A stretch of 44,160 bases of DNA from Bacteroidales bacterium (lineage in GTDB: Bacteria; Bacteroidota; Bacteroidia; Bacteroidales; UBA932). The notes under the pieces were generated by a model. It had not been told where the DNA came from, searched no databases, and was given only the letters and a program-made list of their open reading frames with translations. Shown here piece by piece: positions 1 to 44,160 of the stretch. Within the stretch, counting starts at the first letter, position 1. Each line of letters starts with the position of its first letter. Where the stretch lies: assembly GCA_024401855.1 (NCBI GenBank), contig JAKSKH010000018.1:1-44160 (forward strand), given 5' to 3'. A program made the translations under genes and the position numbers.

Positions 1-782
1 TGGGCACGGCTTCGGCCATGCCCATTTCTGACAGAAATCCAAGCGCCCAGATGCTGCAAGTGCATGGGCGCTTGTTTTTGATTGACTGTGCCGAAGGAAC
101 GCAACGCCAGATGCGCAAGGCCCATCTGTCCTTCCTGAAGGTTGAGGCCGTATTCATCTCGCACACTCACGGAGACCATCTTTTCGGTCTTTTCGGCCTG
201 CTCAATTCAATGGCCATGTACGGGCGCACAGGAAAACTCGACATTTACGGGCCTCAGCCCCTGGGAAACATCCTGAACTTCTACAGGAATTATTTCGGCG
301 AGGGCACGAATTTCGATATCGTGTATCATCCTTTGACAGGAAAGGATTTGGAGCCGGTCCACACGAGCAAATGGGTGAAAGTTTCCGCCTTCCCCCTCAG
401 GCATAAGATAGACTGCTACGGTTTCCGTTTCGATGAGATTGTCACAGAACGCAGGAGGACGGAAATGCCGGAATACACGCCCAAGTCCTACGCCTATTGC
501 TCGGATACGGCTCCTTTCGAAGAACTTCCGGAATATGTAAGGGGGGTTACCTGCCTTTATCATGAGGCCACTTATCAGGATGCCATGGCCGACAAGGCGG
601 AACAGCGCTATCATTCAACAACTTCCCAGGCGGCCGCATGCGCAAGGGACGCCGGTGCCGGCAGGCTGGTGGTGGGGCACTACTCGTCCAGGATAGTGGA
701 TTTTGACGCATTTCTTGCGGAGTGTACCGCAATTTTTCCGGATACTGTTGCCGCCCGGGACCTCGATTCCATCGAAATTTAG
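1..782 (+). CDS. rnz: Ribonuclease Z, 3' part (cut by window edge)
   Basis: Metallo-beta-lactamase-fold endonuclease that trims the 3' end of tRNA precursors. The reading frame is open to the left edge, and residues before the first ATG (GTASA, bases 3-17) match the conserved N-terminal block of RNase Z, so the ATG at 18 is internal and the true start lies outside. The zinc motif HTHGDHLFG is at about bases 165-191, followed by the family's GHYSSR block near the C-terminus that supplies a late histidine. Only a few N-terminal residues appear to be missing. The stop codon TAG (780-782) sits exactly at the left end of the MITE-like element described next. Confidence 0.93.
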   Translation, partial: GTASAMPISDRNPSAQMLQVHGRLFLIDCAEGTQRQMRKAHLSFLKVEAVFISHTHGDHLFGLFGLLNSMAMYGRTGKLDIYGPQPLGNILNFYRNYFGEGTNFDIVYHPLTGKDLEPVHTSKWVKVSAFPLRHKIDCYGFRFDEIVTERRRTEMPEYTPKSYAYCSDTAPFEELPEYVRGVTCLYHEATYQDAMADKAEQRYHSTTSQAAACARDAGAGRLVVGHYSSRIVDFDAFLAECTAIFPDTVAARDLDSIEI

Positions 783-946
783 AATCTGTTCTGAAATGAT
801 CGGTTTAAAATTTTATAGTAGAAGTTTTGATGATTTTTCTTGTGTTTTGAGGGAGCAATGGAGGTCTACTGTGACTGAAAAAGACAAGAAAAAGCGCAAA
901 ACAGATGCATAAAAGAAAAATTGGATCATTTCAAAACAGATTCTTA
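779..946. mobile_element. MITE-like element with 20-bp terminal inverted repeats and TTA target duplication
   Basis: Bases 782-801 (GAATCTGTTC...) and 924-943 are inverted repeats matching at 19 of 20 positions. They are flanked by a direct TTA on each side (779-781 and 944-946), giving a 162-bp element plus a 3-bp target duplication. A TNA-type 3-bp duplication is known for part of the IS5 family (IS1031 group), so the element could be a non-autonomous derivative of such an IS; that assignment is inference. The interior has no transposase and no convincing gene. Because TTA is followed by G both in the element and in the right flank, the rnz stop TAG is the same with or without the insertion. 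Confidence 0.72.
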
Positions 947-960
947 GTATATTAGTAACC

Positions 961-1893
961 GTGAAACGCTTTGCTGTCATACTTATCATTTGTCTGGCCG
1001 CACTTTCCGCGGCAAAGGACCTGAAGACATCATACATCTCAAAATATTCCGGCATTGCCGTTAATGAGATGAAACGTTCCGGTGTACCCGCATCCATCAC
1101 CCTGGCTCAGGGAATTCTTGAATCCGCTTCCGGAACCTCGGAGCTTTCCGTCAAGGGAAACAATCATTTCGGGGTGAAGTGCCACAGGAACTGGAAGGGA
1201 AAGGGGATGTATTACAGGGCGGAGAAGGGTGACGAATGTTTCCGTGTATACAATTCTGCTGAAGAGTCTTTCAGGGACCATTCGGATTTTCTCAGGTATC
1301 AGGACAGGTACAAGCCTCTGTTCAACCTGGACCCTTCCGACTACAAAGGCTGGGCGGAAGGCTTGCGCAAGGCCGGTTATGCGACGGATCCCGCTTATCC
1401 TTCCAAGCTTATAAAGATAATTGAGGATTATGAACTTTACCGCTTCGACAGGAACATAGCCGTTGAAGTTGAGGCTCCCCTGGAAATAGAGAAACCCGTT
1501 GAAGTGAAGACATCGGCGGCCGGTGAACTGGTCAACATTCCTCTCGACCGTACGGTTTACAGGGTGAACGGAGTTCCCTTCGTATATGCCATGGAAGGCG
1601 AGACCTGTGAATCGCTGGCCCGTTCATTCAATCTTTTCAAAAAGGAACTGCTGAAATTCAACGATATGGAGTCTGCCCGCGAACTTGTGGGAGGGGAGAG
1701 GATATATATCGCCGCCAAGAAGAAACAGGCGGCACGGGGGTTGGACAAATACGTTGTCGGACCCGATGAGTCCGTTTCCATGTGGGAGCTGTCACAGAGG
1801 TTCGGAATAAAATTGTCCTCCCTCTGTTCGATGAACGGAAAGAATCCGGATGACATTCCGGGAGAGGAAGATGTCATTATCCTGAGAAAATGA
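961..1893 (+). CDS. Secreted glucosaminidase (GH73-type) with two LysM-like repeats
   Basis: A 310-residue exported peptidoglycan hydrolase. Residues 1-18 form a signal peptide (basic MKR, then a hydrophobic stretch to AALSAA). Residues about 36-160 are a mannosyl-glycoprotein endo-beta-N-acetylglucosaminidase-like domain: LAQGILESASG with the likely catalytic Glu54, then KGNNHFGVKC and the GYATDP block. Two LysM-like modules follow at about 198-255 and 264-309, which should bind the glycan strand. The start is GTG at 961; no in-frame ATG gives a better signal peptide. The stop overlaps the mltG start by 4 bases (ATGA), so the two wall enzymes are translationally coupled. Confidence 0.85.
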   Translation: MKRFAVILIICLAALSAAKDLKTSYISKYSGIAVNEMKRSGVPASITLAQGILESASGTSELSVKGNNHFGVKCHRNWKGKGMYYRAEKGDECFRVYNSAEESFRDHSDFLRYQDRYKPLFNLDPSDYKGWAEGLRKAGYATDPAYPSKLIKIIEDYELYRFDRNIAVEVEAPLEIEKPVEVKTSAAGELVNIPLDRTVYRVNGVPFVYAMEGETCESLARSFNLFKKELLKFNDMESARELVGGERIYIAAKKKQAARGLDKYVVGPDESVSMWELSQRFGIKLSSLCSMNGKNPDDIPGEEDVIILRK

Positions 1894-2921
1894 AAAGGGT
1901 TCTCATATATTCTGCAGCCTTCCTGGCAGTCCTGTCGGCCGTTCTGTGCGCTTACGGCTGGTACAGGGACAACAGGCTGTCCAATATAAACGGGGCGGTT
2001 TCCTTTTACGTATATCCGCAGACGACTCCTGAGGATGTGCTGGAAGAGCTGACAGACAGAGGGGCCGTGAAGAATCCCGGGCGTTTGAGAAAGGTGTTCT
2101 CCAAGAAGAAGGTGGCCGAATATATCAAGCCCGGCTATTATTATCTGAACGGAAATTCAAGCGTGTACGTCGCCAGGATGCTCAACAACGGATGGCAGTC
2201 ACCGGTCAATCTTACAATATCCGGTACTGTCAGGAGAAAGTCCGACGTTGCAAGAAAGATAGGCAATCAGGTTCTGGCCGATTCCGCCGCAGTGATTGCG
2301 GTCCTGAATGACAAGGCATTCATGGATTCGCTGGGCTTTACGTCCGGGAACTGGTTCGCTCTTTTCATCCCGGACACATATCAGGTTTACTGGACCTCCA
2401 GCCCGCGGGACATAATGTTCAGGATGAAGCAGGCATACGATGCCTTCTGGACGGAGGAAAACCTTTCCAAGGCCGGCAAACTGGGTCTTGACCGGATGCA
2501 GGTGGCTACTCTTGCCTCCATAGTATGCGCAGAGACGAATCATGTCCCGGAAATGCCATCCATTGCCGGCGTATATCTGAACAGGCTGGAAAAGGGGATG
2601 CTCCTCCAGGCCGATCCCACCGTTGCCTTCTGCTTCGACTATAAACCGCAGCGCATTCTTCTCAAGCATCTTGAGGTTGACTCGCCATACAATACATACA
2701 AGTATGCGGGACTCCCTCCCGGTCCCATCTGTGTCGCAAGCCGTGAGGGCCTGGAAGCCGTACTTAATCCTGACTGCGCTGGCGGGAACCTGTATTTCTG
2801 CGCCAATCCGGATTTCAGCGGGACGCATGTCTTCTCGAGAACGCTTTCGGAGCATAATGCAAACGCCCGTGCCTTCCAGGCGGAACTGAGCAGAAGACAC
2901 AGGTTGGCGAAGCATCACTGA
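1890..2921 (+). CDS. mltG: Endolytic murein transglycosylase MltG
   Basis: YceG/MltG-family membrane-anchored lytic transglycosylase that cuts nascent glycan strands. The 343-residue protein has one N-terminal membrane segment (about residues 4-23), a LysM-like subdomain, then the catalytic domain. Catalytic Glu215 lies in the IVCAETNH motif. The later family blocks NRLEKGMLLQADPTV, SPYNTYKYAGLPPGPI and the C-terminal FSRTLSEHN are all present. It follows the glucosaminidase with an ATGA overlap, so the pair probably forms one cell-wall transcription unit. The downstream rel gene has its own promoter. Confidence 0.93.
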   Translation: MKRVLIYSAAFLAVLSAVLCAYGWYRDNRLSNINGAVSFYVYPQTTPEDVLEELTDRGAVKNPGRLRKVFSKKKVAEYIKPGYYYLNGNSSVYVARMLNNGWQSPVNLTISGTVRRKSDVARKIGNQVLADSAAVIAVLNDKAFMDSLGFTSGNWFALFIPDTYQVYWTSSPRDIMFRMKQAYDAFWTEENLSKAGKLGLDRMQVATLASIVCAETNHVPEMPSIAGVYLNRLEKGMLLQADPTVAFCFDYKPQRILLKHLEVDSPYNTYKYAGLPPGPICVASREGLEAVLNPDCAGGNLYFCANPDFSGTHVFSRTLSEHNANARAFQAELSRRHRLAKHH

Positions 2922-2929
2922 TTTTTCTA

Positions 2930-2937
2930 TATATTTG
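2930..2937 (+). promoter_or_regulatory. Bacteroidota -7 promoter element for rel
   Basis: TATATTTG matches TAnnTTTG exactly and ends only 5 bases before the rel ATG (2943). The transcript would therefore be leaderless or nearly so. A weak TTGG lies about 22 bases upstream in the -33 region. Confidence 0.55.
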
Positions 2938-2942
2938 CAGAT

Positions 2943-5039
2943 ATGGAGGATATTGTACAAAGGGCGTATCAGATAGCGTCGGAGGCGCTGAAGGATGAAT
3001 TTCTGTCGGACGGAACTTCGTTCATAGGGCATCCGGAGGCCGTGGCCCGCATAGTGGAAGATGAAATCGGTCTTCCGGAAAGCTGCATAGCCGCTGTCTA
3101 TCTGCACGAAGCCACAAGAATGCACGAAGAGACGGACATTTCTGAATTTCCTCAGGATGTCAGGGTCATTGTGGAAGGTCTGAACAAGATCTCAGGAATC
3201 AAACCGAAGGACACCCGTCTGGAGGCCGAGAACTACAAGAGGCTCATAGTCCAGTATTCGACCGATCCCAGGGTCGTTGTAATCAAGATTGCCGACCGGT
3301 TGGAGATAATGAGGCGTCTTGACATGTTCTCCAAGACATCCCGCGAGCAGAAACTGCTTGAAACCCTTATGCTGTACATACCGCTCGCGCATCAGCTCGG
3401 GCTCTACAATATCAAGGGGGAGCTTGAGAATATCTACTTCCGCTATTCCGAGCCCGAACAGTACAGGCTCATCACCAACAAGCTCAAGGCCACGGAAAGG
3501 GACAGGGAGCAACTGATGCAGGAGTTCATCGAGCCCCTGAAGAAGAAACTCACAGATGAGGGCATACGGTACAAACTGAAGATACGCACCAAGGCGGCAT
3601 ACTCCATATTCAGGAAGATGCAGGTCCAGAAGGTGCCGTTCGAAGGTGTGTATGACGTTTTTGCAATACGTTTCATAATTGACTGCGACCCCGATCCCGT
3701 CATAGAGAAGGATTTGTGCTGGAAGGTGTATTCATACGTCACGGAAGAGTATGAACCCGACACAAAACGGCTTCGCGACTGGCTCACTAACCCCAAGTCC
3801 AACGGGTACGAGTCGTTGCACATAACCGTGAAGAACAAGCGTGGAAGCTCTCTGGAAGTGCAGATCCGCACGAAGCGGATGGATGACGAGGCGGAGAACG
3901 GCGCTGCCGCGCACTGGGCATACAAGGGAATCAGACATGAACAGACCCTTGACAAATGGCTTACATCTGTCCGGTACAATCTCGAGCATCCGGCCGACTT
4001 GAAACCGGAAGACATGCCCCTCCCTCCGTCGAGGGAAATATTCGTATTCACCCCTACAGGAGAACTGAAGATACTTCCCACAGGCTCTTCCGTTCTGGAT
4101 TTTGCCTTCCATATCCATTCCGGTCTCGGATGCAGGTGCACCGGAGGCAAGGTGAACGGAAAGGTGGTTCCCATCAAGGAGAAACTTGTCACCGGAGATG
4201 TGGTGGAGATAATCACCGGAAAGAACCAGCGCCCGGCGCAGGACTGGCTGGGATGGGTCGTGACCTCAAAGGCCCGCAGCAAGATAAGGCTGGAACTTGA
4301 TTCAGATGAACGCAAGGCCGCTGCGGACGGCAGGGAGATACTCAAGCGCAGGCTGAAGAACTGGAAACTCGAACTCTCCGACGCCATGATGGTGGAACTG
4401 ATGAAGAAGATGAACTGCTCATCAGTCGTTGCCTTTCTGGCATCCATCGGAAGGGATGAATTCGATGTGAATGATGTAAAGGCCTTCATCCTTGATGCTG
4501 AGGCCCGGCACGAGGCTTCCGTAAAGGCGGCTTCAGAAATTGAAGGGTCCAGGAAAACATACACGGTGTCTTCTTCCGGCGGAGACGACATACTGGTCAT
4601 CAACGCCAGGGGAGTGAAAGGCCTGGACTACAGGATGGCGAAATGCTGCAATCCGGTCTGTGGGGACGATGTTTTCGGCTTCGTGACGCGCACGGAGGGT
4701 ATCAAGATTCACAGAATGTCCTGTCCCAATGCGGCCAGACTTATGGAAAAGTATCCGTATCGTATCCAGAAGGTCATATGGCAGCAGAATGAGGGAACCG
4801 GGAATTTCCAGTGCACCCTTGCCATCACTGCCGAACTGGAGCATTCCGTTCTGGCTTCAGTGATGGATGTCATAGGACAGTTCAAGGCTTCCATACGTTC
4901 CTTCAACGTGAATGAAAATACGGGAAACGGCACCTATGAGATTACGGCAAGGCTGCTGGTCCCCTCTACATCCGAACTTGACAAGGTGATATCTCTGGTA
5001 TCGGCTCTCAAGAATGTCATCAAGGTGAAGAGACTGTAA
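2943..5039 (+). CDS. relA: Long RelA/SpoT-family protein with degenerate hydrolase domain
   Basis: A 698-residue protein with the full long-Rel layout: HD domain (about 25-170), synthetase (about 200-335), TGS (about 364-425), a conserved-cysteine helical/zinc-finger region around the KCCNPV motif, and a C-terminal ACT domain. The synthetase half looks competent: Arg215/Lys217 region, Asp238, NGYESLH (Tyr289, His293) and EVQIRT (Glu305). The hydrolase half does not. The metal motif HD is HE (55-56), the catalytic Glu-Asp pair that should follow is Arg59-Met60, and the Asn of the DRLHNMR motif is Ile122. Family knowledge assigns these residues to Mn-dependent ppGpp hydrolysis, so I infer a mono-functional, RelA-like synthetase. 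It sits between mltG and uvrB, 13 bases before the latter. Confidence 0.92.
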
Positions 5040-5052
5040 TCCCGGAATTAAA

Positions 5053-7233
5053 GTGAAGTTTCAACTCGAATCGGAATATCAGCCGGGCGGCGATCAGCCG
5101 CAGGCCATCGCGCAGCTTGTGGATGCCTTGCAGAAGGATGTCCCCGATGTCACCCTTCTCGGCGTTACCGGTTCCGGGAAGACTTTCACCATGGCCAACG
5201 TGATAGAGCGCCTTCAGCGCCCCGCCCTCATTCTCAGCCATAACAAGACCCTGGCGGCACAGCTTTACGGAGAATTCAAGACGTTTTTCCCTCACAATGC
5301 CGTGGAGTATTTCGTGTCGTACTACGACTACTATCAGCCCGAGGCGTACATCCCCAATACGGATACTTACATAGAGAAAGACCTTAGCATCAATGACCAG
5401 ATAGAGAAACTGAGGCTCAGCGCCGCAAACGCCCTGCTCAGCGGTCGCCGTGACGTCATAGTGGTCTCTTCCGTGAGCTGTCTGTACGGCATCGGCAACC
5501 CGGACGATTTCCACGAACAGACCGTGCAGGTCAGAAGAGGGGAGTCGCGGAGCCTTACCGGGCTGCTCTACAAGCTTGTGGATGCGCTTTACAGCCGTAC
5601 GGAGGCCGATTTCAAGCGCGGCACCTTCCGTGTACGTGGCGATACCGTCGATGTCTTCCTTGCCGGAGCCGACGATGCCGTCCGCATCGAATTCTTCGGT
5701 GACGAGGTTGACAACCTCCTGATCATAGATCCTGTGACCGGAGCTTCCATAGAGAGCATAGATGAGATAAACATCTATCCGGCAAACAATTTCGTGACCA
5801 CGAAGGAGCGCAGCATAGCGGCCGTCAGCCACATTCAGGACGACCTTACCAGACAGATGCAGTATTTTGAGGAAATAGGTAAGACTCTGGAGGCCAAGCG
5901 CCTGAAGCAGCGTGTGGAATATGACTTGGAGATGATAAAGGAGATGGGCTACTGCCCCGGCATAGAGAACTATTCCCGCTATTTCGACGGGCGTAGGGAA
6001 GGCCAGAGGCCGTTCTGCCTCATCGACTATTTCCCTAAGGATTTCGTCACCTTCATTGATGAGAGCCATGTAACCCTTCCTCAGGTGCACGCAATGTACG
6101 GGGGAGACCATTCCCGCAAGGAGGTTCTCATAGAATATGGATTCCGTCTTCCCGCCGCCGCCGACAACCGCCCGCTCAAGTTCGAAGAATTCGAGGCCCT
6201 TACCGGGCAGAAAGTGTACGTCAGCGCCACTCCGGCAGACTATGAACTGCAGAAATCGGAGGGACTCGTAGTTGAGCAGGTGGTGCGTCCCACCGGACTT
6301 CTGGACCCTCCCATCGAGGTCCGCCCCACAAAGAATCAGGTCGATGACCTGCTGGAAGAGATACGCGTCCGCGCCGAACGGGACGAGCGCGTGCTTGTGA
6401 CCACACTTACCAAGCGCATGGCTGAGGAATTGAACGACTACCTTCAGCACGCCGGTGTGCGTGTACGCTATATCCATTCCGATGTCGATACGGCTGACCG
6501 CGTGGAGATAATAGAGGATTTCAAAGGAGGCCTGTTCGATGTGCTCGTTGGGGTCAACCTTCTCCGCGAGGGACTTGACATACCGTCCGTATCGCTTGTG
6601 GCCATACTGGATGCCGACAAGGAGGGCTTCCTCAGAACGGGGCGCGCCCTTACCCAGACTGCCGGACGTGCGGCCAGGAACATAAACGGCCTGGTGATAA
6701 TGTATGCCGACTCCGTCACCGGATCAATGGACGAGACCATACGTGAAACCAACCGCCGGCGCGCAAAGCAGATAGAGTACAACAAACAGAACCACATAAC
6801 TCCCAGGCAGGTGGAGACCAGGATGAACATACTTGCGGAAGAACTTGCCTCCGGAGGTGCAAAGGAGGTCAGACACGGGCTTGCCGGGGGAACGACCGGG
6901 CGCTTCAGCGCCGCCAACTCATACGACGACCCCGTCTATATTCCAAATCCTTCGGATCTTGGGCGTGGCAGTATCAGCGTGGGATTCGGCCACGATTCAC
7001 ACCGTAAGCCCGGCGCCGCAATGGCGGACGGGTACGTCAGGGCCGACCTCGCCGCCGTCCTGCAGGATCCCGTAATACGTTCCATGTCCCGCAGCCAGAT
7101 AGAGAAGATGGTGGAAGACGACCGCAAACGCATGAAGAAGTCTGCGGCCGACCTTGACTTCGCCGAAGCTGCCCGCTATCGTGATGAGATGTGGGCCCTT
7201 CAGGAGTATCTTAAAGTCTGGAAGGAGAAGTAG
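5053..7233 (+). CDS. uvrB: Excinuclease ABC subunit B
   Basis: Damage-recognition helicase subunit of nucleotide excision repair; partner of UvrA and UvrC. The 726-residue product has the Walker [11 protein letters not shown] (about 39-48), the beta-hairpin region [13 protein letters not shown], the Walker B-like DESHVTLPQ, helicase motifs REGLDIP and QTAGRAARN, and a C-terminal UVR motif (about residues 680-720) that binds UvrC. It is longer than the roughly 670 residues usual for the family because of a linker before the UVR motif (about 620-675). The start is GTG at 5053, giving the canonical N-terminus [15 protein letters not shown]. Confidence 0.96.
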
Positions 7234-7242
7234 GTCCCCGTC

Positions 7243-7263
7243 ATCCCGTCCCTGATCCGGGAT
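7243..7263. repeat. REP-like palindrome (ATCCCG...CGGGAT)
   Basis: ATCCCG (7243-7248) and CGGGAT (7258-7263) form a 6-bp stem in a sequence resembling a short dispersed intergenic repeat common in bacterial genomes. It lies 10 bases after the uvrB stop. Single-window data cannot show how often it recurs. Confidence 0.4.
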
Positions 7264-7284
7264 CTCCTTCCCTGCACCTTGCCA

Positions 7285-7398
7285 AGGAAGAGGAAAGACG
7301 TATCTTCCAGGCCAGGCCCTCCCGCTGCGCTTCGCTTGCAGGCCCCTCCCTCTTGAGCCGAGGGCGGCTAGCCTTCCAGATACATCTTTCCTCTTCCT
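7285..7398. repeat. Large imperfect palindrome, about 114 bp
   Basis: Bases 7285-7305 and 7378-7398 are complementary at 20 of 21 positions (arm begins AGGAAGAGGAAAGA), and pairing continues in part inward (GCCCTC with GAGGGC). The centre is C-rich. No reading frame here looks real. It may fold as a long hairpin in RNA, or be a REP/BIME-type or MITE-like repeat between uvrB and guaA. Confidence 0.5.
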
Positions 7399-7484
7399 AA
7401 CCAGTTTCCTTTTTCCAGGTAGTCATCCGGCACCGCTCCGCCCGGCCCTCCTCGCGGCTGCTGTCACCCTAGTTAGCGTAAATG

Positions 7485-7505
7485 ATGCTGAATCAGGTTC
7501 AGCAT
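7485..7505. repeat. REP-like palindrome (ATGCTGAA...TTCAGCAT)
   Basis: A perfect 8-bp stem (7485-7492 with 7498-7505) around a 5-base loop. The flanking sequence matches the widely seen intergenic repeat which, when translated by accident, reads VMLNLIQH. Together with the other two palindromes it fills most of the 400-bp uvrB-guaA gap; apart from the terminator I see nothing else there. Confidence 0.5.
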
Positions 7506-7560
7506 GACGTCAGGTGTTCTCTCGCATGATGTTGTTGGTTCCGGCAGGTCCGCACTCCGA

Positions 7561-7610
7561 AAAAAATCCGGTGTTCCATCCGCTTCACAAGGAAGTTCAG
7601 GAACACCGGA
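7561..7610 (-). terminator. Intrinsic terminator of guaB-guaA
   Basis: On the minus strand an 11-bp perfect stem TCCGGTGTTCC / GGAACACCGGA (7600-7610 and 7567-7577, 22-base loop) is followed by six T (7566-7561). It lies 26 bases after the guaA stop. Confidence 0.75.
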
Positions 7611-7635
7611 CTTTAAACAATTATCCAGTTGAAAA

Positions 7636-8595
7636 TTACTCCCACTCGATTGTTGCGGGCGGTTTGGGAGAGATGTCGTAAACAACGCGGTTCACTCCGT
7701 CAACCTGGGCGATGATGGCGGTGGCCACCCTCTGGAGGAAGTCGAAGGGAAGGTTGATGACATCTGCGGTAACAGCATCGACTGAGTTGACCGCGCGCAG
7801 TGCTACAACGTTCTCGTAAGTTCTTGCACCGTTCTTGATGCCTGTGCTCTTCACGGGCAGAAGGACAACCGCAGCCTGCCAGATACTCTCATAGAGACCT
7901 TCTTCGCGGAGCATGTTGATGAACACTGCATCGGCCTCCTGAAGAATGTGGATGCGCTCGGGAGTGAGTTCCTCCAGACAGCGTACGCCAAGACCCGGGC
8001 CCGGGAAAGGATGACGGCTGAGGAAGTGGGGGTCGAGACCGAGTTCCTCACCGACTTCGCGCACCTCGAACTTGTAGAGATACTTCAAAGGCTCGACGAG
8101 ACCGAAATTGAGGTCTTCGGGAAGACCGCCCACATTGTGGTGGCTCTTGATGGTTCCCTTGTCCGAGTGCGACTCGGCGATATCGGGCCAGATTGTACCC
8201 TGTGCAAGCCACTTGGCATCCTTGACCTTGCGCGCCTCATCTGCGAACACATCGATGAAGGTCTTGCCTATGGCCTTGCGCTTGAGCTCGGGATCGACGA
8301 TGCCCTTGCATGCGGCAAAGAACCTGTCGGCGGCGCGGACACCAATGACATTCAGACCCATGCCCTCGTAATGCGCGAGGACGTCTTCGAACTCGTTCTT
8401 GCGAAGAAGACCGTGGTCTACGAATATGCAGACAAGATTATGGCCGATGGCCTTGTCTACAAGAAGGGCGGTGACAGTAGAGTCAACACCTCCGGAGAGA
8501 CCGAGGACAACGGTATCGTTGCCGACCTGCTCCTTTATTTCCCTGATAGCATTTTCAACGAACTGCTTGGGATTGATTTTTTCTCCATTATACAT
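7636..8595 (-). CDS. guaA: GMP synthase, ATP-pyrophosphatase subunit only
   Basis: Converts XMP to GMP with ATP and ammonia. The 319-residue protein begins almost directly with the ATP-PPase domain: P-loop SGGVDS at 34-39, then [30 protein letters not shown] and the family-typical C-terminal end PPATIEWE of the dimerisation domain. The class I glutamine amidotransferase domain that precedes this in ordinary bacterial GuaA (about 190 residues) is absent. The region upstream cannot encode it because guaB ends 4 bases before the start. It resembles archaeal-style GuaAb, which works with a separate amidotransferase; none is in this window. A GAGGAG Shine-Dalgarno sequence inside the guaB end supports the ATG at 8595. 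Confidence 0.93.
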
Positions 8596-8599
8596 ATTT

Positions 8600-10090
<1,491 letters not shown>

Positions 10091-10098
10091 CTATCATA

Positions 10099-10106
10099 CA
10101 AAGTTA
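10099..10106 (-). promoter_or_regulatory. -7 promoter element for guaBA
   Basis: On the minus strand TAACTTTG fits TAnnTTTG, 24 bases before the guaB ATG. A TTG-containing -33-like site lies about 22 bases further up (10129-10131). Confidence 0.5.
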
Positions 10107-10138
10107 AATAATTTATTTTTTCCTTCCCCAACATTTCT

Positions 10139-10146
10139 TATCTTTG
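10139..10146 (+). promoter_or_regulatory. -7 promoter element for the CofE-like gene
   Basis: TATCTTTG fits TAnnTTTG and lies 17 bases before the ATG at 10164. The divergent guaB promoter is about 35 bases away, so a shared regulator is possible. Confidence 0.5.
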
Positions 10147-10163
10147 TTTGTAATATTTATTCT

Positions 10164-11366
10164 ATGAAAAATCATCGGAGAAGAGTCGGGACAGTCTCCC
10201 GAGGAATTCGTTGCCCCATAATCAGGGAAGGCGACAATCTTGCACAAATTGTGACGGACAGCGTTCTTGCCGCCGCCGAGGAGGAGAATTTCTCCCTTCG
10301 TGACCGTGACGTGATATCCGTAACCGAATCCATAGTTGCCAGAGCTCAGGGCAATTATGCATCGGTGAAGGCCATATCGGACGATGTGCGCGCCAAGACC
10401 GGGGGAGGCACCGTCGGTGTCATCTTCCCCATCCTTTCCAGGAACCGTTTTGCAATCTGTCTCCGCGGAATCGCGGGTGGATGCCGCAAGGTGGTTCTTA
10501 TGCTCAGCTATCCTTCCGACGAGGTGGGCAATGCCCTGCTCAGCCTGGAGGCCATAGAGAAGTCGGGCGTCAATCCATACTCCGACGTACTCACCCTCGA
10601 GCGTTTCCGTCATCTGTTCGGAACGGTGAAGCATGAGTTCACAGGGGTGGATTACGTGGAGTATTACGGCAATCTCATCCGTGAGAGCGGCGCGGAGGTG
10701 GAAATCATCTTCGCCAACCAGGCAAAGGCCATACTGTCCTACACGGACACGGTCATCAACTGCGACATACATACGCGCAAGCGTACCGGACGCATTCTCC
10801 GGGAGGCCGGAGCCCGTCTGGTCCTGGGTCTGGACGACATCCTCACTTCTTCCGTTGACGGAAGCGGATTCAACGAGGAATACGGACTGCTCGGCTCAAA
10901 CAAGGCCACGGAAGACAGCGTCAAGCTCTTCCCGCACAAGTGCCAGGGTCTCGTCCTCGAAATTCAGGAGCATATCAGGACCGCCACTGGAAAGCACGTG
11001 GAGGTGATGGTGTACGGAGACGGCGCGTTCAAGGATCCGCAGGGCAAGATATGGGAGCTTGCAGATCCCGTGGTGTCGCCGGCATTCACCGACGGTCTTC
11101 GCGGAACCCCTAACGAGCTTAAGCTCAAGTATCTTGCAGACAATGACTTTGCCCAGCTCAGCGGAGACGCTCTCCGGGAGGCTGTCAGTGAGAGCATCAG
11201 GACCAAGGACAGCAACCTCAAGGGCAACATGGCATCGGAGGGGACCACACCCCGCCAGCTGACCGATCTCATCGGTTCGCTCTGCGACCTGACCTCCGGA
11301 TCAGGAGACAAGGGTACACCCATTGTCCTGGTCCAGGGTTATTTCGACAATTATACCAGCGAATAG
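10164..11366 (+). CDS. CofE-family amide ligase (F420-0:gamma-glutamyl ligase-like)
   Basis: A 400-residue protein with features of the CofE/FbiB amino-acid ligase family: N-terminal VGTVSRGIRCPIIREGDNL, VISVTESIVARAQGN, the acidic nucleotide-binding block RLVLGLDDILTSS, and VMVYGDGAFKDPQG. CofE uses GTP to add glutamate to F420-0. Bacteroidota are not known to make F420 and no other F420 gene is seen, so the substrate is unknown. COG1478 members outside F420 producers have been discussed as possible folate glutamylation enzymes; folate genes (folD, folE) occur elsewhere in this window, but that link is inference. The start is the ATG at 10164; the open frame extends upstream only as the shadow of guaB. 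It converges on pyrB with a 4-base gap. Confidence 0.75.
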   Translation: MKNHRRRVGTVSRGIRCPIIREGDNLAQIVTDSVLAAAEEENFSLRDRDVISVTESIVARAQGNYASVKAISDDVRAKTGGGTVGVIFPILSRNRFAICLRGIAGGCRKVVLMLSYPSDEVGNALLSLEAIEKSGVNPYSDVLTLERFRHLFGTVKHEFTGVDYVEYYGNLIRESGAEVEIIFANQAKAILSYTDTVINCDIHTRKRTGRILREAGARLVLGLDDILTSSVDGSGFNEEYGLLGSNKATEDSVKLFPHKCQGLVLEIQEHIRTATGKHVEVMVYGDGAFKDPQGKIWELADPVVSPAFTDGLRGTPNELKLKYLADNDFAQLSGDALREAVSESIRTKDSNLKGNMASEGTTPRQLTDLIGSLCDLTSGSGDKGTPIVLVQGYFDNYTSE

Positions 11367-11370
11367 CGGG

Positions 11371-12453
11371 CTAACGGCCTGCCAGGTTGTCACAGTAGAT
11401 GCAGCGTATCGCTCCGGTTTCGGTCTTGCGGTAGAGCCTGCGTACCCCCTCGCTGTTGCAGATGCATTTTGAATTGCGGCATCTGATGCTGCTGTCTTCG
11501 AAGTAGACAGGATGCTCCGGCATCTGATGTTCGGGGTCGTCCTTCCATTTCAGCAGGCTGTAGATGAGGGCCATGCGTACGAATTTCCCGTTTTCCACCT
11601 GACGGAAATATGCGGCGCGCGGATCGCTGTCCACCTCGGGCTTGATTTCGTTGACGCGGGGAAGGGGGTGCAGCACCGCCATCTTCTCCTTTGCGCCCTG
11701 CATCTTCTCGCAGTCGAGAACAAAGCTGTTCCTGACCCTTTCGAATTCCTCCATATCCAGGAAGCGCTCCTGCTGGACGCGTGTCATATACAGAACGTCG
11801 AGCTCCCCGATGACTTCCTCTATGGTGTGGACCTCGCGGTAGCAGATGCCCTGCCTGTCGCATACGTCACGCTTGATGTAGTCCGGCAGGCGCAGCTCAT
11901 CTGGAGCGATCAGGATAACCTTGACGTCCCTGTAGCGGCTCAGCGCCTTGATGAGCGAATGGACGGTGCGTCCGAACTTGAGGTCACCGCAGAAACCTAT
12001 GGTGATACCGTCTATGTGTCCGAGCTCGCGGGTTATGGTGAGCAGGTCTGTCAGAGTCTGCGTCGGATGCGCGTGGGAACCGTCTCCGGCATTGATTATA
12101 GGAATCCTGGCAACCTGTGAAGCCACGTAGGGGGCTCCTTCAAGCGGATGGCGCATCGCAATCACGTCAGCGAAGTTCTCGACTACGCGCACTGTGTCGG
12201 CAACGGTTTCACCCTTGCTTACGGATGAGCTCTTGGCATCGGAGAACCCGAGCACGTTTCCGCCGAGTTCCATCATCGCCGCGGTGAAACTGAGCCTGGT
12301 GCGGGTGGAAGGCTCATAGAAGAGCGTGGCCAGCTTGTGGTATTTAAGGCTGTCGCGGTATTTCTCCCTGTGCTCGATTATGTCCTGCGCAAGGGCTATT
12401 ATCTCGTCCGTTTCCTGTTTGGTCAGGTCTGTGGGGTCTATAAGATGTTTCAT
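11371..12453 (-). CDS. pyrB: Aspartate carbamoyltransferase with fused PyrI-like zinc knuckle
   Basis: Condenses carbamoyl phosphate and aspartate in UMP synthesis. The 360-residue protein has the carbamoyl-phosphate motif YEPSTRTRLSF (46-56), HAHPTQTLTDL and HPLPRVNEI. Residues 1-308 or so cover a normal catalytic chain. The extra 50 residues contain Cys325-x4-Cys330 and Cys351-x2-Cys354. The residues around them (CRNSKCI, CIYC) closely match the zinc site of E. coli PyrI (CPNSNCI, CKYC). The allosteric N-terminal domain of PyrI is missing. So only the zinc module that docks on the catalytic chain is present, fused to PyrB. It is the last gene of the pyr operon, 10 bases after pyrE. Confidence 0.93.
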   Translation of the reverse strand: MKHLIDPTDLTKQETDEIIALAQDIIEHREKYRDSLKYHKLATLFYEPSTRTRLSFTAAMMELGGNVLGFSDAKSSSVSKGETVADTVRVVENFADVIAMRHPLEGAPYVASQVARIPIINAGDGSHAHPTQTLTDLLTITRELGHIDGITIGFCGDLKFGRTVHSLIKALSRYRDVKVILIAPDELRLPDYIKRDVCDRQGICYREVHTIEEVIGELDVLYMTRVQQERFLDMEEFERVRNSFVLDCEKMQGAKEKMAVLHPLPRVNEIKPEVDSDPRAAYFRQVENGKFVRMALIYSLLKWKDDPEHQMPEHPVYFEDSSIRCRNSKCICNSEGVRRLYRKTETGAIRCIYCDNLAGR

Positions 12454-12463
12454 TTTTCTCCGA

Positions 12464-13096
12464 TTATTTGTTTGTCCAACTTTCGTCTGAGGGGTTGTCG
12501 CGGAACTTCAGTATGCGTTCCTTCCACTCCGGGGCTATGTATCCCTGCTCCACGGCAACTTCGACGAGTGCGTCAAGGTTGCTGAGGGACCAGTTGGTCA
12601 CGTTCGCCTCGGCGAGGCGCTGCAGCCCCTTCTTCATGCCGTAGGTGAAGATGCTCACGATGCCCAGGACTTCCGCACCGGCTTCGCGCAGGGCCTCCAC
12701 AACCTCTATCGCGCTTCCTCCCGTGGAAATGAGGTCTTCAATAACAACAACCTTCGTCCCTTTTTCCATCCTTCCTTCTATTCTGTTGTTGCGTCCGTGG
12801 CTCTTGGCTTCTCCGCGGACATAACCCATGGGCAGTCCCAGAATTGATGCCGCAAGCGCCGCATGCGCTATGCCTGCTGTGCTGGTGCCCATCAGCATCT
12901 GTACCCCGGGGAACTTCTTCATGACGGTGTCGGCTATCGCCTGCTCCACAATCTCCCTTGCCTTGGGGGCGGAGAGGATGAGCCTGTTGTCACAGTAAAT
13001 AGGGCTTTTTATACCGCTTGCCCAGGTGAACGGTTCCTCCGGACGGAGGAATACTGCCTTGATGTCCAGCAGCTGTCCTGCAATAGTCTTTTCCAT
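12464..13096 (-). CDS. pyrE: Orotate phosphoribosyltransferase
   Basis: Joins orotate and PRPP to make OMP. The 210-residue protein has the PRPP-binding motif VVVIEDLISTGGSA and the flexible-loop segment EAKSHGRNNRIEG. The start is the ATG at 13096, which shares one base with the pyrF stop (TAATG). The open frame extends 8 codons further into pyrF, but the shorter start gives the standard N-terminus and efficient coupling. C-terminal residues NPSDESW are typical of the Bacteroidota form. Confidence 0.95.
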   Translation of the reverse strand: MEKTIAGQLLDIKAVFLRPEEPFTWASGIKSPIYCDNRLILSAPKAREIVEQAIADTVMKKFPGVQMLMGTSTAGIAHAALAASILGLPMGYVRGEAKSHGRNNRIEGRMEKGTKVVVIEDLISTGGSAIEVVEALREAGAEVLGIVSIFTYGMKKGLQRLAEANVTNWSLSNLDALVEVAVEQGYIAPEWKERILKFRDNPSDESWTNK

Positions 13097-13797
13097 TATC
13101 CTAAGAATTCTTTTACACAACGGAGATATGCCGCAACGGGGTCAGCGGCGGCGGTGACGGGTCTTCCCACCACGATGAAGTCGGAACCCTTGTCACGGGC
13201 CCCTGCGGGAGTCGTTATTCTTACCTGGTCATCCGTGGCGGAGTCTGCGAAGCGGATTCCCGGCGTCACGGCAAGGAAGGATTCCCCGCAGCGCCTCTTC
13301 ACGAGGGATGCCTCGAGGGGGGAGCATACGACTCCGTCCAGACCGGCTTCCTTTGCATTGGCGGCATATTGAGATATCACGTCCTCTATTTTACCGTCGA
13401 TGAGCAGTTCCTTCTGCATCCTGTCTTCGCTGGTTGAGGTGAGCTGCGTCACGGCAACAAGAAGGGGGCGGCTTCCGTCGGGCCTGGTGAGACCTTCCAC
13501 GGCGGCCTTCATCATATCAATGGTACCGGCGGCGTGCAGATTGGTCATGTCAACATCAAGCGAGGAGAGCACTTTCATCGTTTTCTTCACGGTGTTGGGG
13601 ATGTCGTGGAGCTTGAGGTCGAGGAAGATTCTGTGTCCCCGTCTCTTTATTTCCCTTACTATCCCGGGACCGGCACCGTAGAAAAGCTCCATCCCTATCT
13701 TCACGAAAGGCTTGCGTTCGCATCCGGAGAATTTGTCCAGAAAGGAGAGAGCCTCTTCGGCGCTCCCGAAGTCGCAGGCAATGATAACGTCTTTCAT
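13096..13797 (-). CDS. pyrF: Orotidine 5'-phosphate decarboxylase
   Basis: Decarboxylates OMP to UMP. The 233-residue short form carries the catalytic motif DLKLHDIPNTV (about 59-69, with Asp-Lys-Asp) and the phosphate-binding end FIVVGRPVTAA. N-terminal IACDF supplies the substrate-binding aspartate. Its ATG overlaps the pyrD stop by 4 bases, and its stop overlaps the pyrE start. Confidence 0.96.
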   Translation of the reverse strand: MKDVIIACDFGSAEEALSFLDKFSGCERKPFVKIGMELFYGAGPGIVREIKRRGHRIFLDLKLHDIPNTVKKTMKVLSSLDVDMTNLHAAGTIDMMKAAVEGLTRPDGSRPLLVAVTQLTSTSEDRMQKELLIDGKIEDVISQYAANAKEAGLDGVVCSPLEASLVKRRCGESFLAVTPGIRFADSATDDQVRITTPAGARDKGSDFIVVGRPVTAAADPVAAYLRCVKEFLG

Positions 13798-14702
13798 ACT
13801 ATTCCTATTATTTCATTTATATCCTTTATTCCAAACTTGTCCATCACGGAGGGGAGATTCTCTGTGATCTCCTTGCAGACCATGGGGTTGCGCAGGTTTT
13901 CTGCTCCCACCTGCACTGCCGTGGCCCCTGCCATCATCATTTCTATTACATCCTCCGCGGAGGCGACTCCTCCGCATCCCATTATCGGAACGGAGCAGGC
14001 GCGGGCCACCTGGTTGACCATGCGCAGGGCGACGGGGAAAACCGCCCGTCCGCTGAATCCGCCGTAGCGGTTGGCCACCACGGGCCTGCGTGCGGCTATG
14101 TCTATCCTCATGCCGAGGATGGTGTTGATGAGGGTGAGTCCGTCGGCTCCGGCATCCTCGACGGCGCGGGCTATCTCCGTGATGTCGGTCACGTTGGGAC
14201 TCAGCTTAACGAATACCGGCTTGCCCTTGCATACGGCCTTCACCCTGCCTGTCACTTCGGCGGCCGCTTTCGGGGATGTTCCGAACGCCAGACCCCCTCC
14301 GTGTACGTTGGGGCAGGAAATGTTCACCTCTATTATGTCGACTTCCGGGGCAAGGGCGGCTTTCTCACAGCATTCCGCATACTCGTCAACGGAGAAACCG
14401 CTGATGTTGGCGATGATGCATCCGCTGTAGATGCTCCTGAGCGCTGGAAGCCTGTCGTTCACAAGGACATCTATGCCCGGGTTCTGCAGCCCGACGGAGT
14501 TTATCATCCCTGAGGGGCATTCGGCGATGCGCGGGCATTCGTTCCCGAACCTGGGTTCTGCGGTGCTTCCCTTCAGGGAAATGCCGCCGAGAACGTTGAG
14601 GTCATATACCGGGGCCATCTCCAGACCGAATCCGAAGGTCCCGCTTGCCGGGATTACAGGATTGATGAGCTTCAATCCGCAAAGGTTCACAGACGTTACC
14701 AT
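13794..14702 (-). CDS. pyrD: Dihydroorotate dehydrogenase B, catalytic subunit
   Basis: FMN enzyme oxidising dihydroorotate to orotate, class 1B (NAD-linked through PyrK). The 302-residue protein has NPVIPASGTFGFG, NSVGLQNPG, the catalytic cysteine in VNISCPNVHGGG, and PIMGCGGVASAEDV for FMN phosphate. The start is the ATG at 14702, with a strong GGAGGAG 5-11 bases upstream; the open frame continues into pyrK and is a shadow there. It overlaps the end of pyrK by 7 bases. Confidence 0.96.
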   Translation of the reverse strand: MVTSVNLCGLKLINPVIPASGTFGFGLEMAPVYDLNVLGGISLKGSTAEPRFGNECPRIAECPSGMINSVGLQNPGIDVLVNDRLPALRSIYSGCIIANISGFSVDEYAECCEKAALAPEVDIIEVNISCPNVHGGGLAFGTSPKAAAEVTGRVKAVCKGKPVFVKLSPNVTDITEIARAVEDAGADGLTLINTILGMRIDIAARRPVVANRYGGFSGRAVFPVALRMVNQVARACSVPIMGCGGVASAEDVIEMMMAGATAVQVGAENLRNPMVCKEITENLPSVMDKFGIKDINEIIGIV

Positions 14703-15433
14703 ATAATCTCCTCCTTTTTGAAAACGGGTCCGTCTGCGCATATCCTGGCAGGACCGCTCTTTGTATGGCAGGTGCAGCCGTAGCATATTCCGCATCCGCA
14801 TCCCATCCTTTCCTCCAGGCTGGCTTCTCCGGAAGTGGGGCAGAAGCCGCATACAGCTTTCATCATCACTTTGGGGCCGCAGGTGTAGAAATAGTCGTAT
14901 TCCGCTCCCGATGCCATGATAGCATCGGTAACCAGCCCCCTGATCCCGGCCGATCCGTCCATCGTGGCAATTGTGAGCTTCACGCCAAGGGCCCTGTACT
15001 CGTCTTCGAGGATAATCTCGGAAGACCGGTTGAATCCCATTACCACGTTCACATCCTTTCCCTTCTCCACGAGTTCTTTGGCAAGGGAGAAAAGCGGTGA
15101 GGCGCCGAGACCTCCGGACACTATCAGCGCCCTGCCGGCGCATCGTCCTGCATCGAATCCGTTCCCGAGTCCCGTCAGTATGTCCAGCACGGTTCCCTCT
15201 TTGGTGCGGGACAGCTGCTCCGTGCCTTCTCCCACGGTCTTGTAGATGATATCGAAACCGTCATTATCCCATTCCCTTACGGCGATGGGCCTTCTGAGGA
15301 ACCTGCCGTCTATGGCTATGTCCGCGAACTGCCCGCCTCCGGTGAAACCGTGACATTCTCCTGAAAGACGCATCTTCCAGGTCTTGTCTGCGATCAGGCG
15401 GTTTTCAATGATTGTGAAAAGTCCCTTTTTCAT
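14696..15433 (-). CDS. pyrK: Dihydroorotate dehydrogenase B, electron transfer subunit
   Basis: Passes electrons from PyrD to NAD through FAD and a [2Fe-2S] cluster. The 245-residue protein has a ferredoxin-reductase fold: FAD-binding RRPIAV, nucleotide-binding ALIVSGGLGASPL, the YTCGPKVMM block, and a C-terminal cysteine cluster (GCGCGICYGCTCHTK ... RICADGPVF) for the iron-sulfur centre. It overlaps pyrC by 4 bases (ATGA). A class 1B pair fits an anaerobe that uses NAD rather than quinone. Confidence 0.94.
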   Translation of the reverse strand: MKKGLFTIIENRLIADKTWKMRLSGECHGFTGGGQFADIAIDGRFLRRPIAVREWDNDGFDIIYKTVGEGTEQLSRTKEGTVLDILTGLGNGFDAGRCAGRALIVSGGLGASPLFSLAKELVEKGKDVNVVMGFNRSSEIILEDEYRALGVKLTIATMDGSAGIRGLVTDAIMASGAEYDYFYTCGPKVMMKAVCGFCPTSGEASLEERMGCGCGICYGCTCHTKSGPARICADGPVFKKEEIIW

Positions 15434-16548
15434 AATGAATAAACCGTTTTTCCTCCGTACACCGTTCTAAGCACCCTGCCGTAAACCTCCATGCCGTCGA
15501 ACGGAGTGCTGTGCCCCTTCGACACGAAGCTGCCGCTGTCTATCCGGAATGGTTCGGACAGGTCTATTTCTGTGTAGTCCTCTTCAGAAACCGGGAGCTT
15601 GAAACGCTTCCTGGGTGCGACGGCCATAAGTTCCACGAGCTTGTCCAGGCTGATTATGCCCGTGCGCACCAGTCCGGTGTAAAGGACCGGGAAGGCCGTT
15701 TCAAGGCCTGTTATTCCCATCGCGCTCCCTTCCAGACCCCGCGACTTCTCCTCCGCGCTGTGGGGCGCGTGGTCGGTGGCTATCATATCTATGGTCCCGT
15801 CCTTCAGTCCTTCTATGAGGGCGTCCCTGTCGCTTCTGCTCCTGAGTGGAGGGTTCATCTTGAACCGTCCTTCCTCGAGGAGGTCGTCTTCGGTCAGCAG
15901 AAGGTAATGCGGTCCCGTCTCGCAGCTGACGTTCACCCCTCGGTCCTTGGCCCTTCTTATCAACTCGACGCTTTCTTTCGTGGAGATGTGGCAGACGTGG
16001 TATGCGCAGCCTGTCTCTCGCGCCAGTTCGAGGTCGCGCTCTATCTGCCCCCATTCGCTTTCGGAGCATATCCCCCTGTGTCCGTGTGCCCTTGCATACC
16101 GTCCGTCGTGGATGTATCCTCCGTGAAGAAGTCTGTTGTCTTCGCAGTGGGCGGCAAGTATGCATCCGTGCCCGGCTATCGTTTCCATTGCCTTGCGCAT
16201 GACTGAGGCATCCTGAACACCGCTGCCGTCATCGGAGAATGCCACCGCCTTTCCTTTCAGGGCGGCGACGTCCACCACCTGCATTCCCTTGCGTCCCGCC
16301 GTTATGCTTGCGTATGGGCGGACGTCTATCACGGCATCCCTGCGTATGATGTCGAGCTGTATTCCCAAGTTTTCGGGGCTGTCCGGCACCGGGTTGAGGT
16401 TGGGCATCGTGCAGACACAGGTGTATCCGCCGGCCGCGGCCGCCTTGCTTCCCGTGAGGATTGTTTCCTTGTAGGAATAACCCGGCTCCCTGAAGTGCAC
16501 GTGCACGTCACAGAAGGAAGGACACTTTATTTTTCCGTTTTCCGACAT
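15430..16548 (-). CDS. pyrC: Dihydroorotase
   Basis: Zinc amidohydrolase closing carbamoyl-aspartate to dihydroorotate. The 372-residue type I enzyme has the metal motif DVHVHFREPG, then AAHCED, HVCHISTKES and the catalytic ATDHAPHS. I take the ATG at 16548 as start. It follows directly on the run of nine T of the terminator-like hairpin, with no Shine-Dalgarno; seven extra codons upstream would lie inside that hairpin and are unlikely. It is the first gene of pyrC-K-D-F-E-B, which covers steps 2-6 of UMP synthesis. Carbamoyl-phosphate synthetase is not in the window. Confidence 0.94.
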   Translation of the reverse strand: MSENGKIKCPSFCDVHVHFREPGYSYKETILTGSKAAAAGGYTCVCTMPNLNPVPDSPENLGIQLDIIRRDAVIDVRPYASITAGRKGMQVVDVAALKGKAVAFSDDGSGVQDASVMRKAMETIAGHGCILAAHCEDNRLLHGGYIHDGRYARAHGHRGICSESEWGQIERDLELARETGCAYHVCHISTKESVELIRRAKDRGVNVSCETGPHYLLLTEDDLLEEGRFKMNPPLRSRSDRDALIEGLKDGTIDMIATDHAPHSAEEKSRGLEGSAMGITGLETAFPVLYTGLVRTGIISLDKLVELMAVAPRKRFKLPVSEEDYTEIDLSEPFRIDSGSFVSKGHSTPFDGMEVYGRVLRTVYGGKTVYSL

Positions 16549-16578
16549 AAAAAAAAAGACGACTTTCAAAAAGTCGCC
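16549..16578 (-). terminator. Attenuator-like terminator in the pyr operon leader
   Basis: On the minus strand a 9-bp stem (16570-16578 with 16558-16566, one G-T pair, loop TTG) is followed by nine T (16557-16549) and then immediately by the pyrC ATG. This is an intrinsic terminator placed between the operon promoter and its first gene, which only makes sense if read-through is controlled. A U-rich tract (GTTTTCGTTTCATTTGTTTT, 16604-16585) precedes it and could act as a UTP-sensitive pause. Confidence 0.72.
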
Positions 16579-16661
16579 GGATTGAAAACAAATGAAACGA
16601 AAACCTCAGAGCCGCCGGTTTTGCCGGTTACGCGCGGACTCGTGTGAAATTTCTGTTCCAT
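16566..16661 (-). CDS. Candidate pyr operon leader peptide, 31 residues
   Basis: ATG at 16661 opens a 31-codon frame (MEQKFHTSPRV...FNPATF) whose TGA (16568-16566) lies in the loop and descending side of the attenuator hairpin. A ribosome reaching the stop would cover the stem and block termination. E. coli pyrBI attenuation works by this kind of UTP-dependent coupling. A second short frame (15 codons, 16675-16628, MYIREWN...) overlaps it. Translation is not demonstrated; there is no clear Shine-Dalgarno. Confidence 0.45.
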   Translation of the reverse strand: MEQKFHTSPRVTGKTGGSEVFVSFVFNPATF

Positions 16662-16680
16662 TCTCTGATGTACATTTGTG

Positions 16681-16688
16681 CAAATATA
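16681..16688 (-). promoter_or_regulatory. -7 promoter element for the pyr operon
   Basis: On the minus strand TATATTTG matches TAnnTTTG. Transcription should start near 16676, giving a leader of about 128 bases that holds the leader frame, a small CCGG-CAAAA-CCGG hairpin, the U-rich tract and the terminator. Confidence 0.6.
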
Positions 16689-16792
16689 GATAAAATGTTT
16701 TTAATTCGGCAGAGGAAAACGCAATATGGGGAGGTTATTTTTTTAACAATGGAATGTTGATAACTTCTTTTTCATATGCTGACTATTCATAG

Positions 16793-16800
16793 TAATTTTG
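16793..16800 (+). promoter_or_regulatory. -7 promoter element for the purine operon
   Basis: TAATTTTG matches TAnnTTTG and lies 23 bases before the purC1 ATG. The leader would be under 20 bases, leaving no room for a purine riboswitch. The 100 bases between this and the pyr promoter hold no gene. Confidence 0.5.
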
Positions 16801-16823
16801 TGAGTCTAATTTAATCTCTATAT

Positions 16824-17507
16824 ATGGAACTCCTTTACACAGGCAAAACCAAGAACGTTTACGCTCTCGAGAACGGCAACTGCCTTCTCAAATTCAAGGA
16901 CGACTGCACCGGCAAGGACGGTGTGTTCGATCCCGGAGAGAACTCCGTAGGACTTACAATAGAAGGCGTCGGTGACGTCAATCTGCGTATGTCCGTGTAT
17001 TTCTTCGAAAAGATCAACGCCGCAGGCATCAGGACGCATTATGTCAGCGCGGACCTCGCGAACACCACGATGGAGGTCCTCAGGGCAAAGGTGTTCGGGC
17101 ATGGTCTTGAAGTCATCTGCCGTTACAAGGCTGTCGGCAGTTTCTACCGCCGTTACGGTGAGTATATCGAAGAGGGCGCAGACCTTCCCGCCTATGTGGA
17201 GACCACGTTCAAGAATGACGAAAAGGGCGATCCTCTTGTAACAAAGGATGCATTGATTGCCCTTGGAGTCATGACGGGCGAGCAGTACGACGCCATCAAG
17301 GTCCAGACGCAGCAGATTACGAAGATCGTTGCCGACGACCTCAAGGGCAAGGGCCTTGACCTGTATGACATCAAGTTCGAGTTCGGATATGACGCCGACG
17401 GCAACGTGATGCTCATAGATGAGATAGCGTCCGGCAACATGCGCGTCTACAAGGACGGCAGCTACATAGATCCCATGACACTTTCTGAACTGTTCTTCGC
17501 GGAGTAG
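16824..17507 (+). CDS. purC: SAICAR synthetase, divergent paralogue (purC1)
   Basis: Predicted to join CAIR and aspartate with ATP to form SAICAR. The 227-residue protein starts with the family nucleotide loop [10 protein letters not shown] and has [13 protein letters not shown] and [17 protein letters not shown]. These differ from the standard PurC motifs (RNxxAGS, DExSPD) found in the second copy at 21717. From memory this variant type is common in anaerobic Firmicutes. It opens the purine operon, and purE follows 2 bases after its stop. Having both PurC types in one operon is unusual; this copy might be the main enzyme, a subunit, or act on a related substrate. Confidence 0.85.
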
Positions 17508-17509
17508 AT

Positions 17510-17977
17510 ATGAAAGTGGCAGTCATAATGGGCTCGACAAGCGATCTGGAGATCATGTCGGCCGCCTTTGCCGTTCTTGACCAGTTCGGCGTCCCGTACG
17601 AAAAACGCGTTATCAGCGCGCATCGCGCCCCCTCGCTCCTTGCGGAGTGGGCGGGTTCGGCCCGTGACCGCGGAGTCAGCGTGATTATCGCAGGAGCCGG
17701 AGGGGCGGCCCATCTGGCCGGCGTAACAGCCGCGTACACGACTCTTCCCGTGATTGGCGTGCCCATCAACGGAAAGGCCTTCGGCGGTATGGACGCCCTC
17801 CTTTCAACAGTTCAGATGCCATCCGGCATCCCCGTGGCCACGGTAGCTGTAAACGGCGCGAAGAACGCCGCGCTCCTGGCCCTTTCCATACTTTCCGTGA
17901 CGGATGCTTCGGTTGCGGAAAAGCTTGCCGACTTCCGCAGAAAGCAGACGGAAGCCATAGTCAACACTGAAATATAA
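17510..17977 (+). CDS. purE: N5-CAIR mutase (class I PurE)
   Basis: Rearranges N5-CAIR to CAIR. The 155-residue protein has VIMGSTSDLEIM (6-17), VISAHRAPSLL with the catalytic histidine, and IIAGAGGAAHLAG, close to E. coli PurE and so probably class I. Class I normally needs PurK to make N5-CAIR; purK is not in this window. It lies between purC1 and purL with 2- and 8-base gaps. Confidence 0.94.
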   Translation: MKVAVIMGSTSDLEIMSAAFAVLDQFGVPYEKRVISAHRAPSLLAEWAGSARDRGVSVIIAGAGGAAHLAGVTAAYTTLPVIGVPINGKAFGGMDALLSTVQMPSGIPVATVAVNGAKNAALLALSILSVTDASVAEKLADFRRKQTEAIVNTEI

Positions 17978-17985
17978 TTCCGACA

Positions 17986-20900
17986 ATGAACAATACTGCC
18001 CGAATATTTGTAGAAAAAAATCACGGATTCCGGGTGGAGGCGGAGAGCTTGCGAAACGAGCTCAACGAGAACCTTGCCCTGAATATTCGTGAACTCAGGT
18101 TGTTGAACGTCTATGATCTGGAGGGATTCTCCGCAGAACTGCTGGACAAATGCCGCTATTCCGTCTTCGGGGAGACGGTAACCGACGAGGTTACGGACTC
18201 TTTCCCTCTGGAAGGCAGGAAGTATCTTGCCGTGGAGTACATCCCCGGACAGTTCGACCAGCGCGCCTCTTCCGCGGTGGACTGCGTCCACCTTATAGAT
18301 CCCGGTGCAGAGGTGAAGATCCGGAGTTCCAGGCTGCTGGTGTTTGATGACGACCTGACAGATGATGCCATGGCCGCCATCCGGCACTATTATATAAATG
18401 CCGTGGAATCAAGAGAGAAGGACCTTTCCCGTCTGAGCATGAGCGAACAGGCCGAAGTCAGGCCGGTGGAGGTCCTGGACGGCTTCACGCAGATGCCGGA
18501 GAGCGGATTCTCCGGGTTCTGCAGCAAGTGGGGGCTCGCTATGAACTGCGATGACCTCCGTGAGGTGGTGAACTATTTCCGGAATGAAGGACGCAATCCG
18601 ACGGAGACGGAACTCCGCATTCTGGATACTTACTGGAGCGACCACTGCCGCCATACGACTTTCACCAGCGAACTTACGGAAATCACCGTCGACGACTCGT
18701 TCATCAGCAAGGAGATAGAGTCGGAACTGGGACGCTTCCACGACATACGCGGCGAACTGGGCCGCGGAGACAGGAGCCTCTGCCTGATGGAACTTGCAAC
18801 CATAGGCGCGCGCTATCTCAAGTACAAGGGCCTTCTGGATGACCAGGAGCAGAGCGAGGAGAACAATGCGTGCAGCATATACATAAATGTGGATGTTGAC
18901 GGACGGGATGAGCGTTGGCTCCTGATGTTCAAGAACGAGACCCATAATCATCCCACGGAGATCGAGCCTTTCGGAGGTGCGGCCACCTGTCTTGGAGGAG
19001 CCATACGCGATCCTCTTTCCGGAAGGGCCTACGTCTATCAGGCGATGCGTGTGACCGGAGCCGCCGACATCTGCAAACCGGTGTCCGAAACGCTTGAGGG
19101 AAAGCTCCCTCAGAAGGTTATCTCCCGCAAGGCTGCGGGAGGATATTCCAGCTACGGTAACCAGATAGGGCTCGCAACGACCCACGTGCGCGAAATCTAC
19201 CATCCCGGCTATGTCGCCAAGAGGCTTGAGGTCGGGGCTGTCGTCGGGGCGGTGAAGGCGGACAGCGTGCGCAGGGAGAGCCCCGTTCCCGGAGATGTGA
19301 TCCTCCTCCTCGGAGGTCGGACCGGAAGGGACGGTATAGGCGGAGCCACCGGTTCTTCCAAGGAACACAATGCCGGCTCCCTGGAAACCTGCGGAAGTGA
19401 GGTTCAGAAGGGAAACGCTCCCGAGGAACGCAAGCTTCAGCGTCTCTTCAGACGTCCGGAAGTCACGTCCCTCATCAAGAAATCCAATGATTTCGGTGCG
19501 GGTGGCGTGAGCGTTGCCATAGGGGAGCTTGCAGACGGTCTGGACATCTACCTTGACCGTGTGCCTGTGAAGTACAGCGGGCTCAACTCCACCGAACTAG
19601 CAATCAGCGAGTCCCAGGAGAGGATGGCCGTTGTGGTAGGGGCTGGCGACCGTGAGAAATTCGAGAAGTGCTGCCGCGAGGAGAATGTGGAAGTCACATA
19701 TGTGGCGGATGTAACCGACAGCGGCAGGATGAAGATATACAACGGAAATGTCAAGGTTGCCGACCTTTCGCGTGAATTCATAGACAGCGCCGGCGCGAAA
19801 CATTACGCAAAGGCCTGCATCGGGGCTGTTGAGGACAAGGACATCTTCAGCAGGAACCCCTCCGGAAAGAACCTCGCCGAGAAGATGTGCGGCATGCTTT
19901 CGTCAGAGAATGTCGCATCTCAGAAGGGGCTTGTGGAGATGTTCGACTCCACCGTCGGACGCTCCACCGTGCTGATGCCGTACGGCGGTGTGCTCCAGTC
20001 CACCGAGACTCAGGTATCGGTGCAGAAACTCCCCGCTGACGGTTATACCGACACCGCAAGCATGATGGCGTTCGGATACAATCCCGACATCGCGGTATGG
20101 AGTCCTTATCACGGTGCCGCATACGCCGTTGTGGAGGCTTGCGCAAAGGTTGTGGCGGCCGGCGGAGACTGGTCCGGCATGCGTTTCTCATATCAGGAAT
20201 ATTTCGAGAGGATGACACAGGACCCGCACAGCTGGGGAAAGCCTCTTTCCGCATTGCTGGGAGCGCTCAAGATGCAGCTTGAACTCGGCCTGCCTTCAAT
20301 AGGAGGCAAGGATTCCATGAGCGGCACATTCGAAGACATAAGTGTCCCTCCCACCCTCATAGCGTTCGGAATCACTCCTGTGAAGGCCTCTGTGGTCATT
20401 TCTCCCGAATTCAAGTGGGAGGGCGACAGGATATACCTCATCAAGCATACCCCTCTTGCCAACAGGATGCCCGATACGGAGCAGCTGAAGAGGAACTGGG
20501 ACTACATTCATTCAAGGATAATGGACGGCGACATCGTGTCGGCCTGGGCCACCGGCTTCGGCGGAGTGGCCGAGGGTCTTGCCAAGATGTCCTTCGGAAA
20601 TGCTTTCGGCGTGCGTGTCAAGGTGGCTGAGGAAGATCTGTTCAATCTCTCCTACGGCTCCATCATAGTGGAGTCCGAGAAGGAACTCGACTATCCGGGC
20701 GCCATCCTGCTCGGAGAGGTTACGGACGGAGAGGACTTCATGCTCCACATCAACGGCTCATCCGTTTCGCTGGACAGGCTCCAGGAAGCCTGGGCCGCCC
20801 GCTACGGAAAAGTGTATCCCGCCACGGCCAAGGCGTCGTTCGAGGGGAGGAAACTCTCATTCGGCAGTGCCGGAAAGCGCCCCGGCGCGTCTTCCCGCGT

Positions 20901-21714
20901 TCATGTTGAAGATGCTCCGCTGGTTTATCTTCCCGTGTTCCCTGGAACCAACTGCGATTACGACACGGCCAAGGCTTTCCGCCAGGCCGGTGCCAGGACG
21001 CGTTTCGGAGTGTTCTGCAACCTTACCGGAGAAGACGTCACCACATCCATCAGGAAGATGTGCAAGGATATATCGGAATGTCAGATTCTGGCACTTTCGG
21101 GCGGATTCTCTTCCGGAGACGAACCGGACGGCAGCGGAAAGTTCATAGCGAATGTGTTGAACAACAGCGATGTGGCGGAGGAGATTCACCGGCTTCTTGA
21201 CCGGGGAGGTCTCATTCTCGGAATCTGCAACGGTTTCCAGGCCCTGGTGAAGAGCGGCCTGCTCCCTTACGGCAGGCTCGGATGTGTCACAAAAGATTCT
21301 CCGACCCTGTTCAGGAACGATATCAACCGCCATATTTCCCAGATGGTCACTACGAGAGTGGCATCCGTCAATTCTCCCTGGCTCGCCGGAATGTCCGTGG
21401 GAGACCTGCATACCATTGCAGTAAGTCACGGAGAGGGCAAGTTCGTGGTCAGTGAAAGCCTTGCGCGCGAGCTCTTCGCAAACGGTCAGGTGGCCTTCCA
21501 GTACGTGGATCCCCTTTCGGAGGAACCCACCATGGAATCTCCCTACAATCCTAACGGATCATATTATGCAATAGAGGGAATACTCAGCCCGGACGGTCAT
21601 ATTCTTGGAAAGATGGGCCACAGCGAACGCTACGAACGCGGACTCTTCAAGAACATAGACGAGGAGCTGTACCAGCCTCTTTTTGAGAATGCTGTAAAAT
21701 ATTTCAAGAAGTAA
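17986..21714 (+). CDS. purL: FGAM synthase, large single-chain form
   Basis: Converts FGAR, glutamine and ATP to FGAM. The 1242-residue protein is of the large type (E. coli PurL is about 1295): N-terminal domain (1-165), linker, two AIRS-type synthetase halves (THNHPTEIEPFGGAAT in the first, GGKDSMSGTF in the second), and a C-terminal class I amidotransferase from about 970. That domain keeps its nucleophile Cys1081 (GICNGFQ) and the His and Glu of GHSERYERG near the end. Thus this amidotransferase is intact, unlike PurF and GuaA nearby. The start ATG at 17986 follows purE by 8 bases. Confidence 0.97.
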   Translation: MNNTARIFVEKNHGFRVEAESLRNELNENLALNIRELRLLNVYDLEGFSAELLDKCRYSVFGETVTDEVTDSFPLEGRKYLAVEYIPGQFDQRASSAVDCVHLIDPGAEVKIRSSRLLVFDDDLTDDAMAAIRHYYINAVESREKDLSRLSMSEQAEVRPVEVLDGFTQMPESGFSGFCSKWGLAMNCDDLREVVNYFRNEGRNPTETELRILDTYWSDHCRHTTFTSELTEITVDDSFISKEIESELGRFHDIRGELGRGDRSLCLMELATIGARYLKYKGLLDDQEQSEENNACSIYINVDVDGRDERWLLMFKNETHNHPTEIEPFGGAATCLGGAIRDPLSGRAYVYQAMRVTGAADICKPVSETLEGKLPQKVISRKAAGGYSSYGNQIGLATTHVREIYHPGYVAKRLEVGAVVGAVKADSVRRESPVPGDVILLLGGRTGRDGIGGATGSSKEHNAGSLETCGSEVQKGNAPEERKLQRLFRRPEVTSLIKKSNDFGAGGVSVAIGELADGLDIYLDRVPVKYSGLNSTELAISESQERMAVVVGAGDREKFEKCCREENVEVTYVADVTDSGRMKIYNGNVKVADLSREFIDSAGAKHYAKACIGAVEDKDIFSRNPSGKNLAEKMCGMLSSENVASQKGLVEMFDSTVGRSTVLMPYGGVLQSTETQVSVQKLPADGYTDTASMMAFGYNPDIAVWSPYHGAAYAVVEACAKVVAAGGDWSGMRFSYQEYFERMTQDPHSWGKPLSALLGALKMQLELGLPSIGGKDSMSGTFEDISVPPTLIAFGITPVKASVVISPEFKWEGDRIYLIKHTPLANRMPDTEQLKRNWDYIHSRIMDGDIVSAWATGFGGVAEGLAKMSFGNAFGVRVKVAEEDLFNLSYGSIIVESEKELDYPGAILLGEVTDGEDFMLHINGSSVSLDRLQEAWAARYGKVYPATAKASFEGRKLSFGSAGKRPGASSRVHVEDAPLVYLPVFPGTNCDYDTAKAFRQAGARTRFGVFCNLTGEDVTTSIRKMCKDISECQILALSGGFSSGDEPDGSGKFIANVLNNSDVAEEIHRLLDRGGLILGICNGFQALVKSGLLPYGRLGCVTKDSPTLFRNDINRHISQMVTTRVASVNSPWLAGMSVGDLHTIAVSHGEGKFVVSESLARELFANGQVAFQYVDPLSEEPTMESPYNPNGSYYAIEGILSPDGHILGKMGHSERYERGLFKNIDEELYQPLFENAVKYFKK

Positions 21715-21716
21715 TC

Positions 21717-22436
21717 ATGTCCACAAGGGAAATTATATACAACGGCAAGGAAAAGAAAATCTACGCTACAGACGACCCTGATCTGGTGCTGGTGCACTTT
21801 CAGGATGTCGCGACCGCCTTCGGCGGAATCAAGCGTGCCGTAATCCGGGAGAAAGGCATATACAACAACCGGATTTCCGCAATGGTTTTCGAGGAACTCG
21901 GAAGGGCAGGTGTGGCCAACCATTTCGTCCGTCTGGAGAACGAACGGGAGCAGTTGTGCCGCAGGATAGAGATAATACCTCTCCAGTTGATCGTGCGCAA
22001 CCGTCTTGCAGGCACCACCGCCAGGCTGCTCGGTGTTGAAAACGGCACCCGCATCCCCAATACGGTATTCGAGCTGAGGTACAACTGTGACGAACTCGGA
22101 GACCCTATGATCAACGACCATCACGCCGTGGCCATGGGCATTGCAACCTATGCCGAACTGGGCCACATCTACGATCTTGCCCGCAGGGCCAACGATGTCC
22201 TCTGCGAATATTACCTGAAGGCCGGTATCGAACTCGTTGACTTCAAGATGGAGGTGGGCCGCGCTTCAGATGGGGAGATAATAATTTCCGACGAACTCAG
22301 TCCGGACAACTGCAGGCTGTGGGATGTGGAGACGGGGGAGAAACTGGACAAGGACCGTTTCCGTCACGATATGAGCGACGTGGCCGCATCTTATAAGAAA
22401 GTATATAACCGTCTGAAAAAACTGACTGACCAATGA
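21717..22436 (+). CDS. purC: SAICAR synthetase, canonical form (purC2)
   Basis: The 239-residue protein matches standard bacterial PurC: IYNGKEKKIYATDDPD at the N-terminus, IIPLQLIVRNRLAGTTARLLG, DPMINDHHA, and ISDELSPDNCRLWD, followed by the DKDRFR end. It catalyses CAIR plus aspartate to SAICAR. It starts 2 bases after the purL stop and overlaps purF by 4 bases. It shares only the fold-level motifs with purC1, so the two are old paralogues rather than a recent duplication. Confidence 0.93.
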   Translation: MSTREIIYNGKEKKIYATDDPDLVLVHFQDVATAFGGIKRAVIREKGIYNNRISAMVFEELGRAGVANHFVRLENEREQLCRRIEIIPLQLIVRNRLAGTTARLLGVENGTRIPNTVFELRYNCDELGDPMINDHHAVAMGIATYAELGHIYDLARRANDVLCEYYLKAGIELVDFKMEVGRASDGEIIISDELSPDNCRLWDVETGEKLDKDRFRHDMSDVAASYKKVYNRLKKLTDQ

Positions 22437-23794
22437 GTTTGTTTGCTGTCTACGGCATACAGAATGCCGCCCAGGTCATCTATTTCGGTCTTCATGCCCT
22501 CCAGCACAGAGGTCAGGAAGGTGCCGGAATAGCGACTTTCAATCAAAACGGCGTCTGCCGCACGCACAGGGGGCTGGGGCTTGTGAGCAAGATTTTCGAC
22601 CCGGAGCAGCTGATGCTTCACGAGGGCATCCTCGGCATAGGAAGCACGCAGTACGCCAATGCCTCCAAGGGCGGTTTCGACAATGTGCAGCCCCTGTTCT
22701 TCCATCACAAGTCCGGCGATTTCGCCATTGCCGGAGAGGGCAACCTGGTCAATTCCGAACAGATTCTCGGCTATCTCGAAGACAAGGGATGCATCTTCCA
22801 TACCTCCACGGACAGCGAGATACTCGCCAATCTCATCAAGAAGGAGGGGAGGGAGGACAGGATATTCAACATCATCAGTGCCCTGAACATGATGGAGGGA
22901 GGTTTTGCCTTCGTCATCCTGACCAAGAACAGGATATATGCCATCCGGGACAAGTACGGAATCAAACCTCTTGCCCTCGGAAAGCTCAACGGAGGATACG
23001 TGGTGGCCAGCGAAACCTGCGCCTTCGACCTTGTGGGAGCCGAGTACATACGCGACATTGAACCGGGGGAGGTGGTGAGCCTCGACACCCACGGTGTCAG
23101 GAGCAACAGGTACTCCCGCTTCCAGAAGCATAAGGTGTGCGCAATGGAATACATCTACATCGCCCGTCCGGACAGCGACATCGACGGATGCAACGTCCAC
23201 GCATATCGCAAGGAGACCGGAAAAAGGCTTGCAAGGGAGTGTCCCGCCGATGCCGACATCGTTGTGGGCGTTCCGGACTCAGGCTTGAGCGCCGCAATCG
23301 GCTATGCCGAGGAAAGCGGCCTTCCTTTCGAGACGGGACTCATCAAGAACCGTTACATCGCGCGCACTTTCATACAGCCTACGCAGGAGATGAGGGAGAA
23401 CGCAGTGCAGATGAAACTGAGTGCCGTCAGAAGCGTGGTAGGCGGGAAGAGACTCGTTCTGGTGGATGACTCCATCGTCCGCGGCACCACCTGCCTCAAG
23501 ATTGTGAAGCTGCTCCGTGCGGCCGGCGCAAAGGAAATTCACGTCAGGATAGCCAGCCCCATGATGACCCATCCCTGCTTCTATGGGGTGGACACTTCGA
23601 CTTTCGAGGAACTCCTCTGCTCGAGACGCGGCATTGAAGAGGCCTGCAGGATGATAGAGGCCGACTCGCTGGGATTCGTTTCCTGCGAGGCTTCCGTGGC
23701 TTCCACCGCCGGATGCTCGGAACTCTGTCTGGCCTGCTTCAACGGCAAGTATCCCACCGCACTTTATCAACACGGAAAAGATTCAGAAATATAA
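22433..23794 (+). CDS. purF: PurF-type amidophosphoribosyltransferase with degenerate glutaminase site
   Basis: PurF makes phosphoribosylamine from PRPP with glutamine-derived ammonia. The 453-residue protein aligns along its length with B. subtilis PurF. The phosphoribosyltransferase half is intact ([15 protein letters not shown], the PRPP loop [13 protein letters not shown]), and so are the cysteines of the [4Fe-4S]-type enzyme ([21 protein letters not shown]). In the Ntn glutaminase half, however, the essential N-terminal Cys aligns with the start Met, Arg73 is Gln73, and the oxyanion Asn is Glu102; Asp127 remains. There is no propeptide. An in-frame TGA two codons upstream excludes a longer start. 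I infer an ammonia-dependent enzyme or one served by another glutaminase. Confidence 0.92.
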
Positions 23795-24819
23795 TGGCAA
23801 AAAGTTATGAAAACGCCGGAGTGAATCTCCAGGCCGGCTATGAAGTTGTAAGCCGAATCAAGAAACACGTTGCATCCACCTCCCGTCCCGGTTCAATGGG
23901 AGGGATAGGATCCTTCGGAGGAATGTTCGACCTCTCGTCCCTCGGCATCCGGGAGCCCGTTCTGGTGAGCGGAACCGACGGAGTGGGTACTAAGCTCAAG
24001 ATAGCGTTCGCTATGGACAAGCACGATACGGTAGGTATTGATGCCGTTGCAATGTGTGTCAACGATGTGCTCGCCCAGGGTGCCGAACCGTTGATTTTCC
24101 TTGATTACGTTGCCGTGGGGCACAACATACCGTCCCAGATAGAAGACATAGTGGCAGGAGTTGCGGAAGGATGCAGGCAGGCGGGCTGCGCCCTGGTGGG
24201 CGGAGAAACCGCGGAAATGCCGGGCATGTATTCCGACGGCGAGTACGACATAGCCGGATATACCACCGGTGTTGTAGAGAAGTCCAGGCTCATAGACGGC
24301 ACCAAGGTCAAGGTGGGTGACGTGCTTGTAGGCATAGCCTCTTCGGGTGTGCATTCCAACGGGTTCAGTCTTGTCCGCAAGATTGTCTCCGATGCGGGAC
24401 TCTCCCTGTTTGCGGAGATTCCGGAGCTCGGGGGCAGGCGCCTCGGAGACGTGCTCCTGACTCCCACCAGGATTTATGTGAAGCAGGTTCTGGATGTCAT
24501 ACGCAACTGTGACGTTCACGGCGTGGCCCATATAACCGGAGGCGGCTTTGACGAGAATATCCCTCGTGTCCTTTCAAAGGGACAGGGTCTGGAAATCAAT
24601 GAGGGCTCATGGGAGATTCTGCCCATATTCCGCTGTCTTGAGAAATGGGGAGGCATTCCTCACCGTGAGATGTTCAACATATTCAACATGGGAATAGGAA
24701 TGGTTCTGGTGATGGATGCAGACGATGCCCCCAAGGCAATGGAGATACTGCGCGGGCACGGGGAGAAAGTGTCTGTGATAGGCAAGGTAACCGATTCTGA
24801 AGGAGTGGACATAAGATGA
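23794..24819 (+). CDS. purM: AIR synthetase (phosphoribosylformylglycinamidine cyclo-ligase)
   Basis: Closes the imidazole ring: FGAM plus ATP to AIR. The 341-residue protein has the signature [12 protein letters not shown] (about 62-73), [25 protein letters not shown] and [13 protein letters not shown]. The ATG at 23794 overlaps the purF stop by one base (TAATG). The open frame runs 27 codons further upstream inside purF, but the chosen start gives the normal N-terminus [12 protein letters not shown]. Confidence 0.96.
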
Positions 24820-25385
24820 AACGTCTGGCTGTATTTGCAAGTGGCAGCGGCACCAACTACGAGGCTATAGCAAAGGCCTGCGCCGACGGTGTCATAGATG
24901 CCGAGGTGGTTCTGCTGGTCTGTGACAGGCCCGGTGCCGCGGTTCTTGACAGGGCTGCGCGTCTGGGTACGCCCACATTCGTGTTCAATCCCCGGGAATA
25001 TGCATCAAAAGCCGGTTTCGAGACAATCGTGGCGGACAGGATGGATGCCCTGGGAGTGGATCTGGTCTGCCTTGCAGGCTATATGCGCATAATCGGTGAG
25101 GTGCTTCTCAAGCGTTACGGCGGACGGATAATCAACATTCATCCGTCCCTGCTGCCCGCTTTCAAGGGAGCCCACGCTGTGGAGCAGGCTGTGGAATACG
25201 GCGTCAAGATTTACGGAATCACCATCCATTGGGTAGATGAAACACTGGACGGCGGCAGGATAATAGCCCAGAGGGCATTTGAATATGACGGTTCCGACCC
25301 GGACGAAGTGCATCGGCTCGGACAGGTCATTGAGCATAAGTTATACGTAGAGACAATAAATAAAATTTTGAAAGGAGATATATGA
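24816..25385 (+). CDS. purN: GAR transformylase, folate-dependent
   Basis: Transfers formyl from 10-formyl-THF to GAR. The 189-residue protein has [12 protein letters not shown] at the N-terminus and the catalytic Asn-His-Asp set in [13 protein letters not shown] and [10 protein letters not shown]. It overlaps purM by 4 bases and purH by 4 bases. The formyl donor could be supplied through the FolD encoded at 28185. Confidence 0.95.
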
Positions 25386-26914
25386 AAAGAGCATTGGTAA
25401 GCGTAAGCGACAAGACAGGTCTGGTGGATTTTGTGAAGGGTCTGCAGGAACTCGGATGGGAGATAATCGCAACCGGCGGAACGCAGAAACTACTGGAAAA
25501 CAGCGGGGTAAGGACCATAGGCATAAGTGAGGTCACCGGCTTCCCGGAAATCTGTGACGGCCGCGTCAAGACCCTCCATCCGAAGGTTCACGGTGGCATT
25601 CTTGCACGCAGGGACGTGCCCGAACATATGGCCACACTCAAGGAGAACGGAATACAGACCATAGAGCTGGTATGTGTGAACCTGTATCCTTTCAAGCAGA
25701 CCATAGCCAAGCCGGATGTCACTATGGAAGATGCTATCGAGAACATAGACATAGGCGGGCCCAGCATGGTCCGCAGCGCCGCCAAGAACTGGAGGGATGT
25801 GAATATAGTATGCGATCCGGCCGACTATGACACTGTTCTGGAAGAATTGCGCCGGGACGGGTGGACTTCCGATGAAACCCGCCTGAAGCTCAGCGCCAAG
25901 GCATATACCCATACGGCCGAGTACGATATGATGATTGCCGCATATATGCGCAGACAGGCCGGGCTCAATGAGAAACTGTTCCTTGAGTACGATCTCCGCC
26001 AGGGACTCCGCTACGGAGAGAACCCTCATCAGGAGGCCAGATTCTATTCCTCTCTGGAACCTGTTCCATTCTCCCTTGCTTCCGGAGAGCAGCTTCAGGG
26101 CAAGGAACTCAGCTACAACAATATTCAGGATGCAAATGCCGCACTCAACATTGTAAGGGACTTCGAAGAGCCTTTCTGCGTGGCCCTCAAGCACATGAAT
26201 CCGTGCGGAGCCGCAGTGGGCAGGACCATAGAAGAGGCATGGCAGGCCGCTTATGAGGCGGACAAAGTGAGCATCTACGGCGGTATAGTAGCCGTCAACA
26301 GGGAACTCACGGCCGAGGTCGCAATGGGGATGAAGCCCATTTTCCTGGAAATAGTGATAGCCCCTTCATTCTCCGCCGAGGCTCTTGAGATTCTCTCTTC
26401 AAAGAAGAACCTGCGCGTCATGAAGGTGGACATGACCAGGACTTCTGACCCTGTTCCACAATATATAAGCGTGAACGGAGGAATGCTTGCCCAGCAGCTG
26501 GACACTCAGGTAGAGACCGTGACCCCGCAGATGTGCGTGACCAAAGTCAAGCCGGATGCGGCTGTAATGGCTGACCTCGATTTCGGGTGGAAGATAGTCA
26601 AGCACGTCAAGTCCAATGCCATAGCCGTTGTGAAGGACGGACATACGATAGGTGTCGGTGCCGGTCAGACCAACAGGGTGGGTTCAGCCGAAATTGCCCT
26701 GGAGGAGGCGAAGGCGGCCGGTTTCACCGAAGGTCTGGTGCTTGCATCGGACGGATTCCTGCCTTTCGGAGATACGGTTGAACTCGCTTCCCGTTATGGT
26801 GTGACCGCAATAGTGCAGCCCGGCGGAAGCATACGCGATGAAGAATCAATCTCAAAGGCTGATGAACTGGGCATCACCATGCTGTTCACCGGTGTAAGGC
26901 ATTTCAAGCATTAG
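25382..26914 (+). CDS. purH: AICAR transformylase / IMP cyclohydrolase
   Basis: Carries out the last two steps to IMP. The 510-residue protein has the MGS-like cyclohydrolase domain first (SVSDKTGLVDFV, ATGGTQKLLE, GRVKTLHPKVHGG, about 1-200), then the transformylase domain (RYGENPHQEA, catalytic Lys-His in ALKHMNPCGAA, and the end GITMLFTGVRHFKH). A GAAAGGAGA Shine-Dalgarno-like stretch sits in the purN end. purD follows after 12 bases. Confidence 0.97.
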   Translation: MKRALVSVSDKTGLVDFVKGLQELGWEIIATGGTQKLLENSGVRTIGISEVTGFPEICDGRVKTLHPKVHGGILARRDVPEHMATLKENGIQTIELVCVNLYPFKQTIAKPDVTMEDAIENIDIGGPSMVRSAAKNWRDVNIVCDPADYDTVLEELRRDGWTSDETRLKLSAKAYTHTAEYDMMIAAYMRRQAGLNEKLFLEYDLRQGLRYGENPHQEARFYSSLEPVPFSLASGEQLQGKELSYNNIQDANAALNIVRDFEEPFCVALKHMNPCGAAVGRTIEEAWQAAYEADKVSIYGGIVAVNRELTAEVAMGMKPIFLEIVIAPSFSAEALEILSSKKNLRVMKVDMTRTSDPVPQYISVNGGMLAQQLDTQVETVTPQMCVTKVKPDAAVMADLDFGWKIVKHVKSNAIAVVKDGHTIGVGAGQTNRVGSAEIALEEAKAAGFTEGLVLASDGFLPFGDTVELASRYGVTAIVQPGGSIRDEESISKADELGITMLFTGVRHFKH

Positions 26915-26926
26915 CAGTTCCGCACC

Positions 26927-28177
26927 ATGAAGAAAGTTCTTGTAATAGGAGGCGGCGGACGCGAGCACGCCATAGTGGATGCCCTGAGCCGCTCCGCCAG
27001 GGTCGGAAAGATTTATTGCGCTCCCGGCAATGCCGGCATAGCCCAGCAGGCAGAATGCGTTCCCATAAAGGACACCGATGTCGATGCGCTGCTCGCATTC
27101 GCCCTGCGTGAAGGGATAGACCTTACGGTCATCGGCCCCGAGGCCTCTCTTGCCGCGGGCGTGGTGGATGCTTTCCGTTCCGCAGGCCTGAAGGTTTTCG
27201 GACATACCGTGTCAGCTACCCGCATAGAGGGCAGCAAGGAGTTCGCAAAGCGCATAATGGAGAAGTATGGCGTTCCTACCGCGGCGTACAGGAGTTTTGA
27301 AGATTATTCCGAGGCTCTGGAATATGTGTCCGGAAGACCTTTCCCGGCAGTCCTCAAATATGACGGGCTGGCAGCCGGAAAGGGCGTGGTGATTGCCGCA
27401 GACCTTAAGGAAGCCGATGAGGCTCTCAGGGACATGCTCGTGGATGGAAGCTTCGGAAAGGGTAGGGTGGTTGTGGAAGACTACCTGGAAGGCCCCGAGT
27501 TCTCGTTCATGTGTTTCGTGGACGGCGCGAGGGTGTATCCCATGCCTCTGGCCCAGGACCACAAGCGTGTGTTTGACGGTGACAGGGGGCCGAATACGGG
27601 AGGAATGGGCGCATACACCGGACTTCCCTTCATCACCGAAGAAGACAGGCGCTTCGCGCTTGACGGCATTCTCCGCAAGGTGGCCGAAGGAATGGTGGCC
27701 GAAGGCTGTCCTCTCACCGGAGTTCTTTACGGCGGGCTTATGAAGACTGCCGACGGCGTCAAGGTGATAGAGTTCAACGCCCGTTTCGGAGATCCCGAGA
27801 CAGAGGTTGTTCTGCCTCTTCTTGAGTCTGACATCTACGATATCTTCGAGGCGGTTGCGTCCGGCACTCCTGTAGCGGATCTGGTCTGGTCATCGGACGT
27901 CACCATGGGAGTGGTGCTGGCTTCGAAGGGGTATCCGGGGCATTATGAGAAGGGCTTTCCCATAGAGATACCGGAGAGGAACATGAAGATATACCACATG
28001 GGAACCGCAATGAAGGACGGCCGTCTCGTCACTTCCGGAGGCCGTGTGATGATGTGCGTGCAGCGCTCGTCGGACATAGCGGAAGCGCGGGAGGCGGTGT
28101 ACTCCGACGTGGATGCTGTCCGCTGCGACAATCTGTTCTGCCGCAGGGATATAGCGCATCAGGCCTTTGAGGCATAA
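26927..28177 (+). CDS. purD: GAR synthetase (phosphoribosylamine-glycine ligase)
   Basis: ATP-grasp enzyme joining phosphoribosylamine and glycine. The 416-residue protein has GGGGREHAI at the N-terminus, VIGPEASLAAG, the ATP-grasp blocks PAVLKYDGLAAGKGV and QDHKRVFDGDRGPNTGGMGA, and NARFGDPETEVVLPLL. It is the last gene of the purine operon and converges on folD with a 7-base gap; no clear terminator is seen there. purK, purB and purA are not in the window. Confidence 0.96.
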   Translation: MKKVLVIGGGGREHAIVDALSRSARVGKIYCAPGNAGIAQQAECVPIKDTDVDALLAFALREGIDLTVIGPEASLAAGVVDAFRSAGLKVFGHTVSATRIEGSKEFAKRIMEKYGVPTAAYRSFEDYSEALEYVSGRPFPAVLKYDGLAAGKGVVIAADLKEADEALRDMLVDGSFGKGRVVVEDYLEGPEFSFMCFVDGARVYPMPLAQDHKRVFDGDRGPNTGGMGAYTGLPFITEEDRRFALDGILRKVAEGMVAEGCPLTGVLYGGLMKTADGVKVIEFNARFGDPETEVVLPLLESDIYDIFEAVASGTPVADLVWSSDVTMGVVLASKGYPGHYEKGFPIEIPERNMKIYHMGTAMKDGRLVTSGGRVMMCVQRSSDIAEAREAVYSDVDAVRCDNLFCRRDIAHQAFEA

Positions 28178-28184
28178 GGTGGTG

Positions 28185-29057
28185 TCACTGGCGTGACAGG
28201 AAGCATTCGATAGTATTTTCCATCAGCATTGTGATGGTCATTGGTCCTACACCTCCGGGAACGGGGGTGATGAAGGATGCGATTCCGGCGGCGCTGTCAA
28301 AGTCCACGTCACCTACCAGTCTGGAACCTTCGGTTCCGTCCTCCCTGATTGTCGGGATTCTGTTGATGCCGACGTCAATCACCACTGCGCCCGGTTTTAT
28401 CATATCGGCCCCTATCATGTTGGGTTTTCCGACGGCGGCAACGAGAATGTCCGCCTCCCTGCATGTCTGTGCAAGATCCCTGGTTCGTGAGTGGGCGATA
28501 GTAACCGTGGCGTTCCTGTCCAGAAGCAGCTTGGCCACGGGTTTTCCCACAATGTTGCTCCTGCCCACCACGACAGCCTTCTTTCCGGATATCTCAATAC
28601 CGGTTGACTCTATCATCTTGATGATTCCCTTGGGAGTGCATGGAATTATGCATTTCCTGCCGAGCCACAGCTTTGCAACGTTTCCGGGATGGAAACCGTC
28701 CACATCCTTTTCAATGCAGATGGAATCAATCACCTTCTCTTCATCTATATGGCGGGGGAGTGGCAGCTGGACAAGTATTCCGTCGGTGTTTTCGTCCCTG
28801 TTGAGATTGTCTATGGTTTCAAGCAGTTTCCGTTCCTCCACATCCTCCGGCAGTTCAACCAGGACGCTGTCCATCCCGACGAAGGACGCGGCGTTGATCT
28901 TTCCCCTCACGTATGACCTGCTTGCAGGATTGTCGCCGACAATTATGACAGCAAGACGCGGCTTGCGTCCGTATTCGTTTTCAAGATTGATGATTCTCTC
29001 CTTCATTTCTTCCTTGAGTGAGAGGGAGAGTGCTTTTCCGTCTATTATTGTTCCCAT
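28185..29057 (-). CDS. folD: Methylene-THF dehydrogenase / methenyl-THF cyclohydrolase
   Basis: Bifunctional NADP enzyme producing 10-formyl-THF for purine synthesis. The 290-residue protein has the catalytic tyrosine-lysine region ([12 protein letters not shown]), [22 protein letters not shown], the dinucleotide motif [13 protein letters not shown], and the C-terminal [11 protein letters not shown]. The ATG at 29057 is chosen; it follows the phosphatase stop after one base, and the 13 earlier codons lie inside that gene. It is the last gene of the signalling operon, although its partners in metabolism (purN, purH) are on the opposite strand just beyond. Confidence 0.95.
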
Positions 29058-29058
29058 G

Positions 29059-29844
29059 TTATTCAAGATAGCGCTTTTGCATAATGTCCATATCATCGTC
29101 GCTGAGGCACAGCGGGCCTGAGAGATAATTCGCCATTGAGCCCCACTTCCTGTCTATTTCGTCGAGAGCGTCAGCGAAGTAGTCGCAATTCACGCTGATG
29201 AATGTGCGCATTGCCGCCTTCTCCTCCGGGCTTGACACCCTGTCTATATACAGATCCAGATCCTTTCTGTAGTACTCCCCGGAGATGGCGTAGTCCTTCA
29301 TTATGGTATCCCTGTCGGCTCCCAGCGCCGCCAGAACGAAGGCGGCTGCCAGACCTGTTCTGTCCTTGCCCTGGGAACAGTGCCAGTAAACCGCTCCGTC
29401 TGCGGTTCCTACTATGTTCTGGAGGAATCCGGCATACTGAATCTGCGTGAATTCATTCGTGACCATAGTAGTGTACATCTTTCTGGCCACTTCCTGTGTG
29501 CTTTTCAATGATGCATGCTCAACAAGCCATCCGCCCAGATCCCTGTATGCTCCGTGTGGAAGCGCCAGCTTCTCCTCGTGCATGGTCTCTTCGTTGAATG
29601 CGGGCATCCAGAAACGCCTGGCATCCGGAATTTCCCTGTCAGGCATCATGCGGACTTCAGTTCCGGTCCTGAAGTCGAAAATCTTTTTCAGTTTGAACTT
29701 GTCCCGCAGCAGGAGAACATCATCATCGGAGATGCCGTTCAATGACCCTCCACGCAAAAGCAGGTCGTGCTTCACAACACGACCGCCGGGGAGAGTGTAC
29801 CCTCCCAGTTCCCTTGCATTCGGGATGCTGTCCAGAATGAACAC
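29059..29844 (-). CDS. Tyrosine-protein-phosphatase-like protein (Y_phosphatase3 type)
   Basis: A 261-residue protein with the CX5R phosphatase signature [10 protein letters not shown] (about 155-164) and the N-terminal substrate-loop features [10 protein letters not shown] and LLLRGGSL typical of the bacterial Y_phosphatase3 family. Members act on phosphotyrosine, phosphoserine/threonine or phosphoinositides; the substrate here is unknown. The start is GTG at 29844, sharing one base with the STAS stop (TAGTG); no ATG fits. Its place behind a STAS gene in a partner-switch operon suggests a signalling role, but that is inference. Confidence 0.82.
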
Positions 29845-30146
29845 TAGAGAATCCTGATGATATTTGAGAATCCTGTGATGTCGAAGATTTCCTTCACCTG
29901 AGGCTTCATGTTGGACATTACCATTGAACCTCCTTTGGAAGAAACGCTCTTCTGGAGCATAAGGAATATTCTCAAGCCCTGGCTGGATGTATAATCCATA
30001 TCGGTGCAGTCAAGTTCTATGTCAGGATTGGCCTCTTCGAAAAGAGGGGCGATGTCCTGCTGGAATTTGTCCGCATTTGTAGTATCAAGCCTTCCGACAA
30101 GTGTTACAATGGTCTTGTTCTCTGTTTTTGTGATTGTTACGTCCAT
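29844..30146 (-). CDS. STAS-domain anti-anti-sigma-factor-like protein
   Basis: A 100-residue single STAS domain. The conserved block DYTSSQGLRIF (51-61) holds Ser54/Ser55, one of which is the expected phosphorylation site by analogy with SpoIIAA/RsbV. In partner switching the unphosphorylated form binds the RsbW-type kinase and frees its target. Both the kinase (32987) and the PP2C phosphatase (30155) are encoded just upstream, so the three core parts are together. No sigma factor gene is nearby. The start ATG lies 8 bases after the phosphatase stop. Confidence 0.88.
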   Translation of the reverse strand: MDVTITKTENKTIVTLVGRLDTTNADKFQQDIAPLFEEANPDIELDCTDMDYTSSQGLRIFLMLQKSVSSKGGSMVMSNMKPQVKEIFDITGFSNIIRIL

Positions 30147-30154
30147 AATAGATA

Positions 30155-32041
30155 TTATTTGTATTTTATTGTCATGATTGTGATATCGTCATTCTGTTCA
30201 TTACCGTCAGTGAATTTCTTCACTTCGTCATACAGATCGTGGCAGGCCGTGCTGGAATCAGTGTCTTCCGGAAGACTGTTCACCCAGGCGAGAAGCCTCT
30301 CTTCCCCGAATTGTGTGAAGTCCGTCCTTTCGGCTTCCGTTATTCCGTCAGTATAGAGCAGCAGTTTGTCTCCCTTGCTGATAAGGCAGCGCTGAAGCTC
30401 GAATTTGAAATCGTTTATCAGACCCACGGCAAGATTCGGTTTCACATCAAGGAATTTCCCGTTAAGGACAACGGGATTGTGCCCTGCGTTGCAGTAGCTG
30501 AGCTCCCCTGTGGAAAGATCAAGCCGTCCTACGAAGAGTGTTACGAACATGCCGCTGTCGTTCTCGTCGCTCAGTGCATAGTTCAGCCTGCTTACAATCT
30601 TGTCCGGCTCCACATCCATATTGGCCACAAATCTGAAGAATGCACGGGTTATGGCCATTATGAGAGATGCCGGAACGCCTTTTCCGGATACGTCCCCCAC
30701 TGTGAAATACAGGATGTGCTTGTCGTATATGAAGAAGTCATACAAGTCTCCTCCAACCTGTTTGGCCGGGCGCAGAATGGCGTGCAGCTCTATGTTTTCG
30801 GAGTTGGGGAATTTCTTCGAAAGCATTGCCATCTGTATCTTGCTGGCAATGTTGAGCTCGCTCTCAAGCCTCTCCTTTTCCTGGGTGGTGTTCTTGAGGT
30901 TGTGGATATATTCCCTTATGGACTTCTGCATATGGTCGAAGGAATCCTTGAGCTGTCCTATCTCGTCTTCTGATTTTATTTCCGGCAGGGCAGTATTGAA
31001 GTTTCCTCCGGCTATGCTTATGGCGGACTCAGAGAACTCTGTCAGGGGTTGGGTCATTTTCCGTATTACAGAATAGCAGATGAGGAACAGCAGCGCAAGG
31101 AAAAAGATTCCCACTATAGTCAGTATTGTCTGCATCCTGATAGCCCTGAACAGTATGTCGAAGTATGAGCAGGATATGAACATTGACCATTTGTTGGACA
31201 ATGAGCCGTATACCCTGAAATATTTCTTTCCCTCCCTGCGGACCGTAACAATCCCGTCATTGCCGTCCATCATGTCCCTGGCCATGGCGTAGATGTCCTT
31301 GTTCCCGCTTTCTATTGCGGTCGAGAAAATGGTTCTTCCCATGAGGGCGTTATCCTTTCCGAAGGATACGAACTTCCCGCTTCTGCTCACCAGATTCACA
31401 TAGGAATTCGGGTACGGCTTGATTGACTCCAGAAGTTCGGTTATTCGTTTGAGGGAGACATCGGCGGTGATGATTGCGTAAATCTGTCCTTCATCATCCT
31501 TCATGGGGTAGCTGTAGGTTGTCATCATGTAATCACCGCCGCCCTCGTCAAAATAAGGCTCGCTCCAGCAGGGCTCCCCAAGAAGGAAGGGAATCTGATA
31601 CCAGTCCATAAAGAAGTAGTCGTACTTCTGGTTGCCGAGCTGCTTGTCTTCTATGTTACCCGTCTCCTCGTTTCTGAAGGAGTAGGGGGAGTAATAGTAT
31701 TTTCCTTCAAAGTGGTAGGGCTTGAAAGCGACGGCGCTTCCGACGATGCCCGGAATGTCGGCCAGCTTGCGGGTGACCTCGTACATGTAGTCGGGGTCCT
31801 CCCTGTTTTCATCCACCAGCCATGAGGCGCACTTCACGTCTTCCTCCACTGCGGTGAATACAGACTGAATCTGGTATATTGTACTGTGCAGCAGATTGCG
31901 GGCCGATTGCTGCGCCTCATTCTCGATGATCCTGTAGGAGAAAAGTGATACAATCCCCAGCATCAGCATGATCAGAACCGATGTGATGAGAAGGATGTTG
32001 AGACTGAGTCTCTTTGAGAAAGAGTTCTTTATTCTGTTCAT
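30155..32041 (-). CDS. Membrane sensor PP2C phosphatase (Cache-like, HAMP, SpoIIE)
   Basis: A 628-residue RsbU/SpoIIE-type serine phosphatase. There is a membrane helix at about 13-35, an extracytoplasmic sensor region of about 260 residues resembling dCache domains (FMDWYQIP, WSEPYFDEGGGDYMMTTYS, DVSLKRI), a second helix at about 302-325, HAMP (about 328-380), a short coiled coil, and PP2C from about 405. Metal-binding aspartates are present in GGDLYDFF, GDVSGKGVP, YTDGITEA and NDDITIM. It should dephosphorylate the STAS protein encoded next when the sensor is triggered. It overlaps the upstream solute-binding-protein gene by 4 bases, hinting that the two products work together at the envelope. 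Confidence 0.9.
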   Translation of the reverse strand: MNRIKNSFSKRLSLNILLITSVLIMLMLGIVSLFSYRIIENEAQQSARNLLHSTIYQIQSVFTAVEEDVKCASWLVDENREDPDYMYEVTRKLADIPGIVGSAVAFKPYHFEGKYYYSPYSFRNEETGNIEDKQLGNQKYDYFFMDWYQIPFLLGEPCWSEPYFDEGGGDYMMTTYSYPMKDDEGQIYAIITADVSLKRITELLESIKPYPNSYVNLVSRSGKFVSFGKDNALMGRTIFSTAIESGNKDIYAMARDMMDGNDGIVTVRREGKKYFRVYGSLSNKWSMFISCSYFDILFRAIRMQTILTIVGIFFLALLFLICYSVIRKMTQPLTEFSESAISIAGGNFNTALPEIKSEDEIGQLKDSFDHMQKSIREYIHNLKNTTQEKERLESELNIASKIQMAMLSKKFPNSENIELHAILRPAKQVGGDLYDFFIYDKHILYFTVGDVSGKGVPASLIMAITRAFFRFVANMDVEPDKIVSRLNYALSDENDSGMFVTLFVGRLDLSTGELSYCNAGHNPVVLNGKFLDVKPNLAVGLINDFKFELQRCLISKGDKLLLYTDGITEAERTDFTQFGEERLLAWVNSLPEDTDSSTACHDLYDEVKKFTDGNEQNDDITIMTIKYK

Positions 32042-32985
32042 CTGATTATCTCGTCAAAGTCTATCTTCCGTGTAGTGTATCCTGTGTTGATGAGCGCTTG
32101 GTTCATTTCTTCAAATATTTTCCTGTCAACGGGAGCGTAGTCGGCTTTTCCCGTAGCGGGGTTGTCCTGCAGGTGGAGGTATTCCTCAAGCATCAGTTTC
32201 TGATGCGTCCTGTCGGATACCACATTCGCTTCCTTTACATAGCGCATGGAGATGTCAACCGCTTCTTCGGGATGCTGCCTTGCATAATCCCATCCCTTCT
32301 TGCTGGCCCTGACAAATTTTTCCACGGTTTCACGGTTTCCGTCATAGTAGTCCTCCCTCACGTACAGACCGTCCTCCGGACAGTCGTATCCGTATTCGGA
32401 GAATTTGAGTACGTGATCGTCCTCTATGTCTCCCATCGCCATCCTGATAGCGATGTATTCGCTGTAATTGTAGCACAGAATGGCATCCACCGCACCGAAA
32501 ACGAACATGTTTATTCCTTGTATGAAGGGAATCCAGTTAATGTGTATTCCCTTGTAGGCTTCGAGTATGTCGCAGAATTCCGAGAATCCCACTTTCCACC
32601 TTCCTATCCTAAGCCCGTCCAGATCTTCAGGGCAGGTCAGAGGGTTGTGCCCTATGCACCACAGACCGCTTTTCTGGGTGAGTTGAAAGACGTTGAGGAT
32701 ATTGCACCCGTCCGCTCTGGCAATCGCCGCCTGGAGCAGTTGCATTCCCACTATCTGAGCGTTTCCGTTGAACAGCTGGTCACAAACGCTCTCGGATGAA
32801 TTGGCCCCCATGTGCTTGATTGTGACATCAAGCCCCTCCTGCGCGTAGAATCCCTTTTCCAAAGCCAGGTAATAACCGGCGAACTGTGACTGAGGAGTCC
32901 ACTGCGGCACGAAGGTGACCTTGGTCTGAGCAGGCATGCACAGGGACAGAAGAACCGCTGCTGTTATGGTAAGGAGTTTTTTCAC
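32038..32985 (-). CDS. THI5/NMT1-like solute-binding protein without a transporter
   Basis: A 315-residue exported binding protein. Signal peptide MKKLLTITAAVLLSL, then a periplasmic-binding fold of the NMT1/SsuA type (VTFVPQWTPQSQFAGYYLALEKGFYAQEGLDV, bound-ligand loop DLDGLRIG). Such proteins usually deliver pyrimidine, thiamine-precursor or sulfonate-like ligands to an ABC importer, but no permease or ATPase gene is near. I choose GTG at 32985, one base after the RsbW-like stop, because it gives a clean signal peptide; an ATG at 33012 inside the previous gene is the alternative. It overlaps the sensor phosphatase gene, so it may present a ligand to that sensor. Confidence 0.82.
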   Translation of the reverse strand: MKKLLTITAAVLLSLCMPAQTKVTFVPQWTPQSQFAGYYLALEKGFYAQEGLDVTIKHMGANSSESVCDQLFNGNAQIVGMQLLQAAIARADGCNILNVFQLTQKSGLWCIGHNPLTCPEDLDGLRIGRWKVGFSEFCDILEAYKGIHINWIPFIQGINMFVFGAVDAILCYNYSEYIAIRMAMGDIEDDHVLKFSEYGYDCPEDGLYVREDYYDGNRETVEKFVRASKKGWDYARQHPEEAVDISMRYVKEANVVSDRTHQKLMLEEYLHLQDNPATGKADYAPVDRKIFEEMNQALINTGYTTRKIDFDEIIR

Positions 32986-32986
32986 T

Positions 32987-33379
32987 TTACTGGATTTTTT
33001 TGCACATTTCAAATACGTTGCAGTCGTTCTCGAAGTGATAGTTGAGGCTGTCCATCATCTGCTTGCAGATGAAAATCCCGAGACCGCCGACCTGGCGCAT
33101 CTCGATGGGGGCGTTGATGTCCGGATCGGGCTTCGCCAGAGGATCGAATTCGATTCCCCCGTCCTTGAAACAGATGTGAAGCATACCGTCAACTATGGCA
33201 ACGGTGACTTCAACCCATTTGCTCCCCGAGTAGCAGAGGATATTCTCTTCCACCTCTTCCACGCAGAGCCGGATCTTGAACTGCAGATCTTCGGGAAGTG
33301 AACTGACTTCAGCTGTGTTCATCACACTTTCGATGATTTCGGCATTCCGCCCTTCAATTGGATCAAATCTTTTATTCAT
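32987..33379 (-). CDS. RsbW-like ATP-binding kinase (anti-sigma-factor type)
   Basis: A 130-residue GHKL ATPase domain. The N-box is CVEEVEENIL, the G1 box is KDGGIEFDP and the G2 box is GGLGIFICKQMMD. There is no histidine-kinase dimerisation domain, so it is a stand-alone serine kinase of the RsbW/SpoIIAB kind, expected to phosphorylate the STAS protein and to bind an unknown target. ATGs at 33382 and 33379 are equally possible. It overlaps the HD-kinase gene by 8-11 bases. Confidence 0.87.
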   Translation of the reverse strand: MNKRFDPIEGRNAEIIESVMNTAEVSSLPEDLQFKIRLCVEEVEENILCYSGSKWVEVTVAIVDGMLHICFKDGGIEFDPLAKPDPDINAPIEMRQVGGLGIFICKQMMDSLNYHFENDCNVFEMCKKIQ

Positions 33380-34787
33380 CATTCAATAGTTTTGCTTTAA
33401 CGAATTCCATCATGGCCTTTGTTGTGAGCCCCTTGCTTTCAAAATAAATTATATAGAGAGCGGCGAAAGGCGCCACCATGGTGTCAACCTGTTCTTCGGT
33501 GTACTTTCCTTCAAAGTATTCGTGGGAGAACGTTTTCCAGACCCTGCGCATCTGCTCCGAAGACAGGTGGTATACGTCCAGCAGCTGTTCCTCGTTCTTG
33601 AGGCACAGACACAGGAAATACATCATTCCAAGGTCGAAAAGCGGATTGCCGTATCCGAATCCTGCAAGGTCTATCCAGTACAACTTTCCGTCGGACATGA
33701 GCGCATTGCCTATGTGGAGGTCTCCGTGCACGCAATTGTCCGTGGAAGGAACCGACCTTATGAACCTGACCACTTCCGATTTCTGTTCTTCATTGAGAAA
33801 GCCGGATTCGCTGACGGCCTTCAGGAATCTCTCCTCCGCAGGACGGAAACTTCCCCTGGCACATGTCTTCGAGTGAAGTTCCCTGCACATTGCGGCAAAC
33901 ATGGAGGAATACTCCTCAAGTCTGTCCGGTTCTTCCGAAATGGCTCTCGCAAATGATTTCTTGTTCCTGATCCGCTCGAATTCAATGCCTGTTCTCTTTC
34001 CGTCCGTCACCATTCTGAGGGCATGTGGAATCAGGAGACCGAGCTCCTCAATCTGTCCGGCCCGGTCAAACTCAAGTTCCGCCTCAGTCGAAGGGACAAA
34101 GTCGGAATACAGCTTGAGCATCCGCTTCCCGTCTTTGTGGAAATATGATTCGGCAGTATAACCTTCTCCGCTTCTTTCATATTCACCCATGTCAACGCAT
34201 TCAGGGGAGGGACGTCCGAAGACGTGCTCCACGGCGTTCAGGAACTCGGCATACGCCATCGTCCCTTCAAGCTCCGACAGGGAATCGGCAAGACCCCTGT
34301 AATGCCATTCGTGGTCAGTCCTGCCTCCCGGCGCATGGAAGAGGTCCCAGAGTCTGTTCCCCTTTTTGTCGTAGTCTCTTGCAATGGCCCTCATGTTCGA
34401 CAGCTTGTCGCCCATGGCAACTATCTTCGCTTCCCGCGGCGCGGAGGCCAGCCTGTCTATGGCCGCCTGCTTGCGTGCGCGCCAGGATGTCGATTCGTTC
34501 TCCCCGGGAAGAGGCTTGTCCGTCTCGGCATCCACAAGGGACGCCACTCTGTCTCCGAATTCCCTTCTGATGTCGTCCAGAGTGACATCGGTGTCCTCCA
34601 CCGTGTCGTGCAGGGCTGTGGCCGCAAGTATTACCGGGTCGTTAGTTATGGTGGCTGCAATCTCCATCGCTTCGAACACGTGAATCACGTAAGGGAAACC
34701 CTTGCCCCTGCGTTCGGTGTTTGCATGGGCATCGACAGCGAACTTGACCGCTTTGTCAACAAGGGATGTGTCCAGATATTTGTTCAT
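33372..34787 (-). CDS. HD (ppGpp-hydrolase-like) domain fused to APH-type kinase
   Basis: A 471-residue fusion. Residues 1-190 are an HD domain like that of SpoT/Mesh1, with all hydrolase residues: His36, His60-Asp61, Glu64-Asp65, and Asp127 with Asn131 in GDKLSNMR. Residues about 205-471 are an aminoglycoside-phosphotransferase-like kinase, close to the TIGR02172 paralogous family. It has a lysine in MLKLY (near 225), the catalytic loop VHGDLHIGN (Asp356, Asn361) and metal-binding Asp373 in WIDLAGFG. So one chain probably removes pyrophosphate from an alarmone and phosphorylates a small molecule or protein. It overlaps the alarmone synthetase gene by 4 bases (ATGA). The kinase substrate is unknown. 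Confidence 0.86.
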   Translation of the reverse strand: MNKYLDTSLVDKAVKFAVDAHANTERRGKGFPYVIHVFEAMEIAATITNDPVILAATALHDTVEDTDVTLDDIRREFGDRVASLVDAETDKPLPGENESTSWRARKQAAIDRLASAPREAKIVAMGDKLSNMRAIARDYDKKGNRLWDLFHAPGGRTDHEWHYRGLADSLSELEGTMAYAEFLNAVEHVFGRPSPECVDMGEYERSGEGYTAESYFHKDGKRMLKLYSDFVPSTEAELEFDRAGQIEELGLLIPHALRMVTDGKRTGIEFERIRNKKSFARAISEEPDRLEEYSSMFAAMCRELHSKTCARGSFRPAEERFLKAVSESGFLNEEQKSEVVRFIRSVPSTDNCVHGDLHIGNALMSDGKLYWIDLAGFGYGNPLFDLGMMYFLCLCLKNEEQLLDVYHLSSEQMRRVWKTFSHEYFEGKYTEEQVDTMVAPFAALYIIYFESKGLTTKAMMEFVKAKLLNDE

Positions 34788-35890
34788 TGTTGCATGAATG
34801 ACAGTTGCTGCGCCGTTTCCAGAATGCGTTCCGCCCTGCTCTTGTTATAATCGTGGGAACCTCCAAGAATGTCGAACATGTGTTCGAGCATCGGGACTCC
34901 GCCGCCTTTTTTCAGAATGAACACCACGCACAGGTCCTGAATGGCCACCGTCGATGCGATGATGTCAAGGTCTGTGTTGCCTATCTGGTAGACAGCCAGC
35001 TCGTATGCGTAGTCGCTGTATTTCTTGATGAAGTGGTCTACGTCTCCGAGTGTCTCGAAATGGAAGTCCTTGAGAATCTTCAGGTAGGGCATGCTGCTCG
35101 TTTCGTGGATCTCCGCCTGGTTTATCGCGGCTATCTTTCTGCTGAGTTTGTCGAAAGGCTTCAGCTTCAGGTAACTGGTGAAGGAGTCTCCGTTCAGGGG
35201 GACCTCGTCGAACCTGCCGCTGCTTACGAGGTTCTGCACCTTCCTGCGGTAGTCGTTGATGTTTGTCCTGATGAGGCTGAACTGCTCGTCGGCGAGCTCC
35301 AGCATACCTGCGAGGCGGTTGAGGTTCCTCAAATGTTCGGGCGGAACCTCGACTCCGCTTTTGTATCCTATGTCGTGATACATTGTGGCCCATACGTGCT
35401 GAAGCGCGGTACGCATCTGTATCTCGAATCTGAATTCGTTTATTTCCGGGTGCTCGGGATCATGGTACACGGATTTGGGAATCCTGCAGATGTAATGCAG
35501 GGAGTTGTAGCCGAAACTGTCAAGTTCGTGCTGCTTCCTCTTGTCAACGCTGTTTTTCCAGTCAATATTGAAAATCCTGTCCACCAGGGCGGAAACCTTG
35601 TCCACCTCGTCGGAGTAGAACGTGATTATCCTGGCTCCCAGAATGTCCGTGAGGTCCGAAAGGAAGGAATATTTGTTTCCCTTCAGGTCCAGCTTGCCGG
35701 CAAGGCTCTTCTCCTCCTTGATTCTCGACTCTATAGCGTTGATGTAAATCTGATTTTCCTCGATGCTGCGTTTCAGGACATCATGGACAATTTCCTGCAT
35801 CTTTCTGAAGACGGGAAGATTCTCACGATACTCTTCGAGTATCATTGTGGAATGAAGGTCCAAACCGTATTTTTCCAGATCCTCTGCCAT
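34784..35890 (-). CDS. Small alarmone synthetase-like protein with C-terminal extension
   Basis: A 368-residue protein with a RelA/SpoT synthetase domain at about 45-180 and no HD, TGS or ACT domain. Motifs: SRIKEEKSLAGKL (Arg56, Lys58), TDILGARII (Asp82), FGYNSLHY (Tyr128, His132), FRFEIQMRT (Glu156) and HVWATMYHDIGYK. All positions expected for pyrophosphate transfer are present. The extra 185 C-terminal residues look helical and are not recognised. It could make (p)ppGpp or a relative, or, like toxic SAS proteins, modify tRNA. The next gene encodes an HD hydrolase-like domain, the pairing seen in some toxSAS-antitoxin loci. It is the first gene of the operon. Confidence 0.85.
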   Translation of the reverse strand: MAEDLEKYGLDLHSTMILEEYRENLPVFRKMQEIVHDVLKRSIEENQIYINAIESRIKEEKSLAGKLDLKGNKYSFLSDLTDILGARIITFYSDEVDKVSALVDRIFNIDWKNSVDKRKQHELDSFGYNSLHYICRIPKSVYHDPEHPEINEFRFEIQMRTALQHVWATMYHDIGYKSGVEVPPEHLRNLNRLAGMLELADEQFSLIRTNINDYRRKVQNLVSSGRFDEVPLNGDSFTSYLKLKPFDKLSRKIAAINQAEIHETSSMPYLKILKDFHFETLGDVDHFIKKYSDYAYELAVYQIGNTDLDIIASTVAIQDLCVVFILKKGGGVPMLEHMFDILGGSHDYNKSRAERILETAQQLSFMQQ

Positions 35891-35898
35891 AATTCGTA

Positions 35899-35906
35899 CA
35901 AAGATA
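35899..35906 (-). promoter_or_regulatory. -7 promoter element for the alarmone/partner-switch operon
   Basis: On the minus strand TATCTTTG matches TAnnTTTG, 8 bases before the ATG at 35890. The mRNA would be nearly leaderless. Confidence 0.55.
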
Positions 35907-35930
35907 GTTATTATTTGCGAAAGAAATTCC

Positions 35931-35938
35931 TAATTTTG
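35931..35938 (+). promoter_or_regulatory. -7 promoter element for the KefB-like antiporter
   Basis: TAATTTTG matches TAnnTTTG, 18 bases before the ATG at 35957. It lies back to back with the operon promoter at 35899-35906, only 24 bases apart. Confidence 0.5.
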
Positions 35939-35956
35939 CGTTCTTGAAATCAAATT

Positions 35957-38212
35957 ATGAATGCTGAAATCAATCTTGTGACGGAGCTTGCGATAATCCT
36001 TATCGCCGCGGGAGTGTTCACTTTGCTGTCAAAGGCCCTGAAGCAGCCCCTTATACTCGGATATATAGTCGCCGGTTTTCTTGTAGGTCCCAAGCTGGGG
36101 CTTTTCCCCCAGTTCAGCGCCGAATCCATCCACGAATGGTCGGAGATAGGCATAATCTTCCTGCTTTTCGGTCTCGGCCTCGAGTTCAGCTTCAAGAAAC
36201 TCATCAGGATAGGCAGCAGCGCATTTATCACTTCCGGTGTCAAATGCGTAGGTATGTTCGCGATAGGAATGCTGACAGGTTCCATCATGGGCTGGACTCC
36301 GATGGAGTCCCTTTTTCTCGGGGGAATGCTCGGAATGAGCTCCACCACCATCATCATCAAGGCTTATGAGGATATGGGTTTGAAGGACAAGCCGTATTCG
36401 ACGCTCATATTCGGCTCCCTTGTGTTCGAGGACCTTATAGCCGTCCTGCTGCTGGTCCTGCTCTCCACCATAGCCGTTACCGGAAAGTTCGAAGGCGGAA
36501 AAATGCTGTTTGCGATAGGCAAGCTTGTATTTTTCATCATACTCTGCTTCCTCATAGGAATTTACGTCATACCTCTCTTCCTCAAGAAGGCAAAGAAATA
36601 CCTCAGTGACGAGATTCTTATGCTTGTGGGCATAGGTCTTTGTTTTTCAATGGTGGTCATTGCAAACCTCGTGGGCTTCAGTTCGGCTCTCGGCGCCTTC
36701 GTGATGGGTTCCATACTTGCGGAAACTCTTGAAGGGGAGAAAATTCTGAAACTGACGGGCAACATCAAGGATCTTTTCGGCGCAATATTCTTCGTGTCGG
36801 TAGGTATGATGGTCGACCCGGCCGTGATCGCGCAGTACTGGCTGCCCATTATCATAATCACCATTATGACCATGCTGGGCATACTGCTGTTCAGTACAAT
36901 CGGTGTGCTGCTGGCGGGACAGGGCCTTGACACGGCTGTGCATGCCGGATTCTCTCTGGCCCAGCTTGGAGAGTTCGCCTTCATCATCGCCGGTCTCGGA
37001 TGCAGCCTTGACGTTATGAGGGATTTCATTTATCCCGTTATCATTGCAGTGTCTGTAATTACAACATTTACAACACCTTACATGATAAAGCTCGGGGACC
37101 CCGCATCGGCATGGCTCTACAGGGTGCTTCCTGCGAAAGTCATTGCCAACCTTAATCCTAAGAGGAAGAATTTCACGGTGGATTCCAAGGCCGAGCAGAA
37201 TGTATGGAAGAAACTGCTCAAGTCCTATTTCCTCAATCTTGTACTCTTTTCCGTCATAGTCATCGCCGTCATTATGGGGGACAGGATGTTCCTGAAGGAT
37301 TTCCTTCCCGGGATTATGCCCAGCATAAGTTCCGGTATAGTCAACGCCATCGATTGTCTGATAACAATGGGTGTATCGCTGCCCTTCCTTTATCTTCTCG
37401 GGAACTCGAATACGGAAATGAAGCATTACGGCGAGCTGCTGGTCAAGAAAAACCCCTGGAACAGGTGGCTCCTGACCTTCCTCATCGCCCTCAGGGAGGC
37501 TGTGGCCGTCAATTTCATAGCATATATAATAATCAGTCATGTCAGGCTCTCGGCGGTCATCATTATTCTCTTCATTGTATTCGTGGTGGCGTTTATCTGG
37601 CTTACCAGAAGGTCTATGGGCAAATTCGCCAACCTGCGTGAGACTTTCCTGGAGAACCTGAACGAGAAGGAGATGGAAGAGCGCAGGGCTTCGCCTGTTA
37701 CCTATCAGGTGAATGACATCTTTGCAAGATACGATATCAAGATCTGCAGGATTCAGATTACCCAGAATTTCGCATTTATCGGCAAGACCTTGAGGGAAAT
37801 GCCGTTCCGCAGGACTACAGGTGTGAATATCATCAAGATAGTCAGGGGAACGCATTCCGTGACAATTCCATCCGGAGCCGAACCGGTTTACCCCGGTGAC
37901 GTGCTTCTTGCCGTGGGGACGGAGGAACAGCTTGTAAAGTTCCGAGAAGTCATAGACGAGAATATGCCCGCGATGGTTCCGCAGGAGGAACCTGAATTCG
38001 GTATAGATTCCATGGAAATCGGGGAGGACAATGCGATTTTCCTGGGCAAGTCTCTGCGTGACATCAATATGCGCGCTTCCGGATGCATGGTGGTGAGCGT
38101 GATGCGGGATGGTGAGATTATAGCCAACCCCCACGCCGAATTCACTTTCAGGGAGCATGATATAATCTGGATAGCAGGGGAGAAGGATTCCGTTTCCTGG
38201 TACTGCAAGTGA
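35957..38212 (+). CDS. CPA2-family cation/proton antiporter (KefB-like) with TrkA-C domains
   Basis: A 751-residue membrane protein. The first 390 residues form a Na+/H+-exchanger-type bundle of about a dozen helices (QPLILGYIVAGFLVGP, FLLFGLGLEFS, GMSSTTIIIKA, LAQLGEFAFIIAG). A second hydrophobic block of about four helices follows (about 415-555), which ordinary KefB lacks. The C-terminus has two TrkA-C (RCK-C) modules, about 590-665 and 680-750; the nucleotide-binding TrkA-N domain is absent. The role is probably K+ or Na+/H+ exchange gated by a ligand on the TrkA-C domains. In some bacteria RCK-C modules bind cyclic dinucleotides; whether that holds here is unknown. Confidence 0.87.
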   Translation: MNAEINLVTELAIILIAAGVFTLLSKALKQPLILGYIVAGFLVGPKLGLFPQFSAESIHEWSEIGIIFLLFGLGLEFSFKKLIRIGSSAFITSGVKCVGMFAIGMLTGSIMGWTPMESLFLGGMLGMSSTTIIIKAYEDMGLKDKPYSTLIFGSLVFEDLIAVLLLVLLSTIAVTGKFEGGKMLFAIGKLVFFIILCFLIGIYVIPLFLKKAKKYLSDEILMLVGIGLCFSMVVIANLVGFSSALGAFVMGSILAETLEGEKILKLTGNIKDLFGAIFFVSVGMMVDPAVIAQYWLPIIIITIMTMLGILLFSTIGVLLAGQGLDTAVHAGFSLAQLGEFAFIIAGLGCSLDVMRDFIYPVIIAVSVITTFTTPYMIKLGDPASAWLYRVLPAKVIANLNPKRKNFTVDSKAEQNVWKKLLKSYFLNLVLFSVIVIAVIMGDRMFLKDFLPGIMPSISSGIVNAIDCLITMGVSLPFLYLLGNSNTEMKHYGELLVKKNPWNRWLLTFLIALREAVAVNFIAYIIISHVRLSAVIIILFIVFVVAFIWLTRRSMGKFANLRETFLENLNEKEMEERRASPVTYQVNDIFARYDIKICRIQITQNFAFIGKTLREMPFRRTTGVNIIKIVRGTHSVTIPSGAEPVYPGDVLLAVGTEEQLVKFREVIDENMPAMVPQEEPEFGIDSMEIGEDNAIFLGKSLRDINMRASGCMVVSVMRDGEIIANPHAEFTFREHDIIWIAGEKDSVSWYCK

Positions 38213-38247
38213 TGCGCTGTAACCGGCGCTTCTTATAACTTATAACG

Positions 38248-38292
38248 GCATCTGCCACAATTGCCATGTACAGCGGCAATTGTGGCAGATGC
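38248..38292. terminator. Bidirectional terminator, perfect 18-bp stem
   Basis: Bases 38248-38265 and 38275-38292 are perfectly complementary (arm starts GCATCTGCCACAATTG) around a 9-base loop. It stands between the convergent antiporter and htpG genes. There is no long T run, so termination strength is uncertain, but position and symmetry fit a shared terminator. Confidence 0.65.
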
Positions 38293-38307
38293 ATAAAATG
38301 TGAAGGG

Positions 38308-40176
38308 TTATTTCAGGAGTTCGGTGCTGCGGGCGATGAAATCGGCCAGGGCTTTGCCCTTGAGCATCCCGTTTCCGAGCAGCGCAAGGTCCACAACCTG
38401 TTTCAGAAGAGGGCAGTCTGCGTTTTCGTCGGCTTTCTTCTCTTCCCAAATCCTTGCAATGAGCGGATTCTCCATGTTCACCTTGATATTGTAGCTCTGG
38501 GGAAGTTCTCCGTAGAAGTTCATTCCTCCTCCCATTGCCGACATCTCGCGGTAGCGGCGCATGAATTCGCTCTGGGTGATAAGTACCGGAGCGGCGTTCT
38601 CACCAAGGTTCTCGGCCTCTACCTGATAGTCGTTCCCTTCCGGAAGAACGGCTTTGAAAACAGTTTCCAGAGTCTTCTTGTCGTCGTCGGACATTTCCGG
38701 CTTAACCTTGTCTTCCTTCGGGATGAGGGCGTCAACGTAATCACTGTCCACGCGTGCGAAACGGCAGTCCTTCAATTTGCTTTCAAGCAGGTTCACGAAG
38801 TGTGAATCTATTTCGCAGTCCATCAGCAGGACGTCGTATCCTTTGTTCCTGGCCGCTTCTATCCAGCTGTACTGCTCATCCGGTTTTGTCGCGTAGAGAT
38901 ATACCACTTTCTTGTCCTTGTCGGTCTGCTCCGGCTCTATGGCCTTGCGGTAGTCCTCCAGTCCGAAGAACTTCCCGTCCGTGTTCTTGAGAAGCGCGAA
39001 GTTGAGGGCGCGTTCGCAGAATTTCTCATCGCTGAGCATGCCGTATTCGATGAAAAGCTTGATGTTGTCCCACTTCGCCTCAAAGTCGCCGCGCTGGTCC
39101 CTGTAAATCTCTTCAAGCCTGTCCGCCACCTTCTTGGTGATGTACGTGCTGATTTTCTTTACATTGGCATCACTCTGGAGATAACTCCTGCTGACGTTGA
39201 GGGGAATGTCCGGAGAATCAATCACACCGTGGAGAAGAGTGAGGAAATCGGGAACTATGTTGTCAACATGGTCGGTGACGAACATCTGGTTGCAGTAGAG
39301 CTGGATCTTGTTCTTGTCTATGGACATCCTTTCCTTGATCTTGGGGAAGTACAGCACTCCCGTAAGATTGAAGGGGTAATCCACGTTCAGGTGAATCCAG
39401 AACATCGGTTCCTCCTCAAAAGGATAGAGAGCCTTGTAGAAGTTCTTGTAGTCCTCCTCCTTGAGCTCGCCGGGAGCCTTGGTCCAGATGGGGTCTATGT
39501 TGTTTATCACGTTATCCTCTTCCGTCTCTACGGACTTCCCGTCCTTCCATTCGGTTTTCTTGCCGAAAACAACAGGTACGGGCATGAATTTGCAGTACTT
39601 GCCGAGAAGCTGGGAGATCTTTCCCTTTTCTGCGAATTCCTTGGACTCGTCATCTATGTCAAGGGTGATTACCGTGCCGCGGTCTTCCTTCTTGCATTCT
39701 GTGAGAGAATATTCGGGACTTCCGTCACAGGTCCACTTGACGGCCTTCGCCCCTTCCTTCCAGCTCAGAGTCTCAATGGTGACCTTGCGGGCAACCATGA
39801 AGGCGGAATAGAATCCGAGGCCGAAATGACCTATTATGTTCTGGTCCTTGTATTTTTCCAGGAATTCCCCTGCGCTGGAGAACGCTATCTGGTTGATATA
39901 CTTGTCAACTTCCTCCTCCGTCATACCGATGCCGCGGTCTATGACCTTGAGGGTCTTCTTTTTCTCGTCGAGCTCTATGCTCACCTTCAACTCTCCGAGT
40001 TCACCCTTGAACTCTCCGTTGGAAGCGAGGGTCCTGAGCTTCTGTGATGCGTCGACCGCGTTGGCGACCAGCTCGCGAAGGAATATTTCGTGGTCTGAGT
40101 AAAGAAATTGCTTGATTACCGGGAAAATGTTTTCGGTGGTAACTCCGATCTGTCCCTTGAATGTCTTGTTAGCCAT
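38308..40176 (-). CDS. htpG: Chaperone HtpG (Hsp90)
   Basis: Cytosolic ATP-dependent chaperone. The 622-residue protein has the GHKL ATPase domain first (EIFLRELVANAVDAS, DRGIGM, GHFGLGFYSAFMVA), then the middle domain (SDDIPLNVSR-type segment around DSPDIPLNVSRSYLQ) and the C-terminal dimerisation region. The ATG at 40176 (MANKTFKGQIGVTTENIF) is chosen over a frame 16 codons longer that would lie in the terminator hairpin upstream. Slightly shorter than the roughly 680 residues I recall for Bacteroides HtpG, close to E. coli (624). Confidence 0.95.
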   Translation of the reverse strand: MANKTFKGQIGVTTENIFPVIKQFLYSDHEIFLRELVANAVDASQKLRTLASNGEFKGELGELKVSIELDEKKKTLKVIDRGIGMTEEEVDKYINQIAFSSAGEFLEKYKDQNIIGHFGLGFYSAFMVARKVTIETLSWKEGAKAVKWTCDGSPEYSLTECKKEDRGTVITLDIDDESKEFAEKGKISQLLGKYCKFMPVPVVFGKKTEWKDGKSVETEEDNVINNIDPIWTKAPGELKEEDYKNFYKALYPFEEEPMFWIHLNVDYPFNLTGVLYFPKIKERMSIDKNKIQLYCNQMFVTDHVDNIVPDFLTLLHGVIDSPDIPLNVSRSYLQSDANVKKISTYITKKVADRLEEIYRDQRGDFEAKWDNIKLFIEYGMLSDEKFCERALNFALLKNTDGKFFGLEDYRKAIEPEQTDKDKKVVYLYATKPDEQYSWIEAARNKGYDVLLMDCEIDSHFVNLLESKLKDCRFARVDSDYVDALIPKEDKVKPEMSDDDKKTLETVFKAVLPEGNDYQVEAENLGENAAPVLITQSEFMRRYREMSAMGGGMNFYGELPQSYNIKVNMENPLIARIWEEKKADENADCPLLKQVVDLALLGNGMLKGKALADFIARSTELLK

Positions 40177-40184
40177 ATCTGTAT

Positions 40185-40220
40185 AAAAAATTAGTTTCAG
40201 GATGTTATCCACCCTGAAAC
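40185..40220 (-). terminator. Intrinsic terminator after the acyl-CoA synthetase gene
   Basis: On the minus strand GTTTCAGG (40220-40213) pairs with CCTGAAAC (40201-40194) across an 11-base loop, followed by TAATTTTTT. It ends only 8 bases before the htpG ATG, so it separates the two genes and lies in the htpG 5' region. Confidence 0.65.
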
Positions 40221-40251
40221 GCAATTTTCATTCCAGTGACAAAATGTCACG

Positions 40252-41895
40252 TTACTTGTAGAGAAAACGCTTTATGCTCATCTTGGGGGTCTTCTCGAAC
40301 GGGGCCGTTACAATTTCCACCTTTGAGAGTCTGCTGTAGGCGGGAAGGCTGCGGTTGGAGTTGATGAAAATCTTTTCGGGTATGTCGGCAACCGCTTCGC
40401 TGTCCAGTCCGTCGCGTTTGATGGCATCCTTGTCAAGACACACCAGACCTACAAGTTTGCCGTTCCGGTCCACTACCAGAGATTCCAGAACGTATCCCTG
40501 GGAGTTGATAACCGCTTCCACTTCCTCGGGGTAGATATTCTGTCCGTTGGCCGAAAGAAGCATGTTCTTGCTGCGCCCCTTGATGAAGATGTTGCCATCC
40601 TTGTCCATTATTCCGAGGTCTCCCGTCCTCAGATAGCCGTCTTCCGTGAATGCGTTCTCCGTAGCTTCCGGATTCTTGAAGTATCCGCTGCATATGTTTG
40701 TACCCTTTGCCTGTATCTCGCCGGCAATGTGCTGCGGGTCTTCCGAATCAATGCGCAGGGTGCAGCAGCTGACAGCCTTTCCGCATGAGCCGGGGACGTA
40801 TTTGTCCGGCTGTTCGAAGGCGAGGAGCGGCGCCGCCTCCGTCATGCCGTATCCCACGAGATAGGGGAGGCCGAGCTTCTTGAAAACCTTCTCGACTTCA
40901 GGGTTGAGGGCGGCTCCTCCCATTATGTAGTGGTGCGCCTTTCCTCCGAAGGCTTCGTGTATCTTGCGCCCGATCTTCCTGTAAAGGAACTTGCCGAGTA
41001 TGGGGATGTGCAGCAGAATGTTCAGCGGGAACTTGCTGATTACCGGCTTGATGCTGTTCTTGTACACTTTCTCCATTACCAGAGGGACGGTCACGACCAT
41101 GCAGGGCCGCACTTCCTTCATGGCCTTGAGAAGGAGGGTGGGGGAAGGGGTCTTGCCCAGATAATAGATGGTGCATCCGAAGCAGATGGGGAAGATAAGC
41201 TCGAAGGCCAGTCCGTAGATGTGGCCCATCGGGAGCATGGAGACAATCTTGTCCCTATTGTCGATGTGCACGTTTGAAATGGCAAAGTCAATCATTGCGC
41301 TGAAGCATTCGTAGCGGAGCATGACGCCTTTGGGGGCACTGGTTGTCCCGGAAGTGTAGTTTATCACCGCAATCTCCTTATCGTTGCCGGTCTCGAACTT
41401 GATGTTCTCCCCTGAAAAGCCGAGGGGGTATCTTGTGGAAAACGCCTCCGGCAGCCTTTCGTATGCGTTTCTGATGTCCTTGTCCGCGCAGAAAAGAAGC
41501 GAGAAGTCATTTACGGCAACCACTGCCCTGACATCCGGCATGGCGTTCATGTCGAGCTTCTCCCATATTTCCTTGTCGGTGAAAAGAATCCTGCTTTCGG
41601 AGTGATTCACCAGATTTCCCACGCTTTCGGGGAGGAAGTCCGAGAGCAGCGGAACAACCACGGCACCGTAGGTGTTCACGGAGAAGAAGCTGACGGCCCA
41701 CCTGGCCGTGTTCTTTGCACAAATGGCAATGTGGTCACCCTTTGCTATCCCCGCAGCCTCAAAGAAGATATGGAATTTGGCAATGCTTTCTGCCATATCC
41801 TTGAATTTGAATTCCTCTCCCTTGAAATTGCACAGGGCCGGGCTTTCCCAGTTCTGCCTTATTGTTTCTTCAAGTCTTGTCAGATAATGTATCAT
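40252..41895 (-). CDS. AMP-forming long-chain acyl-CoA synthetase-like protein
   Basis: Activates a carboxylic acid, probably a fatty acid, through an acyl-adenylate. The 547-residue protein has the P-loop-like YTSGTTSAPKGVML, the adenylate motif GYGMTEAAPL, YLRTGDLG and the hinge KGRSKNMLLSANGQNIYPEEVE. The catalytic lysine near the end is in TPKMSIKRF. I start at the ATG at 41895 with GAAGGAAAT before it; the frame is open 13 codons further but those overlap the promoter element. Substrate chain length cannot be told from sequence. Confidence 0.9.
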   Translation of the reverse strand: MIHYLTRLEETIRQNWESPALCNFKGEEFKFKDMAESIAKFHIFFEAAGIAKGDHIAICAKNTARWAVSFFSVNTYGAVVVPLLSDFLPESVGNLVNHSESRILFTDKEIWEKLDMNAMPDVRAVVAVNDFSLLFCADKDIRNAYERLPEAFSTRYPLGFSGENIKFETGNDKEIAVINYTSGTTSAPKGVMLRYECFSAMIDFAISNVHIDNRDKIVSMLPMGHIYGLAFELIFPICFGCTIYYLGKTPSPTLLLKAMKEVRPCMVVTVPLVMEKVYKNSIKPVISKFPLNILLHIPILGKFLYRKIGRKIHEAFGGKAHHYIMGGAALNPEVEKVFKKLGLPYLVGYGMTEAAPLLAFEQPDKYVPGSCGKAVSCCTLRIDSEDPQHIAGEIQAKGTNICSGYFKNPEATENAFTEDGYLRTGDLGIMDKDGNIFIKGRSKNMLLSANGQNIYPEEVEAVINSQGYVLESLVVDRNGKLVGLVCLDKDAIKRDGLDSEAVADIPEKIFINSNRSLPAYSRLSKVEIVTAPFEKTPKMSIKRFLYK

Positions 41896-41918
41896 ATTTC
41901 CTTCAATTTCGTAACGTG

Positions 41919-41926
41919 CAAAAATA
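41919..41926 (-). promoter_or_regulatory. -7 promoter element for the acyl-CoA synthetase
   Basis: On the minus strand TATTTTTG matches TAnnTTTG, 23 bases before the chosen ATG. It supports the shorter start. Confidence 0.5.
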
Positions 41927-41980
41927 TTTCTCAATATCTGTCAGTCAAAGACTTTTTTGCATAATGTGGCGAATTTTAAC

Positions 41981-41988
41981 GATATTTG
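41981..41988 (+). promoter_or_regulatory. Weak -7-like element for the HAD gene
   Basis: GATATTTG matches TAnnTTTG except for the first base. A TTTG at 41956-41959 lies 21 bases upstream, an acceptable -33 spacing. Confidence 0.35.
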
Positions 41989-42015
41989 GGGTGAACTAAT
42001 TAAATGTGGGGTGAA

Positions 42016-42846
42016 ATGAAGAAACCTATCGTCGCTCTTATCTACGATTATGACGGAACGCTGTCTCCGGGCAACATGCAGGAATTCGGATTCATTCAGT
42101 CCGTAGGCAGGACACCTGATGAATTCTGGGACATGAGCAACAGACTGGCCGTTGGCCAGGATGCGGGCAATGTTCTTTCTTACATGAAGATGATGTATGA
42201 CGAGGCGCACAGGGCCGGAATACCTCTCACCAGGGACAGGATACGGGAATTCGGAAAACGCATAGAACTGTATGAAGGCGTGAAAGAGTGGTTTTCTCTG
42301 ATCAACGAGTACGGCAATGCCCACGGAGTCCGTGTCGAGCATTACATAAATTCGTCCGGCCTTAAGGAAATAATAGAGGGAAGTCCCATTGCGGGAGAAT
42401 TCAAGCACGTCTTCGCCGGGACATTCATATATAATGACAAGGGCGAGGCCGAATGGCCCGGGAATGCTGTGGACTATACCGCAAAGACGCAGTTCCTCTT
42501 CAAGATAAACAAGGGAATCTTCAGCTCGCAGGATACTAAAATAGTGAATTCGTCGATTGCCGACGACAAGAAGCGCATACCCTTCCCCAATATGATTTAT
42601 ATGGGAGACGGAGAGACTGATGTCCCCTGTATGAAAATCGTCGGAATGTTCGGCGGACATTCGATTGCCGTTTACAATCCCTTTAATGAAAAGAAGGAGA
42701 AAGTGGCCCTCAAGCTCAAGAGGCAGGGACGCGTGCACTTCACCACACCGGCAATCTACACCAAGGACTCCCGTGCATACAGGATAGTGTGCGCAATCAT
42801 AGACAAGATCAAGGCCGACAGTGAGCTCCAGAGACTTAGCCGCTGA
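42016..42846 (+). CDS. HAD-family phosphatase-like hydrolase
   Basis: A 276-residue protein with the HAD nucleophile motif IYDYDGTLSPG near the N-terminus, a helical cap, motif II serine in HYINSSGLKEII, and motif IV in YMGDGETDVPCM with the metal-binding acidic pair. This makes it a likely small-molecule phosphatase; the substrate is unknown. The ATG at 42016 is preferred because GGGGTGA precedes it; an ATG at 42004 is in frame too. It converges on folE with one base between stops. Confidence 0.85.
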   Translation: MKKPIVALIYDYDGTLSPGNMQEFGFIQSVGRTPDEFWDMSNRLAVGQDAGNVLSYMKMMYDEAHRAGIPLTRDRIREFGKRIELYEGVKEWFSLINEYGNAHGVRVEHYINSSGLKEIIEGSPIAGEFKHVFAGTFIYNDKGEAEWPGNAVDYTAKTQFLFKINKGIFSSQDTKIVNSSIADDKKRIPFPNMIYMGDGETDVPCMKIVGMFGGHSIAVYNPFNEKKEKVALKLKRQGRVHFTTPAIYTKDSRAYRIVCAIIDKIKADSELQRLSR

Positions 42847-42847
42847 A

Positions 42848-43435
42848 TCACCTTATGAGCTGAAGGAATTCGTTTCTTGTGCGGGGGTCTTTGAGAAATA
42901 CCCCGCTGAACGCCGACGTGGTCGTGACCGCATTTGATTTCTCAACTCCGCGCAACTGCATGCAGCTGTGGCTTGCTTCAATGACAACGGCAACTCCCAG
43001 AGGGTGCAGGGCCTCCTGGATGCAGTCGCGGATCTGAACTGTAAGGCGTTCCTGGACCTGAAGCCTCCTGGCGAAAGTCTCCACCACGCGGGCGATTTTG
43101 CTCAGCCCGGTAATCTGGCCGTCGGGGATGTATGCTACGTGGCACCTTCCGATGAACGGCAGCATGTGGTGTTCGCAGGTGGAGAACAGTTCGATGTCCT
43201 TGACCAGAACCATCTGGTGATACTTTTCCTCAAAAACCGCCGACTTGATTATTTCAATGCCGTCCTCCGAATACCCTTTGGTCAGGAATTGAAGAGACTT
43301 GGCCACCCTTTCAGGGGTCTTGACCAGGCCTTCACGGGCCGAATCCTCACCCAGAAGTTCAAGAATGCCGTTTATATGTTCCGCTATGCGCGAAGTGACT
43401 TCGGCGTCATAGCAGTCTTTCCTTTTATATGCCAT
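42848..43435 (-). CDS. folE: GTP cyclohydrolase I
   Basis: Converts GTP to dihydroneopterin triphosphate, the first step of folate synthesis. The 195-residue protein is a type IA enzyme: zinc ligands in [11 protein letters not shown] (Cys and His) and SHSCMQLRG (second Cys), substrate residues in HVAYIPDG and [10 protein letters not shown], and the ERLTVQI block. Full length for the family. Own promoter upstream. Confidence 0.97.
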
Positions 43436-43460
43436 TTCACTCGGTTTTCAGTTCCATTTA

Positions 43461-43468
43461 CAAATTTA
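43461..43468 (-). promoter_or_regulatory. -7 promoter element for folE
   Basis: On the minus strand TAAATTTG matches TAnnTTTG, 25 bases before the folE ATG. Confidence 0.5.
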
Positions 43469-43500
43469 TGCAAAAATATTTTTGATATTGATTTATTTCA

Positions 43501-43508
43501 TATATTTG
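43501..43508 (+). promoter_or_regulatory. Promoter of the DUF2795 gene
   Basis: TATATTTG matches TAnnTTTG, 22 bases before the ATG at 43531. TTTG at 43481-43484 gives a -33 element with suitable spacing. Confidence 0.6.
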
Positions 43509-43530
43509 CGGCCAAAAGGAGACTCTTATT

Positions 43531-43752
43531 ATGTATTGGACACTTGAACTTGCAAGCAGCCTGGACGATGCACCATGGCCCGCAACAAAAGACGAACTCA
43601 TAGACTATGCAAACCGTTCCGGAGCCCCGGAGGAAGTGATAGAAAATCTTGAGGAACTCGAGGATGAGGGTGAGATATATGAGGCCATCGAGGACATCTG
43701 GCCCGACTATCCCACCAAAGATGACTTTTTCTTCAACGAGGAAGAATATTGA
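43531..43752 (+). CDS. Small acidic DUF2795 protein
   Basis: A 73-residue, strongly acidic protein: MYWTLELASSLDDAPWPATK at the start, a helical middle rich in Glu, and an FFFNEEEY end. This is the conserved DUF2795 form found in Bacteroidota as a stand-alone small protein. Function unknown. It has its own promoter upstream and an intrinsic terminator downstream, so it is a single-gene transcript, which suggests high or constitutive expression. Confidence 0.88.
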   Translation: MYWTLELASSLDDAPWPATKDELIDYANRSGAPEEVIENLEELEDEGEIYEAIEDIWPDYPTKDDFFFNEEEY

Positions 43753-43782
43753 TGTTGTAACTTATTGATTTACAATACTTTG

Positions 43783-43818
43783 AAAGTTAGCCTGCACGGA
43801 AATGCAGGCTAACTTTTT
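43783..43818 (+). terminator. Intrinsic terminator of the DUF2795 gene
   Basis: AAAGTTAGCCTGCA (43783-43796) pairs perfectly with 43803-43816 around a 6-base loop, ending in a run of five T. The stem contains GTTAGCCT, the motif that recurs through the rest of the window. Confidence 0.8.
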
Positions 43819-43869
43819 GCTTATACCACCCCCTTTGTAGGAACGTGTGGGAATATGACGGAAAAATAA

Positions 43870-43943
43870 GTTAGCCTATTTTTTATCCTATTTTTTAGCC
43901 TGATTTTGAAAAATGAATGATTGTTACGAGGAAATAGGCTAAC
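43870..43943. repeat. Inverted repeat of GTTAGCCTATTT
   Basis: GTTAGCCTATTT (43870-43881) is repeated in inverted form at 43932-43943, 50 bases apart, in AT-rich non-coding DNA. The core AGGCTAAC is shared with the tandem array at 44056-44099 and the terminator stem at 43783. No gene is seen between 43753 and 43972. Confidence 0.6.
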
Positions 43944-43961
43944 TATTACATATATTTTTAT

Positions 43962-43969
43962 TATATTTG
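43962..43969 (+). promoter_or_regulatory. -7 promoter element before the repeat array
   Basis: TATATTTG matches TAnnTTTG. Transcription would begin around 43973 and run through the tandem repeats into the partial gene at 44128, giving a leader of about 150 bases. Confidence 0.5.
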
Positions 43970-43972
43970 TAT

Positions 43973-44035
43973 ATGGAGAACTCAAAAATTCTTCGTAAAT
44001 TCGCAAAAGAAGAAAGAGTATTCAGCATTTGCTGA
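43973..44035 (+). CDS. Possible 20-residue leader peptide
   Basis: A short frame MENSKILRKFAKEERVFSIC begins just after the promoter and ends before the tandem repeats. It is basic and might be a leader peptide or chance. There is no independent support. Confidence 0.2.
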   Translation: MENSKILRKFAKEERVFSIC

Positions 44036-44055
44036 TTATGATACGGTTAAAATTG

Positions 44056-44099
44056 GGCTAACTTTAGGCTAACTTTAGGCTAACTTTAGGCTAACTTTC
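44056..44099 (+). repeat. Four tandem 11-bp repeats, GGCTAACTTTA
   Basis: Units at 44056, 44067, 44078 and 44089; the last ends in C instead of A. One repeat unit equals about one helical turn, so copies face the same side of DNA, as in iterons or operator arrays. It lies 28 bases before the ATG at 44128. Confidence 0.9.
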
Positions 44100-44127
44100 G
44101 ACTTAGAAACATTAAATACAACGCACT

Positions 44128-44160
44128 ATGGGACGTGTAAAGACTCAAATACCCCGGGCA
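44128..44160 (+). CDS. Start of an unidentified gene (cut by window edge)
   Basis: ATG at 44128 opens a frame reading MGRVKTQIPRA to the window end. Eleven residues are too few to identify. The setting (AT-rich DNA, repeat array, own promoter) would suit a replication or integrase gene of a mobile element, but this is a guess. Confidence 0.4.
   Translation, partial: MGRVKTQIPRA

Follow-up and report, generated by a model that had tools for sequence, protein, structure and literature searches.

Alarmone synthetase and partner-switch genes joined in an operon of gut Bacteroidales

A small alarmone synthetase (SAS) and a small-alarmone-hydrolase-like HD domain are encoded together with a complete partner switch in one operon of a Bacteroidales genome, and this operon may best be read as doing for alarmones what SiaABCD and HsbA-HsbD, with their partner-switched diguanylate cyclases, do for another nucleotide signal. 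The operon lies in a window of 44,160 nucleotides, the whole stretch of DNA that was analysed (GenBank assembly GCA_024401855.1, contig JAKSKH010000018.1). Usual accounts place alarmone control in sensing at the ribosome or of starvation, or in the transcription of SAS genes. The cluster, found in gut Bacteroidales and relatives, suggests a so far undescribed route from an outside signal to growth control. We lean slightly towards an envelope-signalled alarmone circuit, in which a sensor would act on the partner switch and the switch on a local alarmone cycle. If true, an envelope sensor acting via STAS phosphorylation would connect two fields of signalling, mean that the partner switches of Bacteroidales have a definite output other than a sigma factor, and provide a function for a large SAS subfamily.

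Layout and proteins of the operon

By ORF coordinates, eight co-directional minus-strand genes at 28185-35890 are linked via overlaps or short gaps. SAS and the HD-APH gene overlap by 4 bases, HD-APH and RsbW by 11, the THI5-like gene and SpoIIE by 4, and STAS and the tyrosine-phosphatase-like gene by 1; a gap of 8 bases separates SpoIIE from STAS. Two further junctions depend on start codons chosen from the sequence: RsbW is followed after 1 base by the THI5-like gene if the latter starts at GTG 32985, just past the RsbW stop (mechanical ORF start, TTG 33012), and the tyrosine-phosphatase-like gene after 1 base by FolD if FolD starts at ATG 29057 (mechanical start, 29096). The earlier note had placed all eight genes correctly, and its domain assignments agree with Pfam for all eight proteins; its statement that no overlap or gap exceeds 8 bases holds for the gaps (largest, 8), but not for the HD-APH/RsbW overlap.

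Just upstream of the SAS start, TATCTTTG (35899..35906, minus strand; motif scan) is a possible Bacteroidetes-type -7 box, the consensus of which we take to be TAnnTTTG. It is the sole match on the minus strand between 16688 and 41919. As a promoter it is a weak candidate, since the window has 16 such matches where 13.5 would be expected, and a full -33/-7 pair was looked for around 35899-35906 and not found.

SAS itself (34784..35890, minus strand; 368 aa) consists of a RelQ/RelP-like synthetase half (~1-215) and a C-terminal domain (~222-368). Its RelA_SpoT domain (Pfam, 6.4e-16) exceeds the curated cut-off and has the SAS fold. Twelve residues (R56, K58, S62, K66, D82, R87, Y128, S130, H132, E156, Q158 and R160) are invariant in 30 sequences including that of the window, and the active-site residues can be aligned with 2be3. 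The motifs RxK, S/K, D, R, ExQxR and GYxSxH are all present, presumably with the roles they have in the active sites of RelQ and RelP, and (p)ppGpp is the product predicted from the sequence. Compared with RelQ/RelP (SAS1, SAS2), the window's SAS adds a linked HD hydrolase, a partner switch and the C-terminal domain of ~147 residues (~222-368), which is conserved and matched no known fold. CapRel, too, joins a RelA/SpoT synthetase domain to a regulatory C-terminal part, and FaRel2/ATfaRel2 has such a domain and a partner gene; SAS is less similar to these in sequence and fold and is set in a signalling operon. In a comparison that covers the synthetase half, with the C-terminal part outside it, the enzyme half is closer to RelQ/RelP than to CapRel or FaRel2 in both sequence and fold, which speaks against a toxSAS-like assignment of this half.

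The second gene (33372..34787, minus strand) fuses a small-alarmone-hydrolase-like HD domain (~1-190; HD_4, 3.1e-16) to a TIGR02172-type phosphotransferase (~198-424; APH, 2.9e-12), and the TIGR02172 model gives 238.7 bits against a cut-off of 228.2. The HD half matches 7qoc (3e-22), 4yf1 and MESH1 chains (5vxa, 2.7e-13), and its metal-site motif (H36, H60, D61, E64, D65) is kept in 119/119 sequences. The HD-APH fusion that had been called in the window is real there, but in many relatives the two domains are encoded by separate genes.

The switch is complete, with a kinase, a phosphatase and a STAS protein all in the operon. The RsbW-like serine kinase (32987..33382, minus strand; 131 aa; HATPase_c_2, 4.5e-15) carries N-box residues Glu42 and Asn46 and residue Asp73, which are conserved in 100/100 sequences. 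It is followed by an NMT1/THI5-like binding protein (32038..32985, minus strand; 315 aa from GTG 32985; PF09084, 6e-29) with an apparent signal peptide, the peptide and the start being judged by eye. The membrane sensor phosphatase (30155..32041, minus strand; 628 aa) combines dCache_1, HAMP and SpoIIE domains (SpoIIE, 9.1e-45). The STAS protein (29844..30146, minus strand; 100 aa; STAS, 2.6e-19), whose TIGR00377 match exceeds the cut-off, has Ser54 and Ser55 in a phosphosite motif, and both serines are present in 101/101 SAS-linked STAS proteins; we assign the phosphorylated serine after RsbV/SpoIIAA. Kinase, STAS antagonist, SpoIIE-family phosphatase and conserved motifs are common to SigB/SpoIIAB-type switches (RsbW, RsbV, RsbU), from which the window differs in having alarmone genes in the operon and no SigB/SigF-size sigma-70 ORF found in the 85% complete genome.

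Two genes complete the row. The tyrosine-phosphatase-like protein (Y_phosphatase3; 29059..29844, minus strand; PF13350, 4.4e-53) is an optional member, present in 14/80 SAS-anchored loci. FolD (28185..29057, minus strand; Pfam), formerly counted as part of the operon, is a local downstream neighbour and no conserved member of the gene set: FolD and PurD on the same strand within 8 kb of SAS were found in 0/80 of these loci.

Linkage of alarmone and switch genes across genomes

The gene set extends beyond one genome, and the switch and the SAS/HD pair co-occur across many Bacteroidales. SAS is present in 18 of the 119 genomes of the window genome's family; by hand reading, RsbW and/or STAS lie within 10 kb of it in 17 of these 18, and in the eighteenth SAS sits on a 3.4-kb contig. 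Among 80 SAS-anchored loci, 56 have at least one partner-switch gene and 40 have all three, while STAS occurs in 53 and HD in 65. No partner-switch gene was found in 20 control loci of long RSH. Given the family and locus counts and the empty control, the linkage is more than chance. Linkage was retained when gene-order conservation was checked, but a fixed order was not: along the SAS tree, loci differ in gene order and in fusions (the label PS-up, for example, needs 11 changes), with RsbW-SpoIIE fusions in 41/126 tree rows and fusions of RsbW to a DAGK-like domain in 15/126. That the link nevertheless persists speaks for the circuit. So do the conserved active-site and motif residues of SAS, HD, STAS and RsbW, and the placement of STAS: of the 53 SAS-anchored loci that contain STAS, 25 have it immediately upstream of SAS (4/53 for RsbW ORFs), and in locus L254 it lies one base after SAS.

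Other counts speak against it. In the HD-anchored set, only 7/54 loci have STAS immediately upstream of SAS, and in the window STAS stands five genes away; the gene most often found right beside SAS is HD (57/80 SAS-anchored loci). Among non-Fibrobacter loci flanked by 8 kb or more on each side, 5/33 have no linked switch, and L145 has none although its near-identical relative L103 does. SAS is missing from 6/60 HD-anchored regions, one of which (L121) reads HD-APH-SpoIIE-STAS, and from 45 of the 62 genomes with an RsbW match, so the switch cassette has other uses. THI5-SpoIIE-RsbW-STAS is a general cassette. SpoIIE comes immediately after the THI5-like gene in 21/21 cases of the SAS set (some loci counted twice) and in 14/14 cases among 20 other switch loci. 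The idea of alarmone and switch genes as one unit holds as co-occurrence, but the cassette is also found without SAS, and SAS-HD without the cassette (11/15 Fibrobacter-titled loci).

Proposed circuit and alternative readings

In the proposed circuit, a ligand outside the inner membrane would be sensed by the dCache sensor, probably with the THI5-like protein, and would set the balance of SpoIIE phosphatase against RsbW kinase and hence the phosphorylation state of STAS. Dephosphorylated STAS would most likely bind SAS, perhaps via the C-terminal domain, and turn synthesis on; the HD domain would remove the alarmone product and reset the system, with the TIGR02172 kinase domain as a second possible output or regulator. 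STAS probably contacts SAS. We infer which way the signal runs, the choice of STAS over RsbW as the contact, and the role of the C-terminal domain as docking site.

The model has a precedent in the control of diguanylate cyclases: according to PMC8457831, SiaC binds and activates SiaD, phosphorylation of SiaC by SiaB prevents activation, and the diguanylate cyclases BgrR, HsbD and SiaD are under partner-switch control. SiaABCD of Pseudomonas aeruginosa, HsbA-HsbD and BgrV-BgrR share with the window a partner-switch protein beside a nucleotide second-messenger synthetase, the regulation being proposed here. Unlike SiaABCD, which has a diguanylate cyclase and in SiaC a DUF1987 protein, the window has a RelA/SpoT-type synthetase with its own hydrolase and a classical STAS partner, and adds a binding protein and a phosphotransferase. 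Membership in SiaABCD was rejected: SiaA is the best NCBIfam similarity of the SpoIIE protein, at 75.7 bits far below the cut-off of 700, and no GGDEF match occurs among the eight operon proteins.

A bolder form, which we hold only tentatively, is that the switch directly controls SAS via a new C-terminal docking domain. This would be a ribosome-independent, ligand-triggered stringent response with its own hydrolase, found in herbivore-gut members of Bacteroidota, Fibrobacterota and, judging from a single record title, Verrucomicrobiota.

It is unlikely, though worth weighing, that the switch acts on another enzyme of the operon, such as the TIGR02172-type kinase, SAS-HD being a co-regulated companion bound by neither STAS nor RsbW. 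A genome that lacks this SAS encodes STAS fused to a TIGR02172-like kinase (L237/G261; 119.9 bits, below the 228.2 cut-off), which points that way, as do the fusion of the kinase to HD in the window and its presence in 28/80 SAS-anchored and 49/54 HD-anchored loci, the latter set having been collected by a search with the HD-APH protein. However, in the SAS-anchored set the kinase is rarer than STAS and HD, and STAS often directly adjoins SAS.

Quite unlikely, too, is a toxSAS-type toxin-antitoxin or phage-defence pair inside a signalling operon, with HD as the neutralising hydrolase. Some described toxSAS/hydrolase pairs are direct neighbours, as SAS and HD are in 57/80 loci, and SAS-HD without a switch occurs in Fibrobacter. 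SAS matches PADLOC PDC-S33 weakly (60.8 bits), a match common to phage and plasmid relatives, which have 32-37% identity to SAS among the matches listed; the phage family PHROG 9640, best of three PHROG matches, covers residues 16-298 at 202.6 bits. Such distant phage-borne relatives fit a defence or toxin origin and count against the alarmone circuit; in two of them, the short flanking stretches have no HD or partner-switch gene annotated. The toxSAS-like alternative, raised earlier, keeps its neighbour pair but is weakened for the synthetase half by the closeness to RelQ/RelP.

Sigma factors are clients of classical RsbW/SpoIIAB, but it is improbable that the client of this switch is a sigma factor, or an anti-sigma factor, from another locus and that the place beside SAS-HD is due to a shared regulon only: the cassette without SAS, nine sigma-70 region 2 matches in the genome (one ORF of 337 aa, eight of 159-207 aa) and ECF sigma genes near Fibrobacter SAS favour it, whereas a search of the 85% complete genome for sigma-70 proteins gave no ORF of SigB/SigF size and linkage under varied order exceeds what co-regulation needs. 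Since the single RsbW-family match and single STAS match of the genome are both in the operon and no such ORF was found, a non-sigma output is plausible. Against the circuit, the genome has another SpoIIE gene that runs up to the edge of its contig; with the completeness of 85%, another RsbW/STAS set may be missing from the assembly.

Homologues in Fibrobacter

Of 15 Fibrobacter-titled loci, 4 combine SAS-HD with a switch that is more divergent, and the other 11 have no switch nearby. In maps drawn for the operon families, HD-SAS has a divergently oriented ECF sigma gene directly beside it in L184 and one close by in L156, which counts against the circuit. In the four switch loci, SAS has a median identity of 53-55% to Bacteroidales SAS (56% among Bacteroidales themselves), while STAS reaches 30-35% and SpoIIE 18-26%, against 42% for each among Bacteroidales. 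The greater divergence of STAS and SpoIIE than of SAS suggests that the Fibrobacter switch was separately acquired, which speaks for the circuit, and SAS-HD with a divergent switch would allow the same question to be asked again in a system that is partly independent.

Association of the synthetase with the partner switch

The small alarmone synthetase (SAS) recurs beside partner-switch genes in relatives of the window's genome. A sample of 119 family genomes gave SAS matches (E <= 1e-60) in 18, RsbW-family matches (E <= 1e-6; 93 in total) in 62, and STAS matches in 85, many of these in transporter-like open reading frames of about 570 residues. Coordinates read by hand showed that 16 of the 18 SAS genomes have RsbW no more than 10 kb from SAS, 16 have STAS at such a distance, and 17 have at least one of the two; the exception, genome G297, has a 3,359-base contig holding SAS and the hydrolase-like HD gene only, and in genome G279 the switch is divergent from SAS. 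SAS is absent from 45 of the 62 RsbW genomes. As a control, 20 loci of the long RSH family were used (19 spanning 18.0 kb and one 16.3 kb), and none carried any operon component beyond the RSH's own HD domain.

The SAS-anchored set comprised the best 80 of at least 576 confirmed relatives in named genomes. Most are Bacteroidales MAGs, many of which come from the guts of herbivores; 15 records are Fibrobacter-titled and one is Akkermansia-titled. Within 8 kb of SAS and on the same strand, these best 80 loci have HD (65), STAS (53), RsbW (50), SpoIIE (46), the TIGR02172-type phosphotransferase APH (28), a Y_phosphatase3-type phosphatase (14), THI5 (7) and DAGK (5); FolD and PurD occur in none. 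At least one partner-switch gene is present in 56 of them, and all three in 40. Where both flanks reach at least 8 kb, switch genes were found at 30 of 43 loci. When these were split by hand according to title, the share was 2 of 10 for Fibrobacter and 28 of 33 for the rest; the five non-Fibrobacter loci lacking them are L135, L145, L153, L154 and L196. The whole HD-APH protein, searched against 398 family genomes (E <= 1e-30), matched in 159, HD-only and APH-only matches being counted. Sixty regions were mapped around such matches, three of them taken from a gene-order search; 54 hold a usable SAS, and six (L070, L072, L109, L120, L121, L123) hold none. SAS is rare in the wider phylum (3/395). 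The earlier note proposed checking whether gene order is conserved; the association recurs across relatives, but the order varies among loci and FolD is not retained.

Of two distant stand-alone SAS relatives, one adjoins terminase and portal genes in a Bacteroides finegoldii plasmid record (L256:3989-5062) and the other occurs in a filamentous Vibrio phage (L258:2959-3969); PHROG 9640 matches residues 16-298 of the window SAS. Three further RelA/SpoT matches of the window's genome (window 3585-3929, contigs C23 and C1) lie in long open frames of 705, 729 and 638 aa.

Operon layout and its rearrangement

The eight minus-strand open reading frames proposed earlier are present at 28185-35890, with the domains then named. 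Their described tight spacing holds for the gaps, all of 8 bases or less, but one overlap is larger (overlaps of 1, 4, 4 and 11 bases). The THI5 start, revised by eye, is probably GTG 32985, one base past the RsbW stop, and FolD probably starts at ATG 29057. Immediately 5' of SAS, TATCTTTG at 35899-35906, by consensus a possible -7 element, is the sole minus-strand match between 16688 and 41919; no -33 TTTG lies at standard spacing from it. A CPA2-type cation/proton antiporter gene (35957-38212) is divergent from the operon; in L149 and L172 such a gene stands in line, upstream of phosphatase-SAS-HD-APH.

Among relatives, HD and APH are fused in some loci and separate in others. RsbW may stand alone; in 41 of 126 tree rows it is joined to SpoIIE, and in 15 of 126 it is fused behind a DAGK/YegS-like domain. 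HD is the commonest direct neighbour of SAS (57 of the best 80 of at least 576). In the same set, STAS lies directly 5' of SAS in 25 of the 53 loci having STAS and directly 3' in none of the 80; in the HD-anchored set it is directly 5' in only 7 of 54, and in L254 it follows SAS with one base between. In a quickly built tree of 126 SAS rows, the nine labels for arrangement need 31 changes, against a minimum of 8 and a mean of 79 after shuffling, a total that leans high because the no-switch label accounts for 21 and 16 of its 30 rows are short-flanked. Even so, 11 are needed for the label in which STAS precedes SAS. By these counts, arrangements pass down within clades but were rebuilt more than once, with the association kept.

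A cytidylate-kinase-like gene separates SAS and HD in L102 (7649-8290; PF13189 tested there), L186 and L189. In L068:7228-8532, one of the loci with RsbW fused behind DAGK, the GGDGT-like motif is GGSGT; in L149, L168, L198 and L203, DAGK genes that stand alone adjoin STAS or SAS.

Proposed mechanism

In the circuit we propose, a ligand would activate SpoIIE, which would dephosphorylate STAS; STAS in this form would bind SAS and alarmone would be made, with RsbW and HD resetting the circuit. STAS is preferred over RsbW as the likely contact of SAS, since it adjoins SAS more often in the SAS-anchored set (best 80 of at least 576), since RsbW is in many cases joined to other domains, and since there is precedent. 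The diguanylate cyclases BgrR, HsbD and SiaD are under partner-switch control (PMC8457831; HsbD PMC5085249), and SiaC binds SiaD directly unless phosphorylated by SiaB, which blocks binding (PMC8457831). The same logic is proposed here, but with an alarmone synthetase as output. The nucleotide made by SAS is presumably an alarmone, or possibly a FaRel- or Tas1-like product.

Among the papers listed in searches of an open-licence library, outside which subscription papers largely fall, none describes partner-switch control of an alarmone synthetase in its title or the opening of its abstract. Atkinson et al. 2011 gives a table of the RSH members in Bacteroidia and in Fibrobacteres, and its main text mentions neither STAS nor SpoIIE (PMC3153485). 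We would file the system as partner-switched second-messenger synthesis, a known principle, with an apparently new messenger class.

The switch in Fibrobacter and away from the synthetase

In the SAS tree all 15 sequences from Fibrobacter fall into a single group (SH-aLRT 99). Eleven of their loci have no switch gene within 8 kb of SAS; four do (L160, L181, L184, and L192, whose SpoIIE is a fragment at a contig end). The SAS of these four are as near to Bacteroidales SAS (median 53-55%) as the latter are to one another (56%), whereas their STAS (30-35%), SpoIIE (18-26%) and single RsbW (30%) are further off than the 42% found among Bacteroidales for each, which suggests, from sequence comparison, that the Fibrobacter switch was acquired separately. 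Possibly, its genes merely diverged faster. ECF sigma genes (PF04542, PF08281) lie divergently beside HD, followed by an LTXXQ-type gene, in L184 (8777-9361) and downstream of SAS in L156 (12231-12830), leaving room for a sigma link in Fibrobacter.

Twenty further switch loci were mapped, two being second switches in SAS genomes, and in them THI5-SpoIIE-RsbW-STAS is a general cassette, RsbW often being fused to SpoIIE. THI5 lies immediately 5' of SpoIIE in 21/21 cases in the SAS set and 14/14 in the further loci; this constant position fits a THI5-like protein that hands its ligand to the sensor phosphatase. In a tree of SpoIIE, linkage to SAS must have changed four or more times. The window's genome has another SpoIIE gene (L253:269-2203, contig C38), which ends 269 bases from the end of its contig, so the assembly may lack additional switch genes.

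By eye, SAS-less cassettes have as neighbours what look like amino-acid ABC transporter genes, and also NRPS-like open reading frames of very large size; in L234 and L249 a SpoIIE-RsbW fusion and STAS adjoin such a frame, no shorter than 2,300 aa, a hint that partner switches may have a further output. In L237, whose genome lacks this SAS, a protein joining STAS to a TIGR02172-like kinase (1473-2687; 119.9 bits, below the cut-off of 228.2) comes after THI5 and a SpoIIE-RsbW fusion.
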